In this document: piece by piece, positions 1 through 64,000 of the stretch
How the letters are laid out: each line of letters starts with the position of its first letter
Numbering within the stretch: the first letter of the stretch is position 1
Source: Desulfovibrio sp.
GTDB lineage: Bacteria > Desulfobacterota > Desulfovibrionia > Desulfovibrionales > Desulfovibrionaceae
Assembly (NCBI RefSeq): GCF_009712225.1
Contig: NZ_WASP01000005.1
Location: forward strand, 62,001 to 126,000
Length of the DNA: 64,000 bases
Direction: 5' to 3'
Notes under the pieces: generated by a model
Databases searched by the model: none
What the model was told of the DNA's origin: nothing
The model's input: only the letters and a program-made list of their open reading frames with translations
Program-made: the position numbers and the translations under genes

Positions 1-396
1 GTTCAGGTACACGCATACCTGACGCAGATGGTACTGCGCACGCGACGTGCCCATGCCGCCGCCTGCGCCCACAATGCAGGCAGTTTTGCCCGTAAGGGGA
101 GCAAGGTCGGGCTCACGCGAAAGCCAGTCCAGCGCGTTCTTCAGCGCCGGAGCCAGCGAGTAGTTGTATTCGGGGCAGGCCAGAACCAGCCCGTCTGCCG
201 CGCTGACCTGATCAACGAGCCGCTGCACCACAGCGGGCTTTTCCATATCTGCATTATAGAAAGGCAAGGCGGAGATATCCACGATTTCCAGGCTCACGCC
301 CTGTGGTAGATTCGCCGCGCAGCACCGCAAAAGTCCGGAATTACGCGAGGCCTTGCGCAGGCTGCCCGATATGCCGACAAAGGTAATGTTTCCCAT
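1..396 (-). CDS. NADPH-dependent FMN reductase family protein (partial, C-terminus outside window)
   Basis: The gene reads leftward from an ATG at 396 and runs off the window, leaving about 132 residues. The N-terminus has the flavodoxin-like phosphate-binding loop GISGSLRKASRNS. CPEYNYS follows at about residue 80, and a GAGGGMGTSRAQ segment lies near the cut end; both are typical of the NADPH-dependent FMN reductase / azoreductase / ChrR family. An AAGGAG ribosome-binding site lies 7 bp upstream of the ATG. The family reduces free flavins, quinones or metals in the cytoplasm with NAD(P)H. The substrate cannot be told from sequence. Confidence 0.85.
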   Translation of the reverse strand, partial: MGNITFVGISGSLRKASRNSGLLRCCAANLPQGVSLEIVDISALPFYNADMEKPAVVQRLVDQVSAADGLVLACPEYNYSLAPALKNALDWLSREPDLAPLTGKTACIVGAGGGMGTSRAQYHLRQVCVYLN

Positions 397-613
397 ACAA
401 AGCTCCTTAAAGTTGTACAGACACTAGCAGTTTACTGTGTTTTTATTCAAAAGCCCACAGGTAAACAGCAGGGTCAATGGGTACGGATATCAGCTGCCGG
501 GGCAAAGCCCTGATGGATTACACGCTGCCAGACCCGAGGAACTTGCAGGCAGCGACTTGAAAAATTGGCAGGCCAAAACAGGGAGTATGCACACCGGGCT
601 GCCGGACAGACGA

Positions 614-1018
614 TTACGCCTGCCCCTTGGCTCTGGCCCTGCTTTCAAACTTTTCCCTGTCCACCACCACGCGCTCGTGCGTACCTTCGCCGATGAGGCC
701 AGCCTCGTCATAGGCGGCAACATTGAAACTCAATCCTTTGCCGTTGGCAGAAACTGCCGTGAGCTCGGCGCAAAACCGCACCTTCATACCCAGTGGCGTT
801 GCGGCCACATGGGTCACACTTATACCGGTTCCAACGGTTGTCAGCCCTTTATCCAGCACGGCCTGGGCTACCTCCACGGCTGTGGCTTCCATCCATGCCA
901 CCATCATGGCCGTGGAAAAAACACAAACCTTGCCGCTGCCCACGCTGCTTGCCAGCATGGATTCGCTAACCGTTGTTTCCTGCGTACCCTTCATGCCTGG
1001 CTGTAACATAGTGCTCAT
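614..1018 (-). CDS. hotdog-fold thioesterase, fluoroacetyl-CoA thioesterase (FlK)-like
   Basis: This 134-residue cytoplasmic protein has the length and pattern of the FlK-like hotdog thioesterases. It has an early MEATAVEVAQ helix, then GTGISVTHVAATPLGMKV, then a C-terminal GEGTHERVVVDREKF strand. The family hydrolyses small acyl-CoA thioesters. The Thr/Glu/His set of FlK is only partly recognisable here, so the substrate is open. A GAGAGG ribosome-binding site precedes the ATG. The gene stands alone between the flavin reductase and an unknown gene on the same strand, each separated by more than 200 bp, so it is probably monocistronic. Confidence 0.8.
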   Translation of the reverse strand: MSTMLQPGMKGTQETTVSESMLASSVGSGKVCVFSTAMMVAWMEATAVEVAQAVLDKGLTTVGTGISVTHVAATPLGMKVRFCAELTAVSANGKGLSFNVAAYDEAGLIGEGTHERVVVDREKFESRARAKGQA

Positions 1019-1183
1019 TGTGCCTCTCTGCCGAATGGATGCTGATGGTGTGAAACGCCGCTGCGACGCTGCCGGTGAAGTAACCGCAATACAGCGGCAC
1101 GATCATGCAAGGACGATAAATGACATATCGAGCGCTTTCAATAGCCCTAGAAGTACGCCGAAAGGAACATGGAGGCAGAAAAT

Positions 1184-1205
1184 GAAAAAGCCCTCTCAGG
1201 AGGGC
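1184..1205 (-). terminator. rho-independent terminator after the 1267-1644 gene
   Basis: A GCCCTC/GAGGGC stem with a four-base loop lies at 1190-1205. On the minus strand five T residues follow it. It sits 61 bp past the stop codon of the leftward gene at 1267-1644. Confidence 0.75.
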
Positions 1206-1266
1206 CGTTTCATGTGGAGGTTGCGTTTGCCCGCGCACAAGCGCCAGCATCGGCTATATGGAAATA

Positions 1267-1644
1267 TCAGGCATTGGCTGCCTTAAGCATTTCTTCGACC
1301 ATGGAGAGCGAAGGGGTCGCGCCAGAATCAAGCCCGCACAGGCCGCGCACGGCCAACATGAGCATGTCGAACTGGAGAGCCATTTCGGTAACTCCGTTGT
1401 GGATCACGCAAACATCACCGCGCATGAACAGCTTGTAGGCGTGGCGGCTGCGTTCCTGACCGCTGGAACGAACAATGTAATAAACCTGTTCGTTATTTTC
1501 GGTCACATAGAGTTTTTGGCGGGTCAGTGTACCCTGCGATTCATCGTACCATGAGCATTCTGAAAAAAGACGGCCGCTAAAGGCAAAATCGCAGCCATTG
1601 TCCTGCTTCAGGCAAATGTCTTCCATGGTTTTCTGCGCGTTCAT
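1267..1644 (-). CDS. small protein of unknown function (125 aa)
   Basis: The start is well supported by GGAGG eight bases before the ATG, and a terminator follows the stop. The product is soluble, with no signal peptide or membrane segment. It begins MNAQKTMEDICLKQDNGCDF. A central run of alternating hydrophobic residues (QKLYVTENNEQVYYIVRSSG, then HAYKLFMRGDVCVIHNG) suggests beta strands, and a helical C-terminus ends in MVEEMLKAANA. I do not recognise the family. Codon use and base composition match the neighbours, so it is probably a native lineage-specific gene. No function can be proposed from context. Confidence 0.7.
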   Translation of the reverse strand: MNAQKTMEDICLKQDNGCDFAFSGRLFSECSWYDESQGTLTRQKLYVTENNEQVYYIVRSSGQERSRHAYKLFMRGDVCVIHNGVTEMALQFDMLMLAVRGLCGLDSGATPSLSMVEEMLKAANA

Positions 1645-1686
1645 TCAATATCCTCCGCAGGGTCTGACCAGACAGTGGTCGCAAAA

Positions 1687-1706
1687 TCCCCAAGCAACGT
1701 TGGGGA
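1687..1706. promoter_or_regulatory. inverted repeat upstream of the 1267-1644 gene
   Basis: TCCCCAA and TTGGGGA form a perfect 7-bp inverted repeat around GCAACG, 42 bp before the start of the leftward unknown gene. On the minus strand ATTTTG follows. It could be an operator for that gene or a weak terminator for the DUF721 gene upstream. The rest of 1645-1988 is AT-rich and holds no convincing gene. Confidence 0.4.
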
Positions 1707-1988
1707 AAATTAGCACTGCATCAGAAGCGTTGTCAATAAAGCGCATCCAATGAACAACAAAATCGCATGCGCAAACAGCAAACAAAATTTGTAATATTCT
1801 AATTTTATTAATTAAAAAAGATGCGTTTTCTTTTGCGGTTTGTCGTTTGACGAGGCTGATGCGGGCAGAGCTGCAGCCTCGCCCCAGCCCCGCTACCCTG
1901 CATTTTTGAGCGCGGGCAAGCACCCGGGCGGATTTGGCGCATTGCGGTTGTGTGCAGCCCGGAAGATACATTTAACTTACTGTAATTT

Positions 1989-2492
1989 TTATTTTTGCTG
2001 CCTCTGGCGAGCAAAACGGGCATATGCGCGCGCAACGGGCGAGCATGGATCCATAGCTTCAAGGTAGAGGCCATGCGCCTTGGGCGGTTCCGGATTCGGC
2101 CTGGGGGCACGAGCAGGCGCGGCAACACGAACTGCAGTTTTATCCAGTCCGGCCTTGCCCATGAGCAGGCTGACCTTTATGGCGCTGAAAAATTCCTGCT
2201 CCATAAAAGCGTTAACCCGCTCAAGTATTTCGTCTGCCATAAGGTGCAGCTCCTGCGCCAGCATGGCATCCTCTGCGCCGATAAGCAAAAGATCACGGTG
2301 ATGCCCCATGGGGCGGGCCAGAGGAGCCAGATCAGGCCCCATGACCATAGCCCAGTTGAGCCAAAGCTGCTGCAAACGCGCCCTGCCCTCTCCCTGGCCG
2401 GGGGTCGCGCCAAGCCCTGCCAGCACAGAGGCCATAACCTCCACGGCTGGTACGGGCTGCGCATCCTTCTGGCGCTTGCGGAATACTGCCAT
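1989..2492 (-). CDS. DUF721/DciA-like protein, possible replicative helicase loader
   Basis: The predicted product is 167 aa starting at MAVFRKRQKD. This ATG has GGAG five bases upstream, whereas the longer open frame adds an unconserved Pro-rich leader. Residues about 15-105 match the DUF721 pattern: a short helix pair, LQQLWLNWAMVMGPDLAPLA, then a strand-rich DLLLIGAEDAMLAQELH segment and a helix with EILERVNAF. DciA proteins with this domain load the DnaB helicase in bacteria lacking DnaC or DnaI. The C-terminal 60 residues are Pro/Ala/Arg-rich and probably disordered. It is divergent from sahR; a role in replication is inferred from the family only. Confidence 0.7.
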   Translation of the reverse strand: MAVFRKRQKDAQPVPAVEVMASVLAGLGATPGQGEGRARLQQLWLNWAMVMGPDLAPLARPMGHHRDLLLIGAEDAMLAQELHLMADEILERVNAFMEQEFFSAIKVSLLMGKAGLDKTAVRVAAPARAPRPNPEPPKAHGLYLEAMDPCSPVARAYARFARQRQQK

Positions 2493-2593
2493 CACGGCTC
2501 CAGGGCTGGTAGGGGCTGTTGGGTGCGGCTGGGCTCGCCCCAACGGGGCCGCCAGACAGGACAAAATGGACTCATTGACTATATGTAGATATA

Positions 2594-2620
2594 TTGATAC
2601 TTACATCAATCAAATTTGAT
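2594..2620 (+). promoter_or_regulatory. palindromic operator upstream of sahR-ahcY (candidate SahR site)
   Basis: Two overlapping inverted repeats lie just before the sahR ribosome-binding site. One is TTGAT-ACTTAC-ATCAA (2594-2609); the other is the perfect palindrome ATCAAATTTGAT (2609-2620). SahR regulators are known to autoregulate and to control ahcY. The position, 12 bp before the start codon, suits repression. The assignment is inferred from location and symmetry. Confidence 0.6.
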
Positions 2621-2632
2621 TTAAGGGAAGCC

Positions 2633-3556
2633 ATGGCACTTTTATTTTTCAAGGCTCTTTCAGACGAAACACGTCTGCGGCTAGTGCACATCTTGCTGCA
2701 TTACGAACTTTCGGTCAACGAGCTGGTCAGCATACTCGATATGGGGCAGTCGCGCGTTTCGCGCCACCTCAAGATTCTTACCGAGGCAGGGCTGCTCACA
2801 TCGCGGCGCGACGGACTGTGGGTTTTTTACGCCACCCCGCGCTCTGGCGAAGAGCGCGAGTTTTTGCGCGCCATCACGCCCTTTGTGCACCCAGATGCGG
2901 CCATGCGCGCCGACCTCAACATGGCCGCCCAGATTCTAGAAGAGCGCGCCCTCAAGACACGTCAGTTTTTCAACGCCATTGCGGAAGACTGGGACGAACT
3001 GAATCGTGAAGTACTTGGATCGTTTGATCTTTCTGAAGCTGTTTGCGAAGCGGTGCCCGAAGGCTGCGGAACAGCCGTGGATCTTGGTTGCGGAACGGGG
3101 GCGGTGTTGGCCCGCATGCTGCCCAAGGTGCAGGGGATCATCGGTGTGGATGGCTCTGCCCGCATGCTCGAGATATGCCGCCGCCGCTTCACGCCCGAAG
3201 ATCTGGCCGCTGGCCGGGTTTCGCTGCGTATCGGCGAACTGAGCCACCTGCCCCTGCGTGACCACGAGGCGGACTTTGCCTGCATCAACCTTGTGCTGCA
3301 CCACCTTTCCGACCCGGCAGAAGGCCTGCGCGAAATACGCCGCATCATGACCGTGGGCGGCAGACTGTTTGTGGCCGATTTTCAGCGTCATGCGGATGAG
3401 ACCATGCGCAGCCGCTACGGCGACCGCTGGCTTGGCTTTGACGAACATCAGCTTGGCATTGATCTGGGAGCTGCGGGCTTCAGGGTATTGCACTGCAAGC
3501 ACATGCCTGTCGACCGCAACATGACCCTGCTGCTGCTGAGTGCAGAGGCCTGCTAG
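2633..3556 (+). CDS. sahR: SahR-like ArsR-family regulator with a methyltransferase-fold domain
   Basis: The product has 307 residues from MALLFFKALS. An AAGGGA site precedes this ATG, and the family conserves this N-terminus. Residues 1-90 are an ArsR winged helix (FFKALSDETRLRLVHIL, then SRVSRHLKILTEAGL). Residues 105-300 are a class I S-adenosylmethionine fold with AVDLGCGTGAVLARML and VLHHLSDP. SahR proteins of Desulfovibrio sense S-adenosylhomocysteine through such a domain and regulate the SAM cycle. Direct linkage to ahcY, 89 bp downstream on the same strand, and the palindromes upstream support this over a plain methyltransferase. No metal-binding cysteine pair typical of ArsR metal sensors is seen. 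Confidence 0.85.
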   Translation: MALLFFKALSDETRLRLVHILLHYELSVNELVSILDMGQSRVSRHLKILTEAGLLTSRRDGLWVFYATPRSGEEREFLRAITPFVHPDAAMRADLNMAAQILEERALKTRQFFNAIAEDWDELNREVLGSFDLSEAVCEAVPEGCGTAVDLGCGTGAVLARMLPKVQGIIGVDGSARMLEICRRRFTPEDLAAGRVSLRIGELSHLPLRDHEADFACINLVLHHLSDPAEGLREIRRIMTVGGRLFVADFQRHADETMRSRYGDRWLGFDEHQLGIDLGAAGFRVLHCKHMPVDRNMTLLLLSAEAC

Positions 3557-3645
3557 AAATACCGAGTTCCAAGCCAGCACAACCGCTGGCACAGATACAT
3601 ACTTTTTACAGACAACGATAACAAAATTGCGGATAGGAGAACACC

Positions 3646-5067
3646 ATGATCAAACCTCTTGACCTCAGCCTGGAATACAAGGTTGCCGACATGTCGCTGG
3701 CCGACTTTGGCAAAAAAGAAATGCAGCTTTCCGAGCGCGAAACCCCCGGCCTGATGGAATGCATCAAAAAATACGGCCCCACCAAGCCCCTCAAGGGCCT
3801 CAAGGTTACCGGCTCGCTGCACATGACCATTCAGACTGCCATGCTCATCAAGACCCTGCACGCCCTTGGCGCAGACATCCGCTGGGCTTCGTGCAACATC
3901 TTCTCCACCCAGGATCATGCCGCCGCCGCCATCGCAGAAACCGGCATGGCCAAGGTTTTTGCCTGGAAGGGCGAAACCCTTGAAGACTACTGGTGGTGCA
4001 CCGAAATGGCCCTTACCTGGCCCGACGGCAGCGGCCCTGACCTTATCGTGGACGACGGCGGTGACGCCACCCTGCTGATCCACAAGGGTTTTGAGGCAGA
4101 AGACGACCCCTCCATCCTTGATCAGCCAACCGACAACAAGGAATTTCAGTGCATTCTTGACCGCCTCAAGCTGCGCCTCAAGGAAGACCCCCAGCACTGG
4201 CACAAGGTTGCCGCCAAGGTAAAGGGCGTTTCGGAAGAAACCACCACCGGTGTGCACCGCCTGTACCAGCTTGAAGCCGCCGGAACCCTGCTGTTCCCCG
4301 CCATCAACGTCAACGACTCGGTCACCAAGTCCAAGTTCGACAACCTGTACGGCTGCCGCGAATCGCTGGCCGACGGCATCAAGCGCGCCACCGACATCAT
4401 GGTGGCTGGCAAGGTCGTTGTGGTTGTGGGCTACGGCGATGTGGGCAAGGGCTGCGCCCAGTCCATGCGCGGCTTTGGCGCTCGCGTGCTGGTTACGGAA
4501 ATCGACCCCATCTGCGCCCTTCAGGCCGCCATGGAAGGTTATGAAGTCACCACGGTTGAAAACGCCCTGCCCCAGGGTGACATCTATGTGACATGCACCG
4601 GCAACTACCACGTCATCACCGGCGCCCATATGGAAGCCATGAAGGACGAGGCTATTGTGTGCAACATCGGCCACTTCGACAGCGAAATCGAAATGTCCTA
4701 CCTCGAAAACACCTCCGGCATCACCCGCCTGAATATCAAGCCGCAGGTGGATAAATGGACGCTCAAGTCTGGCCGCAGCATCATCGTACTGGCCGAAGGC
4801 CGCCTGGTAAACCTTGGCTGCGCCACCGGACACGCCAGCTTTGTCATGTCCAACAGCTTCACCAACCAGACCCTTGCCCAGCTCAAGCTGGCCTCTGAGC
4901 CGCTTGAAAACAAGGTGTACACCCTGCCCAAGGAACTGGACGAAGAAGTGGCCCGTCTGCATCTCGACCGCCTGGGCGTCAAACTTACCAAGCTTACCCC
5001 CGAGCAGGCCGAATACATTGGCGTAAAGGCCGAGGGGCCCTACAAGCCCTCCCACTACCGCTATTAG
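3646..5067 (+). CDS. ahcY: adenosylhomocysteinase (S-adenosylhomocysteine hydrolase)
   Basis: The cytoplasmic enzyme splits S-adenosylhomocysteine into adenosine and homocysteine, relieving product inhibition of methyltransferases. The 473-residue length matches the bacterial long form with its insert. Visible marks are the substrate-domain segments [16 protein letters not shown] and [14 protein letters not shown], the NAD-binding GYGDVGKG loop at about 261-268, and the conserved C-terminus KPSHYRY that reaches into the partner subunit. An AGGAG site precedes the ATG. It forms an operon with the SahR-like regulator upstream and ends at a strong terminator. Confidence 0.97.
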
Positions 5068-5087
5068 GCCATACGTAACAACATATC

Positions 5088-5129
5088 AAAAAGCCGGGGT
5101 AAACCATTGCGGTTTACCCCGGCTTTTTG
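5088..5129 (+). terminator. rho-independent terminator of the sahR-ahcY operon
   Basis: An 18-bp perfect stem (5088-5105 with 5111-5128) closes on a five-base loop ATTGC and ends in a T run. It begins 20 bp after the ahcY stop codon. The symmetric A and T tracts would let it work on both strands. Confidence 0.92.
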
Positions 5130-5280
5130 ATTTTACGCACGCAGCACTGCACGGATGGCAGCTTGCGGTCTTGCCGATTTTTTATTGCGGGCAAACCTGT
5201 ACCCACAGATCTGCCTGATCCCGCACACGCCCCGCGGGCGGGGGGGGGCTACGCCTGGTCCGGCACCCTTTCTGCTCTCC

Positions 5281-5305
5281 ACAGGGTCAGCACCCTGTTT
5301 TTTTA
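5281..5305 (+). terminator. orphan rho-independent terminator in an intergenic region
   Basis: ACAGGGT and ACCCTGT form a perfect 7-bp stem with loop CAGC, followed by eight T residues on the plus strand. The preceding ahcY transcript should already stop at 5129, and no credible protein gene lies between. A short untranslated RNA from 5130-5300 would explain it. Confidence 0.65.
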
Positions 5306-5944
5306 TTCGTTACGGCATGTCGGCAACGACCAAATCAGCAAGCTCCATAAGGCCCTGATGAGTCGTTTAGGCTATATCTAGCCCCAAGACCTGTGGGCCA
5401 GGAAAAACAAAAGGGCGACAAACGGCCAAATACTTACACAAACCTAGATAGCACCTCGGCATTTTATGTGGCCATCTGTGACTGCCACAGTTATACAAAT
5501 AATTTTAGGCAAATATTTTTGTGACGAAAGCACACCCTGAAGACTAAACGTCAATTCCTTGTTGAAAATTGAAAGTGGTTCACTACACTTAATAAATGCA
5601 TTACCAAATTTTGTATTACAAATTTTGGGCTGAAAATATTTTTTGTATTGCAAACATACGCATTACAATCGATTAAAAAACATTATGCTATATTAATAAT
5701 CGAGAATGCAATTCCATTTCAAAGAATTAACGACACAATACAACGCTTCAGTTAATGACAAGCAATCATAAAATTAAATCACATGTTCTATTGAAAAACA
5801 CTATAGTGCCGATAATCATTAAGTCACATCGAGCAAATTGAAAAGCCTTCAGTAATTTTAAACTATTTGGATATGGCACCGGTGTACTGCTGGATAGATA
5901 TAAGAAAAAATTTTAACGGAAAAAGCATCTAGTGGAGAGGAATC
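5306..5944. other. AT-rich intergenic region upstream of the chemoreceptor gene
   Basis: About 640 bp with no supported gene, and clearly richer in A and T than the flanking coding DNA. It contains a 9-bp direct repeat CAAATTTTG at 5605-5613 and 5619-5627, separated by TATTA. A 69-codon open frame on the minus strand (5444-5653) lacks a convincing start context and was not called. The region presumably carries the promoter of the downstream chemoreceptor, but no clear -35/-10 or -24/-12 pair was found. Confidence 0.5.
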
Positions 5945-7687
5945 ATGAAATTGAGTGTAAAGTTATCTCTGATGGCCGGGTTCTTAATGCTGCTTACAGT
6001 TGCAGTTGGCTTGTTCAGTCTTCTGCAGATGGCAAAAATGAATTCTGGAACGGAAGAAATAAACAGCAACTGGCTCCCCTCCACAAGATATGTACTGAGT
6101 ATGAGCGTAAATACTTCTGATTATCGTGCATTACAGGTTCAGCTTGCCAGCAGCACCTCTGCCGATGACTTCTCGCGCTTCAAGAGCCGTATGGACACCG
6201 AGCTCAAGGAATTTGAAAGCAACAAGTCCAAGTACGCACCGCTTGCTTCTACGCCAGAAGAAAAAACGACCTACGAATCGTTTCTGCGCGAATGGCAAGG
6301 CTACATGGATGCTTCCAAAAGTGTGGGGCAGCTGGCGGCAGACGGAAAGAACGAAGAAGCTCTCAACCTTTTACGCGGCAACACGCGCGCTCTTTTTGAC
6401 AAGAGCAGCGATCTGCTTGAAGAACTTGTGCGCATTAATACCAAAGGCAGTCAGCAGGCAGGCAAGAGCTGTGAAGAGCTGTACACCTCGGCCAAGCTGC
6501 TAGTTACGTGTATGCTGGCTGCGGCGCTGCTTGCGGGCATAACCATTGCCGTGATTATTCTGCGAGGAACCCACAAACAGCTTGGCAAAGACCCCGGAGA
6601 ACTCAACACCATTGCCCTGCGCGTTGTGGATGGCGACTACAACATAGACGACGGCAGCCCCAAGGTTGGCGTGTACGAATCCATTGTTGCCATGGTGCAG
6701 GCGCTCAAGGGACATATAGACCACGCCAAGGAAGAATCGAGCAAAGCCCAGCTGGCGGCAGAGCAGGCCCGCCAGGCCCAACTGGTCGCCGAGGAGGCAA
6801 CTGCGCGTGCGGAATCGGCCCGCAGGGAAGGACTGCTTGATGCCGCCGCCCAGCTTGAGGGCGTGGTTACCGTCGTAGCTTCCGCGTCAGAAGAGCTCTC
6901 TGCCCAGATCGAGCAGTCTTCTCGCGGCGCAGACCAGCAGGCGCACCGCATTGCAGATACGGCAACCGCAGTAGAAGAAATGAACGCCACTGTCATTGAA
7001 GTGGCCAAAAATGCGGGTGCTGGTGCCAACCTTTCTGCCTCTGCCCAGAACAAGGCGCGCGAGGGTGAACAGATCACCGCCAGGTGTCGCCAGGCCATGG
7101 ACGATGTACAGTCTGAAACCATGGGGCTCAAATCGAGCATGGACGCGCTGTCTGACCATGCGCAGGCCATCAATGAGATTATGACCGTTATCTCGGATAT
7201 CGCCGACCAGACCAACCTGTTGGCCCTCAACGCAGCCATTGAAGCGGCGCGGGCTGGTGAAGCCGGGCGCGGCTTTGCGGTTGTGGCTGACGAAGTGCGC
7301 AAACTGGCAGAAAAAACCATGGCCTCGACCCAGGATGTGGGCAAGGCAATCCAGGCCATTCAGAGCAGCACCAAGGAAGGTGTCAAGCGCATGGACATGG
7401 CCGTGGACAAGGTAAATCTGGCGGCAGGACTGGCCGCCGACAGCGGCAACGCCCTCACCGAAATTCTGGACCTCTCAGAGCAGACCGCTGATCAGGTGCG
7501 CAGCATCGCCACCGCCAGCGAAGAACAGTCTGCCTCGTCGGAGGAAATCGCCCGCTCGGTGGAGCACGTCAACACCATCGCGTCAGAGACGTCCCAGGCC
7601 ATGGGTGAGGCCAACAAGGCAGTTTCAGAGCTTGCGGCCCAGGCGCAAAACCTGTCGAGAATCATCGACCAGCTCAAAAATTCCTAG
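5945..7687 (+). CDS. methyl-accepting chemotaxis protein
   Basis: A 580-residue transmembrane chemoreceptor. TM1 is at about 7-29 and TM2 at about 186-208. Between them is a periplasmic helical region of about 155 residues of the four-helix-bundle type. A HAMP-like linker with [18 protein letters not shown] follows, then a coiled-coil signalling domain. The CheA/CheW-binding hairpin tip is intact ([20 protein letters not shown], then [18 protein letters not shown]). An AGAGGAAT site precedes the ATG. The ligand is unknown. The first 200 codons are more AT-rich than the signalling half, continuing the composition of the upstream gap. Confidence 0.95.
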
Positions 7688-7717
7688 GCACGACAGCACG
7701 CCTTTATCTTTGCACGG

Positions 7718-7746
7718 GCCGGTTCTGCATTGCAGGACCGGCTTTT
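7718..7746 (+). terminator. rho-independent terminator after the chemoreceptor gene
   Basis: A 12-bp stem with one G-U pair (7718-7729 with 7731-7742) is followed by TTTTGCTTTT, 30 bp past the stop codon. Confidence 0.8.
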
Positions 7747-7853
7747 GCTTTTGCGGCCCCCTGCAACGGCAGCGCATTGCCCAGCGGGGCGTTGACGTGT
7801 ATGCTCGCCGCACGCCGTAAAAGCTGCGGCAGGAACAAGTGCAAAGGAACCCA

Positions 7854-8324
7854 ATGCAAAAAGTGACCATCCATACTGACGGCTCGTGCCTTGGCAATCC
7901 CGGCCCCGGCGGCTGGGCCGCAGTGCTCAAACTTGACGGACAGGACTACCGCAAGGAATTTGCCGGTGGCTACAAGCTGACCACCAACAATCGCATGGAA
8001 ATTCTGGCCGTAGTGGAAGCCCTGAGCCAGCTGCAAAACCCCTGCGAGGTAGAGCTGTACTCTGACTCAAAGTACGTGTGCGACAGCATCGAAAAACGCT
8101 GGGTCTGGGGCTGGCAAAAAAAAGGCTGGATCAAGAGCGACAAAAAACCCGCCCTCAACGTAGACCTGTGGCAGCGGCTGCTGCCCCTGCTTGCCAAGCA
8201 CAAGGTGCGCATGCTCTGGCTCAAGGGCCATGCGGGGCACCCGGAAAACGAACGTTGCGACGTTCTGGCCCGTGCCGAGGCTGGCCGCAGAGACCTGCCC
8301 CCCGACACAGGCTACAAGCCCTAG
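7854..8324 (+). CDS. rnhA: ribonuclease HI
   Basis: The 156-residue product starts at MQKVTIHTDG; AAAGGA lies seven bases upstream of this ATG, while an in-frame GTG at 7839 lacks such a site. The enzyme cuts the RNA strand of RNA-DNA hybrids, including primers and R-loops. All metal-binding residues are visible: D9 in HTDGS, E49 in NNRMEI, D71 in YSDSK and D136 in ENERCD, with the KGHAGH loop at about 124-129. The basic handle region KRWVWGWQKKGW is also present. The gene follows a terminator and appears to have its own promoter. Confidence 0.96.
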   Translation: MQKVTIHTDGSCLGNPGPGGWAAVLKLDGQDYRKEFAGGYKLTTNNRMEILAVVEALSQLQNPCEVELYSDSKYVCDSIEKRWVWGWQKKGWIKSDKKPALNVDLWQRLLPLLAKHKVRMLWLKGHAGHPENERCDVLARAEAGRRDLPPDTGYKP

Positions 8325-8435
8325 GGGCGCAAGCTCCGTACCGTCTGCCCTTGCGGACACATCCGCAGGGGCGCGCAAGCCCCCGGCGTTTCCCCTTTTT
8401 TTCAGCTTTTCAGGCCAGCTGCCAGAACCACCCGC

Positions 8436-9416
8436 ATGACACCAACTACCCCGGACACCGCACTTTCTCTTGCCACTCTCTGGCATTCGCTTGGCTGGCC
8501 GCTGCTGCGTCTGTTGCTGGGTCTGGCTGTGGGCCTGCTGGTGGCAAACCTGCTGGAAGCCCTGCGCTGGACACGCCATCTGGCCCGTCTGGCCGCACCG
8601 CTGGCGCGGACCGCCCACCTGCGTGATGTGGCGGGCGCGAGCTTTTCACTGGCGTTCATCTCGCCCGCAGCCGCCAACGGTCTGCTTTCTGACAGCCACA
8701 ACATCGGCGAACTCTCAAACACCGAGCTCATGCTGGCAAACCTGTTCAACAGCCTGCCCGCCTATCTTGTACACACGCCCACCATTTTTCTGCTCACGTG
8801 GCCAGTGCTGGGAACCCCCGCCCTGGTGTACGTGGCCCTGACCCTTGTGGCGGCTGCCGGGCGCACGGGCTTTACCATTCTGCTGTCGCGCCAACTTTTG
8901 CCACCACCACCGGCGGGCTGTATTGCCTGCAAGAGCCTCAAGGAGCAGGGTACTTCGTGGGGCGATGCCCTTCGCAAGGCATGGCAGCGCTTTTTACGCC
9001 GCCTGCCCAAGCTGGTGTACTTCACAGTGCCCATCTACGTGCTTATGTTCTATTTGCAGCGGTATGGCTATTTTGCCCTGGCCGAGGCATGGCTGGCCGA
9101 CCACATGGGCTGGCTCTCCTTTTTGAAGCCGCAGGCCATGGGCATTATTGTGCTGCATCTGGCGGCAGAACTGGGAGCGGCCCTTGGTGCTGCTGGCAGT
9201 GTGCTGCAAACCGGCGGGCTTTCGCCGCGTGACGTGGTGCTGGCCCTCATGGTGGGCAATATTCTCTCCACGCCCATGCGCGCAATACGGCACCAGTTTC
9301 CGTCGTACTCGGGATTTTTCCGGCCCGCACTGGCACTGAGGCTCATTCTGGCCAATCAGGGACTGCGGGCCGCAAGCATGGCCGTTGTTACCGTTGCCTA
9401 TTACTTTTGCTCGTAA
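8436..9416 (+). CDS. nucleoside-recognition (Gate) domain membrane protein
   Basis: An integral membrane protein of 326 residues with about eight hydrophobic segments. Segments such as GASFSLAFISPAAANGLLSD, the repeated FNSLPAYLVHTPTIFLLTWP and the C-terminal GLSPRDVVLALMVGNIL match the Gate/nucleoside-recognition family. That family also includes the spore maturation proteins SpmA and SpmB. A cytoplasmic loop near residue 165 carries CIAC, an unusual cysteine pair. The next gene starts 10 bp downstream, so it is probably co-transcribed with the C_GCAxxG_C_C and ThiS-like genes. The transported substrate is unknown. Confidence 0.75.
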   Translation: MTPTTPDTALSLATLWHSLGWPLLRLLLGLAVGLLVANLLEALRWTRHLARLAAPLARTAHLRDVAGASFSLAFISPAAANGLLSDSHNIGELSNTELMLANLFNSLPAYLVHTPTIFLLTWPVLGTPALVYVALTLVAAAGRTGFTILLSRQLLPPPPAGCIACKSLKEQGTSWGDALRKAWQRFLRRLPKLVYFTVPIYVLMFYLQRYGYFALAEAWLADHMGWLSFLKPQAMGIIVLHLAAELGAALGAAGSVLQTGGLSPRDVVLALMVGNILSTPMRAIRHQFPSYSGFFRPALALRLILANQGLRAASMAVVTVAYYFCS

Positions 9417-9426
9417 GGATGGGGAG

Positions 9427-9867
9427 ATGAGCCAGACACCAGAGCTTGAGGAAGTGCAGGAGAATTTCAACATGGGCATAATCTGCGCCCAGCAGGTGCT
9501 GGCCCATTTTGCCGACCGGCTTAACCTGCCTGAAGAAACCGCCCTCCGCGTGGCATCTGCCTTTGGCGCAGGCATGGGCAAGGCCGAAGTATGCGGCTGT
9601 GTTTCGGGCGCGCTCATGGTGCTGGGCCTCATGCACGGGCCAAGCGGCCCCTGCCCCCGCCCGCAGAAAGAAACCTTTTACGCCCGGCGCGACGCCTTTA
9701 CCGAGGCATTTGCCAAGGCTCACGGCAGCATGCAGTGCCGGGGCATTCTGGGGCACGACCTCACCACGCCCGAGGGCATGGCCGCCGTGCGCAAGGAAAA
9801 CCTGTTCATAAAAACATGCGCGCCCATTGTTTGCGCAACCTGCGCGCTGCTTGAAGAATACCTTTAG
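9427..9867 (+). CDS. C_GCAxxG_C_C family (redox-type) protein
   Basis: The 146-residue product starts at MSQTPELEEV; GGGGAG lies just upstream. It carries the cysteine pattern that names the family: Cys in GIICAQQVL, then VCGCVSGALMVLGL, CRGILG and a C-terminal CAPIVCATCALLEEYL. Several glycines around the second motif are conserved. Family members are small soluble proteins suspected of binding a metal cluster or doing thiol chemistry, but no reaction is established. It lies between a Gate-domain permease and a ThiS-like protein with gaps of about 10 bp, which suggests one operon. Confidence 0.85.
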   Translation: MSQTPELEEVQENFNMGIICAQQVLAHFADRLNLPEETALRVASAFGAGMGKAEVCGCVSGALMVLGLMHGPSGPCPRPQKETFYARRDAFTEAFAKAHGSMQCRGILGHDLTTPEGMAAVRKENLFIKTCAPIVCATCALLEEYL

Positions 9868-9877
9868 GAGCATCACA

Positions 9878-10192
9878 ATGACCGACACCACCGCCATGGC
9901 TGCCGAAACCCCGGCCACCGAACCAGTCGCCCCCGTGGCAGCCGCCACGTACGCCCCCCATATTCAGGTTATCAAACCCGAACACACTGGCGCACGCGTC
10001 ACCGTGCTGGTGCAGCCGGAAGAAAAGCATCTTTCCATGCCCCGCCCCAAAACCTCGCGCCAGCTGCTTGCAGCCCTTGGCCTGGCAGAGGAAACAGCCC
10101 TTGTGGCCCGCGAAGGCCAGCTGCTTACCCCTGACCGCCATATATGGCCTGGCGACAACCTGCTTGTGCGCAAGGTGGCCTCTTCTGGCTAG
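9878..10192 (+). CDS. ThiS/MoaD-like small sulfur-carrier-fold protein
   Basis: A 104-residue product from an ATG with TAGGAG upstream. The first 35 residues are Ala/Pro/Thr-rich and probably disordered. The remaining 65 look like a beta-grasp ThiS/MoaD domain: a strand ARVTVLVQP, a helix TSRQLLAALGL, then VAREGQLLTPDRHIWPGDNL and LLVRKVASSG. The chain ends Ser-Gly instead of the Gly-Gly that sulfur carriers need for thiocarboxylation, so activity as a carrier is uncertain. It follows the C_GCAxxG_C_C gene by 10 bp, so a joint sulfur- or metal-related role is possible but unproven. Confidence 0.6.
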   Translation: MTDTTAMAAETPATEPVAPVAAATYAPHIQVIKPEHTGARVTVLVQPEEKHLSMPRPKTSRQLLAALGLAEETALVAREGQLLTPDRHIWPGDNLLVRKVASSG

Positions 10193-10234
10193 CTCTGCCT
10201 TGCCGCCACAAGCGGAAAATGGTAACCGCAATAT

Positions 10235-10909
10235 ATGCTAAACCTAGATATTTCTCAGGTGCTGAGCACCCTGGCTGTGGCCGCTGTACCCGCTTTGCTG
10301 GGCATCATCCTGCACGAGGTGGCCCACGGTTGGGTGGCCTATCGCTGTGGCGACCCCACGGCCAAGTTCATGGGACGCCTGACCCTGAACCCCCTGCCGC
10401 ACATCGACCCCATGGGGCTGCTGGCCTTTGTGCTCACCAGCCTTTCCGGGGCCTTTGTCTTTGGCTGGGCCAAGCCCGTGCCAGTCAACCCCCGCTACTT
10501 CCGCAATCCCGCAAAAGAGATGATGCTGGTGGCACTTGCCGGACCACTCACAAACTTTTTGCTGGCAACACTTTTTGGTCTTTTGCTGTGGGCGGTGATT
10601 CACATTTTCCCACCACAGCAATGGCTTCACAGCAGCAGCTACGTTTTTGCCCTCAAGACCATACAGACCGGCGTTATCATTAATTTTGGTCTGGGCTGGC
10701 TGAATCTGATTCCCATTCCTCCACTGGACGGCAGCAAGGTCGTGGCCTATTTTTTGCCCCCAAACGCCTCATATCGTTACCTGAGCATTGAGCGTTACGG
10801 CTTTGTCATTCTTTTGTTGTTGCTGTTTACCGGTGCGCTTGGTCTGGTGCTGGGGCCGCTGGTCAGTGGAAGCGCCGTAGGTCTGCTCTCGCTTTTGGGC
10901 ATAATCTAG
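10235..10909 (+). CDS. site-2 protease family (M50) membrane metallopeptidase
   Basis: A 224-residue membrane protein with the zinc-binding HEVAH motif at 27-31 inside the first membrane segment and the second zinc ligand in NLIPIPPLDGSK at about 157-168. Six hydrophobic segments are visible. The compact form without a PDZ domain matches the short M50 family common in anaerobes, whose substrates are mostly unknown. A possible start at 10235 lacks a strong ribosome-binding site. It is followed by ruvX after 75 bp. Confidence 0.9.
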   Translation: MLNLDISQVLSTLAVAAVPALLGIILHEVAHGWVAYRCGDPTAKFMGRLTLNPLPHIDPMGLLAFVLTSLSGAFVFGWAKPVPVNPRYFRNPAKEMMLVALAGPLTNFLLATLFGLLLWAVIHIFPPQQWLHSSSYVFALKTIQTGVIINFGLGWLNLIPIPPLDGSKVVAYFLPPNASYRYLSIERYGFVILLLLLFTGALGLVLGPLVSGSAVGLLSLLGII

Positions 10910-10984
10910 GCCACCACTCCATGAACGGTACTGACGTGCACTTTTTCCAGCAACACGCGCAATTGCGCGCATAAGAGGCCTGCA

Positions 10985-11422
10985 GTGAAATTCGTTGGCG
11001 TAGACTACGGCCTGGCCCGCACCGGGCTTGCCGTATCCGACCCGGAAGGACGGCTGGCCTTTCCCCTGATGACCTTGCGGCTCGAGGATTTTTCTGACCG
11101 CAAAGCCTTTCTGGCAGCTCTGGCCGAGCGCATTGTCGAAGCCGGAGCCGAGGCTGTTGTGGTGGGCCTGCCCCTTACCCTTGATGGCGAGGAAAGCCTC
11201 ACCACCCGCCAGATCCGCAATGTTACCGAGCGCCTAAAGCGCCGGGTATCTCTGCCTTTTTTCTTTATGATGGAAGCGCTGAGCTCTCAGGAGGCGTGGT
11301 CAGACCTGCGTGATGCCGGTCTGAAAGTGCGCAAACGCAAGGCCGTGCTTGACCAGCAGGCCGCCGTGCGCATTCTTTCCTCCTTTCTTTCGCTTGCGCC
11401 GCAAGACCGGAGACCCGCATGA
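10985..11422 (+). CDS. ruvX: RuvX/YqgF family Holliday junction resolvase-like protein
   Basis: The 145-residue product has the RNase H-like fold of RuvX/YqgF, which takes part in 16S rRNA 5' maturation and was proposed to resolve Holliday junctions. The first acidic residue is D7 in GVDYGLARTG, and the VVVGLPLTLDG strand and the C-terminal KAVLDQQAAVRIL with its Asp are present. The usual DER(L/F)(T/S)(T/S) motif is replaced by MEALSS, keeping the Glu but losing the Asp and Arg. The stop overlaps the mltG start by four bases (ATGA), which indicates translational coupling. Confidence 0.88.
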   Translation: MKFVGVDYGLARTGLAVSDPEGRLAFPLMTLRLEDFSDRKAFLAALAERIVEAGAEAVVVGLPLTLDGEESLTTRQIRNVTERLKRRVSLPFFFMMEALSSQEAWSDLRDAGLKVRKRKAVLDQQAAVRILSSFLSLAPQDRRPA

Positions 11423-12489
11423 AAATACTGATGCGCACGCTTGGGCTGCTCTTTGTGCTGGCCCTGGCAGGTGGGGGCTGGGTGGCCTATGAGGCCCACA
11501 CCTTCCTCAACACCGCGCCCGAAACCCCTGGCCGCGACGTTTTTTATGATGTTCCCGCCGGGGCACGACTGGCGCAGGTGAGTGCCGGGCTCGCCAAGCT
11601 GGGTGTGGTAACCGATGCCCGCAAACTTGACCTGCTGGCCCGCTATAAAAAGTGGGAGAACCGCCTTCAGGCTGGCCGTTTTGCGCTCAATACCGGCTGG
11701 CTGCCCGAAAAAGTGCTGGACGAGCTGGTCAACGGGCACCCGGTGCTTTACCGCGTTACCGTGCCAGAGGGTCTGTCCTGGTGGCAGACAGGCAAGGTGC
11801 TTGAAGAAGCCGGACTTGTCGTTTTTGAAGATTTCCGCAAGGTTGTGACCGACCCGGACTTTTTGCGCCATTACGGCATACCCTTTGCCACGGCTGAGGG
11901 TTTTTTGATGCCCGACACGTATCTGCTCAAAAAAAATGAAGTTATCGACATGGCTCAGGCCAGGGCCGTGGCCGGACGCATGGTGGACAACTTCTGGCGC
12001 AAGACGGCGGCCGTATGGCCCGATGGCAAAAAACCGGGGCCGGGACAGGCAGACCAGCTCAAAACGTGGATGATTCTTGCTTCCATAGTCGAAAAGGAAA
12101 CCGGCATTGATGCCGAGCGCGCCCGCGTGGCGGGCGTGTACCAGAACCGCATCAACAAGGGCATGCTGCTTCAGGCCGACCCCACGGTGGTCTACGGGCT
12201 TGGCCCGGCATTTGACGGCAACTTGCGCCGCCGCGATCTGGACGACGCCAACAACCTGTACAATACCTATCAGCGCCCCGGCCTGCCGCCGGGGCCCATC
12301 TGCTCGTTCGGAGCGGCCGCGCTGGCGGCAGCCGTGCGCCCCGAGGCGCACAACTATCTGTATTTTGTGGCTAAATTTGATGGTGGCGAGCACGTATTTT
12401 CCACCAACCTCACCGACCACAACAAGGCTGTGCGGCAGTACCTGCAAAACCGCCGTAGCGCCAAGCCCGCCGCGCCCGACGCGCGCTGA
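11419..12489 (+). CDS. mltG: endolytic peptidoglycan transglycosylase MltG
   Basis: An inner-membrane lytic transglycosylase that cuts nascent glycan strands and so limits their length. The 356-residue protein has one N-terminal membrane anchor (residues about 5-25) and a periplasmic YceG domain. The catalytic Glu is in ASIVEKETG near 226. The following segment, RVAGVYQNRINKGMLLQADP, then TYQRPGLPPGPICSFG, matches the family closely. It overlaps ruvX by four bases and is followed at 10 bp by a small unknown gene. The ruvX-mltG pairing is common in bacteria. Confidence 0.95.
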   Translation: MKILMRTLGLLFVLALAGGGWVAYEAHTFLNTAPETPGRDVFYDVPAGARLAQVSAGLAKLGVVTDARKLDLLARYKKWENRLQAGRFALNTGWLPEKVLDELVNGHPVLYRVTVPEGLSWWQTGKVLEEAGLVVFEDFRKVVTDPDFLRHYGIPFATAEGFLMPDTYLLKKNEVIDMAQARAVAGRMVDNFWRKTAAVWPDGKKPGPGQADQLKTWMILASIVEKETGIDAERARVAGVYQNRINKGMLLQADPTVVYGLGPAFDGNLRRRDLDDANNLYNTYQRPGLPPGPICSFGAAALAAAVRPEAHNYLYFVAKFDGGEHVFSTNLTDHNKAVRQYLQNRRSAKPAAPDAR

Positions 12490-12499
12490 GGAGGCTCCT

Positions 12500-12736
12500 G
12501 TGAAGTACCTCATCGTTGAAGATTTTTCCGGTCAGGAAGTCCCCTTTATCTTTCCCCGCCGTGTAGACCACAGCGACATGCGCGAACAGCTGCCCTACAG
12601 CCGCGTGGTCTCCGCCGGTTTTGTGGAGCTGGGTCCCTCCGGCTTTGCCTGCACGGGTGGCAACCCCGAGTTGCAACTCAAGGCCAGACCGCAAGAGGAC
12701 GCGGCCATCATAGCCGAGGCCCTGCGACAACGCTGA
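12500..12736 (+). CDS. small protein of unknown function (78 aa, GTG start)
   Basis: The frame opens at a GTG with GAGGAGG six bases upstream, ten bases after the mltG stop, so co-translation is likely. The product begins VKYLIVEDFSGQEVPFIFPR (Met in vivo) and is acidic, with no membrane segment. The sequence VVSAGFVELGPSGFACTGGN is followed by a helical end with EDAAIIAEALRQR. The pattern resembles small phage-tail or baseplate-associated accessory proteins and also many orphan proteins, so no function is claimed. Confidence 0.65.
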   Translation: MKYLIVEDFSGQEVPFIFPRRVDHSDMREQLPYSRVVSAGFVELGPSGFACTGGNPELQLKARPQEDAAIIAEALRQR

Positions 12737-12798
12737 CCAGCTGACCGCCCGGTCATCTGACAGCAAGCACCATTGGCCGAACCTGCACGGAGAGCACC

Positions 12799-14448
12799 AT
12801 GCCCAAGCCGCAGCCGAGCATGCCCGGCCTTGTCATAGGCGGCACGGGCAGCAATTCCGGCAAAACCACACTTACCCTGGCCCTGCTCTGCGCCCTGCAT
12901 GAGCGGGGTCTTGTGGCGCGGGCTGCCAAAACAGGGCCAGACTACATTGACGCGGCTTTTCACGCCAACCTCACCGGCCAGCCCGCCGCCAACCTCGACA
13001 CGTGGATGTGCCGCGAATCAGCGCCCTCACCCGCAGAGAGGCCTCTGGGTGGTGGTCGTAGTTCATCAACCGGGCTGCCTGCCGGTTTGAAGCGCATTTT
13101 TGCGCGCATGGCAACGCCAATCCAACCGCAGACAGTCCCCTTTGCTCTGGGCACGCCCGATGTTCTCGTTGTTGAAGGGGCCATGGGTCTGTTTGACGGC
13201 GGACACAAGGGCGTGGGCAGCACGGCCCATCTGGCTGCCCTGCTGGGCCTGCCCATACTGCTGGTACTCAATGCCGGAGGTATGGGGCAATCTGTTGCCG
13301 CGCTGGCCGAGGGCTTTCTGCACCACCGCCCCGCCTGGGCGAGAGTACGCCCCATGCGCTTTCTTGGCATGGTCTGCACCCATGTGGGCAGCACTCGCCA
13401 CGCCGAACTGTTGCGGCAGTCACTGGCCCCACTAAACAAAAGCAGCGGGGTTCCTCTGCTGGGGCTTATGCCACGGCAGGGCGCACCCACCCTGCCCGCC
13501 CGCCATCTTGGACTGGTTGAAGCCCGCGAGGTATTGCCCGGCGTAGACAGAAAAGCCCTGGCCCAATGGGCGGAAGACAACTGTGATATCGACCTGTTGC
13601 TGCGCAGGGCTGGCGCAGCTGCGCTGCGACGGATTCCGCCCGTAAAGGTCGTCACACCTGTTTCCCTGCCCCAAAAACAGCCTGAAATGCCGCCAGCCAA
13701 CAGCCCCGCGGCCCGGTTCTTTCCCGCCAGCACTGGCACAAGGCGCGGCAAGCGCTGCCTGCGCATCGGTATGGCCTGGGACGAAGCCTTCAGCTTCTGC
13801 TATGCCGACCTGCCCGCCGTGCTGGGCGAGCTCAAGGCCGAAGTGGTTCCCTTTTCTCCCTTGCGGGATACCAGCCCCCCAGCCGGTTGCGCGGGTCTAT
13901 ACTTTCCCGGCGGCTACCCCGAGCTGCACGCGGACCGCATTGCGGACAATGCTGCAATGCGCGCGACCCTGCACAGCCTTGCCGCCCAGAGCATGCCCAT
14001 TTATGGCGAATGCGGGGGCTACATGTACCTTATGCGCTCGCTGCTGCTGAACGGGCAGCAATACGCCATGAGCGGCCTGCTTCCCCGTAGCTGCATTCTG
14101 GGGCAAACCAAGGCCGCGCTGGGCTACCGGGCCGCGCTGGCACTGGCCGACTGGCCTACGGCCAGCAACCGCACTTCCAGCCCCCCTGAAAACAGCGCAC
14201 CAGCCCGCCCCCTGTGGGTGCGCGGTCACGAATTTCATTATGCGCAGGAACAACCAGACCCCCTGCCAGCCCAGTGCAGCCTCCTGTGGCAGCTGCACGA
14301 CAGCCAAGGCCGCCTGTTGCGAGCCGACGGCTGCCGCACGGGCTCTGTGGCGGGCTCGTGGCTGCACTGCTACCCCGAAGGCTCACGCCGCTTCTGGCGG
14401 GCATGGTTGGGCCTTTGCTCGGCTTACCTTTCAGCCCAAGGCACGTAA
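12799..14448 (+). CDS. cbiA: cobyrinate a,c-diamide synthase
   Basis: The enzyme amidates the a and c side chains of cobyrinate using ATP and glutamine, a step of anaerobic cobalamin synthesis in the cytoplasm. The 549-residue protein has an N-terminal P-loop domain (GGTGSNSGKTTLTLALL, then KTGPDYIDAAFH and VVEGAMGLFDG). A C-terminal glutamine amidotransferase domain follows, with the nucleophile Cys in YGECGGYMYLM after LYFPGGYPELHAD. The linker near 285-320 is Pro/Ala-rich. An insertion with GLPAGLKR near residue 95 makes it longer than the usual 450-470. cbiC follows after seven bases. Confidence 0.94.
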   Translation: MPKPQPSMPGLVIGGTGSNSGKTTLTLALLCALHERGLVARAAKTGPDYIDAAFHANLTGQPAANLDTWMCRESAPSPAERPLGGGRSSSTGLPAGLKRIFARMATPIQPQTVPFALGTPDVLVVEGAMGLFDGGHKGVGSTAHLAALLGLPILLVLNAGGMGQSVAALAEGFLHHRPAWARVRPMRFLGMVCTHVGSTRHAELLRQSLAPLNKSSGVPLLGLMPRQGAPTLPARHLGLVEAREVLPGVDRKALAQWAEDNCDIDLLLRRAGAAALRRIPPVKVVTPVSLPQKQPEMPPANSPAARFFPASTGTRRGKRCLRIGMAWDEAFSFCYADLPAVLGELKAEVVPFSPLRDTSPPAGCAGLYFPGGYPELHADRIADNAAMRATLHSLAAQSMPIYGECGGYMYLMRSLLLNGQQYAMSGLLPRSCILGQTKAALGYRAALALADWPTASNRTSSPPENSAPARPLWVRGHEFHYAQEQPDPLPAQCSLLWQLHDSQGRLLRADGCRTGSVAGSWLHCYPEGSRRFWRAWLGLCSAYLSAQGT

Positions 14449-14455
14449 GGACATC

Positions 14456-15148
14456 ATGACGCACACCACCACTTGTGCTCCCTCTGTGGAGCTCGACCCG
14501 GCATGCACCCCGGCCCATATCGAAAATCGTTCGTTTGAAATCATTGATGCCGAAATTCCTGAACCACGCCCCTTTGAAGGCGCTCTGTGGAGCGTGGCCC
14601 GGCGCTGCATCCACACGCTCGGCGACACAGACATCCTGCGCGACCTGCGCCTGAGCAGTCAGGGTCTTGAGGCTGGCGTGGCAGCCCTGCTGGCGGGCTG
14701 CACGGTATACACCGACACGCGCATGGCTGCCGCCGGGCTACCCATGCGCCGCCTTGAACCGTTGGGCGTTACCGTTACGCCGCTCATGGCCCTGCCCGGT
14801 CTGGCAGAGCTTGCCGCAAGCCGCGGCACCACGCGCTCACGCGCGGGGCTTGAAAGCATTGCCCAGAACATGGGGGGCAATATTGTGGTGATCGGCAACG
14901 CACCCACTGCCCTGCTGGGACTGCTGGACGAGCTGGCCCAAGGGGCGCAACCGCCGGCCCTCATTGTGGGCATGCCCGTGGGCTTTGTGAATGCAGCCCA
15001 GTCAAAGGAGCTTCTGCGCCAGAGCCCGTGGGCACACTTTACCCTGCTGGGGCGCAAGGGTGGCTCTGCCGTGGCTGCAGCCTGCATTAACGCACTGGCA
15101 GATATTGCGCTGGAAAAGCGCGGCCTCCGGGATGTGGCAGCGCTGTAA
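14456..15148 (+). CDS. cbiC: precorrin-8X / cobalt-precorrin-8 methylmutase
   Basis: The 230-residue product starts at MTHTTTCAPS. It moves a methyl group from C-11 to C-12 of the corrin ring, giving cobyrinate, the substrate of CbiA. The family marks are RRCIHTLGDTDIL with the catalytic His, GCTVYTDTRMAAAGL, and the C-terminal VGMPVGFVNAAQSKELL. A further GRKGGSAVAAACINAL follows. The seven-base spacing from cbiA indicates co-transcription. No cobalamin riboswitch is recognisable upstream of cbiA, and the rest of the pathway is not in this window. Confidence 0.95.
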   Translation: MTHTTTCAPSVELDPACTPAHIENRSFEIIDAEIPEPRPFEGALWSVARRCIHTLGDTDILRDLRLSSQGLEAGVAALLAGCTVYTDTRMAAAGLPMRRLEPLGVTVTPLMALPGLAELAASRGTTRSRAGLESIAQNMGGNIVVIGNAPTALLGLLDELAQGAQPPALIVGMPVGFVNAAQSKELLRQSPWAHFTLLGRKGGSAVAAACINALADIALEKRGLRDVAAL

Positions 15149-15249
15149 GCCAACCCGCCCAACGCACATCATCACGGCACCTGACCAAGGGATTATCTGC
15201 AGACCAAGCCTTTAGATGCCTCTGTGCTGCTCTTGCTATTTTTTTAATA

Positions 15250-15274
15250 GCGCGCTATGAATTCCATAGCGCGC
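15250..15274. promoter_or_regulatory. perfect inverted repeat upstream of the tautomerase gene
   Basis: GCGCGCTATG and CATAGCGCGC form a perfect 10-bp inverted repeat around AATTC, 82 bp before the tautomerase ATG. A TATTTTTTTAAT stretch lies to its left, but no T run follows the hairpin on the side a terminator would need on either strand. An operator is therefore more likely than a terminator. Confidence 0.5.
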
Positions 15275-15356
15275 GCAAGAACAATCACCAACCGCGGCCC
15301 GCAACACGCATGCCGTGAGGGCGCAGGTCACAGAGTCAAACAGCAAGGAGAATCCC

Positions 15357-15551
15357 ATGCCTGTCATCACCATAGCCATGCACAGCACCACTGAAGAAGT
15401 GAAGAAGAACCTGATCGAAGGGCTGACTGCGGCCGCAGTGGCGGCCACGTCTGTCCCGCAGGAGAAGTTTGTGGTCTTTGTTGAGGAATATGAAACCGAC
15501 GCCATCGGCATCGGCGGGCGTACACTCAAGGCAATCAAGGCCGCCCAGTAA
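15357..15551 (+). CDS. 4-oxalocrotonate tautomerase family protein
   Basis: A 64-residue protein starting MPVITIAMHS; AAGGAG lies seven bases upstream. After loss of Met the N-terminal Pro becomes the catalytic base of the tautomerase superfamily. The length matches the 62-residue 4-oxalocrotonate tautomerases, which form hexamers. The Arg usually found near position 11 is not evident, so the natural substrate may differ. The gene converges on the HxlR-like regulator 33 bp away. Confidence 0.88.
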   Translation: MPVITIAMHSTTEEVKKNLIEGLTAAAVAATSVPQEKFVVFVEEYETDAIGIGGRTLKAIKAAQ

Positions 15552-15583
15552 GGCGCGGGATTGAATCTGCCGGTCAGACAAAC

Positions 15584-15991
15584 CTAACTGGAAGAGGTAT
15601 CCCCGGGGGAGGTTGCAGAAGCGAGCCTTTTGCTGAGCAGTTCGTTCCAGCGCTCGGCTTCCTCCGGGGCCACTTCCATGGCCCAGGCAATGGCCCAGGT
15701 TCCAAAGGGTTCCAGCAGCTGGTTCAGCTCAAGGCCCATATCGGTAAGGGCGTAGCCCTCGTCCGTGACGCACACAAGCCTGGCTTCGCGCAGTTCCTTC
15801 AGGCGGCTGTTGAGCACAGCCGGAGATATGGTTTCGCATACAGTCTGGAGGGCACGAAAGGTAGCAGGCCCATGCCGCAGCTGCCAGATGACGCCCATGG
15901 CCCAACGCTTGCCCAAGAGGTCAAAAAGCGCCATGAGCGGCATGCCGCTACGTGAACCGCGAACGGGTTTGCCTGGTTTGGGTATGCTCAT
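15584..15991 (-). CDS. HxlR-family winged-helix transcriptional regulator
   Basis: The 135-residue product is placed at MSIPKPGKPV, just before the conserved domain; a longer frame to 16132 overlaps the upstream gene. The HxlR pattern is clear: ALFDLLGKRWAMGVIWQL, then FRALQTVCETISPAVLNSRL, then the wing LVCVTDEGYALTDMG. The usual Cys before the first helix is absent. HxlR proteins often respond to aldehydes, quinones or thiols. It follows a membrane-protein gene by 43 bp on the same strand and may share its transcript. The palindrome at 15250 is a possible target. Confidence 0.82.
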   Translation of the reverse strand: MSIPKPGKPVRGSRSGMPLMALFDLLGKRWAMGVIWQLRHGPATFRALQTVCETISPAVLNSRLKELREARLVCVTDEGYALTDMGLELNQLLEPFGTWAIAWAMEVAPEEAERWNELLSKRLASATSPGDTSSS

Positions 15992-16034
15992 CTTTCTGCC
16001 ATAATATGCTTCGCCGCCAGATGGTTGGTCGGCG

Positions 16035-17015
16035 CTAGCCCTGCTTTTGAGGCTTTTCTGCCTTGTCGGCGTCAGCGGCATCCACAGTCTGCGCCTCAGC
16101 ACTTGCCGGTTTTTCGGCATGGTCAGCGGCATCAGCCGCCTCGGGGCTGATAATCTCCGCGTCTGTCACATCGTCATCGTGGGCAGCAGGCTCAGGCTGA
16201 CTGCCAGCGGCATTGTCCGAACCCGTTTCAGCATCAAGCACCGGCGGCAGGGCCTTGGCCTCCACCACCTGCCCGCCAAGGGCCAGACGTTGCATTTCGT
16301 TTTGCGGCAGGGGTATGCAACCCTTGTCCACCAGCACTATCCCCGTGCGTTCCAGCACTTCGCGCCGGTATTCATATTCTTGCTGCATGCGATGGTGGCG
16401 GTACATAAACCAGCGGTGCACCAGATAGCACACGGCAATCATGGCGGCCAGACTACCAGCAATCCAGGGGATATAATCGGTCAGCGCGCTGCCAAGGCGC
16501 ATGAGGGCAGAAAAAGCCCCGTCCACAAAAAACAGGCCCGCGCCTAGCAGCATGATGCCCAGCAGCAGAACCACCGTGGGCGCATTGCGGATAATGGCGT
16601 AAAAACGGCGCAGCCGTTCAGGAACCTGCTCGTCGTCCACATTTTTTCCGCTGCCCTGCGCCTCTGCATGCAGGCCGTCTTCACGCCCCAGATAGCGCGA
16701 AACCCATGTTCCAGAAAGGTGCACAATGAGCATGAGCCCCACGGGGGCAAGTACCGCGGCCACGGCCCAGCCCAGCCAGGGGAAACGCGCCAGCGGCGGC
16801 CCGCCGGGCACTTCGGGTGCCGCGTGCATGACGCCGTAAAAAAAAGACACGCCGCCAACCACCAGCTCCACAAAAAAAATGGCGACCATTAGATATATGA
16901 GCGCATCCTTGTACGGCCCTGCGTACCAGGCTGCGCCTTGTGCGCTGCGGCTTTTGCCAGCAGTTTCGGCTGGCTGACCTTGCGCGTCTGATCTGTTTTT
17001 CTCTGTTTTCTGCAT
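16035..17015 (-). CDS. membrane protein of unknown function with acidic C-terminal tail
   Basis: A 326-residue protein with four predicted membrane segments at about 37-60, 82-104, 146-167 and 184-203. A soluble C-terminal part contains YEYRREVLERTGIVLVDKG. Residues from about 260 onward are Ala/Asp/Glu-rich and of low complexity, probably disordered. The N-terminus is polar (MQKTEKNRSDAQGQPAE). I do not recognise the family. The HxlR-like regulator lies 43 bp downstream, so the two may form an operon. The upstream gap of about 150 bp is shared with the divergent epimerase gene. Confidence 0.75.
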   Translation of the reverse strand: MQKTEKNRSDAQGQPAETAGKSRSAQGAAWYAGPYKDALIYLMVAIFFVELVVGGVSFFYGVMHAAPEVPGGPPLARFPWLGWAVAAVLAPVGLMLIVHLSGTWVSRYLGREDGLHAEAQGSGKNVDDEQVPERLRRFYAIIRNAPTVVLLLGIMLLGAGLFFVDGAFSALMRLGSALTDYIPWIAGSLAAMIAVCYLVHRWFMYRHHRMQQEYEYRREVLERTGIVLVDKGCIPLPQNEMQRLALGGQVVEAKALPPVLDAETGSDNAAGSQPEPAAHDDDVTDAEIISPEAADAADHAEKPASAEAQTVDAADADKAEKPQKQG

Positions 17016-17162
17016 TCGTTACCTCGGTTCCCGAAACATACGATGTGGCGCTTTTTCCCGCAAGCCCCCATTCCCCGGAACAAGGATTTCACGCCAGAGC
17101 ATCGCCCTTGCTCAGAAGGCGCATCTGGCTTACCTTGCGTGCATGCACTCTGGGAGGTTCTC

Positions 17163-18179
17163 ATGCATGTTCTGGTGACTGGCGCAGCGGGTTTTATTGG
17201 CTACCATCTTTCCCGTCGGCTTCTGGCCGATGGCCACAGCGTTGTGGGCGTTGATAATTGCAACGACTACTACGATGTGCAACTAAAAAAAGACCGTCTG
17301 GCCCAACTTGCCGCCATGCCGCAGGCGCGGAATTTTCGACATGAGCCCCTGGACATGGCCGACGGCCCCGCCATGGCTGCCCTGTTTGCCAGCGAGGGAT
17401 TCACCCATGTGGTCAATCTTGCGGCACAGGCCGGCGTGCGCTACAGCCTCCTGAATCCGGAATCATACCTCAATGCCAACCTGCTGGGCTTTGGACATAT
17501 TCTTGAAGGCTGCCGCCAGAACAAGGTGGGGCATCTGCTTTTTGCCTCTTCTTCTTCCGTTTACGGCATGAACGCGGCGCGGCCCTATAGCGTGCACCAC
17601 AATGTTGACCACCCGGTCAGCCTGTATGCGGCTACCAAAAAAAGCAACGAACTCATGGCTCACGCCTACAGCCATCTGTTCCGCATTCCCTGCACGGGGC
17701 TGCGCTTTTTTACGGTTTACGGCCCGTGGGGCAGGCCCGACATGGCCCTGCACCTCTTTACCTCGGCCATTGTGCGCGGCGAGCCCATCAAGGTTTTCAA
17801 CGAGGGCCGCATGCGCCGCGACTTTACCTATATCGACGACATCGTCGAAGGAGTGGTGCGCCTGCTGCCCCTGGCCCCGCAGGCAGACCCCGATTTTGAC
17901 CCCGAAAACCCCAACCCCGCCAGCAGCTCCGCTCCCTGGCGCATCTACAACATAGGCAACAATAATACGGTGGAACTCAACGATTTCATCAGCACCCTTG
18001 AAGACGCCCTTGGCATGAAGGCCCGCAAAGAGCTTTTGCCCATGCAGCCGGGCGATGTTGAATCCACCTGGGCCAATATTGACGACCTCACAGCCGCCAC
18101 CGGCTTTGCCCCCTCCACGCCCCTCAGCGAAGGCATTGCCCGCTTTGTGGACTGGTACAAAGAGTACTATAAAATATGA
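17163..18179 (+). CDS. NAD-dependent epimerase, UDP-glucuronate 4-epimerase type
   Basis: A 338-residue short-chain dehydrogenase-like epimerase from MHVLVTGAAG, with GGGAGG upstream. The NAD-binding GAAGFIG loop is at 7-13, VDNCNDYYDV follows the second strand, and the catalytic Ser (SSSSVYG) and YAATKK are intact. RFFTVYGPWGRPDM and NEGRMRRDFTYIDDI are characteristic of enzymes that interconvert UDP-glucuronate and UDP-galacturonate for surface polysaccharides. Its stop overlaps the next gene by four bases (ATGA). Confidence 0.9.
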   Translation: MHVLVTGAAGFIGYHLSRRLLADGHSVVGVDNCNDYYDVQLKKDRLAQLAAMPQARNFRHEPLDMADGPAMAALFASEGFTHVVNLAAQAGVRYSLLNPESYLNANLLGFGHILEGCRQNKVGHLLFASSSSVYGMNAARPYSVHHNVDHPVSLYAATKKSNELMAHAYSHLFRIPCTGLRFFTVYGPWGRPDMALHLFTSAIVRGEPIKVFNEGRMRRDFTYIDDIVEGVVRLLPLAPQADPDFDPENPNPASSSAPWRIYNIGNNNTVELNDFISTLEDALGMKARKELLPMQPGDVESTWANIDDLTAATGFAPSTPLSEGIARFVDWYKEYYKI

Positions 18180-20422
18180 ACGACACATTCTCCCCATCTG
18201 CGGATCATCTGAGCATATCCGCCCCCACGCCCGCCCGGCCTGAAATTCTGGCTCCGGCGGGCGACGCGCCTTCATTCCTGGCCGCTCTTGCAGCCGGGGC
18301 AGACGCCATCTATCTGGGCCTCAAGCATTTTTCGGCCCGCATGCAGGCTGAAAACTTTGGCCTTACCGAACTTTCGCGCCTCACAGACCTCGCGCACGCC
18401 GAAAACGCGCGCGTCTACGTGGCCATGAATACCTTGGTCAAGCCGGGCGAACCCGCGCAGGCCTATCGGCTTGCGGCACGTCTTGCCCGTCAGGTGCGAC
18501 CCGACGGGCTCATTGTACAGGATCTGGCCATGCTCGACCTTGCGCGCCAGGCGGGCTTTGAGGGCGGACTTTTTCTCTCCACCCTTGCCAACCTCACACA
18601 CCCCGAAAGCCTGATTCAGGCCAAGCAGCTGGGCGCTGACCGGGTAATCCTGCCGCGCGAGCTTTCCATCGACGAGATCCGCATGATGGGCGAGGCCTGC
18701 CCCGAAGGCCTTGACCTCGAATGCTTTGTGCACGGTGCGCTGTGCTATTGCGTTTCTGGCCGCTGCTACTGGTCAAGCTACATGGGCGGCAAAAGCGGTC
18801 TGCGTGGCCGTTGCGTGCAGCCTTGCCGCCGCGTGTACCGTCAGGGCGGCCCCGCTGCCATTGCCCTTGCCCGCAATGCGGAACGCGAGGAACAGGACCG
18901 TATGCGCCAGGAACAGTCGCGTATGGATATTGCCCGCAAAAACCGCACCGGACGCGACGGACGCGGCAGGCCCGACAGTCGTGGAAAAGCGGACGACCGC
19001 CGCAGCGAATCTTTTGACGCGCCCCGCCGCCCCAGCACGCGCGGGCAGATACGCGGCAAGGAACACAATGGCCGCTGGTTCTCGTGTCTCGACCTTTCGC
19101 TGGACGTGCTGGCAAAAACCCTGCTGAACATTCCGCATCTTGTTTCGTGGAAGATCGAAGGCCGCAAAAAGGGCCCGCACTACGTGTACCACGTGGTTAC
19201 GGCCTACCGCATGCTGCGTGACAATCCCGGCGATGCCCAGGCCCGCAAGGCTGCGGAAGAAATATTGCAGATGTCGCTGGGTCGGCCCGCCTCGCGCGCG
19301 CGCTTTTTGCCGCAGAAAGATCATACAATCCCCACAACGCCGGACGGCCAGACCAGCTCCGGTCTGCTGGCAGGCAAGATTCGCATCGAGCCGGAAGGCG
19401 GCGTAACGCTCAAGCCCTTCTTTGAACTGCTGCCGCAGGACTACCTGCGCATAGGCGTCGAGGACGAGCGCTGGCACGCAACCATGCCCGTGACCCGGCG
19501 CATTCCCAAGGGCGGCAGCCTTACCCTGCGCCTGCCCAAGCACAAGACGCCCAAGGCGGGCACGCCCGTCTTTCTTATCGACAGACGCGAACCAGAGCTC
19601 ATGCGCATCATCAAAAGCTGGCAGGCACGCCTTGAGGCCATGCCCTCGCGCCCCAGCAAGGCTGTGGAAAGCGACCCGCGCCTGCCCAAGCCCATCAAGG
19701 CCAAAACCCGGCCAGACATGTATGTGCGCTCAAGTGTGCCCCATGGCAAGGAAACCCGCACTGGCCGCAACCAGTTGCAGGGTCTCTGGCTTTCGGCCCG
19801 CAGCGCCGAGCTTTCGCGCACGGTGGCCCCGCGCATGTGCTGGTGGCTGCCCCCGGTTATCTGGCCTGATGAAGAAGAAACCATTCGCCGTTCAATCATG
19901 CGGCTGTGGCGTGACGGCGCGCGGCACTTTGTGTGCAACGCACCGTGGCAGCGCGGCCTGTTCCCCGAGCAGCTGGACGAAAACGCCGATCTGCTGGCCG
20001 GGCCTTTTTGCAATGCGGCCAATGCCTCTGCTCTTGGCATACTCGCCAAGATGGGCTTTGTGGGCGCCTTTGTGAGCCCCGAACTGGCGCAGGAAGACAT
20101 GCTGGCCCTGCCCGCACAAAGCCCCCTGCCGCTGGGCGTGGTGCTCTCCGGCTACTGGCCCGTGGGCATCAGCCGCTTTGGCCTGCTTGGCGTCAAACCC
20201 AACGAGCCTTTCCTGAGCCCCATGGGCGAACCCTTCTGGGCGCGCCAGTACGGCGGCAACATCTGGATTTACCCCGGCTGGCCGCTGGATATCACCAGCA
20301 AAAGGCAGGAGCTTATGGCGGCTGGCTACGGCTTTTTTGCCCACATGCAGGAAAACCCGCCCGCTTCGGTACCCGACATGCGACGCAAAAGCCTGTTCAA
20401 CTGGGAAGGAGCCCTGCTGTAA
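18176..20422 (+). CDS. U32 family protein, RlhA/YdcP-like
   Basis: A 748-residue protein. Residues 20-300 form the U32 barrel, with the cysteine cluster ECFVHGALCYCVSGRCYWSS at about 181-200 and RGRCVQPCRR after it. Those cysteines bind an Fe-S cluster in related RNA-hydroxylating proteins. The length and C-terminal extension resemble RlhA, which hydroxylates 23S rRNA, more than the shorter TrhP. An Arg/Asp-rich hydrophilic insertion lies at about 235-295, between the cysteine cluster and the conserved WFSCLDLSLDVL. The gene is translationally coupled to the epimerase upstream. The annotation as peptidase is historical. Confidence 0.8.
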   Translation: MNDTFSPSADHLSISAPTPARPEILAPAGDAPSFLAALAAGADAIYLGLKHFSARMQAENFGLTELSRLTDLAHAENARVYVAMNTLVKPGEPAQAYRLAARLARQVRPDGLIVQDLAMLDLARQAGFEGGLFLSTLANLTHPESLIQAKQLGADRVILPRELSIDEIRMMGEACPEGLDLECFVHGALCYCVSGRCYWSSYMGGKSGLRGRCVQPCRRVYRQGGPAAIALARNAEREEQDRMRQEQSRMDIARKNRTGRDGRGRPDSRGKADDRRSESFDAPRRPSTRGQIRGKEHNGRWFSCLDLSLDVLAKTLLNIPHLVSWKIEGRKKGPHYVYHVVTAYRMLRDNPGDAQARKAAEEILQMSLGRPASRARFLPQKDHTIPTTPDGQTSSGLLAGKIRIEPEGGVTLKPFFELLPQDYLRIGVEDERWHATMPVTRRIPKGGSLTLRLPKHKTPKAGTPVFLIDRREPELMRIIKSWQARLEAMPSRPSKAVESDPRLPKPIKAKTRPDMYVRSSVPHGKETRTGRNQLQGLWLSARSAELSRTVAPRMCWWLPPVIWPDEEETIRRSIMRLWRDGARHFVCNAPWQRGLFPEQLDENADLLAGPFCNAANASALGILAKMGFVGAFVSPELAQEDMLALPAQSPLPLGVVLSGYWPVGISRFGLLGVKPNEPFLSPMGEPFWARQYGGNIWIYPGWPLDITSKRQELMAAGYGFFAHMQENPPASVPDMRRKSLFNWEGALL

Positions 20423-20536
20423 GCCTGCGGGCGGGCAATGGTTGATCCAGCCCGTCACCGCACCCTAACGCATACGCACGGGCCGTCGTCAGAATTTTCT
20501 TCTGTCGGCGGCCCATTCGCTGGCGCAGGAACCGCA

Positions 20537-21394
20537 ATGCACACGCAAGATCCCTTTTACAACGCCCGCCAGCTTTTTCCACGTGGGCTTGAACAACCGC
20601 AAGGCAGCCTGCGCTTTGGCGCAGATGCCCTTCTGCTGGCAGCCTTTGCCGCGCGAAACGTGGAAAGCATGAACGGGGCGCGGCGCAAAGAGCTTGCGGC
20701 GGCAGAGCTAGGCTGCGGCTGTGGTGCGGCCCTGCTGGCGCTGGTTTTGCGTTGCGACACGGTTACGGGGCTTGGGCTGGAAAGGGAGGCACCCCTTGTG
20801 CAGGCAGCCTGCGCCAATGCCCGGCATCTGGGCCTCACCGACAGGCTGCGATTTGCGCAGGCAGATCTGGCGGATACGGCATTTATGCCTACCCTGCCCG
20901 CTACGTGGGGGTACAGGACTGGCAGCCTTGATCTGGTTATTGCCAACCCCCCATATGGCGTGGAAGGCCGCCCCTCGCCCAGCCACCTGCGCGAACGCGC
21001 ACTGCGGGGCACACAGGGCAAGGAAGACCGCGCGCACGTGCTGGCGTTTTTTTGCCGGGCCGCCGCCACCCTGCTGCGACATCAGGGATACTTTTTCTGC
21101 ATCTATGATGCACTGGCGCTGCCTCTGCTGAGTGGCGCGCTGGACGTGGCCGGTTTTGGCCTGCGCACTCTGCTGCCGGTCAGAACGCATGCATCACGGC
21201 CCGCTCTGCGGGTGCTCGTGCTGGCCCGCAAAAATACGGCCCACCAGTGCACCATAGAAGCGCCGCTGACGCTGCACACAGGCAAGGCACGTACTGACCA
21301 AAGCGGCAAGCCGCAGGTAGATACGGCCCAGGGCACCACGGGCGGTTCCCGCTGGTCGGCACAGGCGCTGCGATTCTGCCCCTGGCTCGCCTGA
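20537..21394 (+). CDS. TrmN6-like tRNA (adenine-N6) methyltransferase
   Basis: The start is placed at MHTQDPFYNA, giving 285 residues; an upstream in-frame ATG at 20438 would add 33 unconserved residues. The protein has the class I SAM motif ELGCGCGAALLAL and the N6-adenine motif IANPPYG. LFPRGLEQPQGSLRFGADAL corresponds to the family N-terminus seen in tRNA1(Val) m6A37 enzymes. The last 55 residues are polar and variable. It lies about 115 bp after the U32 gene and 77 bp before the helicase fusion. Confidence 0.82.
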   Translation: MHTQDPFYNARQLFPRGLEQPQGSLRFGADALLLAAFAARNVESMNGARRKELAAAELGCGCGAALLALVLRCDTVTGLGLEREAPLVQAACANARHLGLTDRLRFAQADLADTAFMPTLPATWGYRTGSLDLVIANPPYGVEGRPSPSHLRERALRGTQGKEDRAHVLAFFCRAAATLLRHQGYFFCIYDALALPLLSGALDVAGFGLRTLLPVRTHASRPALRVLVLARKNTAHQCTIEAPLTLHTGKARTDQSGKPQVDTAQGTTGGSRWSAQALRFCPWLA

Positions 21395-21471
21395 GGCCGC
21401 AAAAAAATCCGCGCCAGCCATATTTAAAACATACTATCAGATATATACACACCATTGCCGCAGGGTGAACC

Positions 21472-24400
21472 ATGAACTTCATAGCTGATCTGCACATTCA
21501 TTCCCGGTTTTCGCGCGCCACAAGCAAGGCGCTCAATCCCCGTCATCTGGCTGCCTGGGCTCGCTGCAAGGGTATCAACGTGTTGGGTACGGGCGATTTT
21601 ACGCATCCGCAATGGCGGGCTGATCTGGCGGAACAGCTGGTGCTCGATGAGGAAACCGGCCTGTACCGGCTGGCCGTGGAGCCGGAACCCCTCGATTTTA
21701 TGGCCGCCTCCACAGGCTCGTACCTGCCGGAAGCCCCTGCCCCACTGTTCATGCTGCAGACAGAGATCAGCTCCATCTACAAGCGCGGCGGCAAGGTGCG
21801 CAAGGTACACAACCTTGTGTTTGTGCCCACCCTTGAAGACGCGGAGCGCCTTTCGCGGCGGCTTGCGCAGATCGGCAACCTCAATGCCGACGGCCGCCCC
21901 ATTCTGGGGCTGGATTCACGCGATCTGCTTGAAATCATGTTGGAATGCGCCCCTGGCTCGGTGATGATTCCCGCCCACGTATGGACGCCCTGGTTTGCGC
22001 TGTTTGGCTCAAAATCCGGCTTTGACCGGCTTGAAGACTGCTACGGCGACCTTTCGGAGCACATCTTTGCCCTTGAAACGGGGCTTTCTTCAGACCCTGC
22101 CATGAACCGCCTTATCAGCGGACTCGACAACTACGCCCTTGTGTCCAATTCGGACGCGCACTCCGGGGCAAATCTTGGGCGCGAGGCCAATCTTTTTGAG
22201 GGCCGTCCCAGCTACGCGGGCATGTTTGCGGCCCTGCGCGCCTCGGCCCGGCGCGAAGACCAGAGCGAGCTGGACTGCCGTTTTCTTGGAACCATGGAAT
22301 TCTACCCCGACGAGGGCAAGTATCACCTCGATGGTCACCGCGCCTGCAACGTGGTGCTGCAACCCAAGGATTCGCTGGCCCTCGGCAATATCTGCCCTGT
22401 GTGCGGCAAGCCGCTGACCGTGGGCGTGCTGCACCGCGTGCTGGAACTGGCCGACCGCGAAACAACGCCGGAACTGCCCCGCGAACCAGAGGTACGGCCC
22501 CTCATACCGCTGGCGGAAGTTGTGGGCGAAATTCTTGACGTGGGCCCCACTTCACGCCGGGTGCAGGAGCGATACAGCCGTCTGCTGCGCGAGCTCGGAC
22601 CAGAGCTGGATATTCTTTGCAGCCTGCCGGAAGCCGACATTCGAGCACACTGGGAGCCGCTGGGTGAGGCCGTGGCCCGCATGCGGCGGGGGCAGGTTTT
22701 TCGCGAAGGCGGTTATGACGGCGAATACGGAACGGTGCGTGTTTTTGCGCCAGACGAACTGGCCGATGCCCGCGGCGCCCTGCCGGGTGTAAAAGCGCCT
22801 GCCAAACGTGGCCGTAAAAAGGCTGCTGAAACAGCAGGCGAATCGGCAACTATCAGCGCCACCGCTGCCGTGCGGGTGCGCCGGGCCGCACTTCCGCTTG
22901 CGGAGAGCGCGGACACCACAGCTGCGGACAATTTTTCTGCCGTAAAATCCGCCGCCCGAACAGAAGCCCCTGCCCGAAGCTTTGCCTACTCCACCGACCA
23001 GCAGGCGGTCCTCACTGCCGGGCCAGCACCTGTGCTGGTATTGGCAGGCCCCGGTGCTGGCAAAACCCGCGTGCTCGTGGGTCGCTTGCAGTGGCTTGCC
23101 CAGCAGGGCGAAGATATGGGCCGCGTGCTGGCCGTTACCTTTACGCGGCGCGCCGCCAACGAACTGCGCGAGAGACTGGCGGGCGTGTTTTCCGGGTCCC
23201 GGGGAGCGGCACCACAGTGCGACACCCTGCACGGGATGGCCTGGGCGGCCTTACGCGCGGCCAGTGGCGACAATCCCCCATTGCTGATGGGCGAAGATGC
23301 GGCACTCAGTCTTTTTCGCCTGTCCAACCCAGAGCTGGAACCCCGCGAGGCCCGCAACCTGTGGGACCGCCTTGCACTGGCGCGCGAGGGCGCAACCCTT
23401 GACCAAGAGCCCGCCCAAAGCCCGCTGGCGCAGGCCGCAGCCAACTACACGGCCCGCAAAAACGCCAAACAACGCTATGTGGATTACGCCGATCTGCTGG
23501 ACTGGTGGCTGGCACACGCTGGCACCCGGCCCGAAAGCGCCCGCCCACGGCACGTGCTGGTGGACGAAGTGCAGGATCTTTCTGCCGTGCAGCTCGCAAT
23601 TGTGCGTGCGCTGCTGCCCGCTGGCGGCAGTGGATTTTTTGGCATTGGCGACCCGGATCAGGCCATTTATGGTTTTCGTGGAGTTGCAGGTCAGAGCGAG
23701 GCCAGTTTGCGTGTCTGCTGGCCGGAGCTGGCTGTGTACAGACTGGGGCAAAGTTACCGTTCAAGCCAGAGCGTGCTCGACATGGCCCGCAGCCTTCTGC
23801 AGCACAAGGGTCAGTGCGGCCCCCTCAAGGCTGCGCAGCAGCTCACGGCTGACTTGCGCCTCTTTACCGCGCCAGACGAGCACGCCGAAGCCCGCTGGAT
23901 TGCTGCCCGCGTGCAGCACCTGCTTGGTGCAACGGCCCATACCCTCATGGACAGGCAGGATCCCGACGACCTGCACGGTCTGGCCGGAACCCTCGCCCCC
24001 GGCGACGTTGCGGTTCTTGTACGCCTGAAAGCTCAGATCGCCCCCCTGCAGGCGGTCCTTGAAAAGGCGGGAATACCTTGCGCCGCACCCGCTCAGGACA
24101 CTTTTTGGCAAGACCCTGCCTGCGCGCGGCTGCTGGCCCTGCTCGGCTCTGCTGGCGGCTTTGCGCAGTTTTTTACGGATACCCCCGATGCCGCTGATGA
24201 TGCCGAATCCTTGCCGGTGGAATGGTGCTCGGCTGTCGGCCTTCCGGCTCCCGAAGCCATGTCCGGCTGGCTGGCGGCCAGGCCGTGGGCGGGCGAGCTT
24301 TTTACCGGCGGGCACAGCTGGCGGCAGTTGTGCCGCACATGGAAGCAGAGCGGCAGCTGGTCAGCTTTTTTTGAGCAGCTTGCCTGGCTGCAAGAGGCAG

Positions 24401-24774
24401 AACTTGTGCGCGAAAAGGCCGAGCGGGTACAGATTTTGACCCTGCATGCCTCCAAGGGGCTTGAATTTCAGGCTGTGTTTATTCCTGGGCTGGAAGACGG
24501 CCTGCTGCCCATGCGCCGTGACATGCTGTTTGCAGGTAAGGAAGAGGGATCTGGTCAGGCAGACCCTCTGGATGAAGAGCGCAGACTGCTCTACGTGGGC
24601 CTTACACGAGCGGCCCGCGCACTCTTTTTGAGCCATTGCGAGCAGCGTACGCTCTATGGACGCACCCTGCGCCTTTCACCCTCGCCCTTCATGACCCAGA
24701 TACGCGAATTCTGCCGCCATAGTTCACTGGCCGCCCACACCCGCAAGGAACACAAACAGATCAGCCTCTTTTGA
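21472..24774 (+). CDS. EndoQ-like PHP endonuclease fused to a UvrD/PcrA-type helicase
   Basis: An 1100-residue fusion. Residues 1-430 form a PHP phosphoesterase domain like endonuclease Q: DLHIHSRFSRATSKAL at 6-21, GTGDFTHP, IPAHVW and NSDAHSG supply metal ligands. ICPVCGKPLTVGVLHRVLELADR at about 304-326 is the EndoQ zinc-finger region. EndoQ nicks DNA 5' of deaminated bases. A Lys/Ala-rich linker (about 440-505) leads to a superfamily 1 helicase. It has Walker A GPGAGKT near 525, DEVQD, GDPDQAIYGFRG, QSYRSS, TLHASKGLEF near 990 and LLYVGLTRAAR near 1040. Both halves look intact. The ATG has a GGGTGAACC context. Confidence 0.9.
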   Translation: MNFIADLHIHSRFSRATSKALNPRHLAAWARCKGINVLGTGDFTHPQWRADLAEQLVLDEETGLYRLAVEPEPLDFMAASTGSYLPEAPAPLFMLQTEISSIYKRGGKVRKVHNLVFVPTLEDAERLSRRLAQIGNLNADGRPILGLDSRDLLEIMLECAPGSVMIPAHVWTPWFALFGSKSGFDRLEDCYGDLSEHIFALETGLSSDPAMNRLISGLDNYALVSNSDAHSGANLGREANLFEGRPSYAGMFAALRASARREDQSELDCRFLGTMEFYPDEGKYHLDGHRACNVVLQPKDSLALGNICPVCGKPLTVGVLHRVLELADRETTPELPREPEVRPLIPLAEVVGEILDVGPTSRRVQERYSRLLRELGPELDILCSLPEADIRAHWEPLGEAVARMRRGQVFREGGYDGEYGTVRVFAPDELADARGALPGVKAPAKRGRKKAAETAGESATISATAAVRVRRAALPLAESADTTAADNFSAVKSAARTEAPARSFAYSTDQQAVLTAGPAPVLVLAGPGAGKTRVLVGRLQWLAQQGEDMGRVLAVTFTRRAANELRERLAGVFSGSRGAAPQCDTLHGMAWAALRAASGDNPPLLMGEDAALSLFRLSNPELEPREARNLWDRLALAREGATLDQEPAQSPLAQAAANYTARKNAKQRYVDYADLLDWWLAHAGTRPESARPRHVLVDEVQDLSAVQLAIVRALLPAGGSGFFGIGDPDQAIYGFRGVAGQSEASLRVCWPELAVYRLGQSYRSSQSVLDMARSLLQHKGQCGPLKAAQQLTADLRLFTAPDEHAEARWIAARVQHLLGATAHTLMDRQDPDDLHGLAGTLAPGDVAVLVRLKAQIAPLQAVLEKAGIPCAAPAQDTFWQDPACARLLALLGSAGGFAQFFTDTPDAADDAESLPVEWCSAVGLPAPEAMSGWLAARPWAGELFTGGHSWRQLCRTWKQSGSWSAFFEQLAWLQEAELVREKAERVQILTLHASKGLEFQAVFIPGLEDGLLPMRRDMLFAGKEEGSGQADPLDEERRLLYVGLTRAARALFLSHCEQRTLYGRTLRLSPSPFMTQIREFCRHSSLAAHTRKEHKQISLF

Positions 24775-24868
24775 TGGGCTGAAGTGTTTGCGTAACAAAA
24801 AAGCGACGCAGACGCCTTGATGGGGAGCTGGCACAATGGCAGCCCCATAGCATTGAGAGACATTAGTA

Positions 24869-24906
24869 CAAAGCCCCATGACCGCCATGGGCGGCACGGG
24901 GCTTTG
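24869..24906. other. long hairpin after the helicase fusion gene
   Basis: CAAAGCCCC and GGGGCTTTG pair around an inner CCGCC-ATG-GGCGG stem. No T run follows on either strand, so it may be a weak bidirectional terminator or an attenuator between the converging genes. The rest of 24775-25003 holds nothing recognisable. Confidence 0.45.
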
Positions 24907-25003
24907 ACAAAAATTGGGCGCGACTTCTTTTCCGGCTGACAGACGCCATATCCGGCAAAAGCTGTTATGCAGAGTTCGTCGCCTGCACAGGCAGGCAGCG
25001 AGG

Positions 25004-25273
25004 CTATTCTTCCAGCCAGGAGTCGTCTTCAAGCACCTTGTAGCCGCGGACGGTGAGGTACACCACGCCGTCCGCCTCTTCCACAATGCCTGAAACTTCT
25101 ACGGGCACACTGACCTCGTCATCCAGATCAACACCTGCGCCGCGCGGCATGATGCGATATTCCACATCGTCCTGCACAACAGCAACACGGGCCTGCCTGG
25201 CATCCACGGAACGCGGCACTGCCGCAACATAGCCTCTGACGGTAATGGGACTCTTGTTCATAATCTCTAACAT
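25004..25273 (-). CDS. small protein of unknown function (about 89 aa)
   Basis: An acidic, strand-rich protein with no membrane segment. PITVRGYVAAVPRS, then VEYRIMPRGAGVDLDDEVSV and VVYLTVRGYKVLED, suggest a small beta-barrel such as an OB fold. The start is unsure between 25273 and a second ATG at 25261; GGAAGG lies just before the former. It sits 115 bp downstream of the sigma-54 response regulator on the same strand. No family was recognised, and a part in nitrite control is not implied beyond proximity. Confidence 0.6.
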   Translation of the reverse strand: MLEIMNKSPITVRGYVAAVPRSVDARQARVAVVQDDVEYRIMPRGAGVDLDDEVSVPVEVSGIVEEADGVVYLTVRGYKVLEDDSWLEE

Positions 25274-25388
25274 TGCCTTCCAATGCCGTTTTTTTCGCCT
25301 ATAGCCCCTTTTATTTTCTGACGCAAGCTCCCTTGGACAGATGGCCTGTTTTTCTGGCCTGTAGCGCCATTTGACGAGAAAATTTCTG

Positions 25389-26843
25389 CTACAAACCGAT
25401 TTTTTTCATCAACTCGTACCAGTGGCCGCGTGATATACCCGCCACCTCGGCGGCCTTGCGCACGTCCTCGCCGCTCAGGTCCCAAACCTGCCGCACATAA
25501 GCTTTTTCGGCCTGCAGTTTCCACTCACGCAGACTGGGCGGATTTTGCCCCTCCACATCCTGCCCTGCCACGTCCTGTACAGACAGGCCGCAACTGGCAG
25601 CTATGCCCGGAACTGCCGCAACCGTGGGTGCAATCTCGCTTGCACCCCCTGGCATGGCAGAAGCCTGCCCCATGCGCCGCCGCACGCAATCGACACGCAT
25701 GTGCGTGGGCAGATGTACGGGCAATAACAGGTCCCCCTTGCCAGCAGTCAAGCAGGCCCGCTGAATGCAGTGGATAAGTTCGCGCACGTTGCCCGGCCAG
25801 GCGTATTCCAGCAGCATGCCCAGGGTATCGTCTGAAAGATTCTTTTCCGGCTGATCGCTGCCAAGGCAAAAACGGGCAATGGCCTGCCGCGCCAGTGCCG
25901 GTATTTCGTCCAGCCTTTCACGCAGAGGCGGAATCACAATGGTGAGGCCCTGCAAGCGATAGAGCAGATCTGAACGAAAGCTGTTTTCCTTGGCCATGAG
26001 TTCCAGATTTTTGTTGGTGGCGGCCACCAGCCTGAAGTCGCTGCTGACCTCGCGCACTTCACCCACAGGGCGAAAACGGCGCTGTTCCAGCGCGCGCAAA
26101 AAAACTCCCTGCATGGGCTGGGGCAGGTCGCCCACTTCGTCCAGAAACAGCGTCCCCTTGTCGGCGGCCAGCAGCAGACCGTCCCGCGCTCTGTCGGCCC
26201 CGGTAAACGCTCCCCGGCTGTGGCCGAAGAGGTGGCTCTCTACCAGAGTTTCAGGCAACGAGGCACAGTCTACCGTGATAAAGGGCTTTGCGGCCCGCGT
26301 GCTGTTGCGAAAGAGCGCCCGGGCAAACAGTTCCTTGCCCACGCCGGTTTCGCCCAGTAAAAGCACGTTTACATCGCTTTTTGCGGCCTGCGCCAGAAGC
26401 TTGAGAGCGCGGCTGATGCCCTGCCCAGAGCCAAGTATATGCCCGCTGTCCACCACCAGTTCTTCGCTGGCCGGCGTGCGGTTTTGCCTGAATTGCAAAA
26501 CCTGTTTCAGACACTGCTCAATATCACGCATCTGCAGGGGCTTGGTCAGAAACTCCCACGCTCCGGAGCGCAGGGCCGCCTCGGCATTGTCGCCATCTCC
26601 ATTGCCGGTAATGACCACCACATCGGGGTTGCCGGGCAAGTGGGCAAAATCGGCCTGATATTCCAGTCCGTTGCCGTCTGGAAGCCAGACATCAAGCAGC
26701 ACAACGTCCACGGGTTCAGCAACCATGCCCAAAGCTTCCTGAATGTTGCCCGCGAGCAGGGCTTCGTGCCCCATACGGTTGCAGACAACCTGCACCATGG
26801 TGCGCATAAGCCCCTCGTCGTCCACCACAAGCACTCTGGCCAT
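25389..26843 (-). CDS. nrfR: sigma-54-dependent response regulator, NrfR-like
   Basis: A 484-residue NtrC-type activator. The receiver (1-115) has the acidic pair in VVDDE, phosphoacceptor D51 in LLDVWLPDGNG and Lys in LTKPL. The AAA+ domain has GETGVGKE at 164-171, the sigma-54-contacting GAFTGA at 211-216 and LFLDEVGDL. The C-terminal helix-turn-helix is VRKAAEVAGISRGHWYELM. It is the partner of the adjacent kinase, and the pair is divergent from nrfHA, as known in Desulfovibrio where this regulator controls nitrite reductase. The sigma-54 promoter of nrfH fits that role. Confidence 0.9.
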   Translation of the reverse strand: MARVLVVDDEGLMRTMVQVVCNRMGHEALLAGNIQEALGMVAEPVDVVLLDVWLPDGNGLEYQADFAHLPGNPDVVVITGNGDGDNAEAALRSGAWEFLTKPLQMRDIEQCLKQVLQFRQNRTPASEELVVDSGHILGSGQGISRALKLLAQAAKSDVNVLLLGETGVGKELFARALFRNSTRAAKPFITVDCASLPETLVESHLFGHSRGAFTGADRARDGLLLAADKGTLFLDEVGDLPQPMQGVFLRALEQRRFRPVGEVREVSSDFRLVAATNKNLELMAKENSFRSDLLYRLQGLTIVIPPLRERLDEIPALARQAIARFCLGSDQPEKNLSDDTLGMLLEYAWPGNVRELIHCIQRACLTAGKGDLLLPVHLPTHMRVDCVRRRMGQASAMPGGASEIAPTVAAVPGIAASCGLSVQDVAGQDVEGQNPPSLREWKLQAEKAYVRQVWDLSGEDVRKAAEVAGISRGHWYELMKKIGL

Positions 26844-26915
26844 CAGTCTGACTCCTTGCGCGTGCGCAGCGCATTGATTGTAGCTGATCCTTTTATTTCC
26901 CTTGCCAGCATCCGC

Positions 26916-29273
26916 TTACTCCGTCGCATCAGCATGCGGCCCTGCCGCCAATGCTGCGTCAGCTTCAAGCATTGCCTCGCGCAGGGCGTGGGCAGCTTCT
27001 GGCAGATGACTGGCAGTGGCGTTTTCTGCCGCTGCGGCTGCCACGCGCAAACGGTCAAGCCGCATGATACCCGCCGAATTTTTACAGGCATGGGCCGTGC
27101 GGCGTATCTGTTCCTCGTCAAGCGCTGCCATGGCGGCATCGAGCGCCACCAGCCGCTCCTGCAGCTCGCCGGCCAGCACATCCACAAGGCTTTTGAGCAC
27201 TACGGCGTCGTTATCCACCGCTTCGAGAGCGGCTTTGCGGTTCCACACTGCGGGCTGGCTGGTGGAGCATTGCGGGTTGCTTGTATCATCAATGGATTTG
27301 GAAGCTTTCCTGTTTTCATTGCTCATTGCGATATTGTCCAGATTCTGCGGTTCTACCTGCTGCGCCGGTGCAGTTTGACCTGTGCCCGTCGCTTTTTTGG
27401 CAGCAACAATTTTTTCCAGCTGGCAACGCAGCTGGGCAAAGCTCAAGGGCTTCAAAAATACGCCGTCAGCGCCAAGAGACTCACATTTTTGCACAAATTC
27501 GATGCTGGCTGTGGCAGTATAGACCACCGCCAGTGTTTCGCGATGAGCCAGGGTTTCACCATTGCGCAGCCCGGCAAGCACTTCGAGCCCGCTTATACCG
27601 GGCAACCGGCTGTCGAGTATGAGCATATCCCACGGCCCCTGACGGGGGTCGCGCAATATCTCGAGCGCCTTTTCGCCGCTGGATACGGTCATGGGTTCCG
27701 CTCCCATGCCCTTGAGCATCTGTCGCAGGGCATAGGCAATGGAGGCGGTGTCTTCCGCAACCAGCACTTTTTTGTCTTGCAGGCTCATGTGTTCACACTG
27801 CATCCCATAATCAGCAGTACAGCCCGCTGGCTGCGACTGGTCGCAGGGTTGCAACAGCACATCGAGCGTAAAGCAGGCCCCCTGCCCCGGGCGTGATGCA
27901 AGCCGCACGTCGCCACCCATCAGCCGAGCCAGCGTGCGCGCAATATTCAGCCCCAAACCTGTTCCGGAAGTGTGGGCGCTGCCGCGCCCGCGCTGAAAAC
28001 TCTCGAACACCCGCACCTGGTCTTCTTCGGCCAGACCAGGACCGGTATCTGTAACCGCAACGGTCAGGCGCAAGCCTTCGGCTGTGTTCTCAATAACTGT
28101 GGCGTAGACCCTTACGGAACCCGAATCCGTGAATTTTACCGCATTGCTGATGATATTGCCCAGAGCCTGTCGCAGACGAAAGCTGTCGCCCACTGCACAG
28201 GCGGGCAGGCTGTTCTCCATGCCCAGGGTAAGCGTGATTTCCTTGCTGTCGGCTATGGGTCGGTACAGATTTACGCAGTCGGCAAGGCACTGGCGCAGGT
28301 CAAAGGGAGCAGCCCGCAGGGCAGGTGTACCCTGTTCCAGCGCCGCGTGGTCCATGATGTCGTTGACCATTTCGCGCAGTGCTTCTGCCGCCTGAACCAG
28401 ATAGGACAGTGCTTTTTTGCGCTCTGCTTCGGGCAGTTCCTTTTTTTGGGCCAGTTCGCTCATGCCCACTATGGCCGTGAGCGGCGTGCGCATGTCGTGG
28501 CTCAGGTGGCCCATAAACGTGCTTTTCATGCGGCTGGCTTCTTCTGCCAGCCAGCGCCGGTGTGTAAGATTGAACGTGATACCGCCGATGGCCAGCACAC
28601 CGGTGACCGCAAGCAGGCCATAGAGCAGCCGCATGTTGTGCAACTGCTTGTCGAGGCTTTTCTGAAAAATTGTGGTGTCCTGGCTAACACTTATACCGCC
28701 CAGCACTTCTCCCACCTGCCTGCCCACATGGCAGCGCAGACAGCTCTGCTGGGCTATAAGAACGCTGAGCAGTCGCAGGCCCTGTTTGCCGCCGTGCTGC
28801 GGCGAGGTGAATACCTCGGGGGTTTCTTCGGCGCAGCGTGACAGTGCTGACCGCTCCCACACGTCGGCCATGTTTTCTGGCCTGAGCGGCGAACTGCTGA
28901 CCACGCTGATGGTCACGCCCTCACGCGAGCTGCGCTCTGCCAGCTGCCGACTCATGTAGGCCGGATTTACCAGCACAAGGGTGCGGCCATCCTGCGTTGT
29001 GACGGTTCGCTCGGATTCCGGCAGCCAGAGATTGGGTTGCCCATATTCACTTTGCGCTACATACACGCCGCCATGTGCAGCATTCCAGTTTCTGGCGTCC
29101 ATTAATTGCTGCGCCATTGTAGAAAGTCGTGTATGCTCCAGTTCGAGGCTGTGTTCGGCGTTGGTCTGCACTGCCTGTCTGTACAACACGCCAGTTAGTA
29201 CCAGCCACGCCAGACTGGCAGCCAGAGCCAACCACGGCATCTTTTTTGATTTTTTTATTGATTCGCGTAGCAT
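26916..29273 (-). CDS. hybrid sensor histidine kinase with a periplasmic c-type heme motif
   Basis: A 785-residue inner-membrane kinase. TM1 is at about 12-31 and TM2 at 216-237. The periplasmic part resembles the Tll0287/DUF3365 domain and carries CLRCH at 178-182, a c-type heme attachment motif. The cytoplasmic part has HisKA with H269 in SHDMRTPL, an ATPase domain with NAVKFTDSG, DTGPGL and GTGLGL, and a receiver with LILDSRLPG. It ends in an HPt domain with the His in TAHACKNSAG. The relay would end on the sigma-54 regulator encoded 72 bp downstream. Facing nrfHA, it probably senses nitrite, NO or redox state through heme. Confidence 0.9.
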   Translation of the reverse strand: MLRESIKKSKKMPWLALAASLAWLVLTGVLYRQAVQTNAEHSLELEHTRLSTMAQQLMDARNWNAAHGGVYVAQSEYGQPNLWLPESERTVTTQDGRTLVLVNPAYMSRQLAERSSREGVTISVVSSSPLRPENMADVWERSALSRCAEETPEVFTSPQHGGKQGLRLLSVLIAQQSCLRCHVGRQVGEVLGGISVSQDTTIFQKSLDKQLHNMRLLYGLLAVTGVLAIGGITFNLTHRRWLAEEASRMKSTFMGHLSHDMRTPLTAIVGMSELAQKKELPEAERKKALSYLVQAAEALREMVNDIMDHAALEQGTPALRAAPFDLRQCLADCVNLYRPIADSKEITLTLGMENSLPACAVGDSFRLRQALGNIISNAVKFTDSGSVRVYATVIENTAEGLRLTVAVTDTGPGLAEEDQVRVFESFQRGRGSAHTSGTGLGLNIARTLARLMGGDVRLASRPGQGACFTLDVLLQPCDQSQPAGCTADYGMQCEHMSLQDKKVLVAEDTASIAYALRQMLKGMGAEPMTVSSGEKALEILRDPRQGPWDMLILDSRLPGISGLEVLAGLRNGETLAHRETLAVVYTATASIEFVQKCESLGADGVFLKPLSFAQLRCQLEKIVAAKKATGTGQTAPAQQVEPQNLDNIAMSNENRKASKSIDDTSNPQCSTSQPAVWNRKAALEAVDNDAVVLKSLVDVLAGELQERLVALDAAMAALDEEQIRRTAHACKNSAGIMRLDRLRVAAAAAENATASHLPEAAHALREAMLEADAALAAGPHADATE

Positions 29274-29296
29274 TGCTCACCTTCTGGTGTGAGTTG

Positions 29297-29310
29297 TCAT
29301 ATTTTTATGA
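29297..29310. promoter_or_regulatory. inverted repeat in the nrf divergent spacer (possible activator site)
   Basis: TCATA-TTTT-TATGA is a perfect 5-bp inverted repeat about 125 bp upstream of the nrfH -24 element. Similar TTATTTTT-centred elements recur at 29317-29329 and near 29381. Such repeated sites at this distance suit binding of a sigma-54 activator. Confidence 0.4.
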
Positions 29311-29336
29311 ATTTGTCTTATTTTTCTGATTTTTTC

Positions 29337-29352
29337 TGTGATAGCAATCACG
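29337..29352 (+). promoter_or_regulatory. CRP/FNR-family binding site upstream of nrfHA
   Basis: TGTGA-TAGCAA-TCACG matches the CRP/FNR-type palindrome with six bases between half sites; the core GTGAT/ATCAC is perfect. In Desulfovibrio the CRP/FNR-family regulator HcpR is known to control nitrogen-stress genes through sites of this type. It lies between the kinase gene and nrfH and could act on either. Confidence 0.6.
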
Positions 29353-29422
29353 TTTTCCCAGTGCATTCTGATTAACCATGTTATTTTTATACTTATTATT
29401 TTTTTAATTTATTTGCGTTTTT

Positions 29423-29438
29423 TGGTACGGTTCTTGTT
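29423..29438 (+). promoter_or_regulatory. sigma-54 (-24/-12) promoter of nrfHA
   Basis: TGGTACG-GTTC-TTGTT fits the consensus TGGCACG-N4-TTGC[AT], with the invariant GG exact and GT in place of GC at -12. It lies 59 bp before the nrfH start codon. A sigma-54 response regulator is encoded next door. Confidence 0.7.
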
Positions 29439-29496
29439 TTCTTGACTGGGTTGCCGCCATTGGGGCGGCACGTTAGGAGCGAGTTAAGGAGGCTCT

Positions 29497-29964
29497 ATGG
29501 GAACACCCCGCAATGGACCATGGCTTAAGGTGCTGTTGGGCGGCGTTGCGGCGGGAATGGTGCTTTTGGGTGTGCTTGCGTACGCCATGACGACAACTGA
29601 CCAGCGACCGTTTTGCTCCAGTTGTCACATAATGCAGGAAGCGGCCGTAACCCAGAAAATGGGTACACATGCCAAGCTTTCCTGTAATGAGTGCCATGCC
29701 CCGCACAATCTGCTGGCCAAGCTGCCGTTCAAAGCCCAGGAAGGCTTACGTGACGTTATCGGCAACATTTCAGGCCACGACATTCCGCGCCCTCTGAGTG
29801 TTCGTACCAAGGATGTGGTTAATGCCAACTGCATGGCCTGCCATAGTCAGACCAATGTAAACGTGGCCAGCATGAACGCCAAACCCTACTGTGTGGATTG
29901 CCACCGGGGTGTTGCCCACATGCGCATGATGCCCATAAGCACAAGGACGGTAGCCAATGACTAA
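29497..29964 (+). CDS. nrfH: NrfH, membrane tetraheme c-type cytochrome, quinol dehydrogenase of nitrite reductase
   Basis: A 155-residue NapC/NirT-family protein with one N-terminal membrane helix (about 10-31). Four c-heme motifs are visible: CSSCH 40-44, CNECH 63-67, CMACH 112-116 and CVDCH 132-136. It takes electrons from menaquinol and passes them to NrfA in the periplasm. AAGGAGG precedes the ATG. It overlaps nrfA by eight bases (ATGACTAA), so the two subunits are translationally coupled. Confidence 0.97.
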   Translation: MGTPRNGPWLKVLLGGVAAGMVLLGVLAYAMTTTDQRPFCSSCHIMQEAAVTQKMGTHAKLSCNECHAPHNLLAKLPFKAQEGLRDVIGNISGHDIPRPLSVRTKDVVNANCMACHSQTNVNVASMNAKPYCVDCHRGVAHMRMMPISTRTVAND

Positions 29965-31540
29965 GAGCAACATACACAAGGCCCTGGGAGCGGCGGCCCT
30001 GCTTGGCATGGTTTTGCTTACGGGCTGTCAGGATGTTTCCACAGACCTCAAACCTCCCAAGTACAAAACCTCCATTCCTGAAAATGCCACCCGCATTTCT
30101 TCGTTCAAGGCGGAATTTCCCCAGCAGTACGCCTCGTATATGAAGAACAACGAAACTTCGGTAATGACGGAATACAAGGGGTCCATTCCCTACCACAAGA
30201 ATGACAACGTCAACCCGTTGCCCAAGGGATTCAAGCACGCTCAGCCCTATCTCAAAAACCTGTGGCTGGGTTACCCCTTTATGTACGAATACAATGAAGC
30301 CCGTGGCCACACTTATGCCATCGAGGACTTTGTAAACATCGACCGCATCAACCGCTTTGCCGCCGACGGCAAGGGCGGCCTGCCCGCCACCTGCTGGAAC
30401 TGCAAAACTCCCAAGATGATGGAATGGGTCAAGCAGTACGGCGATGCTTTCTGGTCCAAGGACGTCAACGAATTCCGCGGCAAGGACAAGATCGACGGCA
30501 TGGACGAAACCATTGGTTGCGCCAACTGCCACGACCCTGTGACCATGGAACTGCGCCCCTACTCCGAGCCTCTCAAGGACTGGCTGAAGCGTAGTGGACA
30601 GGACTGGGCCAAGCTTTCGCGCAACCAGAAGCGTAGCCTCGTGTGCGCCCAGTGCCACGTGGAATACTACTTTACCCACAAGGACAACGGCCCCGCCGCC
30701 AAGCCCGTGTTCCCCTGGGACAACGGCTTCAACCCCGAAGACATGTACCAGTACTACAAGGGTCATGGCCCCAAGGGTGCTGACGGCAAGCCCGGTCCGT
30801 TCTCTGACTGGACGCACGCCGCTTCAAAGGTTGGCATGGTCAAGATGCAGCATCCTGACTACGAAATGTTCCAGGATGGCCCCCACGGCGCCGCTGGCGT
30901 AGCCTGCGCCGACTGCCACATGCCCTACATGCGTGAAGGCGGCAAGAAGGTTTCCAGCCACTGGATGACCTCACCTCTCAAGGATCCGGAACTGCGCGCA
31001 TGCCGCCAGTGCCATGCCGACAAGACTGCCGACTACCTGCGCAGCCGCGTGGAATACACGCAAAAGAAGGCCTTTGACCAGTTGCTCAAGGCCCAGGAAA
31101 TCTCGGTCAAGGCCCATGAAGCTGTTCGCCTTGCCAATGGCTACGAAGGCAAGCGTTCGCCCGATTATGACGCGCTCATGACCGAAGCCCGCGAAATGGT
31201 CCGCAAGGGCCAGCTGTTCTGGGATTATGTTTCTGCAGAAAACAGCGTTGGTTTCCACAACCCTGCCAAGACGCTTGATACGCTCATGACCTCCATGGAA
31301 TGCAGCCAGAAGGCTGTTGACCTTGCCACCAAGGCCACGGAATTTGGCATTGCAGAGCAGCTTGCCAAGGACATCAAGGAAACGGTGCCCCCGATTCTTG
31401 AAATGAGCCGCAAGTTGCAGCAGGACCCCGAGTTCCTCAAGAAGAACCCCTGGACCAAGCTGCTGCCCGCTCTGCCCAAGGCAGACCAGGTATGGGATGG
31501 CCAGACCCGCATTACCTCTGAGGCCAAGCCCGCCCAGTAA
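29957..31540 (+). CDS. nrfA: NrfA, pentaheme cytochrome c nitrite reductase (ammonia-forming)
   Basis: A 527-residue periplasmic enzyme that reduces nitrite to ammonia with six electrons. The active-site heme motif is the special CWNCK at 146-150 with Lys as ligand. Four normal motifs follow: CANCH, CAQCH, CADCH and CRQCH. The signal sequence ends in LLTGC, a lipobox, so the protein is probably lipid-anchored beside NrfH. In sulfate reducers NrfHA mainly detoxifies nitrite that would block sulfite reductase. A terminator follows the gene. Confidence 0.98.
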   Translation: MTKSNIHKALGAAALLGMVLLTGCQDVSTDLKPPKYKTSIPENATRISSFKAEFPQQYASYMKNNETSVMTEYKGSIPYHKNDNVNPLPKGFKHAQPYLKNLWLGYPFMYEYNEARGHTYAIEDFVNIDRINRFAADGKGGLPATCWNCKTPKMMEWVKQYGDAFWSKDVNEFRGKDKIDGMDETIGCANCHDPVTMELRPYSEPLKDWLKRSGQDWAKLSRNQKRSLVCAQCHVEYYFTHKDNGPAAKPVFPWDNGFNPEDMYQYYKGHGPKGADGKPGPFSDWTHAASKVGMVKMQHPDYEMFQDGPHGAAGVACADCHMPYMREGGKKVSSHWMTSPLKDPELRACRQCHADKTADYLRSRVEYTQKKAFDQLLKAQEISVKAHEAVRLANGYEGKRSPDYDALMTEAREMVRKGQLFWDYVSAENSVGFHNPAKTLDTLMTSMECSQKAVDLATKATEFGIAEQLAKDIKETVPPILEMSRKLQQDPEFLKKNPWTKLLPALPKADQVWDGQTRITSEAKPAQ

Positions 31541-31594
31541 TCCAACTCAAATGCGAGGCCTTTGCCCGGCAAGGGCCTCGCACAGTTTCTCCGT

Positions 31595-31634
31595 ACGCAC
31601 AGGCCCTGCGCAAGTGGGGCCTGTGTGCGTTTTT
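31595..31634 (+). terminator. rho-independent terminator of nrfHA
   Basis: ACGCACAGGCCC pairs with GGGCCTGTGTGCGT with a two-base bulge and is followed by a T run. A second GC-rich hairpin without a T run lies just before it at 31552-31582. Confidence 0.8.
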
Positions 31635-31770
31635 GTCCTCTGGTAAATTGCTTCGGGCAATTACTGCTTTCAATTGCAAAAGTTTTTTGCTCTGTTATGC
31701 CTATCATGCTCATATCAGGCACGTTATTTGCTTAATTCTTTGCAGCACCCAGAGTGTTAAGTTTTTGACA

Positions 31771-31790
31771 TTTGCAGATTAATCTGCAAA
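31771..31790. promoter_or_regulatory. perfect 20-bp palindrome upstream of the NlpC/P60 gene
   Basis: TTTGCAGATTAATCTGCAAA is its own reverse complement. It directly follows TTGACA (31765-31770), which could be a -35 hexamer, and ends 16 bp before the first start codon. This is the arrangement of an operator overlapping a promoter. The regulator is unknown; the MerR-like protein at 32556 is one nearby candidate. Confidence 0.6.
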
Positions 31791-31806
31791 CACGGCAGGT
31801 TGCAGC

Positions 31807-32310
31807 ATGGAAGCAGCAATGCACACACACAATTGGCGCATTTGGCGCAACATGGCTCTTCTCCTGGTTTGCGCCGTTCTTCTGACAGCGTGCGGCGCAT
31901 TCAGGTCTGCGCCAGATTCTGGCCCTGCGCCCGAATCTGCCCGCAAGGCGGTAAAAACGGCTTACACCCAGATGGGCAAAAAGTATCGGCCAGGCGGAGC
32001 TTCTCCACAAAAGGGCTTTGACTGTTCAGGTCTTATCTGGTGGGCATACCGCGAAAACGGCGTAAAGGTGCCGCGTATCACCACCGACCAGGCCAACGCA
32101 GGACAGAAGATTTCCCTTTCTGACGCCAGACAGGGTGATATTCTCGTTTTCCGCACAGGTTCCGGACCGCGCGGCTTGCACACAGGCATTTACGCCGGTG
32201 GCAATTCATTTATCCACAGCCCGCGACGGGGTGAAAATGTGCGTGTGGAAAGCCTTGAGGTTCCATACTGGCGCAACAAGCTTATTGCCGTGCGCAGGGT
32301 GGTGTACTGA
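31807..32310 (+). CDS. NlpC/P60 family lipoprotein (C40 peptidase)
   Basis: A 167-residue exported lipoprotein with signal LLVCAVLLTACG, where the lipobox Cys is about residue 29. The NlpC/P60 domain carries the catalytic Cys in GFDCSGLIWW, His in LHTGIYAGG and the third polar residue in FIHSPRRGE. Such enzymes cut stem peptides of peptidoglycan between gamma-glutamyl and diamino acid residues. The first ATG (31807) and a second at 31819 are both possible. A single-gene unit is likely: a palindromic operator lies before it and a terminator after. Confidence 0.92.
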   Translation: MEAAMHTHNWRIWRNMALLLVCAVLLTACGAFRSAPDSGPAPESARKAVKTAYTQMGKKYRPGGASPQKGFDCSGLIWWAYRENGVKVPRITTDQANAGQKISLSDARQGDILVFRTGSGPRGLHTGIYAGGNSFIHSPRRGENVRVESLEVPYWRNKLIAVRRVVY

Positions 32311-32349
32311 TTCGCAGTATCGCCACTGCGCAATGGCGCAACAACTTTC

Positions 32350-32390
32350 AAAGGCGGTAACGGCATTGCCTGTACCGCCTTTTCTGTTTG
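32350..32390 (+). terminator. rho-independent terminator after the NlpC/P60 gene
   Basis: AAAGGCGGTA (32350-32359) pairs with TACCGCCTTT (32373-32382), followed by TCTGTTT. The hairpin starts 40 bp past the stop codon. Confidence 0.8.
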
Positions 32391-32555
32391 CTGACTTGCT
32401 ATTAAATTTTGTTTGGAGTATTTCAAAAAGAATTATTTCGGAATCACTTTGTTGCTGATTTCCGCTTCTGCCCACTCCCCTCATTTTATTCAATTTGCCG
32501 GGTTACGACCTGCCAGATCGACTGGTGGTGTACCTTTACCGGTACGGGAGGAAAC

Positions 32556-33137
32556 ATGGCACGCAAGGCTGCTGTAGCTGAAAGCCTGTTGAGTATTGCG
32601 GATATTTCACGCCATTTTTCCCTGCCAGAATCCACTACCCGCTATTACTGCAAGCGCTTTGCGCAATTTATCCCCAGTGTGGGTGATGGCCGAAGAAGAC
32701 GCTATAGGCGCGAAACGCTCGACGTTATTTCCGCAATACTCGAGCAGATGCAAAAATCGCGCACGGCTGCGGCTGTGGAGGATGCGCTTTCCGCGCGCTT
32801 TCCCCGTAACGCCGTGGCGGTTGCGGATACCGCACCTGCGCACGAAGTTTCTGATCTTGCGGTAGCCAACGAATTTTTTCCTTCTGCCGCACTGCAGATT
32901 CTAGAGCGGCAGACCAGCGCCATCGAGGGCATCGCCCACCTGCTACAGCTGGTGGTGCAACGCCTGCCGGTAGCAGGTAATGCGGCCCCGCCAGAAGTGG
33001 GCGAACTGCGGCAAGAGGTAGCCAACCTGCGTACCCTGCTCGACGCCTCAGAAAAAACGCAGCAGGCCGATCTTGACCAGCTGCGCACGTGGATGACCAA
33101 AGTAATCCGCAATCGCGGAAACACCAGTCAGCAATAA
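32556..33137 (+). CDS. MerR-type helix-turn-helix protein with C-terminal coiled coil
   Basis: The product has 193 residues from MARKAAVAES; GGGAGGAAAC precedes this ATG. Residues 8-75 look like a MerR-type winged helix: LLSIADISRHFSLPESTTRY, then FIPSVGDGRRRRYRRETLDV. The rest has no ligand domain. After an Ala-rich linker comes LQILERQTSAIEGIAHLL and a heptad-like helix, LRQEVANLRTLLDASEKTQQ. This build, an HTH plus coiled coil, is common among small nucleoid- or plasmid-type regulators, so the target is unclear. It is flanked by terminators and stands alone. Confidence 0.75.
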   Translation: MARKAAVAESLLSIADISRHFSLPESTTRYYCKRFAQFIPSVGDGRRRRYRRETLDVISAILEQMQKSRTAAAVEDALSARFPRNAVAVADTAPAHEVSDLAVANEFFPSAALQILERQTSAIEGIAHLLQLVVQRLPVAGNAAPPEVGELRQEVANLRTLLDASEKTQQADLDQLRTWMTKVIRNRGNTSQQ

Positions 33138-33148
33138 ACACATTTGCC

Positions 33149-33188
33149 AAAAAAAGAGCAGACCGTTGATGCGGTCTGCTCTTTTTTT
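33149..33188 (+). terminator. rho-independent terminator after the MerR-like gene
   Basis: A 16-bp perfect stem (33149-33164 with 33173-33188) has an eight-base loop and flanking A and T tracts. Confidence 0.9.
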
Positions 33189-33189
33189 G

Positions 33190-33484
33190 CGTCACGTTGC
33201 GCTTTTGGGTATCACAGCAGGCACACCTGCCCCCGCATAAAAGCGTATCTGGCTATGATTGCGGCAAAGCTTGTCGAGCTGCGCTATTGATGCGGATACG
33301 TCGCCGTATGCCTTGAAATGGGTCTGGTGTTGGTTTTAAGCGCAGAACCAGGGATATCCTGAAAGCACTGTACAAACACTTTTACAGGCTGCCCTGTCCT
33401 TTTTAAGCCTGTTCTGTGTGCTGTGGTCGGGTTGCGATCAAAAACCATTTATTGATGGCGCGGTCCCGCGCCCAACCAGCAGGC
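33190..33484. other. intergenic region with no supported gene
   Basis: About 295 bp between the MerR-like gene and the convergent GNAT gene. The only clear structure is a perfect GGCGCGG-TC-CCGCGCC hairpin at 33457-33472, 13 bp past the GNAT stop codon. It is followed on the minus strand by an AT stretch ending in GGTTTTTG and may be a weak terminator for that gene. Confidence 0.4.
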
Positions 33485-33946
33485 CTACACCCTTTCCAGC
33501 CAGACCAGAGGAACACCGGTTGCGGTTGTGCTTTTCTTGAATGGCCTGAAACCAAACCTTCCGTACAACCGCAGGTTGCGCTCGCTTCTGGTACTGGTAA
33601 ACAGCACCAGCCGGTTGGTCTGCCCCTGTTTTTTTACATGGGCAATTATGGCTTCAAGCAAGGCTGAACCACAGCCTCTGCCCTGCCACTGCGGCAGCAC
33701 TGCCAGCCTACCGATATAAAAACCGTCCGAAGCCAAATGGCCCCGGACGGTTCCCACAAGTGCTCCGCCGTCATTCACGGCCTTGAGTATGATGCCCTTG
33801 CGCAAGTCTTCTGCAAGTTCATCAAGCGTCTGGGTCATGGGCGGGATATTCCAGTCATTTACCAGCTGCGCCTCGGCCGTAAAAGCAGCCTTTTGCAATG
33901 CCAGAATTCCGGACAGATCCTGCTGGCGCACCGGCAGTATGTTCAT
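33485..33946 (-). CDS. GNAT family N-acetyltransferase
   Basis: A 153-residue cytoplasmic acetyltransferase. The acetyl-CoA pyrophosphate loop is RLAVLPQWQGRGCGSALLEA, fitting the Q/RxxGxG/A motif of the family. The C-terminal NLRLYGRFGFRPFKKS is the usual last strand-helix element. The acceptor is unknown. It starts three bases after the stop of the DsbA-like gene, so the pair is probably co-transcribed, with the lone receiver further upstream. Confidence 0.88.
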   Translation of the reverse strand: MNILPVRQQDLSGILALQKAAFTAEAQLVNDWNIPPMTQTLDELAEDLRKGIILKAVNDGGALVGTVRGHLASDGFYIGRLAVLPQWQGRGCGSALLEAIIAHVKKQGQTNRLVLFTSTRSERNLRLYGRFGFRPFKKSTTATGVPLVWLERV

Positions 33947-33949
33947 TCT

Positions 33950-34762
33950 CTACTTGCTGTTTTTGAGCGCCATATCAACAGCGCTCTTGAACAGGTCAAG
34001 CGGCAGAGCGCCTCGCACCACAAGGTTGTTTACAAGAAAATACGGGGTACCTTCGATGCCCAGTTTTTGCGCATCCTGCTGGTCTTCGGCTATGATGTCC
34101 GTAACCTTCTTGCTGTGCACATCCTTGGCAAGGCGCTTCATATCCACATTCAGGCCTTCGGCCGTCTTTTTCAAGAAGGCCTCGCCATCGGCAATAAGCT
34201 TGTCGCGATCAGCAAACAGGGCCTTGTAGAACTGCCAGGCCTTTTCTTCGCTCTGCTGCGATATGGCCACAAAATAAGCCGAGGCGATGTTGGCTGGGCC
34301 CTTTTCGTCCAGAGGCATGTTTTTAAAAACAAGGCTCACGTCCTTGCCGTATTCCTGCAAAAGAGCATCTACGGTTTTGGATGCCTGCTGGCAAAAATGG
34401 CAGGTAAAGTCAGAGAAAGCCACAATGCGCACCTTGGCCTTGGGCGACCCCATGACCGGACGGCCTTCGGTCTTGACCGTTTTGTTCACCTTCATGTCTG
34501 CTGCCCACTGGGCTTCAAGGCTGTGCAGACGACGCAGGTTTGAACCCTGCTGTGCTATATCAAGCACAGATTCGCTTTGCCTGCGCAAAACATCCATGAC
34601 CAGGTCAGGACGCTCGCGGAACAGTTTTTCAAGGAACTGGGGCAGATTTTCTTCGGTAATCTCTACCGCGTTAGCCACAGCGCACTGCATTCCCGGTACA
34701 GCCCCAGCCAGCATGCTGGAGGCCAGAAACATGGCCGCAGCAATTTTTTTCCCACTATTCAT
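33950..34762 (-). CDS. periplasmic DsbA-family thiol-disulfide oxidoreductase
   Basis: The start at MNSGKKIAAA has AAGGAAG upstream and gives 270 residues. A signal peptide (about 1-33) is followed by an N-terminal helical region (FLEKLFRERPDLVMDVLRRQ) like the dimerisation or linker part of some DsbA-like proteins. A thioredoxin fold follows with CHFC in FSDFTCHFCQQ near 121-124 and the cis-Pro loop GIEGTPYFLVN. It is expected to make or shuffle disulfides in the periplasm. A GNAT gene follows at three bases. Confidence 0.9.
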   Translation of the reverse strand: MNSGKKIAAAMFLASSMLAGAVPGMQCAVANAVEITEENLPQFLEKLFRERPDLVMDVLRRQSESVLDIAQQGSNLRRLHSLEAQWAADMKVNKTVKTEGRPVMGSPKAKVRIVAFSDFTCHFCQQASKTVDALLQEYGKDVSLVFKNMPLDEKGPANIASAYFVAISQQSEEKAWQFYKALFADRDKLIADGEAFLKKTAEGLNVDMKRLAKDVHSKKVTDIIAEDQQDAQKLGIEGTPYFLVNNLVVRGALPLDLFKSAVDMALKNSK

Positions 34763-34789
34763 CGTGTTCTTCCTTATAAGCAAAATTCG

Positions 34790-35179
34790 CTAGCCCTGCC
34801 CCGCCTCAAGGCGAACCTGGGTAACGGCGTCTTCAATTTTAAAAAGCAGCTCATCAATGTCAACAGGCTTCATCAGGTAGCCAAAAGCGCCTTCGGTCAT
34901 TGCCTGTACGGCAAGCTGCATGTCTGCATGACCAGATAACAGAATCACCTGAGTTTTAGGCCAACGTGAATGGATAATCTGCAGAGCAGACATGCCATCC
35001 ATTACCGGCATTTTTACATCCATTATAATTATTCCAAAGGCAAACTGGCCCATGGCGTCCACTGCTTCCTGCCCGTTGGCAGCCGTTTGGCAGTCGTATC
35101 CTCTCCGCCCAAGTCGTTTGGACAGGATACGTGTTACGTCTGATTCGTCGTCAACCAGCAGTATTTTTGTTTTTTCCAT
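34790..35179 (-). CDS. single-domain response regulator (receiver only)
   Basis: A 129-residue protein starting MEKTKILLVDD; GGAG lies six bases upstream. The receiver is complete: acidic pair D10/D11, phosphoacceptor D54 in IIIMDVKMPVMDG, Thr/Ser replaced by LLSGHAD and Lys in YLMKPVDID. There is no output domain, so it probably passes phosphate to, or binds, another protein. It lies 27 bp upstream of the DsbA-like gene on the same strand. No kinase is adjacent. Confidence 0.9.
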   Translation of the reverse strand: MEKTKILLVDDESDVTRILSKRLGRRGYDCQTAANGQEAVDAMGQFAFGIIIMDVKMPVMDGMSALQIIHSRWPKTQVILLSGHADMQLAVQAMTEGAFGYLMKPVDIDELLFKIEDAVTQVRLEAGQG

Positions 35180-35324
35180 ATGCGCTCCAGCCAAGGGATT
35201 GTGCCAGTTTTTCTACGCTTTTACTTGTTGTGGGCAAGTTTACGCGGCAATTTTTGGCTTTTAGCCTTGACGCTCCTTATCCACTCTTTTACAAACAACC
35301 CAGTACAGCTGCTCGTGTAGTTCA

Positions 35325-35340
35325 TGTTTCATGTGAAACA
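35325..35340. promoter_or_regulatory. parS centromere-like site
   Basis: TGTTTCATGTGAAACA matches the bacterial parS consensus TGTTTCACGTGAAACA at 15 of 16 positions (T for C at position 8). It lies 149 bp upstream of parA, as expected for chromosomal parAB. No second copy was noticed in the window. Confidence 0.9.
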
Positions 35341-35341
35341 C

Positions 35342-35357
35342 GAAGTTTAAAAACTTC
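35342..35357. promoter_or_regulatory. inverted repeat adjacent to parS
   Basis: GAAGTTT-AA-AAACTTC is a perfect 7-bp inverted repeat that begins two bases after parS. It could be a regulatory site for parA or part of an extended partition site. The remaining 35195-35488 spacer is otherwise non-coding and includes a near-match to a DnaA box (TTATCCACT, 35277-35285). Confidence 0.45.
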
Positions 35358-35443
35358 ATGTACAGCCTCACAAGCTGCCGATCAGCAAGAAATTTCATGC
35401 TCGTTGACGTACCTGCTCCCTAGCCAAAAAACACATAGGTTGA

Positions 35444-36277
<834 letters not shown>

Positions 36278-36290
36278 CAATGCACGCAAA

Positions 36291-36695
36291 CTAAGCCTTG
36301 GGCGTGGTGTGCTCCACTGCCATGTGCTTATGAAAATGCTTCTGGCGAATGGTTGTTCCGCACGCGCGGCAATAAAAAACCAGCAACCCGCCTATATTGG
36401 CATTGGTGAGCACGAAGGGCTGGCTGGGGTCATTGCGCCAGTCGGCAGTGGTGGCAGAACAGTGTGGGCAGGTGACAGAAGGACTGTAGGGATACTTAAA
36501 ATCCCAGAACTGCATCAGTTCGTCAAAGCTCGCAAGAGGGCCAGCCGCCTGGGTAATCTCTTGCGGTGTGGATTCAACCTCAAGCAACTTGCGGACTTTG
36601 GGTTCCATTTTTTCCCACAGGCTCCACGGAATAATGACGGAAGCAACATTGCCCTTGGCATCGGTAACATACTGAAGCAACGGATTATCGAGCAT
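36291..36695 (-). CDS. zinc-ribbon protein of unknown function lying between parA and parB
   Basis: A 134-residue product from MLDNPLLQYV; AAGGA lies six bases upstream of this ATG. The N-terminus (YVTDAKGNVASVIIPWSLWEKM) resembles the first strands of Phd/YefM-type antitoxins. The C-terminal half has two CxxC pairs, CPHC and CRAC, about 40 residues apart, which would form a zinc ribbon. No toxin-like gene is adjacent on its strand. It converges on parA with 13 bp between stops. Function is unknown; a link to chromosome partition is suggested only by position. Confidence 0.7.
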   Translation of the reverse strand: MLDNPLLQYVTDAKGNVASVIIPWSLWEKMEPKVRKLLEVESTPQEITQAAGPLASFDELMQFWDFKYPYSPSVTCPHCSATTADWRNDPSQPFVLTNANIGGLLVFYCRACGTTIRQKHFHKHMAVEHTTPKA

Positions 36696-37030
36696 ATACG
36701 ATCCTTGGAGTAAAACAGGCAAAACAAAGCCTGGCTTGGCGGCAGTAAAAAAGCATTGCTAACAAGGCCCGGCACAATGAGCCGTGCTCTGCTCTGCCAG
36801 TAATAGCGCATAGCCTGCCGCGCCCCAAGGGTAAATGTCAAGAACGCAAAATAAGTAAAGCCACCGCCTTAGGGCACTGACCAACAAAAGCAGAAACGGC
36901 AATGTGTATTGCCGGGCATATAGATTCAAAAATCGCACCACGGCATCGCGCCAGCAGCAAGCTTGGCAGCACAATGTCATTGCAACAAAACGCATGGCAT
37001 GCCATGCGCAGCATAGCGGAAGGAGAAACC
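36696..37030. other. spacer between the zinc-ribbon gene and parB
   Basis: About 335 bp that must hold the divergent promoters of the zinc-ribbon gene and parB. A perfect CGGCAAT-GTGT-ATTGCCG inverted repeat lies at 36897-36914. An in-frame upstream ATG for parB at 36902 exists, but the added 43 residues are not conserved in the family. No parS copy is present here. Confidence 0.4.
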
Positions 37031-38023
37031 ATGAGCAGCAACAAGGGATTAGGCAGAGGGCTTGACGCTCTGTTTGGCGGGTCTGCGCCAAAACAGGAAC
37101 CGCAAGGACAGGAAAGCGCCGTTAACCTTGTGCCGGTTTCGTCCCTGAGGCCCAACCCCAACCAGCCTCGCAGGCATTTTGATGAAGCCGCATTGCGGGA
37201 GCTGGCAGATTCCATCAAATCGCAGGGCATTATTCAGCCTTTGCTGGTACGCCCGCATGGCGGCGAAAACACCTATCAGATTGTTGCTGGCGAACGCCGC
37301 TGGCGCGCTGCACAACTGGCCGGACTCAAAGAAGTGCCTGTCTTCGTGCGCGAGCTCAGCGACAAAGAGGTTATGGCTGCCGCACTTATTGAAAACCTGC
37401 AGCGCGAAGACCTCAACCCCATTGAAGAAGCAGAAGCCCTGCAGGCGCTGCGCGACGCTCTTGAGCTCACACAGGAGGAACTTGCCTCACGCCTTGGCAA
37501 AAGCCGCCCCGCCATCGCCAACGCATTGCGTTTGCTGCAGCTGAGCGCGGGCGCACGGGCCGACATACAGGCCGGGCTGCTCAGCGCCGGTCACGCTCGC
37601 TGCCTGTTGGGCATTGATAATGCCATGGCTTCGGATGCCTTGCGCCAGCGCATTATCAGTCACAAGCTCACAGTACGCGAAGCAGAAGACGCTGCCGCCT
37701 ATTGGCGCGGGCACAACGCTCTGCCCTGGGAAGCTCAGGATGGTGAACCGCAACCCCGCACCAAAACACCCCGCAAAAAAAGCGCCCAGCTTAAAACATT
37801 ACAGGTCAATCTGAGCCAGAGCCTTGGCTGCAAAACCCAGGTAAGCGGTGACGAAAACAGCGGGCGTATTGCGCTTGCCTACGCCAGCCGCGAAGAACTG
37901 GACATGCTGCTTGCCAAGCTTGGTGTCGCCCTGCCAGAAGCCCAAAACGATGCCAATAACGAAACCGAAACGCATGTGCAACCTGCTGCTGAAACTCAAG
38001 ATACTTCGGACATAAGCGATTAA
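37031..38023 (+). CDS. parB: chromosome-partitioning CTPase/DNA-binding protein ParB
   Basis: A 330-residue protein from MSSNKGLGRGLDALFG; this N-terminus is typical and interacts with ParA. AAGGAGAAACC precedes the ATG. The CTP-binding motif GERRWRAA is at 87-94 and ENLQREDLNPIEEA follows. The helix-turn-helix is LTQEELASRLGKSRPAIANA. The C-terminal dimerisation part is preceded by a Lys/Pro-rich linker. It loads at parS and slides along DNA as a clamp. It is convergent with the RsmB-like gene. Confidence 0.97.
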   Translation: MSSNKGLGRGLDALFGGSAPKQEPQGQESAVNLVPVSSLRPNPNQPRRHFDEAALRELADSIKSQGIIQPLLVRPHGGENTYQIVAGERRWRAAQLAGLKEVPVFVRELSDKEVMAAALIENLQREDLNPIEEAEALQALRDALELTQEELASRLGKSRPAIANALRLLQLSAGARADIQAGLLSAGHARCLLGIDNAMASDALRQRIISHKLTVREAEDAAAYWRGHNALPWEAQDGEPQPRTKTPRKKSAQLKTLQVNLSQSLGCKTQVSGDENSGRIALAYASREELDMLLAKLGVALPEAQNDANNETETHVQPAAETQDTSDISD

Positions 38024-38050
38024 AACAAAACCCGCTGTACAACCAGCGGG
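38022..38050 (-). terminator. second terminator hairpin in the parB / RsmB-like convergent spacer
   Basis: CCCGCTG and CAGCGGG form a perfect stem (38031-38050). On the minus strand TTTTGTTTTA follows. It lies just past the parB stop codon and downstream of the stronger leftward terminator. Confidence 0.55.
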
Positions 38051-38090
38051 CAATATATGCTGCCAGCCACACAACATGGTGTGGACAGGC

Positions 38091-38131
38091 AAAAAAAAGA
38101 GCGCAGGTGGAACTTCCGCATTGCGCTCTTT
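38091..38131 (-). terminator. rho-independent terminator of the leftward DUF116 / RsmB-like unit
   Basis: AAAGAGCGCA (38096-38105) pairs with TGCGCTCTTT (38122-38131). On the minus strand a run of eight T residues ends the structure. It starts six bases past the stop codon of the methyltransferase gene. Confidence 0.82.
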
Positions 38132-38137
38132 AAGTAT

Positions 38138-39568
38138 CTATTCTTTACGAACCACAGCTCCAAACATACCTTCCAGCCACGGGTGGTTGTTGGGTGTCTG
38201 CCACTGGCAGCGTAAACGCAGACCAGGGTGATCTTTCATAACTCTGTCAATCTGCTTTTCATTTTCCTGCACCCTGAGGGTACAGGTTATGTAGGCCAGC
38301 TCGCACCCAGGGTGCAGCAAGGCAACCAGACGATCCAGAATACGGCGTTGCAACAGCTCATGCTCTACCGCCTGCTGTTGCGGTCTGCGACGAATATCTG
38401 GCCTGCGGGCAAGAACACCAAGGCCGGAGCAAGGGGCATCAACAAGTATATGACCGCCCCACTCTGCTATTGGTGGATTTGCGGCATCAACCAAAACAGT
38501 GGAAGGACAGGTCAAAGCCAGTCGACTGCATTGGCCGGGCAAACCAGCCAGCCGCTGAAAGTTGCGGTCAGTTGCCAGGGGAACCGAAATGCCCCGCTCC
38601 AGCAGGGCGACAGTTTTGCCACCAAATCCCGCGCAGGCATCCCACACCGGCTGACCCCAGTCATAAAGGCCAAGCTGCTCCAGGACAAGCTGTGAACCGG
38701 CGGACTGATACGAAACCGCCCCGCAAAGCTGCAAGTCGACTAGTGACTTGCCCTCAACAACGTTCGGCACAGTGCCAGGCGCAAAAGCGCAACCCCATTG
38801 GCCCACCGCTGCCCCACCGCAGGCAAGCAGATCCGCTAGCAACTGCTGCGCATCAGTATAAGCGGCATTAACGCGAAGGGCGCTCCAAGGTCGATCAAAG
38901 GAACGTTGCGCGAGATGTGCGGCGGCTTCTGACCCATAGTGTTTGCTCCAGTGCCCAATCATCCACACAGGCAAGGAATAAAAAAGAGCAAGCCGCTGCA
39001 GGCTGTCAGCACTTGCGCCTTCAACAGTATAAAATTCCTGATGCCGGGGGGCGTCACCGAGGCGCTGCACAGAGCGCAGCGCACCGTTGGCAACTTTTGC
39101 GAACCCTTGACCATACAGCACGCGGACAGTTTCCACAGCGCTGTGAACAGCGGCGTGGTCAGGCACGCGATCCTGAAACAGTAGCCCATATACAGCAAGG
39201 CCCAAAACATGCTGCAAGGGTGTGGGCAACGACTGAGGACGCGGCAGCACCCTGGACAAAACAAATGCAATGCGGATTTCTGCGCGCAGATAGCCGTACA
39301 CCAGCTCTGAACAAAGGTTGCGTTCCACAGCGGGCAATGCACCAGCAAGAGGCACAGCCTTATCCTTGCTCCCCTGCCCACATCTGGCGTCTGCTGCACA
39401 TGCGGCGGCAGCTGAAAAAACGGCTGCAAGGGCCTGCTGAGCGTTCAAACCAGCGTCGACCAGTAAAAGTGCGCACAAGGCCATATTGCGTGCGCTATGA
39501 GGCAACCTGCGAATTTTGGCAGGTAAGGCTATAAAACTGCTGTCTGTGCGAAAAGCTGTGTTGCTCAT
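38138..39568 (-). CDS. RsmB-like rRNA (cytosine-C5) methyltransferase
   Basis: The start is placed at MSNTAFRTDS, two bases beyond the DUF116 stop. The 476-residue protein has an N-terminal NusB-like helical domain (about 20-170) and a C-terminal NOL1/NOP2/Sun methyltransferase domain. VWDACAGFGGKTVALLE is the SAM motif, and the two active cysteines are in VDAPCSGLG and AYITCTL. This order corresponds to RsmB, which methylates 16S rRNA C967. The longer open frame to 39592 would overlap the upstream gene. Confidence 0.88.
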   Translation of the reverse strand: MSNTAFRTDSSFIALPAKIRRLPHSARNMALCALLLVDAGLNAQQALAAVFSAAAACAADARCGQGSKDKAVPLAGALPAVERNLCSELVYGYLRAEIRIAFVLSRVLPRPQSLPTPLQHVLGLAVYGLLFQDRVPDHAAVHSAVETVRVLYGQGFAKVANGALRSVQRLGDAPRHQEFYTVEGASADSLQRLALFYSLPVWMIGHWSKHYGSEAAAHLAQRSFDRPWSALRVNAAYTDAQQLLADLLACGGAAVGQWGCAFAPGTVPNVVEGKSLVDLQLCGAVSYQSAGSQLVLEQLGLYDWGQPVWDACAGFGGKTVALLERGISVPLATDRNFQRLAGLPGQCSRLALTCPSTVLVDAANPPIAEWGGHILVDAPCSGLGVLARRPDIRRRPQQQAVEHELLQRRILDRLVALLHPGCELAYITCTLRVQENEKQIDRVMKDHPGLRLRCQWQTPNNHPWLEGMFGAVVRKE

Positions 39569-39569
39569 G

Positions 39570-40388
39570 CTATGCCCTGCCATATGGAACACGGGGCTTC
39601 AAACCCAGAAAGATGCGTACTGCGTCTTCCAGAGCGTTCATGGGAACCAGGGTATCCACACAGGGGCCATGCGGACGCTGGTTTAGCACGCCAAAAACCG
39701 GTAAGGGATAACTGTCCTGTATGCCAGAGGTAAGATCACGCTCACAGGCTACGGCTATAATGCACCGAGGTCTGGTCTGCACAACAATGCGACGCGCGAT
39801 GGTCCCACCCGTGGCAATGGCAAGACGTACGCTGTATTTGTCGCGCAGATCAAGCAGATCTCCCACAGGACATTTACCGCAACGCTGGCAGTTGTCCGGG
39901 TCGTGTACAAGGCGGTGCGAGCACAGTGCCTGCTGCACGCAATGCGGCAAAAGCAGCAACAGCTTGCCGGGCTCGACTGTGCAGCCACTCGCAAGCACAA
40001 GCTCGTTATTTACCTTTATGAAGCTGCGACGCACTCTACCCCTGTCTATGCCTACAAGTTTTGCAAGCAACTCCATCAAAGGGAAAAAAAGACGAACTGT
40101 GACATGCCGCACACTGTCTACACCTGGAATTGATTTACCGGTATAAATGTGAAAAATCAGCAGAACACACAGCCACAACGATGCAATGATTATTGCCATC
40201 CCTACGGCTATGCTGAGCGACGGCAGCCACGCCTGCGTCGAAAAAAAACCTACCCAAGGGAATACAAGGAAAAAGGCGACAACAACGCATAGCAACAGAC
40301 ACGATGCAAGCATCAGCCCTATAAAAACACGCTTGCGCGCTCCGCCATACTGCTCGGGAGGCAGAGAAAATGGTGATTTGCGAATCAT
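39570..40388 (-). CDS. DUF116 family membrane protein
   Basis: A 272-residue protein with two N-terminal membrane helices (about 20-45 and 55-85). A conserved cytoplasmic domain follows, with LLLLPHCVQQALC, then CQRCGKCPVGDL, ATGGTIARRIV and AVACERDLTSGIQD. The cysteine cluster suggests a metal or Fe-S site. DUF116 genes often sit beside fmt and def, as here, but the function is not established. It is separated from fmt by a terminator and runs straight into the RsmB-like gene. Confidence 0.85.
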   Translation of the reverse strand: MIRKSPFSLPPEQYGGARKRVFIGLMLASCLLLCVVVAFFLVFPWVGFFSTQAWLPSLSIAVGMAIIIASLWLCVLLIFHIYTGKSIPGVDSVRHVTVRLFFPLMELLAKLVGIDRGRVRRSFIKVNNELVLASGCTVEPGKLLLLLPHCVQQALCSHRLVHDPDNCQRCGKCPVGDLLDLRDKYSVRLAIATGGTIARRIVVQTRPRCIIAVACERDLTSGIQDSYPLPVFGVLNQRPHGPCVDTLVPMNALEDAVRIFLGLKPRVPYGRA

Positions 40389-40501
40389 GAGGCCTCCGCT
40401 GCATCAGCCGACAAGGAAATTTTGAGAACATGCCCGAAATGGCATAAAAACGGCCTTCAGAGAAGCGCAAGTCCGCAACGCGAGGAACTAATCATAAAAA
40501 G

Positions 40502-40526
40502 AAAAAACGAGGCTCAAAAGAGCCTC
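40502..40526 (-). terminator. rho-independent terminator after fmt
   Basis: GAGGCTC (40509-40515) and GAGCCTC (40520-40526) pair around four bases, followed on the minus strand by GTTTTTTC. It lies 30 bp past the fmt stop codon and separates fmt from the DUF116 gene. Confidence 0.82.
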
Positions 40527-40555
40527 TGTTTAAACGTGCCCGAACCGCAAAAAAC

Positions 40556-41569
40556 TCACTCACCTGCTGCGGGTATCCGGGCAAGACCGCAAACCCCATT
40601 GGGCAGGCCGCGTAGAATTCCGTTGAGCAGATCGCGGGCCGACATGTCCTTTTTTCCCTGGGGGCGAACCGTAGAAAGAACGTACCAGCGATCGGCGCAG
40701 GCAATGCTGAGCCCGTCTGGCCCGACATGCACAGAACCTGGAGTTTCACCAGCTGTGCGCTCGCCGACCCTGCCGGGAGCAAGAATAAGCGAAAGGTGCG
40801 GCCTCTGGGCAGCGTCAGCGCCAGTTGTTTCAAAAACTGTTCGCGCTCCCGGCCATGGGGTAACGCCCCGGACACGGGCATGTACCTGCGCGGCAGGCAG
40901 GGCCCAGTCTATGAAGCCGTCTTCCTTTGAAATTTTAGGGGCATAGGTAGCGAGGGCGTCGTCCTGCTCAACAGCCATGCCCTTACCGTCCAGTATATCG
41001 TCGAAAACACGCACAAGCAGCTCTGCGCCAATACCCGCAAGGGCGTCGTGCAGGGAGCCTGCCGTGTGTTCGCCGATGGCGAGACCGTCTGTCGCAAATA
41101 CAGGGCCAGCATCAAGCTTGCTGACTATGCGCATGATGGAAATACCCGCGCGAGCGTCAGGCTGCCAGCCATCTATCACTGCCCGCTGTATGGGCGCAGC
41201 ACCACGCAGGCCAGGCAGCAACGAGGCATGCACATTGATGGAATCAAGACGGGGCATGGCAAGAACGGCGTCGGGCAAGATAAGTCCATAAGCCGCAACA
41301 GCCAGAAAATCTGGCTTCAGCGCGGCCAGCTTGGCCTGGGCTTCTGCACCCTTGAGGCTGGCAGGCTGCAAAACAGGAAGGCCTAGCTCAAGAGCCAGTT
41401 TTTTAACCGGTGATTCTGCGAGCTTGTGACCACGACCAGCCGGTCGGTCGGGCTGGGTGTACACGGCAACAATTTCGCCACGAGGCCAAGCCGCCAGCCT
41501 TTTCAGGCTGGCGGCGGCAAACTCGGGCGTTCCCATGAATACTATACGGCACTTTTGCGTTTGAGCCAT
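40556..41569 (-). CDS. fmt: methionyl-tRNA formyltransferase
   Basis: The enzyme formylates initiator Met-tRNA with 10-formyltetrahydrofolate. The 337-residue protein begins MAQTQKCRIVFMGTPEFAAA. The substrate loop YTQPDRPAGRGHKLAESPVK and the folate-site block INVHASLLPGLRGAAPIQRA are conserved. The C-terminal tRNA-binding domain contains VRGVTPWPGA. It overlaps the def end by 28 bases, with an AAGGTG site inside def, so translation is coupled to that of the deformylase that removes the same formyl group. Confidence 0.97.
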   Translation of the reverse strand: MAQTQKCRIVFMGTPEFAAASLKRLAAWPRGEIVAVYTQPDRPAGRGHKLAESPVKKLALELGLPVLQPASLKGAEAQAKLAALKPDFLAVAAYGLILPDAVLAMPRLDSINVHASLLPGLRGAAPIQRAVIDGWQPDARAGISIMRIVSKLDAGPVFATDGLAIGEHTAGSLHDALAGIGAELLVRVFDDILDGKGMAVEQDDALATYAPKISKEDGFIDWALPAAQVHARVRGVTPWPGARTVFETTGADAAQRPHLSLILAPGRVGERTAGETPGSVHVGPDGLSIACADRWYVLSTVRPQGKKDMSARDLLNGILRGLPNGVCGLARIPAAGE

Positions 41570-42060
41570 TTTTTCACCTTGCTGTCGTACAGGGTGCGGC
41601 GCAGCCTGCTTATCTTGTCGATAAACAGTATGCCATCGAGATGATCGTATTCATGCTGAATGATGATGGCGGGAAAATCTTCAAGATCTTCTTCTATGAT
41701 ATTACCGTCCAGATCCATGGCGCGCAGGTGAACATTGCTCATGCGGTGTACGTCCGCACGGTAGTTCATGGGTACGGAAAGGCAGCCCTCCTGCTCGCTG
41801 ATCACTTCCTCACCGGAAAGTGTCAGCTCGGGATTGATGAGCACCCGGGGTTGTTTTTCCTCATCCTTCATGGCTGGATCCATCACCAGCATCCGGATGT
41901 TGCGGCCAACCTGTGGCGCAGCAAGCCCCACACCGGGGGCGGCATACATGGTTTCAATCATGTCAGCCGCGAGCTGGCGGATTTCATCCGTCACCTCGGT
42001 TATGGGCTTGCACACTTCCTTAAGTCTGGGATCAGGATAGGCGACAATATCAAGAATCAT
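41542..42060 (-). CDS. def: peptide deformylase
   Basis: A 172-residue iron-dependent enzyme that removes the N-terminal formyl group from new proteins. The three family motifs are intact: GVGLAAPQVG, EGCLSVP with the metal Cys, and QHEYDHLDG with two metal His and the catalytic Glu. The basic C-terminus KVKKWLKRKSAV could contact the ribosome. It follows aspS by 14 bp and overlaps fmt by 28. Confidence 0.97.
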   Translation of the reverse strand: MILDIVAYPDPRLKEVCKPITEVTDEIRQLAADMIETMYAAPGVGLAAPQVGRNIRMLVMDPAMKDEEKQPRVLINPELTLSGEEVISEQEGCLSVPMNYRADVHRMSNVHLRAMDLDGNIIEEDLEDFPAIIIQHEYDHLDGILFIDKISRLRRTLYDSKVKKWLKRKSAV

Positions 42061-42074
42061 GCAGATTTCGCCCC

Positions 42075-43949
42075 CTATGCTTTGTCGGCTGCTGCGCCGT
42101 CCTTTTTCTGCTCGGTGCCCGGCACTTCACGCAGGCGCAGGCCCAGTTCTCTCAGCTGACGCGAGGAAACAGCGGAAGGCGCGTCTGTCATGAGGCAGGT
42201 GGCCTTTTGCGTTTTGGGGAAGGCAATGACGTCTCGGATGCTGGGCGAAGAAGAAAGCAGCATCACCAGACGGTCGAGACCAAAGGCCAAACCGCCGTGC
42301 GGCGGAGCGCCAAGGTCAAGCGCCTGAATCAGGAAGCCAAACTGCTCTTCGGCCTGCTCGGGCGTAAAGCCAAGGGCCTCGAACATGCGACGCTGCACTT
42401 CGCCGGAATGGATACGGATGGAACCACCGCCAACTTCGCAGCCGTTGAGCACCATGTCGTACGCACGGGCGCGAGCCTTGGCAGGGTCGGTAACCATCAG
42501 TTCCATATGGCCGGGCGCGGGCGAGGTAAAGGGATGGTGGCAAGCCACATAGCGCTTGTCTTCCTCGTCGTACTCGTACAGCGGAAAGTCCGTAACCCAA
42601 AGGAAATTGAAGCTGTTTTCAGGAATCAGCTTGAGGTGGTTGGCAAGGTGCACACGCAGGTTGCCAAGAGCCGCATTGACCATGGAAGGATCGCCAGCCT
42701 GGAAGAACACGATGTCGCCGATCTGAAGATCCAGCGCTTCGGCAATGCCCTTGCGTTCTTCGTCCGAAAGGAACTTGGCAATGGGCGACTGCCATTCATC
42801 GGCCTTTATCTTGATCCAGGCCAGACCCTGAGCGCCGTAGATCTTCACAAATTCGGTGAAGGCATCGATTTCCTTGCGGGTCATGGATTCGCCGCCAGGA
42901 ACCTTCATACCCTTGACCAGCTGGGCCGTGGCAAACAGCTTGAAGCCAGAACCACGCACAATGTCGGTAAGGTCGACAAGTTCAAGACCAAAACGGGTAT
43001 CGGGCTTGTCCACGCCGTAGCGGCCCATGGCTTCGTCCCAGGGCATGCGGGGGAACGGCAGGGCAAGTTCCTTGCCCATGACATCTTTGAACACGCGGGC
43101 CATGAGGCCTTCGGCAATGCCCATGACCTGTTCTTCGTCGGCAAAGCTCATCTCAAGGTCAACCTGAGTAAACTCGGGCTGACGGTCAGCGCGCAGGTCT
43201 TCGTCACGGAAGCAGCGCACAATCTGGAAATAGCGCTCCATGCCGGCAACCATCAGCAGCTGCTTGAACAGCTGGGGCGACTGAGGCAGGGCGTAGAATT
43301 CGCCGTTGTTCAGGCGACTGGGCACGAGAAAGTCGCGGGCACCTTCTGGCGTGGACTTGGTAAGCACCGGAGTTTCCACTTCGGTAAAGCCGTTGTCGTC
43401 GAGAAAACAGCGGGCAGCCTGGGAAACCTTGTGGCGCAGACGCAGATTGGCCTGCATACGCGGACGACGCAGGTCAAGGTAACGCCAGGTGAGGCGCAGG
43501 TTTTCACCGGCGTCACTGCGGTCTTCAATGGGGAAGGGCGGCGTTTTGGAAGTGTTGAGCAGCTTCCACTCATAAGCCACAATTTCAATCTGACCGGTCA
43601 CCATGTTGGAATTGACCATGCCATCAGGCCGCGGACGCACCTTGCCCTTGACCGCAAGCACATATTCCGAGCGCAGAATGTGAGCATTTTCGTGGGCAGA
43701 AGGAGCGATATCGGGGCTGAACACAATCTGGGTCAGCCCGTCACGGTCGCGCAGGTCGACAAAAATCAGGCCGCCGTGGTCGCGGCGGTACTGCACCCAA
43801 CCCATCAGGCAAACATCTTCACCATCATTATTGATGGTCAGCTGGCCGCAGGAATGGCTGCGATGCCAGTCTCCAAGCTCAGTGACGAATTTCTGGTGCT
43901 CGCGCTGCACGTCCTGCTGCGCGTCCTGTGTCTGCATCTGTTCAGTCAT
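42075..43949 (-). CDS. aspS: aspartyl-tRNA synthetase
   Basis: The start at [10 protein letters not shown] gives 624 residues, within the usual 590-610 plus a short polar leader. It overlaps the hisS stop by eight bases (ATGACTGA); a longer frame to 44054 would lie deep inside hisS. The OB-fold anticodon domain has [15 protein letters not shown]. Class II motif 2 is [18 protein letters not shown] and motif 3 is [12 protein letters not shown]. The GAD insertion of the bacterial type is present. Desulfovibrio also lacking AsnRS would need a non-discriminating enzyme; this cannot be judged here. Confidence 0.96.
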
Positions 43950-45198
43950 TGTTGGTTCCCGGTTGCAAGAATTGGAGTACGCCTGTCTGCGGCATGGAGC
44001 TTTGCTCACCGCTTTCAAGGTTTTTGACGACCACTGAGCCCTGGGCGGCTTCATCAGGGCCTATAATCAGACAATGCTTCGCACCGGACTTACCGGCTTG
44101 ACGCATGAGGCTTTTAAAGCCGCCTTCACTGAAATTCATTTCGCCGGTCAGCCCGGCATCACGCAGCTTTTGCGCAAGCAGCCAGCCCTGGGTGCGGCTT
44201 TGCGCATCCATGGCCACAAGATAAAAATCGCTGGCTGCAGCGCCACCATCGCCCATCATGAGCGCAAGACGCTCCATGCCGCAGGCAAAGCCCACGCCTG
44301 GCACATCGGGGCCGCCAAGACTTTTGACAAGACCGTCGTACCGGCCGCCGCCTGCCACAGCAGCCTGCGCGCCAATGCTGCCGCTCACAACCTCAAAGGT
44401 AGTACGGCAGTAATAATCGAGCCCGCGCACAAGCCTGTGGTCAAGCTCATAGGCAAGACCCTGACCGTCGAGAAGCTGCAGCACGGTATCAAAGTGCGCG
44501 CGGCAATCGGGACAGTTGTAATCCAACAGCTTGGGAGCGTTGTCGGTAATGGCGCGGCAGCCGGGCTGCTTACAGTCGAGCACGCGCAGGGGGTTAGTTC
44601 CAACCCTGCGGGCGCAGTCGGGGCAAAGAGCCGCGCTGTCAACACCCTTGAGATATTCGAGCAGAGCAGCCTTGAATTTGGGCCTGCACTCGGAACAGCC
44701 AAGAGAATTGATCTTGAGCGTCAGGTCGGTGAGGCCAAGATCGGACAAAAAGCGCAGCAGCATGCTGACCAGTTCTGCATCGGCCATTGGGCTGTGACTG
44801 CCAAGGCACTCACAGTTGATCTGATGAAACTGGCGCATCCGGCCCTTTTGCGGGCGCTCGTAGCGAAACATGGGGCCAGTGGTAAACAGCCGGCTCACAG
44901 GTTCGCGGTTGGTCAGGCCACTTTCAATATAGGCGCGCATAACGCCCGCCGTAGCTTCGGGCCGCAGAGTGAGCGAACGCCCCTTGCGGTCGGGAAACGT
45001 GTACATTTCCTTTTGAACCACGTCGGTTTCTTCACCAATAGAGCGGCAAAAAAGCTCGGTAAACTCCAGCAGGGGCGTGCGCAGTTCAACAAAACCATAG
45101 CGTCCAAAAACGTTGCGCGCCGTATTTTCGATGCGCGTAAACTGGTCGCTGTCAGGCGGAAACATATCCGCAAAACCCTTAATGCGTGCGATACTCAT
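43942..45198 (-). CDS. hisS: histidyl-tRNA synthetase
   Basis: A 418-residue class II synthetase starting [20 protein letters not shown]. Motif 2 is [17 protein letters not shown], and the histidine-specific motifs are [14 protein letters not shown] and GGGRYDGLV. The C-terminal anticodon-binding domain includes [20 protein letters not shown] and similar pairs near 180-225 form a cysteine-rich insertion, probably binding zinc, which is not in the E. coli enzyme. It overlaps aspS and follows purF by 54 bp. Confidence 0.96.
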
Positions 45199-45252
45199 GG
45201 CTTCCTCATAAAAAACTCGCTGCCGCCTGTGGGTCAGCGTGAAAGAACTGGT

Positions 45253-46656
45253 CTACCTTGTGGCGCAAGCGGATTCAAGACTGAATTTGCCAGCGCAGTC
45301 GTCACACGGCACGGGGTATTCACCCGTAAAACAGGCCATGCAGTAGTGCTGCGGCTTGCTCACAGAGCCAAGCAGACCGGCAATGCTGAGATAGTGCAGC
45401 GAATCTACATCGAGCTTGCGGGTTATTTCGGCCAGATTGTGCTGGGCCGCAATAAGCTCGCCGCGCGAAGAAAAGTCTATGCCATAGAAGCAGGGAAACT
45501 TGACCGGCGGGCTTGAAATGCGGATGTGCACTTCCTTGGCACCAAGTTCGCGCAGCTTTTTTACGCGGGTCATCATGGTAGTGCCGCGCACGATGCTGTC
45601 GTCGATGATACAGATGCGCTTGCCTTCAATCATTTCGCGCACGGGGTTGATCTTAACCCGCACGCCAAAGCTGCGCATGCTCTGCGAAGGCTGAATAAAG
45701 GTACGGCCCACGTAGTGGTTACGTATCATGGCATGCTCGTAAGGCAGGCCAGAGCGCTGCGCAAAACCAAGGGCCGGGTAAATGCCCGAGTCGGGGAAGG
45801 GCATGACGTAGTCGACCTCGGGGGCCGATTCGTCAGCCAGGTTCCAGCCCATTTTTTTGCGGCACAGATAGACCTGCTCGTCAAAAATATATGAGTCGGG
45901 ACGGGCAAAATAGACCAGCTCAAAGATGCACTGGCGCGGCTTTTCGGGCAGCGGGCCCATAAGATGCTCACTACGAACGCTGTTGCCGTCCACAATGACA
46001 ATTTCACCGGGTTCCACAGAACGCTCAAACTGCGCTTCAAGCAGGTCAAAGGCACAGGTTTCAGAGGCAAACACCGGGCTGCCGTTCATGCGGCCAAATG
46101 CCAGCGGATGGAAACCGTGCGGATCGCGCACCGCGACCATAACACCGTCGACCATCACCAGCAGGCAGTAGGCACCGCGCACGCGGGCGCAGGTTTCCTT
46201 GACCGCACCAGGCAGGTCATTGTGCCTGAGGGCGCGCACCAGCAGGTGCATGAACACTTCCGTGTCGTTGCTGGTTGAAAAGATGGCGCCTTCGTTTTCC
46301 AGATCTTCACGCAGCTGGGCCGCGTTGACCAGGTTGCCGTTGTGCGCAAGCACCACATCGCGCCCCTTGAAATGGGCGAGAAAAGGCTGGGCATTGCTGC
46401 TGGAGGAACGCCCCGTGGTGGAATAACGCACATGGCCAATGGCAGTTTTGCCTGTCAGGGCCTTGAGAGTGGCCTCTGAAAAAACATCGGGCACAAGGCC
46501 CATGCCCTTGTGTTCGTGCACGCCGTCCGTGTCAAAGCTGACAATGCCGGCGCTTTCCTGCCCGCGGTGCTGCTGTGCGTACAAACCGAAATAAGCCAGA
46601 CGAGCCGCTTCTTCATGGTCGTAAATGCCGAATACGCCGCATTCGTGCTTGATCAT
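45253..46656 (-). CDS. purF: amidophosphoribosyltransferase
   Basis: The first committed enzyme of purine synthesis, which makes phosphoribosylamine from PRPP and glutamine. The 467-residue protein begins MIKHECGVFGIYDHEEA. Removal of five residues would expose catalytic Cys6, as in the Bacillus type. The PRPP loop IIDDSIVRGTTM is intact. Cysteines in KFPCFYGID, in HYCMACFTGEYPVPCDDC and near residue 240 fit the Fe-S cluster form. It starts just after a TPR lipoprotein gene and precedes hisS. Confidence 0.96.
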   Translation of the reverse strand: MIKHECGVFGIYDHEEAARLAYFGLYAQQHRGQESAGIVSFDTDGVHEHKGMGLVPDVFSEATLKALTGKTAIGHVRYSTTGRSSSSNAQPFLAHFKGRDVVLAHNGNLVNAAQLREDLENEGAIFSTSNDTEVFMHLLVRALRHNDLPGAVKETCARVRGAYCLLVMVDGVMVAVRDPHGFHPLAFGRMNGSPVFASETCAFDLLEAQFERSVEPGEIVIVDGNSVRSEHLMGPLPEKPRQCIFELVYFARPDSYIFDEQVYLCRKKMGWNLADESAPEVDYVMPFPDSGIYPALGFAQRSGLPYEHAMIRNHYVGRTFIQPSQSMRSFGVRVKINPVREMIEGKRICIIDDSIVRGTTMMTRVKKLRELGAKEVHIRISSPPVKFPCFYGIDFSSRGELIAAQHNLAEITRKLDVDSLHYLSIAGLLGSVSKPQHYCMACFTGEYPVPCDDCAGKFSLESACATR

Positions 46657-46661
46657 AGGCC

Positions 46662-47474
46662 TTACTTCTTCAGTTTTTTGCGCAGATGCGCAATGCGATT
46701 ATCGATGACCGACGGATTGGGATAATCGTCGCGGGCCAGTTCAAAGTTTTTGAGGGCATCCTTTGTCTTGCCGAGCTGCTCAAGGGCATCAGCCAACAAG
46801 TACCCGGTCAGCCCACGCAGGGTCTTGTCCGGGTCGCTGTCCAGTATCTGCTGACAGAGGTCGGAAACTTCCTGCCAGCGTTCCCTTGCCATATTCTGGT
46901 CGGCAAGGTCGTACATGCACATTATTTTGTCGTGGTCGGCCAGGGGCAGTGCCAGGCACTGCTGCAAGGTGTCCTCGCCCGCGTCGAAACGCCGCAGGTA
47001 GAACTGCATGGCCGCCAGCCTGCGGTAACCTTCCACCGTCTGCTCTGTCGACAGGCCGCCAAGACCAATATAGGCATTCCAGGCATCGGCGGCACGGCCA
47101 TAACGGCGCATACCTTCGTTTACCTCGCCCATACGGCGCAGAATCACGGCGCTGCGTGCGTCGTTGTCTGCAAATTCGGCCAGCATGGTTTCAAGATATT
47201 CCAGCGTGGCCCTCGGCTCCTGCCCGGCGGCGTTGAGCACCACCAGAAGCTGCTGCCACGCCTCCCAGCGCAGATCAGCATCTCGCGCCTCACGCAGATA
47301 ACGCTCTAATAGCCTTTCGGCAAGTGACCAGTCGCGCAAAGATACTGCCGTGCGGGCTGCGGAAAGGTCGTCGCCCACCATGCTCTGGTCCTTGCAAGCG
47401 CATAGAAAGCCCGCAAAAACCACACACAGGCACAGGGCAAAGACCTTGCCGCAAACCGCACGCACTTTTTTCAT
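46662..47474 (-). CDS. TPR-repeat lipoprotein of unknown function
   Basis: A 270-residue exported lipoprotein. The signal ends in AGFLCACKD, with Cys near 27 as the lipid site. The rest is helical with TPR-like pairs: LAERLLERYLREARDADLRW, AILRRMGEVNEGMRRYGRAA, GYLLADALEQLGKTKDALKN. Such proteins act as scaffolds in the envelope. It lies between gyrA (10 bp) and purF (5 bp), so it is transcribed with housekeeping genes, but no partner can be named. The fold resembles BamD-type proteins only in general design. Confidence 0.85.
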   Translation of the reverse strand: MKKVRAVCGKVFALCLCVVFAGFLCACKDQSMVGDDLSAARTAVSLRDWSLAERLLERYLREARDADLRWEAWQQLLVVLNAAGQEPRATLEYLETMLAEFADNDARSAVILRRMGEVNEGMRRYGRAADAWNAYIGLGGLSTEQTVEGYRRLAAMQFYLRRFDAGEDTLQQCLALPLADHDKIMCMYDLADQNMARERWQEVSDLCQQILDSDPDKTLRGLTGYLLADALEQLGKTKDALKNFELARDDYPNPSVIDNRIAHLRKKLKK

Positions 47475-47483
47475 CAGCCGGAT

Positions 47484-50045
47484 TTATTCCTCGCCTTCGT
47501 CGTCGGCTTTGTCAGCGCCGGGGGTGTCGATCACCTGAGGTTCGCCCGCCGGGGCAGAAGGAAGACCGCTAAAGTCGTCGTCTTCCATTTCGGCGCTGGC
47601 ATCCCTGCCGGTCTGCCCGCCTTCATCCACGCGGTCAAAGCCCACCACGTGCGCGCCTTCGTCCAGACGCACAAGCATGACACCCATGGTGGCGCGGCCC
47701 TTGCTGCGCACATCGTCAACGCCGATGCGCACGATCTTGTTGGATGAGGTCAGCAGGATGAGACCGTCGTTATCGCGCACAGGCATGGCCCCAACCACAG
47801 GCCCGGTCTTGCCGGTAACCTTGAAGTTGATGATGCCCTTGCCGCCGCGCGATTGCAGGCGATAAAGGTCAACGCTGGTGCGCTTGCCGTAGCCGTTGGC
47901 AGAAATGGACATGATCTCGGTGGTCTGATCGATATCCTTGATGATGACGGCGGCCACCACAAAGTCCTGCCTGCGCAGGGCAATGCCCTTGACGCCCGTG
48001 GCCACGCGGCCCATGGGACGTACATCGTTGCAGGCAAAACGGATGGAAAAGCCGTCTGCTGTGGCCAGAACAATGTGGCTGTTGTCGCGTATGGGGCGCA
48101 CCACCACAAGTTCATCGTCCTCACGCAGGCCCACGGCCATGAGGCCGGTCTTGCGGCACTTGGCGTACAGCGAGGCAGAGGAGCGCTTGATCATGCCCCG
48201 CTTGGTAATGAACAGGAAAAACTTGTCTTCTGCAAATTCACGCAGGGCCAGCACAGTGGTAACCCATTCGCCCTCTTCGAGAGGCAGCAGGTTATTGATG
48301 TGCACCCCCTTGGCCGTGCGGCTGCCTTCGGGAACCTGATGCACCTTGAGCTGGTGCATGCGGCCCTTGTTGGTGAACAGGCAGAGGAACTGATGGTTGG
48401 TGGTGGTCAGAAATTCCTGCACATAGTCGTCGTCGGAGGTGTGCAGTGCGGCAATACCCTTGCCGCCACGTTTCTGCTGCTGGTAGTTCTCAAGCCCGGT
48501 GCGCTTCATGTAGCCACGGCGCGAAAGCGTGATGACCACTTCTTCGTCGGGAATAAGGTCTTCAATATCAATGTCGGTGAGGGCCTCACGCAGCACTTCT
48601 GTACGGCGCGGGGTAGCGAAGGTATCGCGGATTTCGGCAATCTCGCGCTTGAGCTCGCTGCGCAGCACTTCGGCATTTTCCAGAATGGAGCGATAGAATT
48701 CGATCTTCTGGAGCAGGTCCTTGTATTCGTTCATCAGCTCTTCGCGCTGCAGACCGGTAAGGCGCTGCAAACGCATCTCAAGAATGGCCTTGGCCTGTAC
48801 TTCCGTAAGGGCAAAACGCTCCATCAGGGCGTTACGGGCTTCTTCCGGATTGGCAGAAGCGCGGATAAGGGCGACCACCTCGTCGATATTGTCGATGGCG
48901 ATGCGCAGACCTTCCAGAATATGGGCGCGGGCTTCGGCCTTTTCCAGATCATAGCGCGTACGGCGGATGACCACTTCGCGCCTGTGGTCCACAAAGCACG
49001 AAAGGGCCGTCTTGAGGTTCAGCAACTGGGGGCGGTTGTCCACCACGGCCAGCATGTTGATACCAAAGCTCGTTTCCAGCGGCGTAAACTTGTACAGGGC
49101 GTTGACCACAATATCGGGGATGGTGCCGCGCTTGAGGTCGATGACCACGCGGATGCCCTTGCGGTCAGATTCGTCGCGCAGGTCGGTGATGCCGTCAATC
49201 TTGCGGTCGTTGACCAGAGCCGCGATTTTTTCCACCAGCGAGCTCTTGTTGAGCCCAAAGGGAATCTCGCGGATGATGATGCTCTGCGCGCCCTTTTTGC
49301 GGTCTTCAATTTCTATGCGACCACGCACCTTAACTGTGCCGCGCCCTGTGTGGTAAGCGTCGTACAGCCCCTTGCCCGCGTAAACAAAACCCCTGGTGGG
49401 AAAGTCCGGGCCTTTCACATGGTCCATGAGTTCGTCAATACTGCACTGCGGGTTGTCGAGCAACAGTTGCAGGGCATCGCACAGTTCGCCCAGGTTGTGG
49501 GGCGGAATATTGGTGGCCATACCCACGGCAATACCCGAGCTGCCGTTGAGCAGCAGGTTGGGAACCTTGCTCGGCATGACCGAAGGTTCCTGCAGGGTAT
49601 TATCGTAGTTGGGCCGGAAATCTACGGTATTCTTGTCCAGGTCGTTCAGAAACTCCTGGGCAAGTTTGGACATGCGCACTTCGGTGTAACGCATGGCAGC
49701 CGCGGCGTCGCCGTCGATGGAGCCAAAGTTGCCCTGCCCGTCCACCAGCGGATCGCGCATGGAAAATTCCTGCGCCATGCGCACCAGGGCATCGTACACG
49801 GCAGAGTCACCATGCGGGTGATATTTACCGATAACGTCACCGACGATACGCGCGGATTTTTTGTGCGGACGGTTGTAGTTGTTGGCAAGCTCGTACTGCG
49901 CAAAAAGAATACGCCTGTGCACCGGCTTAAGGCCGTCGCGCGCGTCGGGAATGGCGCGTCCGATGATGACCGAAAGGGAATACTCCAGATACGATTTGCG
50001 GAGTTCTGTTTCTATGCTTATCTGCGGCTGCTGCATATCTGCCAC
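47484..50045 (-). CDS. gyrA: DNA gyrase subunit A
   Basis: The breakage-reunion subunit of gyrase, 853 residues. The start is a GTG (MADMQQPQ), with an ATG nine bases downstream as alternative. The active-site Tyr is in [14 protein letters not shown]. The quinolone-determining segment [20 protein letters not shown] has the wild-type Ser and Asp. The GyrA box QKRGGKG marks the DNA-wrapping C-terminal domain of a true gyrase and not topoisomerase IV. The tail is acidic. gyrB lies 199 bp upstream on the same strand. Confidence 0.97.
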
Positions 50046-50244
50046 TGCGGGCCTCGCTGCTGTTATTGCGGGGAAGGGAGGGCAAGCCCCCCGTCTGCCA
50101 GAAGGTCTATAACCTTCAGGAACCCCATTTTATATTCATGCTGCACAAATCCGCGTTAGACACGGCCTCACAGCATATCAATCAACTATCACACACAGAC
50201 GCGGGTCAGACCCCACAAGGCAGCCAGACCCACGCCCGCATTCC

Positions 50245-53804
<3,560 letters not shown>

Positions 53805-53954
53805 ATGTTTTTTCCTTACTATTATTGGCTTCTGTAACTATGTTCTTAAAGCATCTAACATGCTTTTTTTATTGAAAATCCACTGGAACATTCCAGCTTG
53901 CTCCCAGGGAACGTCAGGAACATTTTACAGTAATTTTGGCCTGTTGGCATGGAA

Positions 53955-55304
53955 CTATTGTGTCTTAAGCTCCAGTTCTGTCACCATCTGTTGGAGCGCT
54001 TTGTCACTAACTAGAATTTTCTTAATCTTTTTAATAGCATGGATGACAGTACTGTGGTCTTTTCCGCCAAATGCACGCCCAAGTTCGGGGTATGAAAGCC
54101 CAAGTTTGCGGCGGCAAATATACATGGAAACCTGCCGGGCCAAAACAAGGTCCGGGCGACGTTTGCCGCCAAGTACATCCTCGGCGCGCAGGTTCATGGC
54201 CCGGGCAACCTCCCCAAGAATTTCGAGACAGCCTGGTGTCTTGTCAGCCACGCCCGTTCGTACAATGTTCTCAAGGTCGGCCTGTGAAAGGTCACAACCG
54301 GTCACAGAGCAAAAAGCCGCCACCTTGAGCAGCAGACCCTGCAGCAGCCGAAACTGGGAACAGCGCTGTGCTATGAACAGCAGCTGGTCGCGCGAAAGGC
54401 TCATGTTGCGCTCCTTGCACATGGCCTGCAAATAACGCATGCGCACGTCAAGGTCAGGCTCCATGAGCTCGACTACAAGGCCGCTTTCAAGCCGCGAGCG
54501 CAGGCGTTCGTCCAGGGTTTTGAGCGCCTGGGGCTGGCCTGTACAGGCAAATACCATCTGCCCTGCCCTGCGGCCCCCGGTAGAGGCAGCCGGACAGGCG
54601 TCCATGCAGGACACAAGCTTCTGCTGCCAGGCGCTTTGCCCGGCAAGGTCCTGTATGTCGTCCAGCAACAGTACGTCGCACTGTTGCCAGAAAAGTTCGG
54701 GGTGGCGCACCCAGGCCGGGCTGTCGGCGCAAAAACGTGCTGCCGAGGCAAGAATAACGCGGTTGCCGGTCTGGCTTTTTCTGAGCGTTGCGGCCATGGA
54801 CCGGAGAATGTGGCTTTTGCCCGTGCCGCTGCGCCCGCACAGCAAAAAGGGATTGTAGGCCACACCTGCCCTTTGCTCGGCTATTTCCTTGGCGGCAGCC
54901 AGGGGAAAAGCGTTTTTTGCGTTGGCGATAAAGGCAGTAAAAGCATCGTTTTCGTTCTTGGGCGCTGCCGAAACTACGGAGCGCGCCGCCATACCGGAAC
55001 CTTGCCGGCCTGTAGCATCCCGCGCCGCGTGCTGAGGCGCCCATGCCTGTGCATGGCCCAATGCTGGGCCCAGAGCGGGCTGCTCATATTCAATGTGCGG
55101 AAGCTGGGCATCGGCAAAACGGCAGGAAAGCGCCTGTTCAAAAAGATCGCGCTTGTGCTGGCTGAACCACGCGGCAAAATAAAAGTGGGGAAAACCAACA
55201 TGCAGCGTATGGCCATCGTGGCGCAGGGTGAGCGATTCCAGCCAGTCTCCCCTGTCGTCGGCTTTTTGCAGAGCCAGTATGTCCCGCAACTCGTTTTTCA
55301 GCAT
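53955..55304 (-). CDS. dnaA: chromosomal replication initiator DnaA
   Basis: A 449-residue initiator. The AAA+ domain has Walker A GRSGTGKS at 157-164 and Walker B VLLLDDIQD at about 211-219. The C-terminal DNA-binding domain carries the DnaA signature GGKDHSTVIHAIKKI near 414. The N-terminal domain I is short and less typical, and the linker (about 75-120) is Ala/Gln-rich. AAA+ residues around the sensor are more divergent than in the usual family, so a second, more standard dnaA elsewhere is conceivable. DnaA boxes lie upstream. Confidence 0.94.
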   Translation of the reverse strand: MLKNELRDILALQKADDRGDWLESLTLRHDGHTLHVGFPHFYFAAWFSQHKRDLFEQALSCRFADAQLPHIEYEQPALGPALGHAQAWAPQHAARDATGRQGSGMAARSVVSAAPKNENDAFTAFIANAKNAFPLAAAKEIAEQRAGVAYNPFLLCGRSGTGKSHILRSMAATLRKSQTGNRVILASAARFCADSPAWVRHPELFWQQCDVLLLDDIQDLAGQSAWQQKLVSCMDACPAASTGGRRAGQMVFACTGQPQALKTLDERLRSRLESGLVVELMEPDLDVRMRYLQAMCKERNMSLSRDQLLFIAQRCSQFRLLQGLLLKVAAFCSVTGCDLSQADLENIVRTGVADKTPGCLEILGEVARAMNLRAEDVLGGKRRPDLVLARQVSMYICRRKLGLSYPELGRAFGGKDHSTVIHAIKKIKKILVSDKALQQMVTELELKTQ

Positions 55305-55675
55305 AGCGTGCTTGGCCTGTCCATAGGCCTGTGGATAACAGTTCCTTGGGTGTGCAGCGCCGGGCGACCGGTTTTTCTGGCAGGGCCAACAAGCCTTGCG
55401 CGCCGGATTTGGCGCGGTTCACACCGTGAAGGAGCAAAGAACAGGCATACCATAAAGCTTGATACGAAACAAGTGCCGTAGCCCCGGGGCTGCAGGCTGA
55501 AAGTGTGCTGCAGCACGGGGTAATGGAGAGGGATAAATGCTGACGGTCATTTTTATGAAGGCAGATATTCGTTTGACCAGAGGAATTGTGTAATAGTCTG
55601 CATTACCTGTGAAAAGTTGTGAAAAACCCATACCCCCAATCATGCTGGCTGGACAATGAACACTGTGGCAGGTAT
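55305..55675. other. candidate replication origin region between dnaA and the divergent M23 peptidase gene
   Basis: Transcription diverges from this 371-bp gap. It holds one perfect DnaA box (TGTGGATAA at 55330-55338, reverse of TTATCCACA) and one relaxed match (TGTGAAAAA at 55618-55626). The right part is richer in A and T. Box number is low for a full oriC, so it could also be only the dnaA autoregulatory region. Confidence 0.45.
55330..55338 (-). promoter_or_regulatory. consensus DnaA box
   Basis: The minus strand reads TTATCCACA, the exact consensus, 26 bp upstream of the dnaA start codon. It suits autoregulation of dnaA or origin function. Confidence 0.75.
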
Positions 55676-57187
55676 ATGTTTGGAATGTTTTTGAACAAAA
55701 AATTCTGTTTGGTCGGTGTGGCCCTGCTCTTGCTTGTTGCTGGTGTTTTTGTCTGGCAATATGGGCTTCCGCCGTTTGAAGGACGGCAGAACCCTGCTGT
55801 GGAGCAGACTGAAACAGGTTCCGGCTCCGGCCAGGGTGAACAGGCTTCAGGCGGTTCATCTGGTCAGGCTTCGGAACAGCCCACGACGGAGCAGGCTTCA
55901 GAAAAAGCGGAAAAGGACTCCAGTGACAAGCCCGGGGAACAGGCGGAGCGTGCAGTCGATGCCGCGGCAAGCAGCGACGAAGAAGGTGCTGCCCCCGGCG
56001 AGGCTGTTGTTCGCGGCACGGTGGAAAAAGGCGATACCGTCATCAAGATGCTTGCCGGGGCAGACAGCCAGGCGGCACAGGATTATATCAATGCGGCCCG
56101 AAGGGTTTTTTCCATGCGGGCCTTCCGCGATGGTCAGCCCTATGTGGTGGTTACTGATGCCGCCACAGGCAAGGTAAAGCGTTTTGAATATGAGATAGAC
56201 AGCCGTCGCCGTCTGGTGGTTGAGGGCATGGAACAGCCGGTGGCCCGCGTTGAGGCCATTGAGTACACCACCCTGCTCAGCACCGTGAACGCCGTTATCG
56301 ACGACAACCTGTTCCAGGCCGTGGCCGACGCTGGCGAAAGACCACAGATGGCACTCAGGCTGGCAGAACTTTTTGGGTCGGAAATCAACTTTATTCGCGA
56401 TCTTCAGGAAGGTGATTCTTTTGCCGTGCTGGTGGAAAAGCGCTACCGTGATGGCGAATATAAGGGCTACGGACGCATTCTAGCCGCCCATTTTACCAAC
56501 AAGGGCAAGAAGTTCGAAGCATATCTGTTCCGCGAGGGCAACAAGAGCGCCAGCTATTATAACAATAAGGGCGAAAATGTTCGCAAGTCGCTCTTGCAGG
56601 CTCCTCTGGCGTTCACACGGGTGACGTCGCGTTTTACAAAAAACCGGTTGCATCCCATACTGGGATACACAAGGCCGCATGAAGGCGTTGACTACGCCGC
56701 CCCCACGGGTACGCCGGTCAAGGCTGTGGGCGAAGGCGTTGTTACGCAGCGCGGCTGGTCTGGCGGCTACGGCAATCAGGTTATAGTGCGCCATGGTGGT
56801 GGGCTGGAGTCTTTGTACGCGCACCTTTCCGGTTACGCGCGCGGGCTCAAAACAGGGCAAAAGGTGCGTCAGGGCGAAGTTATCGGCTTTGTGGGCATGA
56901 CAGGCCTTGCCACGGGCCCGCATCTGGATTTCAGGCTGCGGCAGAGCGGCAGGTTTATCAATCCCGCCAAGGCTATCAACCCGCGCGGCGAACCGGTCAG
57001 CAAGAGCGCCATGGCCGCCTTTGAAAAAGTGATGGCTCAGGAACTTGCCCTGCTCAAGGGTGAGCAGAGCGCTTCGGAATACACGGTGGACAGCATCGTG
57101 CCCGATCAGATGGAGCCGTTGCAGCAGGAAAAAGCCGCTGAGCCAGAAAAAAAGACCGAAAAGCGCAAAAAAAAGCACAGGGACTGA
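55676..57187 (+). CDS. M23 family (LytM) metallopeptidase, membrane-anchored
   Basis: Start at MFGMFLNKKF is chosen just before the membrane segment (about 8-28); another ATG nine bases on is possible. The 503-residue protein has a Ser/Gln/Glu-rich low-complexity stretch (about 35-115), then an OapA-like domain, then the M23 domain. Zinc ligands are the His and Asp in HEGVDYAAPTGTPV and the His in GPHLDFRL, with YAHLSGY supplying the catalytic His. The usual final HxH reads HLD, as in many envelope peptidases of this subgroup. It cuts or regulates cutting of peptidoglycan cross-links. Confidence 0.9.
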   Translation: MFGMFLNKKFCLVGVALLLLVAGVFVWQYGLPPFEGRQNPAVEQTETGSGSGQGEQASGGSSGQASEQPTTEQASEKAEKDSSDKPGEQAERAVDAAASSDEEGAAPGEAVVRGTVEKGDTVIKMLAGADSQAAQDYINAARRVFSMRAFRDGQPYVVVTDAATGKVKRFEYEIDSRRRLVVEGMEQPVARVEAIEYTTLLSTVNAVIDDNLFQAVADAGERPQMALRLAELFGSEINFIRDLQEGDSFAVLVEKRYRDGEYKGYGRILAAHFTNKGKKFEAYLFREGNKSASYYNNKGENVRKSLLQAPLAFTRVTSRFTKNRLHPILGYTRPHEGVDYAAPTGTPVKAVGEGVVTQRGWSGGYGNQVIVRHGGGLESLYAHLSGYARGLKTGQKVRQGEVIGFVGMTGLATGPHLDFRLRQSGRFINPAKAINPRGEPVSKSAMAAFEKVMAQELALLKGEQSASEYTVDSIVPDQMEPLQQEKAAEPEKKTEKRKKKHRD

Positions 57188-57280
57188 TGCATGCCCCCTG
57201 CCGGAAAAAGCAGGGGCGGCAAAGCCTGGATTGTTTGGCTGGGGCAAGGTACGAGCGCCATTTTGCATGCGGGAGGAGCC

Positions 57281-57505
57281 ATGACCCATTATGATCCTGT
57301 ATCCGGCATGACATTTGTGGTTGTGGACAGCGCGACCGACAATCCTTGCCCCATCACGTTCTATCCGTCCATAATGGGAGACAGCACGTCTGCCTCTGAC
57401 GCCCTGTTTCAGGAAGAAAGCGCAAAATCCTTCATGCAGACCCAGTGGCGGCTTTCTGCTGCCAATTTGCACGGCCTTGGCAATATTGCCAGCGGGTGGG
57501 CATAA
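57281..57505 (+). CDS. small protein of unknown function (74 aa)
   Basis: The ATG at 57281 has GGGAGGAG four bases upstream, a much better context than the longer frame from 57191. The product begins MTHYDPVSGMTFVVVDSATD and is soluble and hydrophilic, with a single Cys and a C-terminal SAANLHGLGNIASG. No family was recognised. It lies between the M23 peptidase and a sigma-54 activator, about 95 bp from each. Confidence 0.6.
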   Translation: MTHYDPVSGMTFVVVDSATDNPCPITFYPSIMGDSTSASDALFQEESAKSFMQTQWRLSAANLHGLGNIASGWA

Positions 57506-57602
57506 CAACCCTGTTACCCATTTTGCCTGCAAGTGACTGAACACGCCTTGTTTTGGGCTTGGGCGGTTGCATTGTGAAGCGCGAAACGATACACAAATTC
57601 TC

Positions 57603-59120
57603 ATGTCATCGCGCCGACTGCTTTTTCTTACCCCCGCTCAGGCAGTAACTGCCGTCTTTCCCGCGTTACGCAACGCGGGTTTTGAGCTTGGCATTGCAGA
57701 AAATCTCAAGGGCGCTTCTGTCTTTATCAAAAAATCCGGGCCGGATGTCATATTTTCGCGTCCTTCCCTGCCGGGCTTTCGGGTTGAAGACCTGCTTGCC
57801 GTAGGCGCAGAAGATCCCAATTTTCCCCCAGTTATCGTCATTACCGACAAGGGCAGCGCCGAAGAAGCCGAGAGGCTCCTGAGTCTTGGCGCGCGTGACT
57901 ACTGGCTTGAGCCCCTCGACGTGGAGCGTGTTGCCGCCGTAGCAGGTCAAAAACGCAAAACAGCTCCCGTACCTGCCGTTTCCACTCTCGGCGGCCACAA
58001 GCCCCGTCAGGAGGCTTCTGGCCCGCGCATTGTGGGCGAGCACCCTGCCATAGCCCGCGTGCTGCAGCTGGCACGTCAGGTTGCCGGTTCGCGCGCTACT
58101 GTGCTGATCACCGGCGAATCTGGTACAGGCAAGGAAATGTTTGCCCGCTACCTGCACGCCATGAGCAAGCGCGCCGATCAGCCCTTTGTGGCTGTAAACT
58201 GCGCAGCCCTGCCCGAGCACCTGCTGGAAAGTGAGCTTTTTGGTCACGAAAAGGGCGCGTTTACCGGCGCCATTGCGCGCAAGCCCGGCAAGTTTGAGCT
58301 GGCCGACGGCGGTACCCTGCTGCTGGACGAAATATCTGAAATGGACATGGCCCTTCAGGCCAAGCTGCTGCGCGTACTTCAGGAAGGCGAGATCGACCGC
58401 GTGGGCGGCACGGAAACCATCAAGGTAGACGTGCGCGTGCTTGCCACGACCAACCGCGATCTTGAAGGCTGGGTGAAGGAAGGCAAGTTCCGGCAGGATC
58501 TGTACTTCCGGCTCAATGTCATTCCTCTGCGGCTGCCTTCACTGCGTGAGCGCGGCGACGATGTGCTGCAGCTGGCGCGCTTTTTCATGAACATGTACAC
58601 GCGTGAATACCAGCTGCCTGTTTCGCCCCTTTCTGACAGCGCTGTGGCCTGGCTGCAGCAGTACGATTTTCCCGGCAATGTGCGTGAGTTGCAAAACCTC
58701 ATGGAACGCGCCGTGCTGCTGGCCAACGGCAGACCCGTTGAGCCCTGCCATTTTTTGCTGGAGAATGACGACTGGCCGCTGTTTGAGGAAGAATCCCCCG
58801 CTCCGGCCACCGGTACCGGTGCTGCCGCAGCTGCGGCAGAAGAAGCCCTTGCCATGGCCGCCACACATGCCACGGCTTCGGGTGAAGATGCGCCAGCCGC
58901 CGACTACTCTGCCCTTGCTTCTGTTGCCGCGCCTCTGACAGAAGGCCGCATGCAGGGAGCGGTAATTCCGCTGCACGAGATGGAACGCATCATGATTCTC
59001 AAGGGGCTGGAGGTTACCTCTGGCAACCGCACCCAGGCTGCCGACCTGCTGGGCATATCTGTGCGCACGCTGCGTAACAAGCTCAACGAATACCGCGCAG
59101 CTGGTCATCCCATTGACTGA
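57603..59120 (+). CDS. sigma-54-dependent activator with a degenerate receiver domain
   Basis: A 505-residue NtrC-like activator from MSSRRLLFLT. The receiver (1-115) lacks every phosphorylation residue: the acidic pair is replaced by TP, the phosphoacceptor aligns with Arg53 in FSRPSLPG, and the Lys is Glu in WLEPLD. The AAA+ domain is intact (GESGTGKE, EKGAFTGA, LLLDEISEM), as is the Fis-type helix-turn-helix GNRTQAADLLGISVRTLRNK. A Pro/Ala-rich linker lies between them. Flagellar regulators such as FlrC or FleQ share this build, but no flagellar gene is near. Activity is probably not controlled by phosphorylation. Confidence 0.9.
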   Translation: MSSRRLLFLTPAQAVTAVFPALRNAGFELGIAENLKGASVFIKKSGPDVIFSRPSLPGFRVEDLLAVGAEDPNFPPVIVITDKGSAEEAERLLSLGARDYWLEPLDVERVAAVAGQKRKTAPVPAVSTLGGHKPRQEASGPRIVGEHPAIARVLQLARQVAGSRATVLITGESGTGKEMFARYLHAMSKRADQPFVAVNCAALPEHLLESELFGHEKGAFTGAIARKPGKFELADGGTLLLDEISEMDMALQAKLLRVLQEGEIDRVGGTETIKVDVRVLATTNRDLEGWVKEGKFRQDLYFRLNVIPLRLPSLRERGDDVLQLARFFMNMYTREYQLPVSPLSDSAVAWLQQYDFPGNVRELQNLMERAVLLANGRPVEPCHFLLENDDWPLFEEESPAPATGTGAAAAAAEEALAMAATHATASGEDAPAADYSALASVAAPLTEGRMQGAVIPLHEMERIMILKGLEVTSGNRTQAADLLGISVRTLRNKLNEYRAAGHPID

Positions 59121-59155
59121 TATTATGGGCGCAAGGCCGCACACTTGATAAAAAT

Positions 59156-59185
59156 AAAAAAGGCCCGCATTTGCGGGCCTTTTTT
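59156..59185. terminator. bidirectional rho-independent terminator
   Basis: A 13-bp perfect stem AAAAAAGGCCCGC / GCGGGCCTTTTTT closes a four-base loop, with A and T tracts on both sides. It serves the sigma-54 activator from the left and the RraA-like gene from the right. Confidence 0.9.
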
Positions 59186-59213
59186 GTTGCCTGAATACTG
59201 TGGAAGCTGCTGC

Positions 59214-59885
59214 CTAACCGCGAATGTCACAGCAGGTTTTGGAGAGTTTTTCGTATAGCCACGCCATATCCATGGAGCCGTTTTTTTCTATTGAGCGCAG
59301 CTTTTCAAGACCGGATTCGGTGATCCTGCGGGCCTGTTCCGCAACGCTGGCGGCTTCGTGCCTGCGTATGGCCACAATGCCGTCAGCATCGGCCACAATC
59401 AGGTCGCCGGGGTTGATAACCACGTTGCCCATGCCAACCGGCACGTTTACCTCGCCGCAGGCATCCTTGTACGGCCCATTGGGCGAAACCGCACGCGCGT
59501 AAACGGGAAAATCCGTCTGCCGCAGGGCTTCGGCATCGCGCACCGCACCGTCCACAACAATGCCCGCCAGACCACGCGCCCTGGCCAGGGCAGCAACAAT
59601 TTCGCCCGCCACGGCCCTTTCTGTATAGCCTGCGCACGATATCACCAGCACGTCACCGGGCCGGGCATTGTCTACGGCATAGTACAGCAGCAGGTTTTCG
59701 CTGGCTGGCAGGTTGACGGTATAGGCGGTTCCCACCATGCGGGCGGTGCTGAAGGGCTTGAGGGCAGAAGGCAGGGCCGCGTTGCGGCCAAGCGCATCGC
59801 AGATATCGGCAACGGCCAGGTCTGCGAACTGAAGCATGATCTCCGGAGCAGGCCGCTCTATCCTGCAATTGATGGCATAGCGCAT
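59214..59885 (-). CDS. RraA-like / HMG-CHA aldolase family protein
   Basis: A 223-residue protein of the RraA superfamily, which includes class II pyruvate aldolases and RNase E inhibitors. Marks are DICDALGRNAALPSALKPF, GTAYTVNLPASENLL, GDVLVISCAGYTERAVAGEI and IVVDGAVRDAEALRQTDFPV, the last with the Arg-Asp pair that binds metal and substrate. In a set with a carboxylate carrier and a sulfolactate lyase-like enzyme, an aldolase or oxaloacetate decarboxylase role is more likely than RNase control. It is the last gene of the leftward set, 98 bp after dctA. Confidence 0.85.
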   Translation of the reverse strand: MRYAINCRIERPAPEIMLQFADLAVADICDALGRNAALPSALKPFSTARMVGTAYTVNLPASENLLLYYAVDNARPGDVLVISCAGYTERAVAGEIVAALARARGLAGIVVDGAVRDAEALRQTDFPVYARAVSPNGPYKDACGEVNVPVGMGNVVINPGDLIVADADGIVAIRRHEAASVAEQARRITESGLEKLRSIEKNGSMDMAWLYEKLSKTCCDIRG

Positions 59886-59983
59886 GTGTTGGTTCCGTGG
59901 CGCTGGCAGCGCGGTATACGCATTGCGCCTGCCAACCCGGCAAATATGGGATGGCAGGCGTGACGCATGGGTATGGAGAGGGT

Positions 59984-61318
59984 TTATTTGCTGGTCTGGG
60001 CCATTTCTGCGGCAAGCTCGTTGCGCGCATCAGCATCGTTGAGGGTATGATCAACATCAATCTCGCCCCGCAAAACCTTGTTGGCATGGTCAAGGTCAAT
60101 GGACTTTTCCCAGCGGCCGATGGCTACTGTAGCAACACAGTTGCCGATCAGGTTGACCACTGCGCGCATTTCGTTGAGCACACGGTCGATGCCGATAACA
60201 AGGGTCATGCCCACCACAGGAATGATGTTCGTGGCCGAAAGCGTGGCGGCCAGGGCGATAAGGGCTGCACCGGCAACACCTGCGCCTCCTTTGGAGGTAA
60301 GCAGCAGCACCAGCATGAGGGTAATCTGGTGGCTGGTGTCGAGGTGGATATCCATGGCCTGGGCGATAAAGGATGCCGCCATGGTCAGGTAAATGGCCGC
60401 GCCGTCGAGGTTAAACGAATAACCCGTGGGGAACACAAGACCCACCACTGATTTTTTGATGCCCAGGGCTTCCATTTTTTCCATGCTGCGGGGCAACACG
60501 GCTTCTGTGCTGGCAGTGCCGAGGGTGATGAAAATTTCTTCCTTCATGTAACATATGAGCTGCCATATGTTCACACCGGAAAATTTGCAGATAAGGCCGA
60601 GCACCACGATCACAAACAGGGCGCTTGTCAAGTACAGACACAGCACAAGCTTGCCCAGAGAGGCCAGAGCGCCCACACCGTACTTGCCGATGGTGAAGGT
60701 GATGGCACCAAACGCGCCAATCGGGGCAAGCTTCATGATCAGGTTTACCACGCCAAGCAGGGCGGTGCTGAAGCGTTCAAGCGTACCGAGAATGGCATCC
60801 TTGGGTTTGCCGCTCATGTGCGAAAGGCTCATGCCAAACAGCACGGAGAACAGGAGCACCTGCAGCAGGTTACCCTCGGCAAATGCGCCGATAACGCTGT
60901 GGGGAATGATGCCCATGATAAATTCCATGGTGGTCTGCGCCTTGGCGTGGGCAAATTTGCCCAGGGACGAGGCGTCCATGGTTGCCGGATCGGCGTGGAT
61001 ACCAGCACCGGGCTGCACGATATGCACAACCACAAGACCGATGAACAGGGCGAGTGTGGTGACAATTTCAAAGTAGAGCAGTGTTTTGCCACCCACGCGG
61101 CCAACAGCCTTGAGGCTGTCCATGCGGGCAATGCCCACGACCACGGTGCAGAAAATCACCGGCGTAATGATCATTTTGATAAGATTGATGAAAGCGTCGC
61201 CAAGCGGCTTGAGCTTTACGGCGATATCAGGCGAGACAAAGCCAAAGGCGATGCCCAGCGCAATACCCACAAGAACCTTGAAGTATAGTGAAGAGAAAAC
61301 TTTTTTCGACATAGCCAC
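59984..61318 (-). CDS. DAACS-family dicarboxylate/amino acid:cation symporter (DctA/GltP type)
   Basis: A 444-residue membrane carrier with the expected eight or more helices and two re-entrant loops. MITPVIFCTVVVGIA, TLGTASTEAVLPRSMEKMEA and the NLDGAAIY/GGAGVAGAALIALAATL hairpin segments match the family and include the cation- and substrate-binding loops. DctA carries succinate, fumarate and malate; the substrate here could be such an acid or the substrate of the neighbouring lyase. It lies 139 bp downstream of suyB, with a hairpin between. Confidence 0.93.
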   Translation of the reverse strand: MAMSKKVFSSLYFKVLVGIALGIAFGFVSPDIAVKLKPLGDAFINLIKMIITPVIFCTVVVGIARMDSLKAVGRVGGKTLLYFEIVTTLALFIGLVVVHIVQPGAGIHADPATMDASSLGKFAHAKAQTTMEFIMGIIPHSVIGAFAEGNLLQVLLFSVLFGMSLSHMSGKPKDAILGTLERFSTALLGVVNLIMKLAPIGAFGAITFTIGKYGVGALASLGKLVLCLYLTSALFVIVVLGLICKFSGVNIWQLICYMKEEIFITLGTASTEAVLPRSMEKMEALGIKKSVVGLVFPTGYSFNLDGAAIYLTMAASFIAQAMDIHLDTSHQITLMLVLLLTSKGGAGVAGAALIALAATLSATNIIPVVGMTLVIGIDRVLNEMRAVVNLIGNCVATVAIGRWEKSIDLDHANKVLRGEIDVDHTLNDADARNELAAEMAQTSK

Positions 61319-61405
61319 CTCAGTTTCAGGCAGGGGGGGTCAATGAAGGCAAATTTATTAACGGCCAGGAAACGTGATTGTGAAAAAAGGCGTAAGCTTT
61401 GATTT

Positions 61406-61447
61406 TAGAGAGGCCGGCCTGCCCTGACGGTGCGGTCGGCCTCTCTA
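61406..61447. other. hairpin between suyB-like gene and the carrier gene
   Basis: TAGAGAGGCCG (61406-61416) and CGGCCTCTCTA (61437-61447) form a perfect 11-bp stem with a 20-base loop. No T run follows on the minus strand, so it may be an RNA stabiliser or attenuator that lowers carrier expression instead of a full stop. Confidence 0.5.
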
Positions 61448-61457
61448 TAAAACGTGC

Positions 61458-62618
61458 CTAGGCGCTTTCGTACAAACGGGTCATGATAAATTCTCTGTGA
61501 CCCAGCACTTCAGCGGCGGTGTTACGGCCATTGCAGGTGCGGAACAGCATTTCAAGCAGTTTGTCGCCAGCGGCATCGAGGTTCATTTCGCGGCGCAGAA
61601 TGCCCGAAACGTCCACATCGATGTGTTCGTTCATGGTGCGAACCGTGCGGGGGTTGGCCGACAGCTTGATCACCGGCAGAATGGGGTTGCCAATGATGTT
61701 GCCCTGCCCGGTGGGGAAGAAGTGGGCCACAAAGCCGGAAGCGGCGCACAGGGTCACCATTTCGGCTGCGGCAGAAGAAGAGTCCATGAACCACAGGCCG
61801 GGAGCGGTGGGGGTTTCAGCCTTGTCGAGGCAGCCGATAACGGGAGCCTTGCGGCCGATCTTCTGGATGTTGCCCAGAGCCTTTTCCTCAATGGTGGTCA
61901 GGCCGCCCTCAATGTTGCCCTTGGTGGGCTGGGAATCGCTGAGGTCGTTGGTCTTGTGGTCGTCAACAACCTTGGCGTAACGGTCGAAGAAGAACTTGAA
62001 CTTGGCGCGCACTTCAGCATTGGCGCAGCGTTCCATGACCAGGTGCTCGCCGCCGGTGATTTCGGTGGTTTCGCCAAACAGGGTGGTAGCGCCCTTTTCC
62101 CACAGCTTGTCAAAAGCGTTGCCCACGGTGGGGTTGGCCGCAATGCCGGAAGTGGTGTCGGATTCGCCACACTTGGTGGAAACCCACAGCTCTTTCACCT
62201 GGCATTCGGTACGCTGCAGCTCAGTGGCGAAGTGCATGAATTCCTTGGCCTTGCGCGAAGCAGAGCAGATGGTCTCAAAGTCGCCGTGCTGTTCGATGGC
62301 AAAGCCTTCAACGGGCTTGCCGGTTTTGGCAATACCGTCCACCACGCGCTTTGTCCACTGGGGCTCAATACCAATAACGATAACGGCTGCCACGTTGGGG
62401 TTGGAGCCAACGCCGATCAGCGTGCGGAAATGCAGGTCGAGGTCTTCACCAAACTGAAGGCGGCCATAAGCGTGGGGCAGGGCAAGGGAACCCTTGACAT
62501 TGTTGGCCACGGCTTCGCAGGCGGCGTTGGAAAGATCGTCCAGGGGAAGGATTATAACGTGGTTACGGATACCCACGCGGCCATTTTCGCGGCGATAGCC
62601 CATGAAAGTCTGTTGCAT
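61458..62618 (-). CDS. suyB: UxaA-family large subunit, (2R)-sulfolactate sulfo-lyase beta-like
   Basis: The 386-residue product from [10 protein letters not shown] belongs to the altronate/galactarate dehydratase superfamily large subunit. It has [78 protein letters not shown] and the conserved end [20 protein letters not shown]. These segments agree best with SuyB, which with SuyA splits sulfolactate into pyruvate and sulfite. For a sulfite-reducing bacterium this would deliver both carbon and electron acceptor. Cys residues for an iron site are present. It starts four bases after suyA. Another hydroxy-acid dehydratase remains possible. Confidence 0.78.
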
Positions 62619-62622
62619 CGGA

Positions 62623-62907
62623 TTACCACCTCTTGGTTTTGACGTTGTGGACATGCAGGTGTTCGCCGCGCTTGATGGGCTGCACAACCTTGCCGATGTC
62701 AGTGCCGTACTTGATGACGGTGTCGCCCACAGCCAGATCCTTAAGGGCAATCTTGTGGCCGATCGGAATATCGCTCAGGGTATCGAATTCGATGCTCTGG
62801 TTGCCGTCCATAACCCAACCGTTAAGCTTATCGCCTTTCTTCACCCCTTCGACAACGACAACACCGACGCTATCGCCGGGTTCGTGAACCACAAAATGGG
62901 TTACCAT
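62623..62907 (-). CDS. suyA: UxaA-family small (SAF) subunit, sulfolactate sulfo-lyase alpha-like
   Basis: A 94-residue SAF-domain protein starting [26 protein letters not shown] lies seven bases before the [23 protein letters not shown] and the C-terminal [13 protein letters not shown] are hallmarks of the small subunits of this superfamily, where the His residues near the end bind metal. The separate small and large genes match SuyA/SuyB. A -24/-12 promoter lies 180 bp upstream. Confidence in the substrate is lower than in the family. Confidence 0.78.
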
Positions 62908-63086
62908 ACCGTTCTCCTTGAATAACAATGATATAAAATTGTTTGTGTAGCAAAAGTACTCAATGGCATTGTGCGCAAAACAATAGTCTGGTTTGCAGCA
63001 TTTCAAGTATTTGCAGGCGCATTTTCTTAATGTCACATACAAATACAAATCTTTTTTGAGCCTTTAAGCATTGCTGCACAGAATAT

Positions 63087-63102
63087 AGCAATTGGTGTGC
63101 CA
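63087..63102 (-). promoter_or_regulatory. sigma-54 (-24/-12) promoter of suyAB
   Basis: The minus strand reads TGGCACA-CCAA-TTGCT, with exact TGGCAC and TTGC elements at the right spacing. It points to suyA, leaving a leader of about 170 nt. The divergent gene encodes a sigma-54 activator. Confidence 0.88.
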
Positions 63103-63157
63103 AAATTTGCGATCCGAATTATTAGGCGAGAAATATGGATTTTTTTCACAACCTTGG

Positions 63158-63169
63158 TTGAGCGCTCAA
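63158..63169. promoter_or_regulatory. 12-bp palindrome TTGAGCGCTCAA in the divergent spacer
   Basis: A perfect palindrome 56 bp upstream of the -24 element of the suyAB promoter. It may be the activator binding site. Confidence 0.5.
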
Positions 63170-63200
63170 TTTTAAGCTTGCCTTTTAGGCAGTTATGCTG

Positions 63201-63228
63201 ATATTTGGGCATAAAACTGCCCAAATAT
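63201..63228. promoter_or_regulatory. 28-bp inverted repeat before the GAF/sigma-54 activator gene
   Basis: ATATTTGGGCA and TGCCCAAATAT form a perfect 11-bp inverted repeat around TAAAAC, ending 11 bp before the start codon. It could be an operator for autoregulation, or in RNA a hairpin near the ribosome-binding site. Confidence 0.6.
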
Positions 63229-63239
63229 AGGCGGATGTC

Positions 63240-64000
63240 ATGGAATACAAAATCACACCCACTGGCCTTAGTACCCCTTCGCTCACAGTGGGGCAGGTGG
63301 TGCACCATCTGGCACGCATTGTGGCTGGCAAGATAGACAGAAACGCGTTTTTTCAGCTGCTCTCAAAGCAGCTTCGCGTGCTGTTTCACTACGACCGCTT
63401 CTGCATCAATCTCTATGATGCCGAACGCGAGTTCCTGAATCTGTTCACCGCTGCGGATGGAACCGTGGTGGAATCTCTCTCAAACACGCGTATTGCCCGC
63501 AATACGGTTGCCGACCTTGCCATCTCATCGCGCAAGCCTGTGGTCATCAACGATCTGTCCGCCCACAACCTTGGCGACGGTCCCATGCCGCTTTCATCCG
63601 TTGGCCTCAACGCCACCATTGCCCTGCCGCTGATCATCAACCGCGAGGTTATCGGCACGATGCACGTGTCGTTTGTGAGACAGCCAGACAACATCGTTGA
63701 AATACTCAATTTTCTTATCGAGCTTACCCCGGTGCTCACCACATTTCTGTTCGCCGTGCTGGCCGAAGAACGCCTGGCAAAGAGCCGCCCAGTACCGGAG
63801 CCTTCCGGCAGGCCTTTTGACGACTCAAGCACCATTCTGCTTGAAACAAAGCTGCTGGAAACCCCGCCCATGGCCCGCACCATGGCGGTGGTGCGCAAGG
63901 TGGCAAAGCTGAATATTCCCGTGCTCATCACGGGCGAAACAGGCACGGGCAAGAGCATGCTGGCCCGCTGGCTGCACAGGCACAGCCCCCGGCGCGACGA
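63240..64000 (+). CDS. GAF-domain sigma-54-dependent activator (partial, C-terminus outside window)
   Basis: The first 253 residues are in view. A GAF-type sensor domain spans about 20-185 (LFHYDRFCINLYDAEREFLN, then PLIINREVIGTMHVSF). The AAA+ domain starts at about 205, with Walker A ITGETGTGKSMLARWL near 238. The GAFTGA motif and DNA-binding end lie beyond the edge. Being divergent from suyAB, which has a -24/-12 promoter, it is very likely their activator, with a small molecule bound by the GAF domain as signal. Confidence 0.9.
   Translation, partial: MEYKITPTGLSTPSLTVGQVVHHLARIVAGKIDRNAFFQLLSKQLRVLFHYDRFCINLYDAEREFLNLFTAADGTVVESLSNTRIARNTVADLAISSRKPVVINDLSAHNLGDGPMPLSSVGLNATIALPLIINREVIGTMHVSFVRQPDNIVEILNFLIELTPVLTTFLFAVLAEERLAKSRPVPEPSGRPFDDSSTILLETKLLETPPMARTMAVVRKVAKLNIPVLITGETGTGKSMLARWLHRHSPRRD

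Follow-up and report, generated by a model that had tools for sequence, protein, structure and literature searches.

The closest described relatives of the protein considered here are the EndoQ endonucleases of archaea and Bacillus. His139, Gly169 and Ser171 are given as the base-pocket residues of PfuEndoQ in the accessible part of one account (PMC8307549), and the pathway model of Shiraishi 2015, in the portion of that paper available, has the cut piece removed by helicase activity after incision by EndoQ and EndoV (PMC4357722). Published work already covers both Desulfovibrio EndoQ and the clamp motifs of bacterial EndoQ proteins; our literature searches found no description of an EndoQ-helicase fusion.

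We analysed a 64,000-nucleotide stretch of Desulfovibrio DNA (the window), in which a sequence-only reading had recognised an EndoQ-like region and a superfamily 1 (SF1) helicase in one chain and proposed that the protein nicks at deaminated bases and then unwinds the strand. The open reading frame, the PDB search, Pfam and the predicted fold all confirm the two-part chain (Table 1). The interpretation as a whole is supported; the activity, the 3'-5' polarity and the order of nicking before unwinding are predictions.

Table 1. Features of the EndoQ-helicase gene, with positions in the window
Feature	Position	Strand	Basis
EndoQ-helicase fusion gene	21472..24774	+	ORF and translation: 1100 aa, ATG start, zero internal stops
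EndoQ domain, residues 1-432 (PHP core, zinc domain, C-terminal helical part)	21472..22767	+	phmmer, predicted model, fold match
Zinc-site ligands H289, C292, C308, C311	22336..22404	+	Alignment, 121 rows
Disordered linker, residues 443-502	22798..22977	+	pLDDT <50, full-length model
UvrD-like SF1 helicase, residues about 508-1085	22993..24726	+	Pfam PF00580 and PF13361, Foldseek, motifs
QISLF, beta-clamp-binding-type pentapeptide, residues 1096-1100, C-terminal end	24757..24771	+	Motif comparison

EndoQ and helicase domains in a single chain

Searched against the PDB with phmmer, residues 1-436 retrieved the PfuEndoQ chains 5zb8, 7k30 and 7k31 as the sole matches at E<=1 (best 8.7e-50). The predicted EndoQ-domain model has a pLDDT of 91.7; the model of residues 1-436 matches EndoQ in Foldseek at E 3.6e-36 and gives a VIA Z of 45.2 to 5zb8 (389 residues, rmsd 2.7) and 44.8 to 7k30, with the next PHP protein listed at 16.5. 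Both the structural and the sequence comparison that the sequence-only reading had suggested thus point to EndoQ, far above the other PHP families listed, and assignment to one of these (Pol III, PsfC, RNase AM or YcdX; Z <=16.5 against 45) was rejected.

The PHP metal ligands, judged intact in that reading, are indeed invariant (D6, H8, H10, D42, E98, H113, H169, D228 and H230) in all 121 EndoQ-domain sequences aligned, the window's included, with E98 equated to Pfu E76 by position only, E76 lying outside the aligned PfuEndoQ stretch. The base pocket, named as a further point to check, is likewise preserved: Pfu His139, Gly169 and Ser171 align to H169, G204 and S206, each present and invariant in 121/121 sequences. 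At the proposed zinc finger, all four positions carry metal-type residues in the alignment, the first of them a histidine. This putative His-Cys-Cys-Cys site (H289, C292, C308 and C311, aligned to Pfu C249, C252, C268 and C271) contrasts with the four cysteines of PfuEndoQ; its cysteines occur in 121/121 sequences and H289 in 118/121. Against the NCBIfam hypothetical equivalog TIGR00375 the protein scores 155.5 bits, below the curated 326.6, and on its sequence it belongs to the wider EndoQ family, outside that equivalog.

The second half matches the Pfam families UvrD-helicase (8.2e-35) and UvrD_C (3.6e-32), and the top 22 Foldseek hits of the full model are all UvrD, PcrA or Rep chains. The helicase motifs, also claimed to be intact, were all located, starting at residues 526 (Walker A, GPGAGKT), 698 (DEVQD), 726 (GDPDQAIYGFRG), 992 (HASKGLEF) and 1038 (RLLYVGLTRA). 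Walker A and DExQD are present in 84/84 fused proteins with complete ends, and motif III in 80/84. NCBIfam equivalog scores fall well below their cut-offs for PcrA (204.2 against 911.2 bits), UvrD (192 against 1144.45) and Rep (191.6 against 951.45), and by these sequence scores this half is a UvrD-like SF1 helicase only, none of the three equivalogs. In a quick helicase tree with an arbitrary UvrD-like root and 20 other helicases included, the fused and paired sequences fall within a single 96-row clade (SH-aLRT 99), with the genome's best UvrD-family match (L001) separate and outside it; the branch of L187 is long, and both it and L183 are placed at support 70. A 3' to 5' polarity would be expected by analogy, because of membership in the UvrD/PcrA/Rep family. 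The full-length model has a pTM of 0.57, the relative placement of the EndoQ and helicase halves being uncertain.

The consensus for beta-clamp binding is a pentapeptide of the QL[SD]LF type located in a disordered tail. The window protein ends in a motif of this type within a low-pLDDT stretch (residues 1089-1100, below 50 in the full-length model), a feature absent from the earlier reading. The strict form, Q[LI]xLF within the last 25 residues, occurs in 49/84 fused proteins, the window's included, and a relaxed form in 69/84; among 1034 background ORFs, some of them unreal, the counts are 1 and 4. This background is the better control because some control helicases are cut by locus ends (L191 clearly). 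Among the seven closest fused proteins (window, L058, L059, L060, L078, L079 and L080), the strict motif is found only in the window and L059, and the relaxed form in L058. Judging from the motif, the tail may dock the protein on the beta sliding clamp.

Recurrence and setting of the fusion

The earlier description of EndoQ as a stand-alone archaeal enzyme needs revision, as EndoQ is common in bacteria: of the 297 genomes sampled from the window's phylum, 193 carry the domain, and a named-genome scan gave at least 585 matching stretches, in which one gene may count twice. The phylum sample includes seven genomes from the genus, the window's own among them, and in each the EndoQ match falls within an open frame of 1099 aa or more. 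Across the family, 120 of the 133 EndoQ-positive genomes have one in a frame of at least 850 aa, a count of frame length alone, the helicase itself being verified in fetched loci. Of the best 80 named loci among those at least 585, drawn from many phyla and including many metagenome bins, 68 are fused, and in 4 others the next gene, on the same strand, encodes the helicase (gaps of 28, 305, 11 and -3 bases); the 305-base gap (L136) may mark a broken fusion, and one locus counted as EndoQ alone (L114) stops at a contig end. Because these 80 are the best by similarity to the query, 68/80 is not a bacterial rate. Fused proteins from isolates include those of Blautia schinkii, Saccharothrix algeriensis, Geobacter argillaceus and Desulfonema magnum. 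A chance or assembly fusion was rejected, the fusion recurring over genera and phyla.

Unfused EndoQ is common as well: 74 of the 150 phylum matches listed (from 193 positive genomes) lie in frames shorter than 850 aa, and in a separate set of 40 picked loci, 20 with long and 20 with short frames, a same-strand helicase is the next gene in 2 of the 20 unfused loci. For our EndoQ tree, also a quick one, the root was a single distant sequence, PfuEndoQ, whose branch was flagged as long. The many stand-alone proteins, and the long disordered linker between the halves, would suit a fusion that serves joint expression only, with the helicase acting elsewhere (for example in replication restart), uncoupled from EndoQ nicks. 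We consider this distinctly unlikely: fusion or pairing recurs over many phyla, the linked helicases fall within one clade, and Walker A and DExQD are missing from 0/84 fused proteins.

A role in defence, in which the enzyme would cut uracil-containing or otherwise base-modified phage DNA and the helicase would act like GajB of Gabija, also has to be weighed. PADLOC matches the helicase half to GajB models (best 3e-52), Bacillus EndoQ may serve antiviral defence according to the accessible part of one report (PMC8307549), and the gene immediately upstream encodes a methyltransferase with weak Eco57I-type methylase likeness (E 0.00046, under the curated cut-off). However, the PADLOC matches listed (25 of 48) all lie within the helicase half, and a Pfam scan of six neighbours, five with families and one without, gave no GajA (epimerase, peptidase U32, the weak methyltransferase, a matchless small protein, a sigma-54 regulator and a histidine kinase). 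The upstream neighbours are conserved in the closest loci, EndoQ is present in 112/113 good family genomes, in contrast to the patchy distribution of defence genes, and a pattern-based scan of viral contigs found no relative. We therefore regard defence as very improbable. A phage origin was rejected separately, the viral-contig scan having returned 13 pattern-matched stretches, zero of which encode a relative.

Uracil-repair genes in the same genomes

The sequence-only reading had proposed looking for ung and nfi in the same genome. Profile searches of the window's genome gave no UDG-superfamily (PF03167) and no nfi-type EndoV (PF04493) match, UDG being called absent without a PF03167 match at E<=0.001, which covers the PF03167 fold, uracil enzymes of other folds being possible. 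In control genomes PF03167 matched 13/14 and PF04493 6/14. The window's genome also gave no nfo match. It encodes a weak AlkA-like protein, which could handle hypoxanthine, and one unclassified PF03372 match.

UDG is absent from 11/11 family members in the phylum sample, all with EndoQ, and across the whole family (n=139) EndoQ was found in 133 genomes, UDG in 45 (E 1.8e-36 to 1.6e-6) and EndoV in 2. UDG occurs in 6/8 family genomes with EndoQ missing or truncated, compared with 39/131 others (Fisher p 0.014; p 0.086 counting absent EndoQ only). This test is weak: the truncated class was set up after the data had been inspected, the genomes are related, and 5/6 of those lacking EndoQ fall short of 90% completeness (54 to 89). 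Phylum-wide, UDG is also found in 179/193 EndoQ-positive genomes (179/182 outside the family), with no clear association between EndoQ and EndoV (Fisher p 0.22). Among genomes reached via named loci, UDG was present in 40/45; the five without it are those of L081 and L087 (both Desulfovibrionaceae), L096, L146 and L152, completeness not given. With 179/182 genomes outside the family and 40/45 named-locus genomes keeping UDG, EndoQ fusions as a general UDG replacement were rejected.

That UDG and EndoQ mostly coexist outside the family would also fit a fusion that acts chiefly at AP sites, or on damaged bases in general, as a strand-displacing endonuclease, with uracil secondary and the missing UDG offset otherwise. 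Archaeal EndoQ cuts AP sites and some oxidised pyrimidines, according to the accessible parts of two reports (PMC11354406, PMC8307549), and with no nfo match in the window's genome an extra AP endonuclease would be useful there. Yet the residues credited with keeping T and A out of the pocket do not vary in the alignment, and the PF03372 match may itself be an ExoIII-type AP endonuclease; we judge this explanation unlikely.

A candidate route and its relation to known systems

The reading we favour, and think likely, is that of a one-chain, probably clamp-tethered nick-and-unwind enzyme that repairs deaminated bases and probably also abasic sites. As the window's genome gave neither a UDG nor an EndoV match, it would provide the main entry to uracil repair there. 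In the EndoQ half, a pocket closed to T and A would take up the flipped-out damaged base, and the strand would be nicked on the 5' side of that base, as expected of an EndoQ at dU, dI, dX and AP sites; this step is drawn from the conserved residues and from what has been published on the activity of EndoQ from archaea and Bacillus. By analogy with the archaeal EndoQ PIP box on PCNA, QISLF would tether the protein to the beta sliding clamp. The helicase half, connected by a flexible linker, would load at the nick, travel 3' to 5' along the intact strand and displace the strand that starts with the damaged base; trimming would then fall to a 5' or flap nuclease, refilling to a repair polymerase and sealing to a ligase. 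Because no EndoV was found in this genome, we think one 5' nick followed by displacement more probable than dual incision. In this scheme we infer the activity, the polarity, the coupling of the halves and the clamp binding.

More tentatively, at slightly less than even confidence, we suggest that many Desulfovibrionaceae repair uracil without any uracil glycosylase, with this clamp-tethered EndoQ-helicase as the chief initiating enzyme and a self-contained nick-and-displace machine, and that the same machine is a widespread, unrecognised second bacterial route. The fusion supplies a concrete candidate for the step that follows the EndoQ nick, and the family, mesophilic and mostly without UDG, offers a setting for a genetic test.

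Compared with PfuEndoQ, TkoEndoQ, MacEndoQ and Bacillus pumilus EndoQ, the window protein shares the whole ~430-residue domain, the fold (Z 45), the PHP ligands and the pocket residues, with 125/353 aligned positions identical to a partial PfuEndoQ sequence, but unlike known EndoQ it carries a ~600-residue helicase. Its clamp-type motif lies, like the archaeal PIP box, at the extreme C-terminus. The helicase resembles UvrD, PcrA and Rep in its motifs (Walker A, DExQD, III, V and VI) and fold, yet falls far under their equivalog cut-offs. With Gabija GajB it shares the SF1 helicase family only; the locus has an EndoQ domain in place of GajA, which is lacking among the scanned neighbours, and is near-universal in the family. 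As far as the accessible text of the Shiraishi 2015 model goes (PMC4357722), the window's genome differs in having no detected EndoV, and the likeness lies in the helicase step, for which the window protein has the helicase in its own chain.

Domain make-up and conserved residues of the fusion protein

The sequence-only reading had proposed an EndoQ-like endonuclease fused to a UvrD-type helicase, and sequence comparisons bear this out, with an EndoQ region and a superfamily 1 helicase joined through a linker in one intact chain. Residues 1-436 matched PfuEndoQ alone among PDB sequences at E ≤ 1 (8.7e-50), and the second half matched UvrD, PcrA, and Rep. Significant Pfam matches covered the helicase half only (UvrD-helicase, 8.2e-35; UvrD_C, 3.6e-32); fused proteins in public genomes are presumably annotated as UvrD-domain proteins. 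NCBIfam TIGR00375 also matches the protein, with its best stretch at residues 108-421 and a score of 155.5 bits, below the cut-off of 326.6. The nearest named relatives mark the genome as Desulfovibrio-like.

Features of the window at and around the fusion gene
Feature	Position	Strand	Remark
EndoQ-helicase fusion ORF	21472-24774	+	Intact, 1100 aa
Sugar epimerase, peptidase U32-family protein, methyltransferase-like protein	17043-21394	+	Upstream of the fusion, same strand
Sigma-54 response regulator and hybrid histidine kinase with Tll0287-like region	25389-29273	-	

The upstream trio recurs in four of the compared loci (L058, L059, L078, and L079), and L058 and L059 also retain both the sigma-54 regulator and the hybrid histidine kinase next to the fusion.

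The AlphaFold model of residues 1-436 (pLDDT 91.7, pTM 0.91) supports the EndoQ assignment. Foldseek matched it to the EndoQ crystal structures 5zb8 (E = 3.6e-36) and 7k30 (E = 3.5e-33), for which VIA gave Z scores of 45.2 and 44.8, with PsfC the second protein at 16.5. For the full-length model (pLDDT 85.4, pTM 0.57), UvrD, PcrA, or Rep chains fill Foldseek ranks 1 to 22, and a motif check found all helicase motifs intact, as claimed.

We aligned the window's EndoQ domain with 120 further bacterial EndoQ domains (L038-L157) and the printed part of PfuEndoQ. In 64 columns, conservation across the 121 bacterial rows reaches at least 95% and Pfu has the same residue. PMC8307549 gives Glu76, His84, and His139 as the PfuEndoQ catalytic residues and His139, Gly169, and Ser171 as the steric gate of its pocket. 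Their counterparts in the window protein, E98 (assigned by position), H113, H169, G204, and S206, are invariant in 121/121 rows, so the expected base-pocket residues are present. At the expected zinc finger, three Cys are kept, but the first position is His, giving HxxC-CxxC in 118/121 rows versus CxxC-CxxC in PfuEndoQ. Because this His occurs in fused and unfused rows alike, it is a trait of these bacterial EndoQ proteins rather than a sign of decay in the window's copy.

Distribution of the linkage and the associated helicases

An EndoQ domain was matched in 193 of the 297 genomes of the Desulfobacterota sample; among the 150 matches listed, the open frame reaches 850 aa in 76 and falls short of it in 74. 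Scanning named genomes identified at least 585 stretches coding for relatives; a pattern-based scan of viral contigs found none. The best 80 of these stretches comprise 68 fusions, 4 adjoining pairs, 6 solitary EndoQ genes, of which one lies at a contig end, and 2 cut loci, from Desulfobacterota, Melainabacteria, Elusimicrobia, Actinomycetes, Clostridia, Planctomycetes, Binatia, Alphaproteobacteria, Bacteroidota, Verrucomicrobia, Spirochaetes, and others. PfuEndoQ was used to root an EndoQ tree, in which unfused proteins branch off first among the bacterial rows. A single 114-row clade (SH-aLRT 98) holds all 89 fused rows, and there are 15 changes between linked and alone. The pattern agrees with a single ancient fusion or pairing that was later lost many times, but the tree is rooted on just one long-branch row.

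The helicase half scores far under the NCBIfam equivalog cut-offs for UvrD, PcrA, and Rep. Of the 111 rows in a helicase tree, 96 form one clade (SH-aLRT 99) that takes in all 85 fused and all 6 paired helicases together with five free ones (G009, G024, G104, G133, and G204) whose genomes have an unfused EndoQ; the own genome's best UvrD-family match (L001) and 14 others lie outside. The EndoQ-linked helicases look like a separate subfamily, one probably devoted to EndoQ.

A clamp-type motif behind the helicase

The fusion protein ends in QISLF. For 84 fused proteins whose ends are complete, the window's included, the last 25 residues contain the strict form Q[LI]xLF in 49 cases and a relaxed form in 69, versus 1 and 4, respectively, of 1034 other ORFs (250 aa or longer) from these loci; tails shuffled over 500 rounds gave the strict form a mean of 0.2 times (maximum, 2). 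Of the seven closest rows, just two carry the strict form, namely the window and L059. At L050 and L146, where EndoQ and helicase are unfused adjoining genes, both proteins of each pair bear a clamp-type tail, that of the L050 helicase being the relaxed form. According to PMC4858679, PCNA binds archaeal EndoQ and stimulates it by way of a PIP box at the EndoQ C-terminus, and bacterial homologues, with Bacillus subtilis and a Desulfovibrio named, have beta-clamp motifs in their C-terminal region. The motif itself is thus not new; this analysis adds its position behind a helicase and its enrichment among fused proteins.

Deaminated-base repair genes and a putative pathway

A check of the own genome (completeness 100) for ung and nfi gave no match to PF03167 (UDG) or PF04493 (EndoV), nor to TIGR00587 (nfo); it has Nth, MutY, a weak AlkA-like protein, and one PF03372 match. 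UDG occurs in 264 of the 297 genomes of the phylum sample, yet in 0/11 of its Desulfovibrionaceae, all 11 of which have EndoQ. Of 139 Desulfovibrionaceae genomes, 133 have EndoQ (112 of 113 good genomes), 45 have UDG, and 2 have EndoV. More widely, the two enzymes EndoQ and UDG mostly occur together: UDG accompanies EndoQ in 179 of the 193 EndoQ-positive genomes of the phylum sample and in 40/45 genomes reached via named loci. Within the family, UDG is present in 4 of the 6 EndoQ-less genomes (absence-only test, P = 0.086), 5 of which are less than 90% complete. Where EndoQ is missing or truncated, UDG is found in 6/8 genomes versus 39/131 of the rest (P = 0.014), the truncated class being defined post hoc and the genomes related. 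This is only suggestive that UDG is commoner where EndoQ has been lost or shortened.

Genus g236 of this family (G334, G359, G376, G390, G401, and G412) has small genomes with EndoQ short-framed or missing. UDG was matched in G376 (no EndoQ) and in G334 and G412 (truncated EndoQ). No UDG match was obtained in G359, G401, or G390; EndoQ of G390 contains one inner stop. The genus is a possible natural test of EndoQ/UDG replacement. Another family member, G328, gives two EndoQ matches: the frame of one spans 438 aa and contains an inner stop, and that of the other, at only 32% identity, spans 1053 aa.

By analogy with the archaeal and Bacillus enzymes, the EndoQ half would nick 5' of deaminated bases. 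The helicase half may then unwind 3' to 5' from the nick while the tail docks on the clamp, after which the gap would be refilled and ligated. No description of an EndoQ-helicase fusion was found in the literature searched, which consisted of open-licence texts without figures, and the available text of PMC4357722, PMC4858679, PMC6202378, PMC8307549, PMC8438529, PMC11354406, and PMC3820547 describes none; figure 9A of PMC4357722, which gives bacterial homologues with their lengths, may include a long Desulfovibrio protein. A helicase step after EndoQ has already been drawn, in a figure legend of PMC4357722 and in PMC8438529. In the window protein this helicase is built into the EndoQ chain itself.
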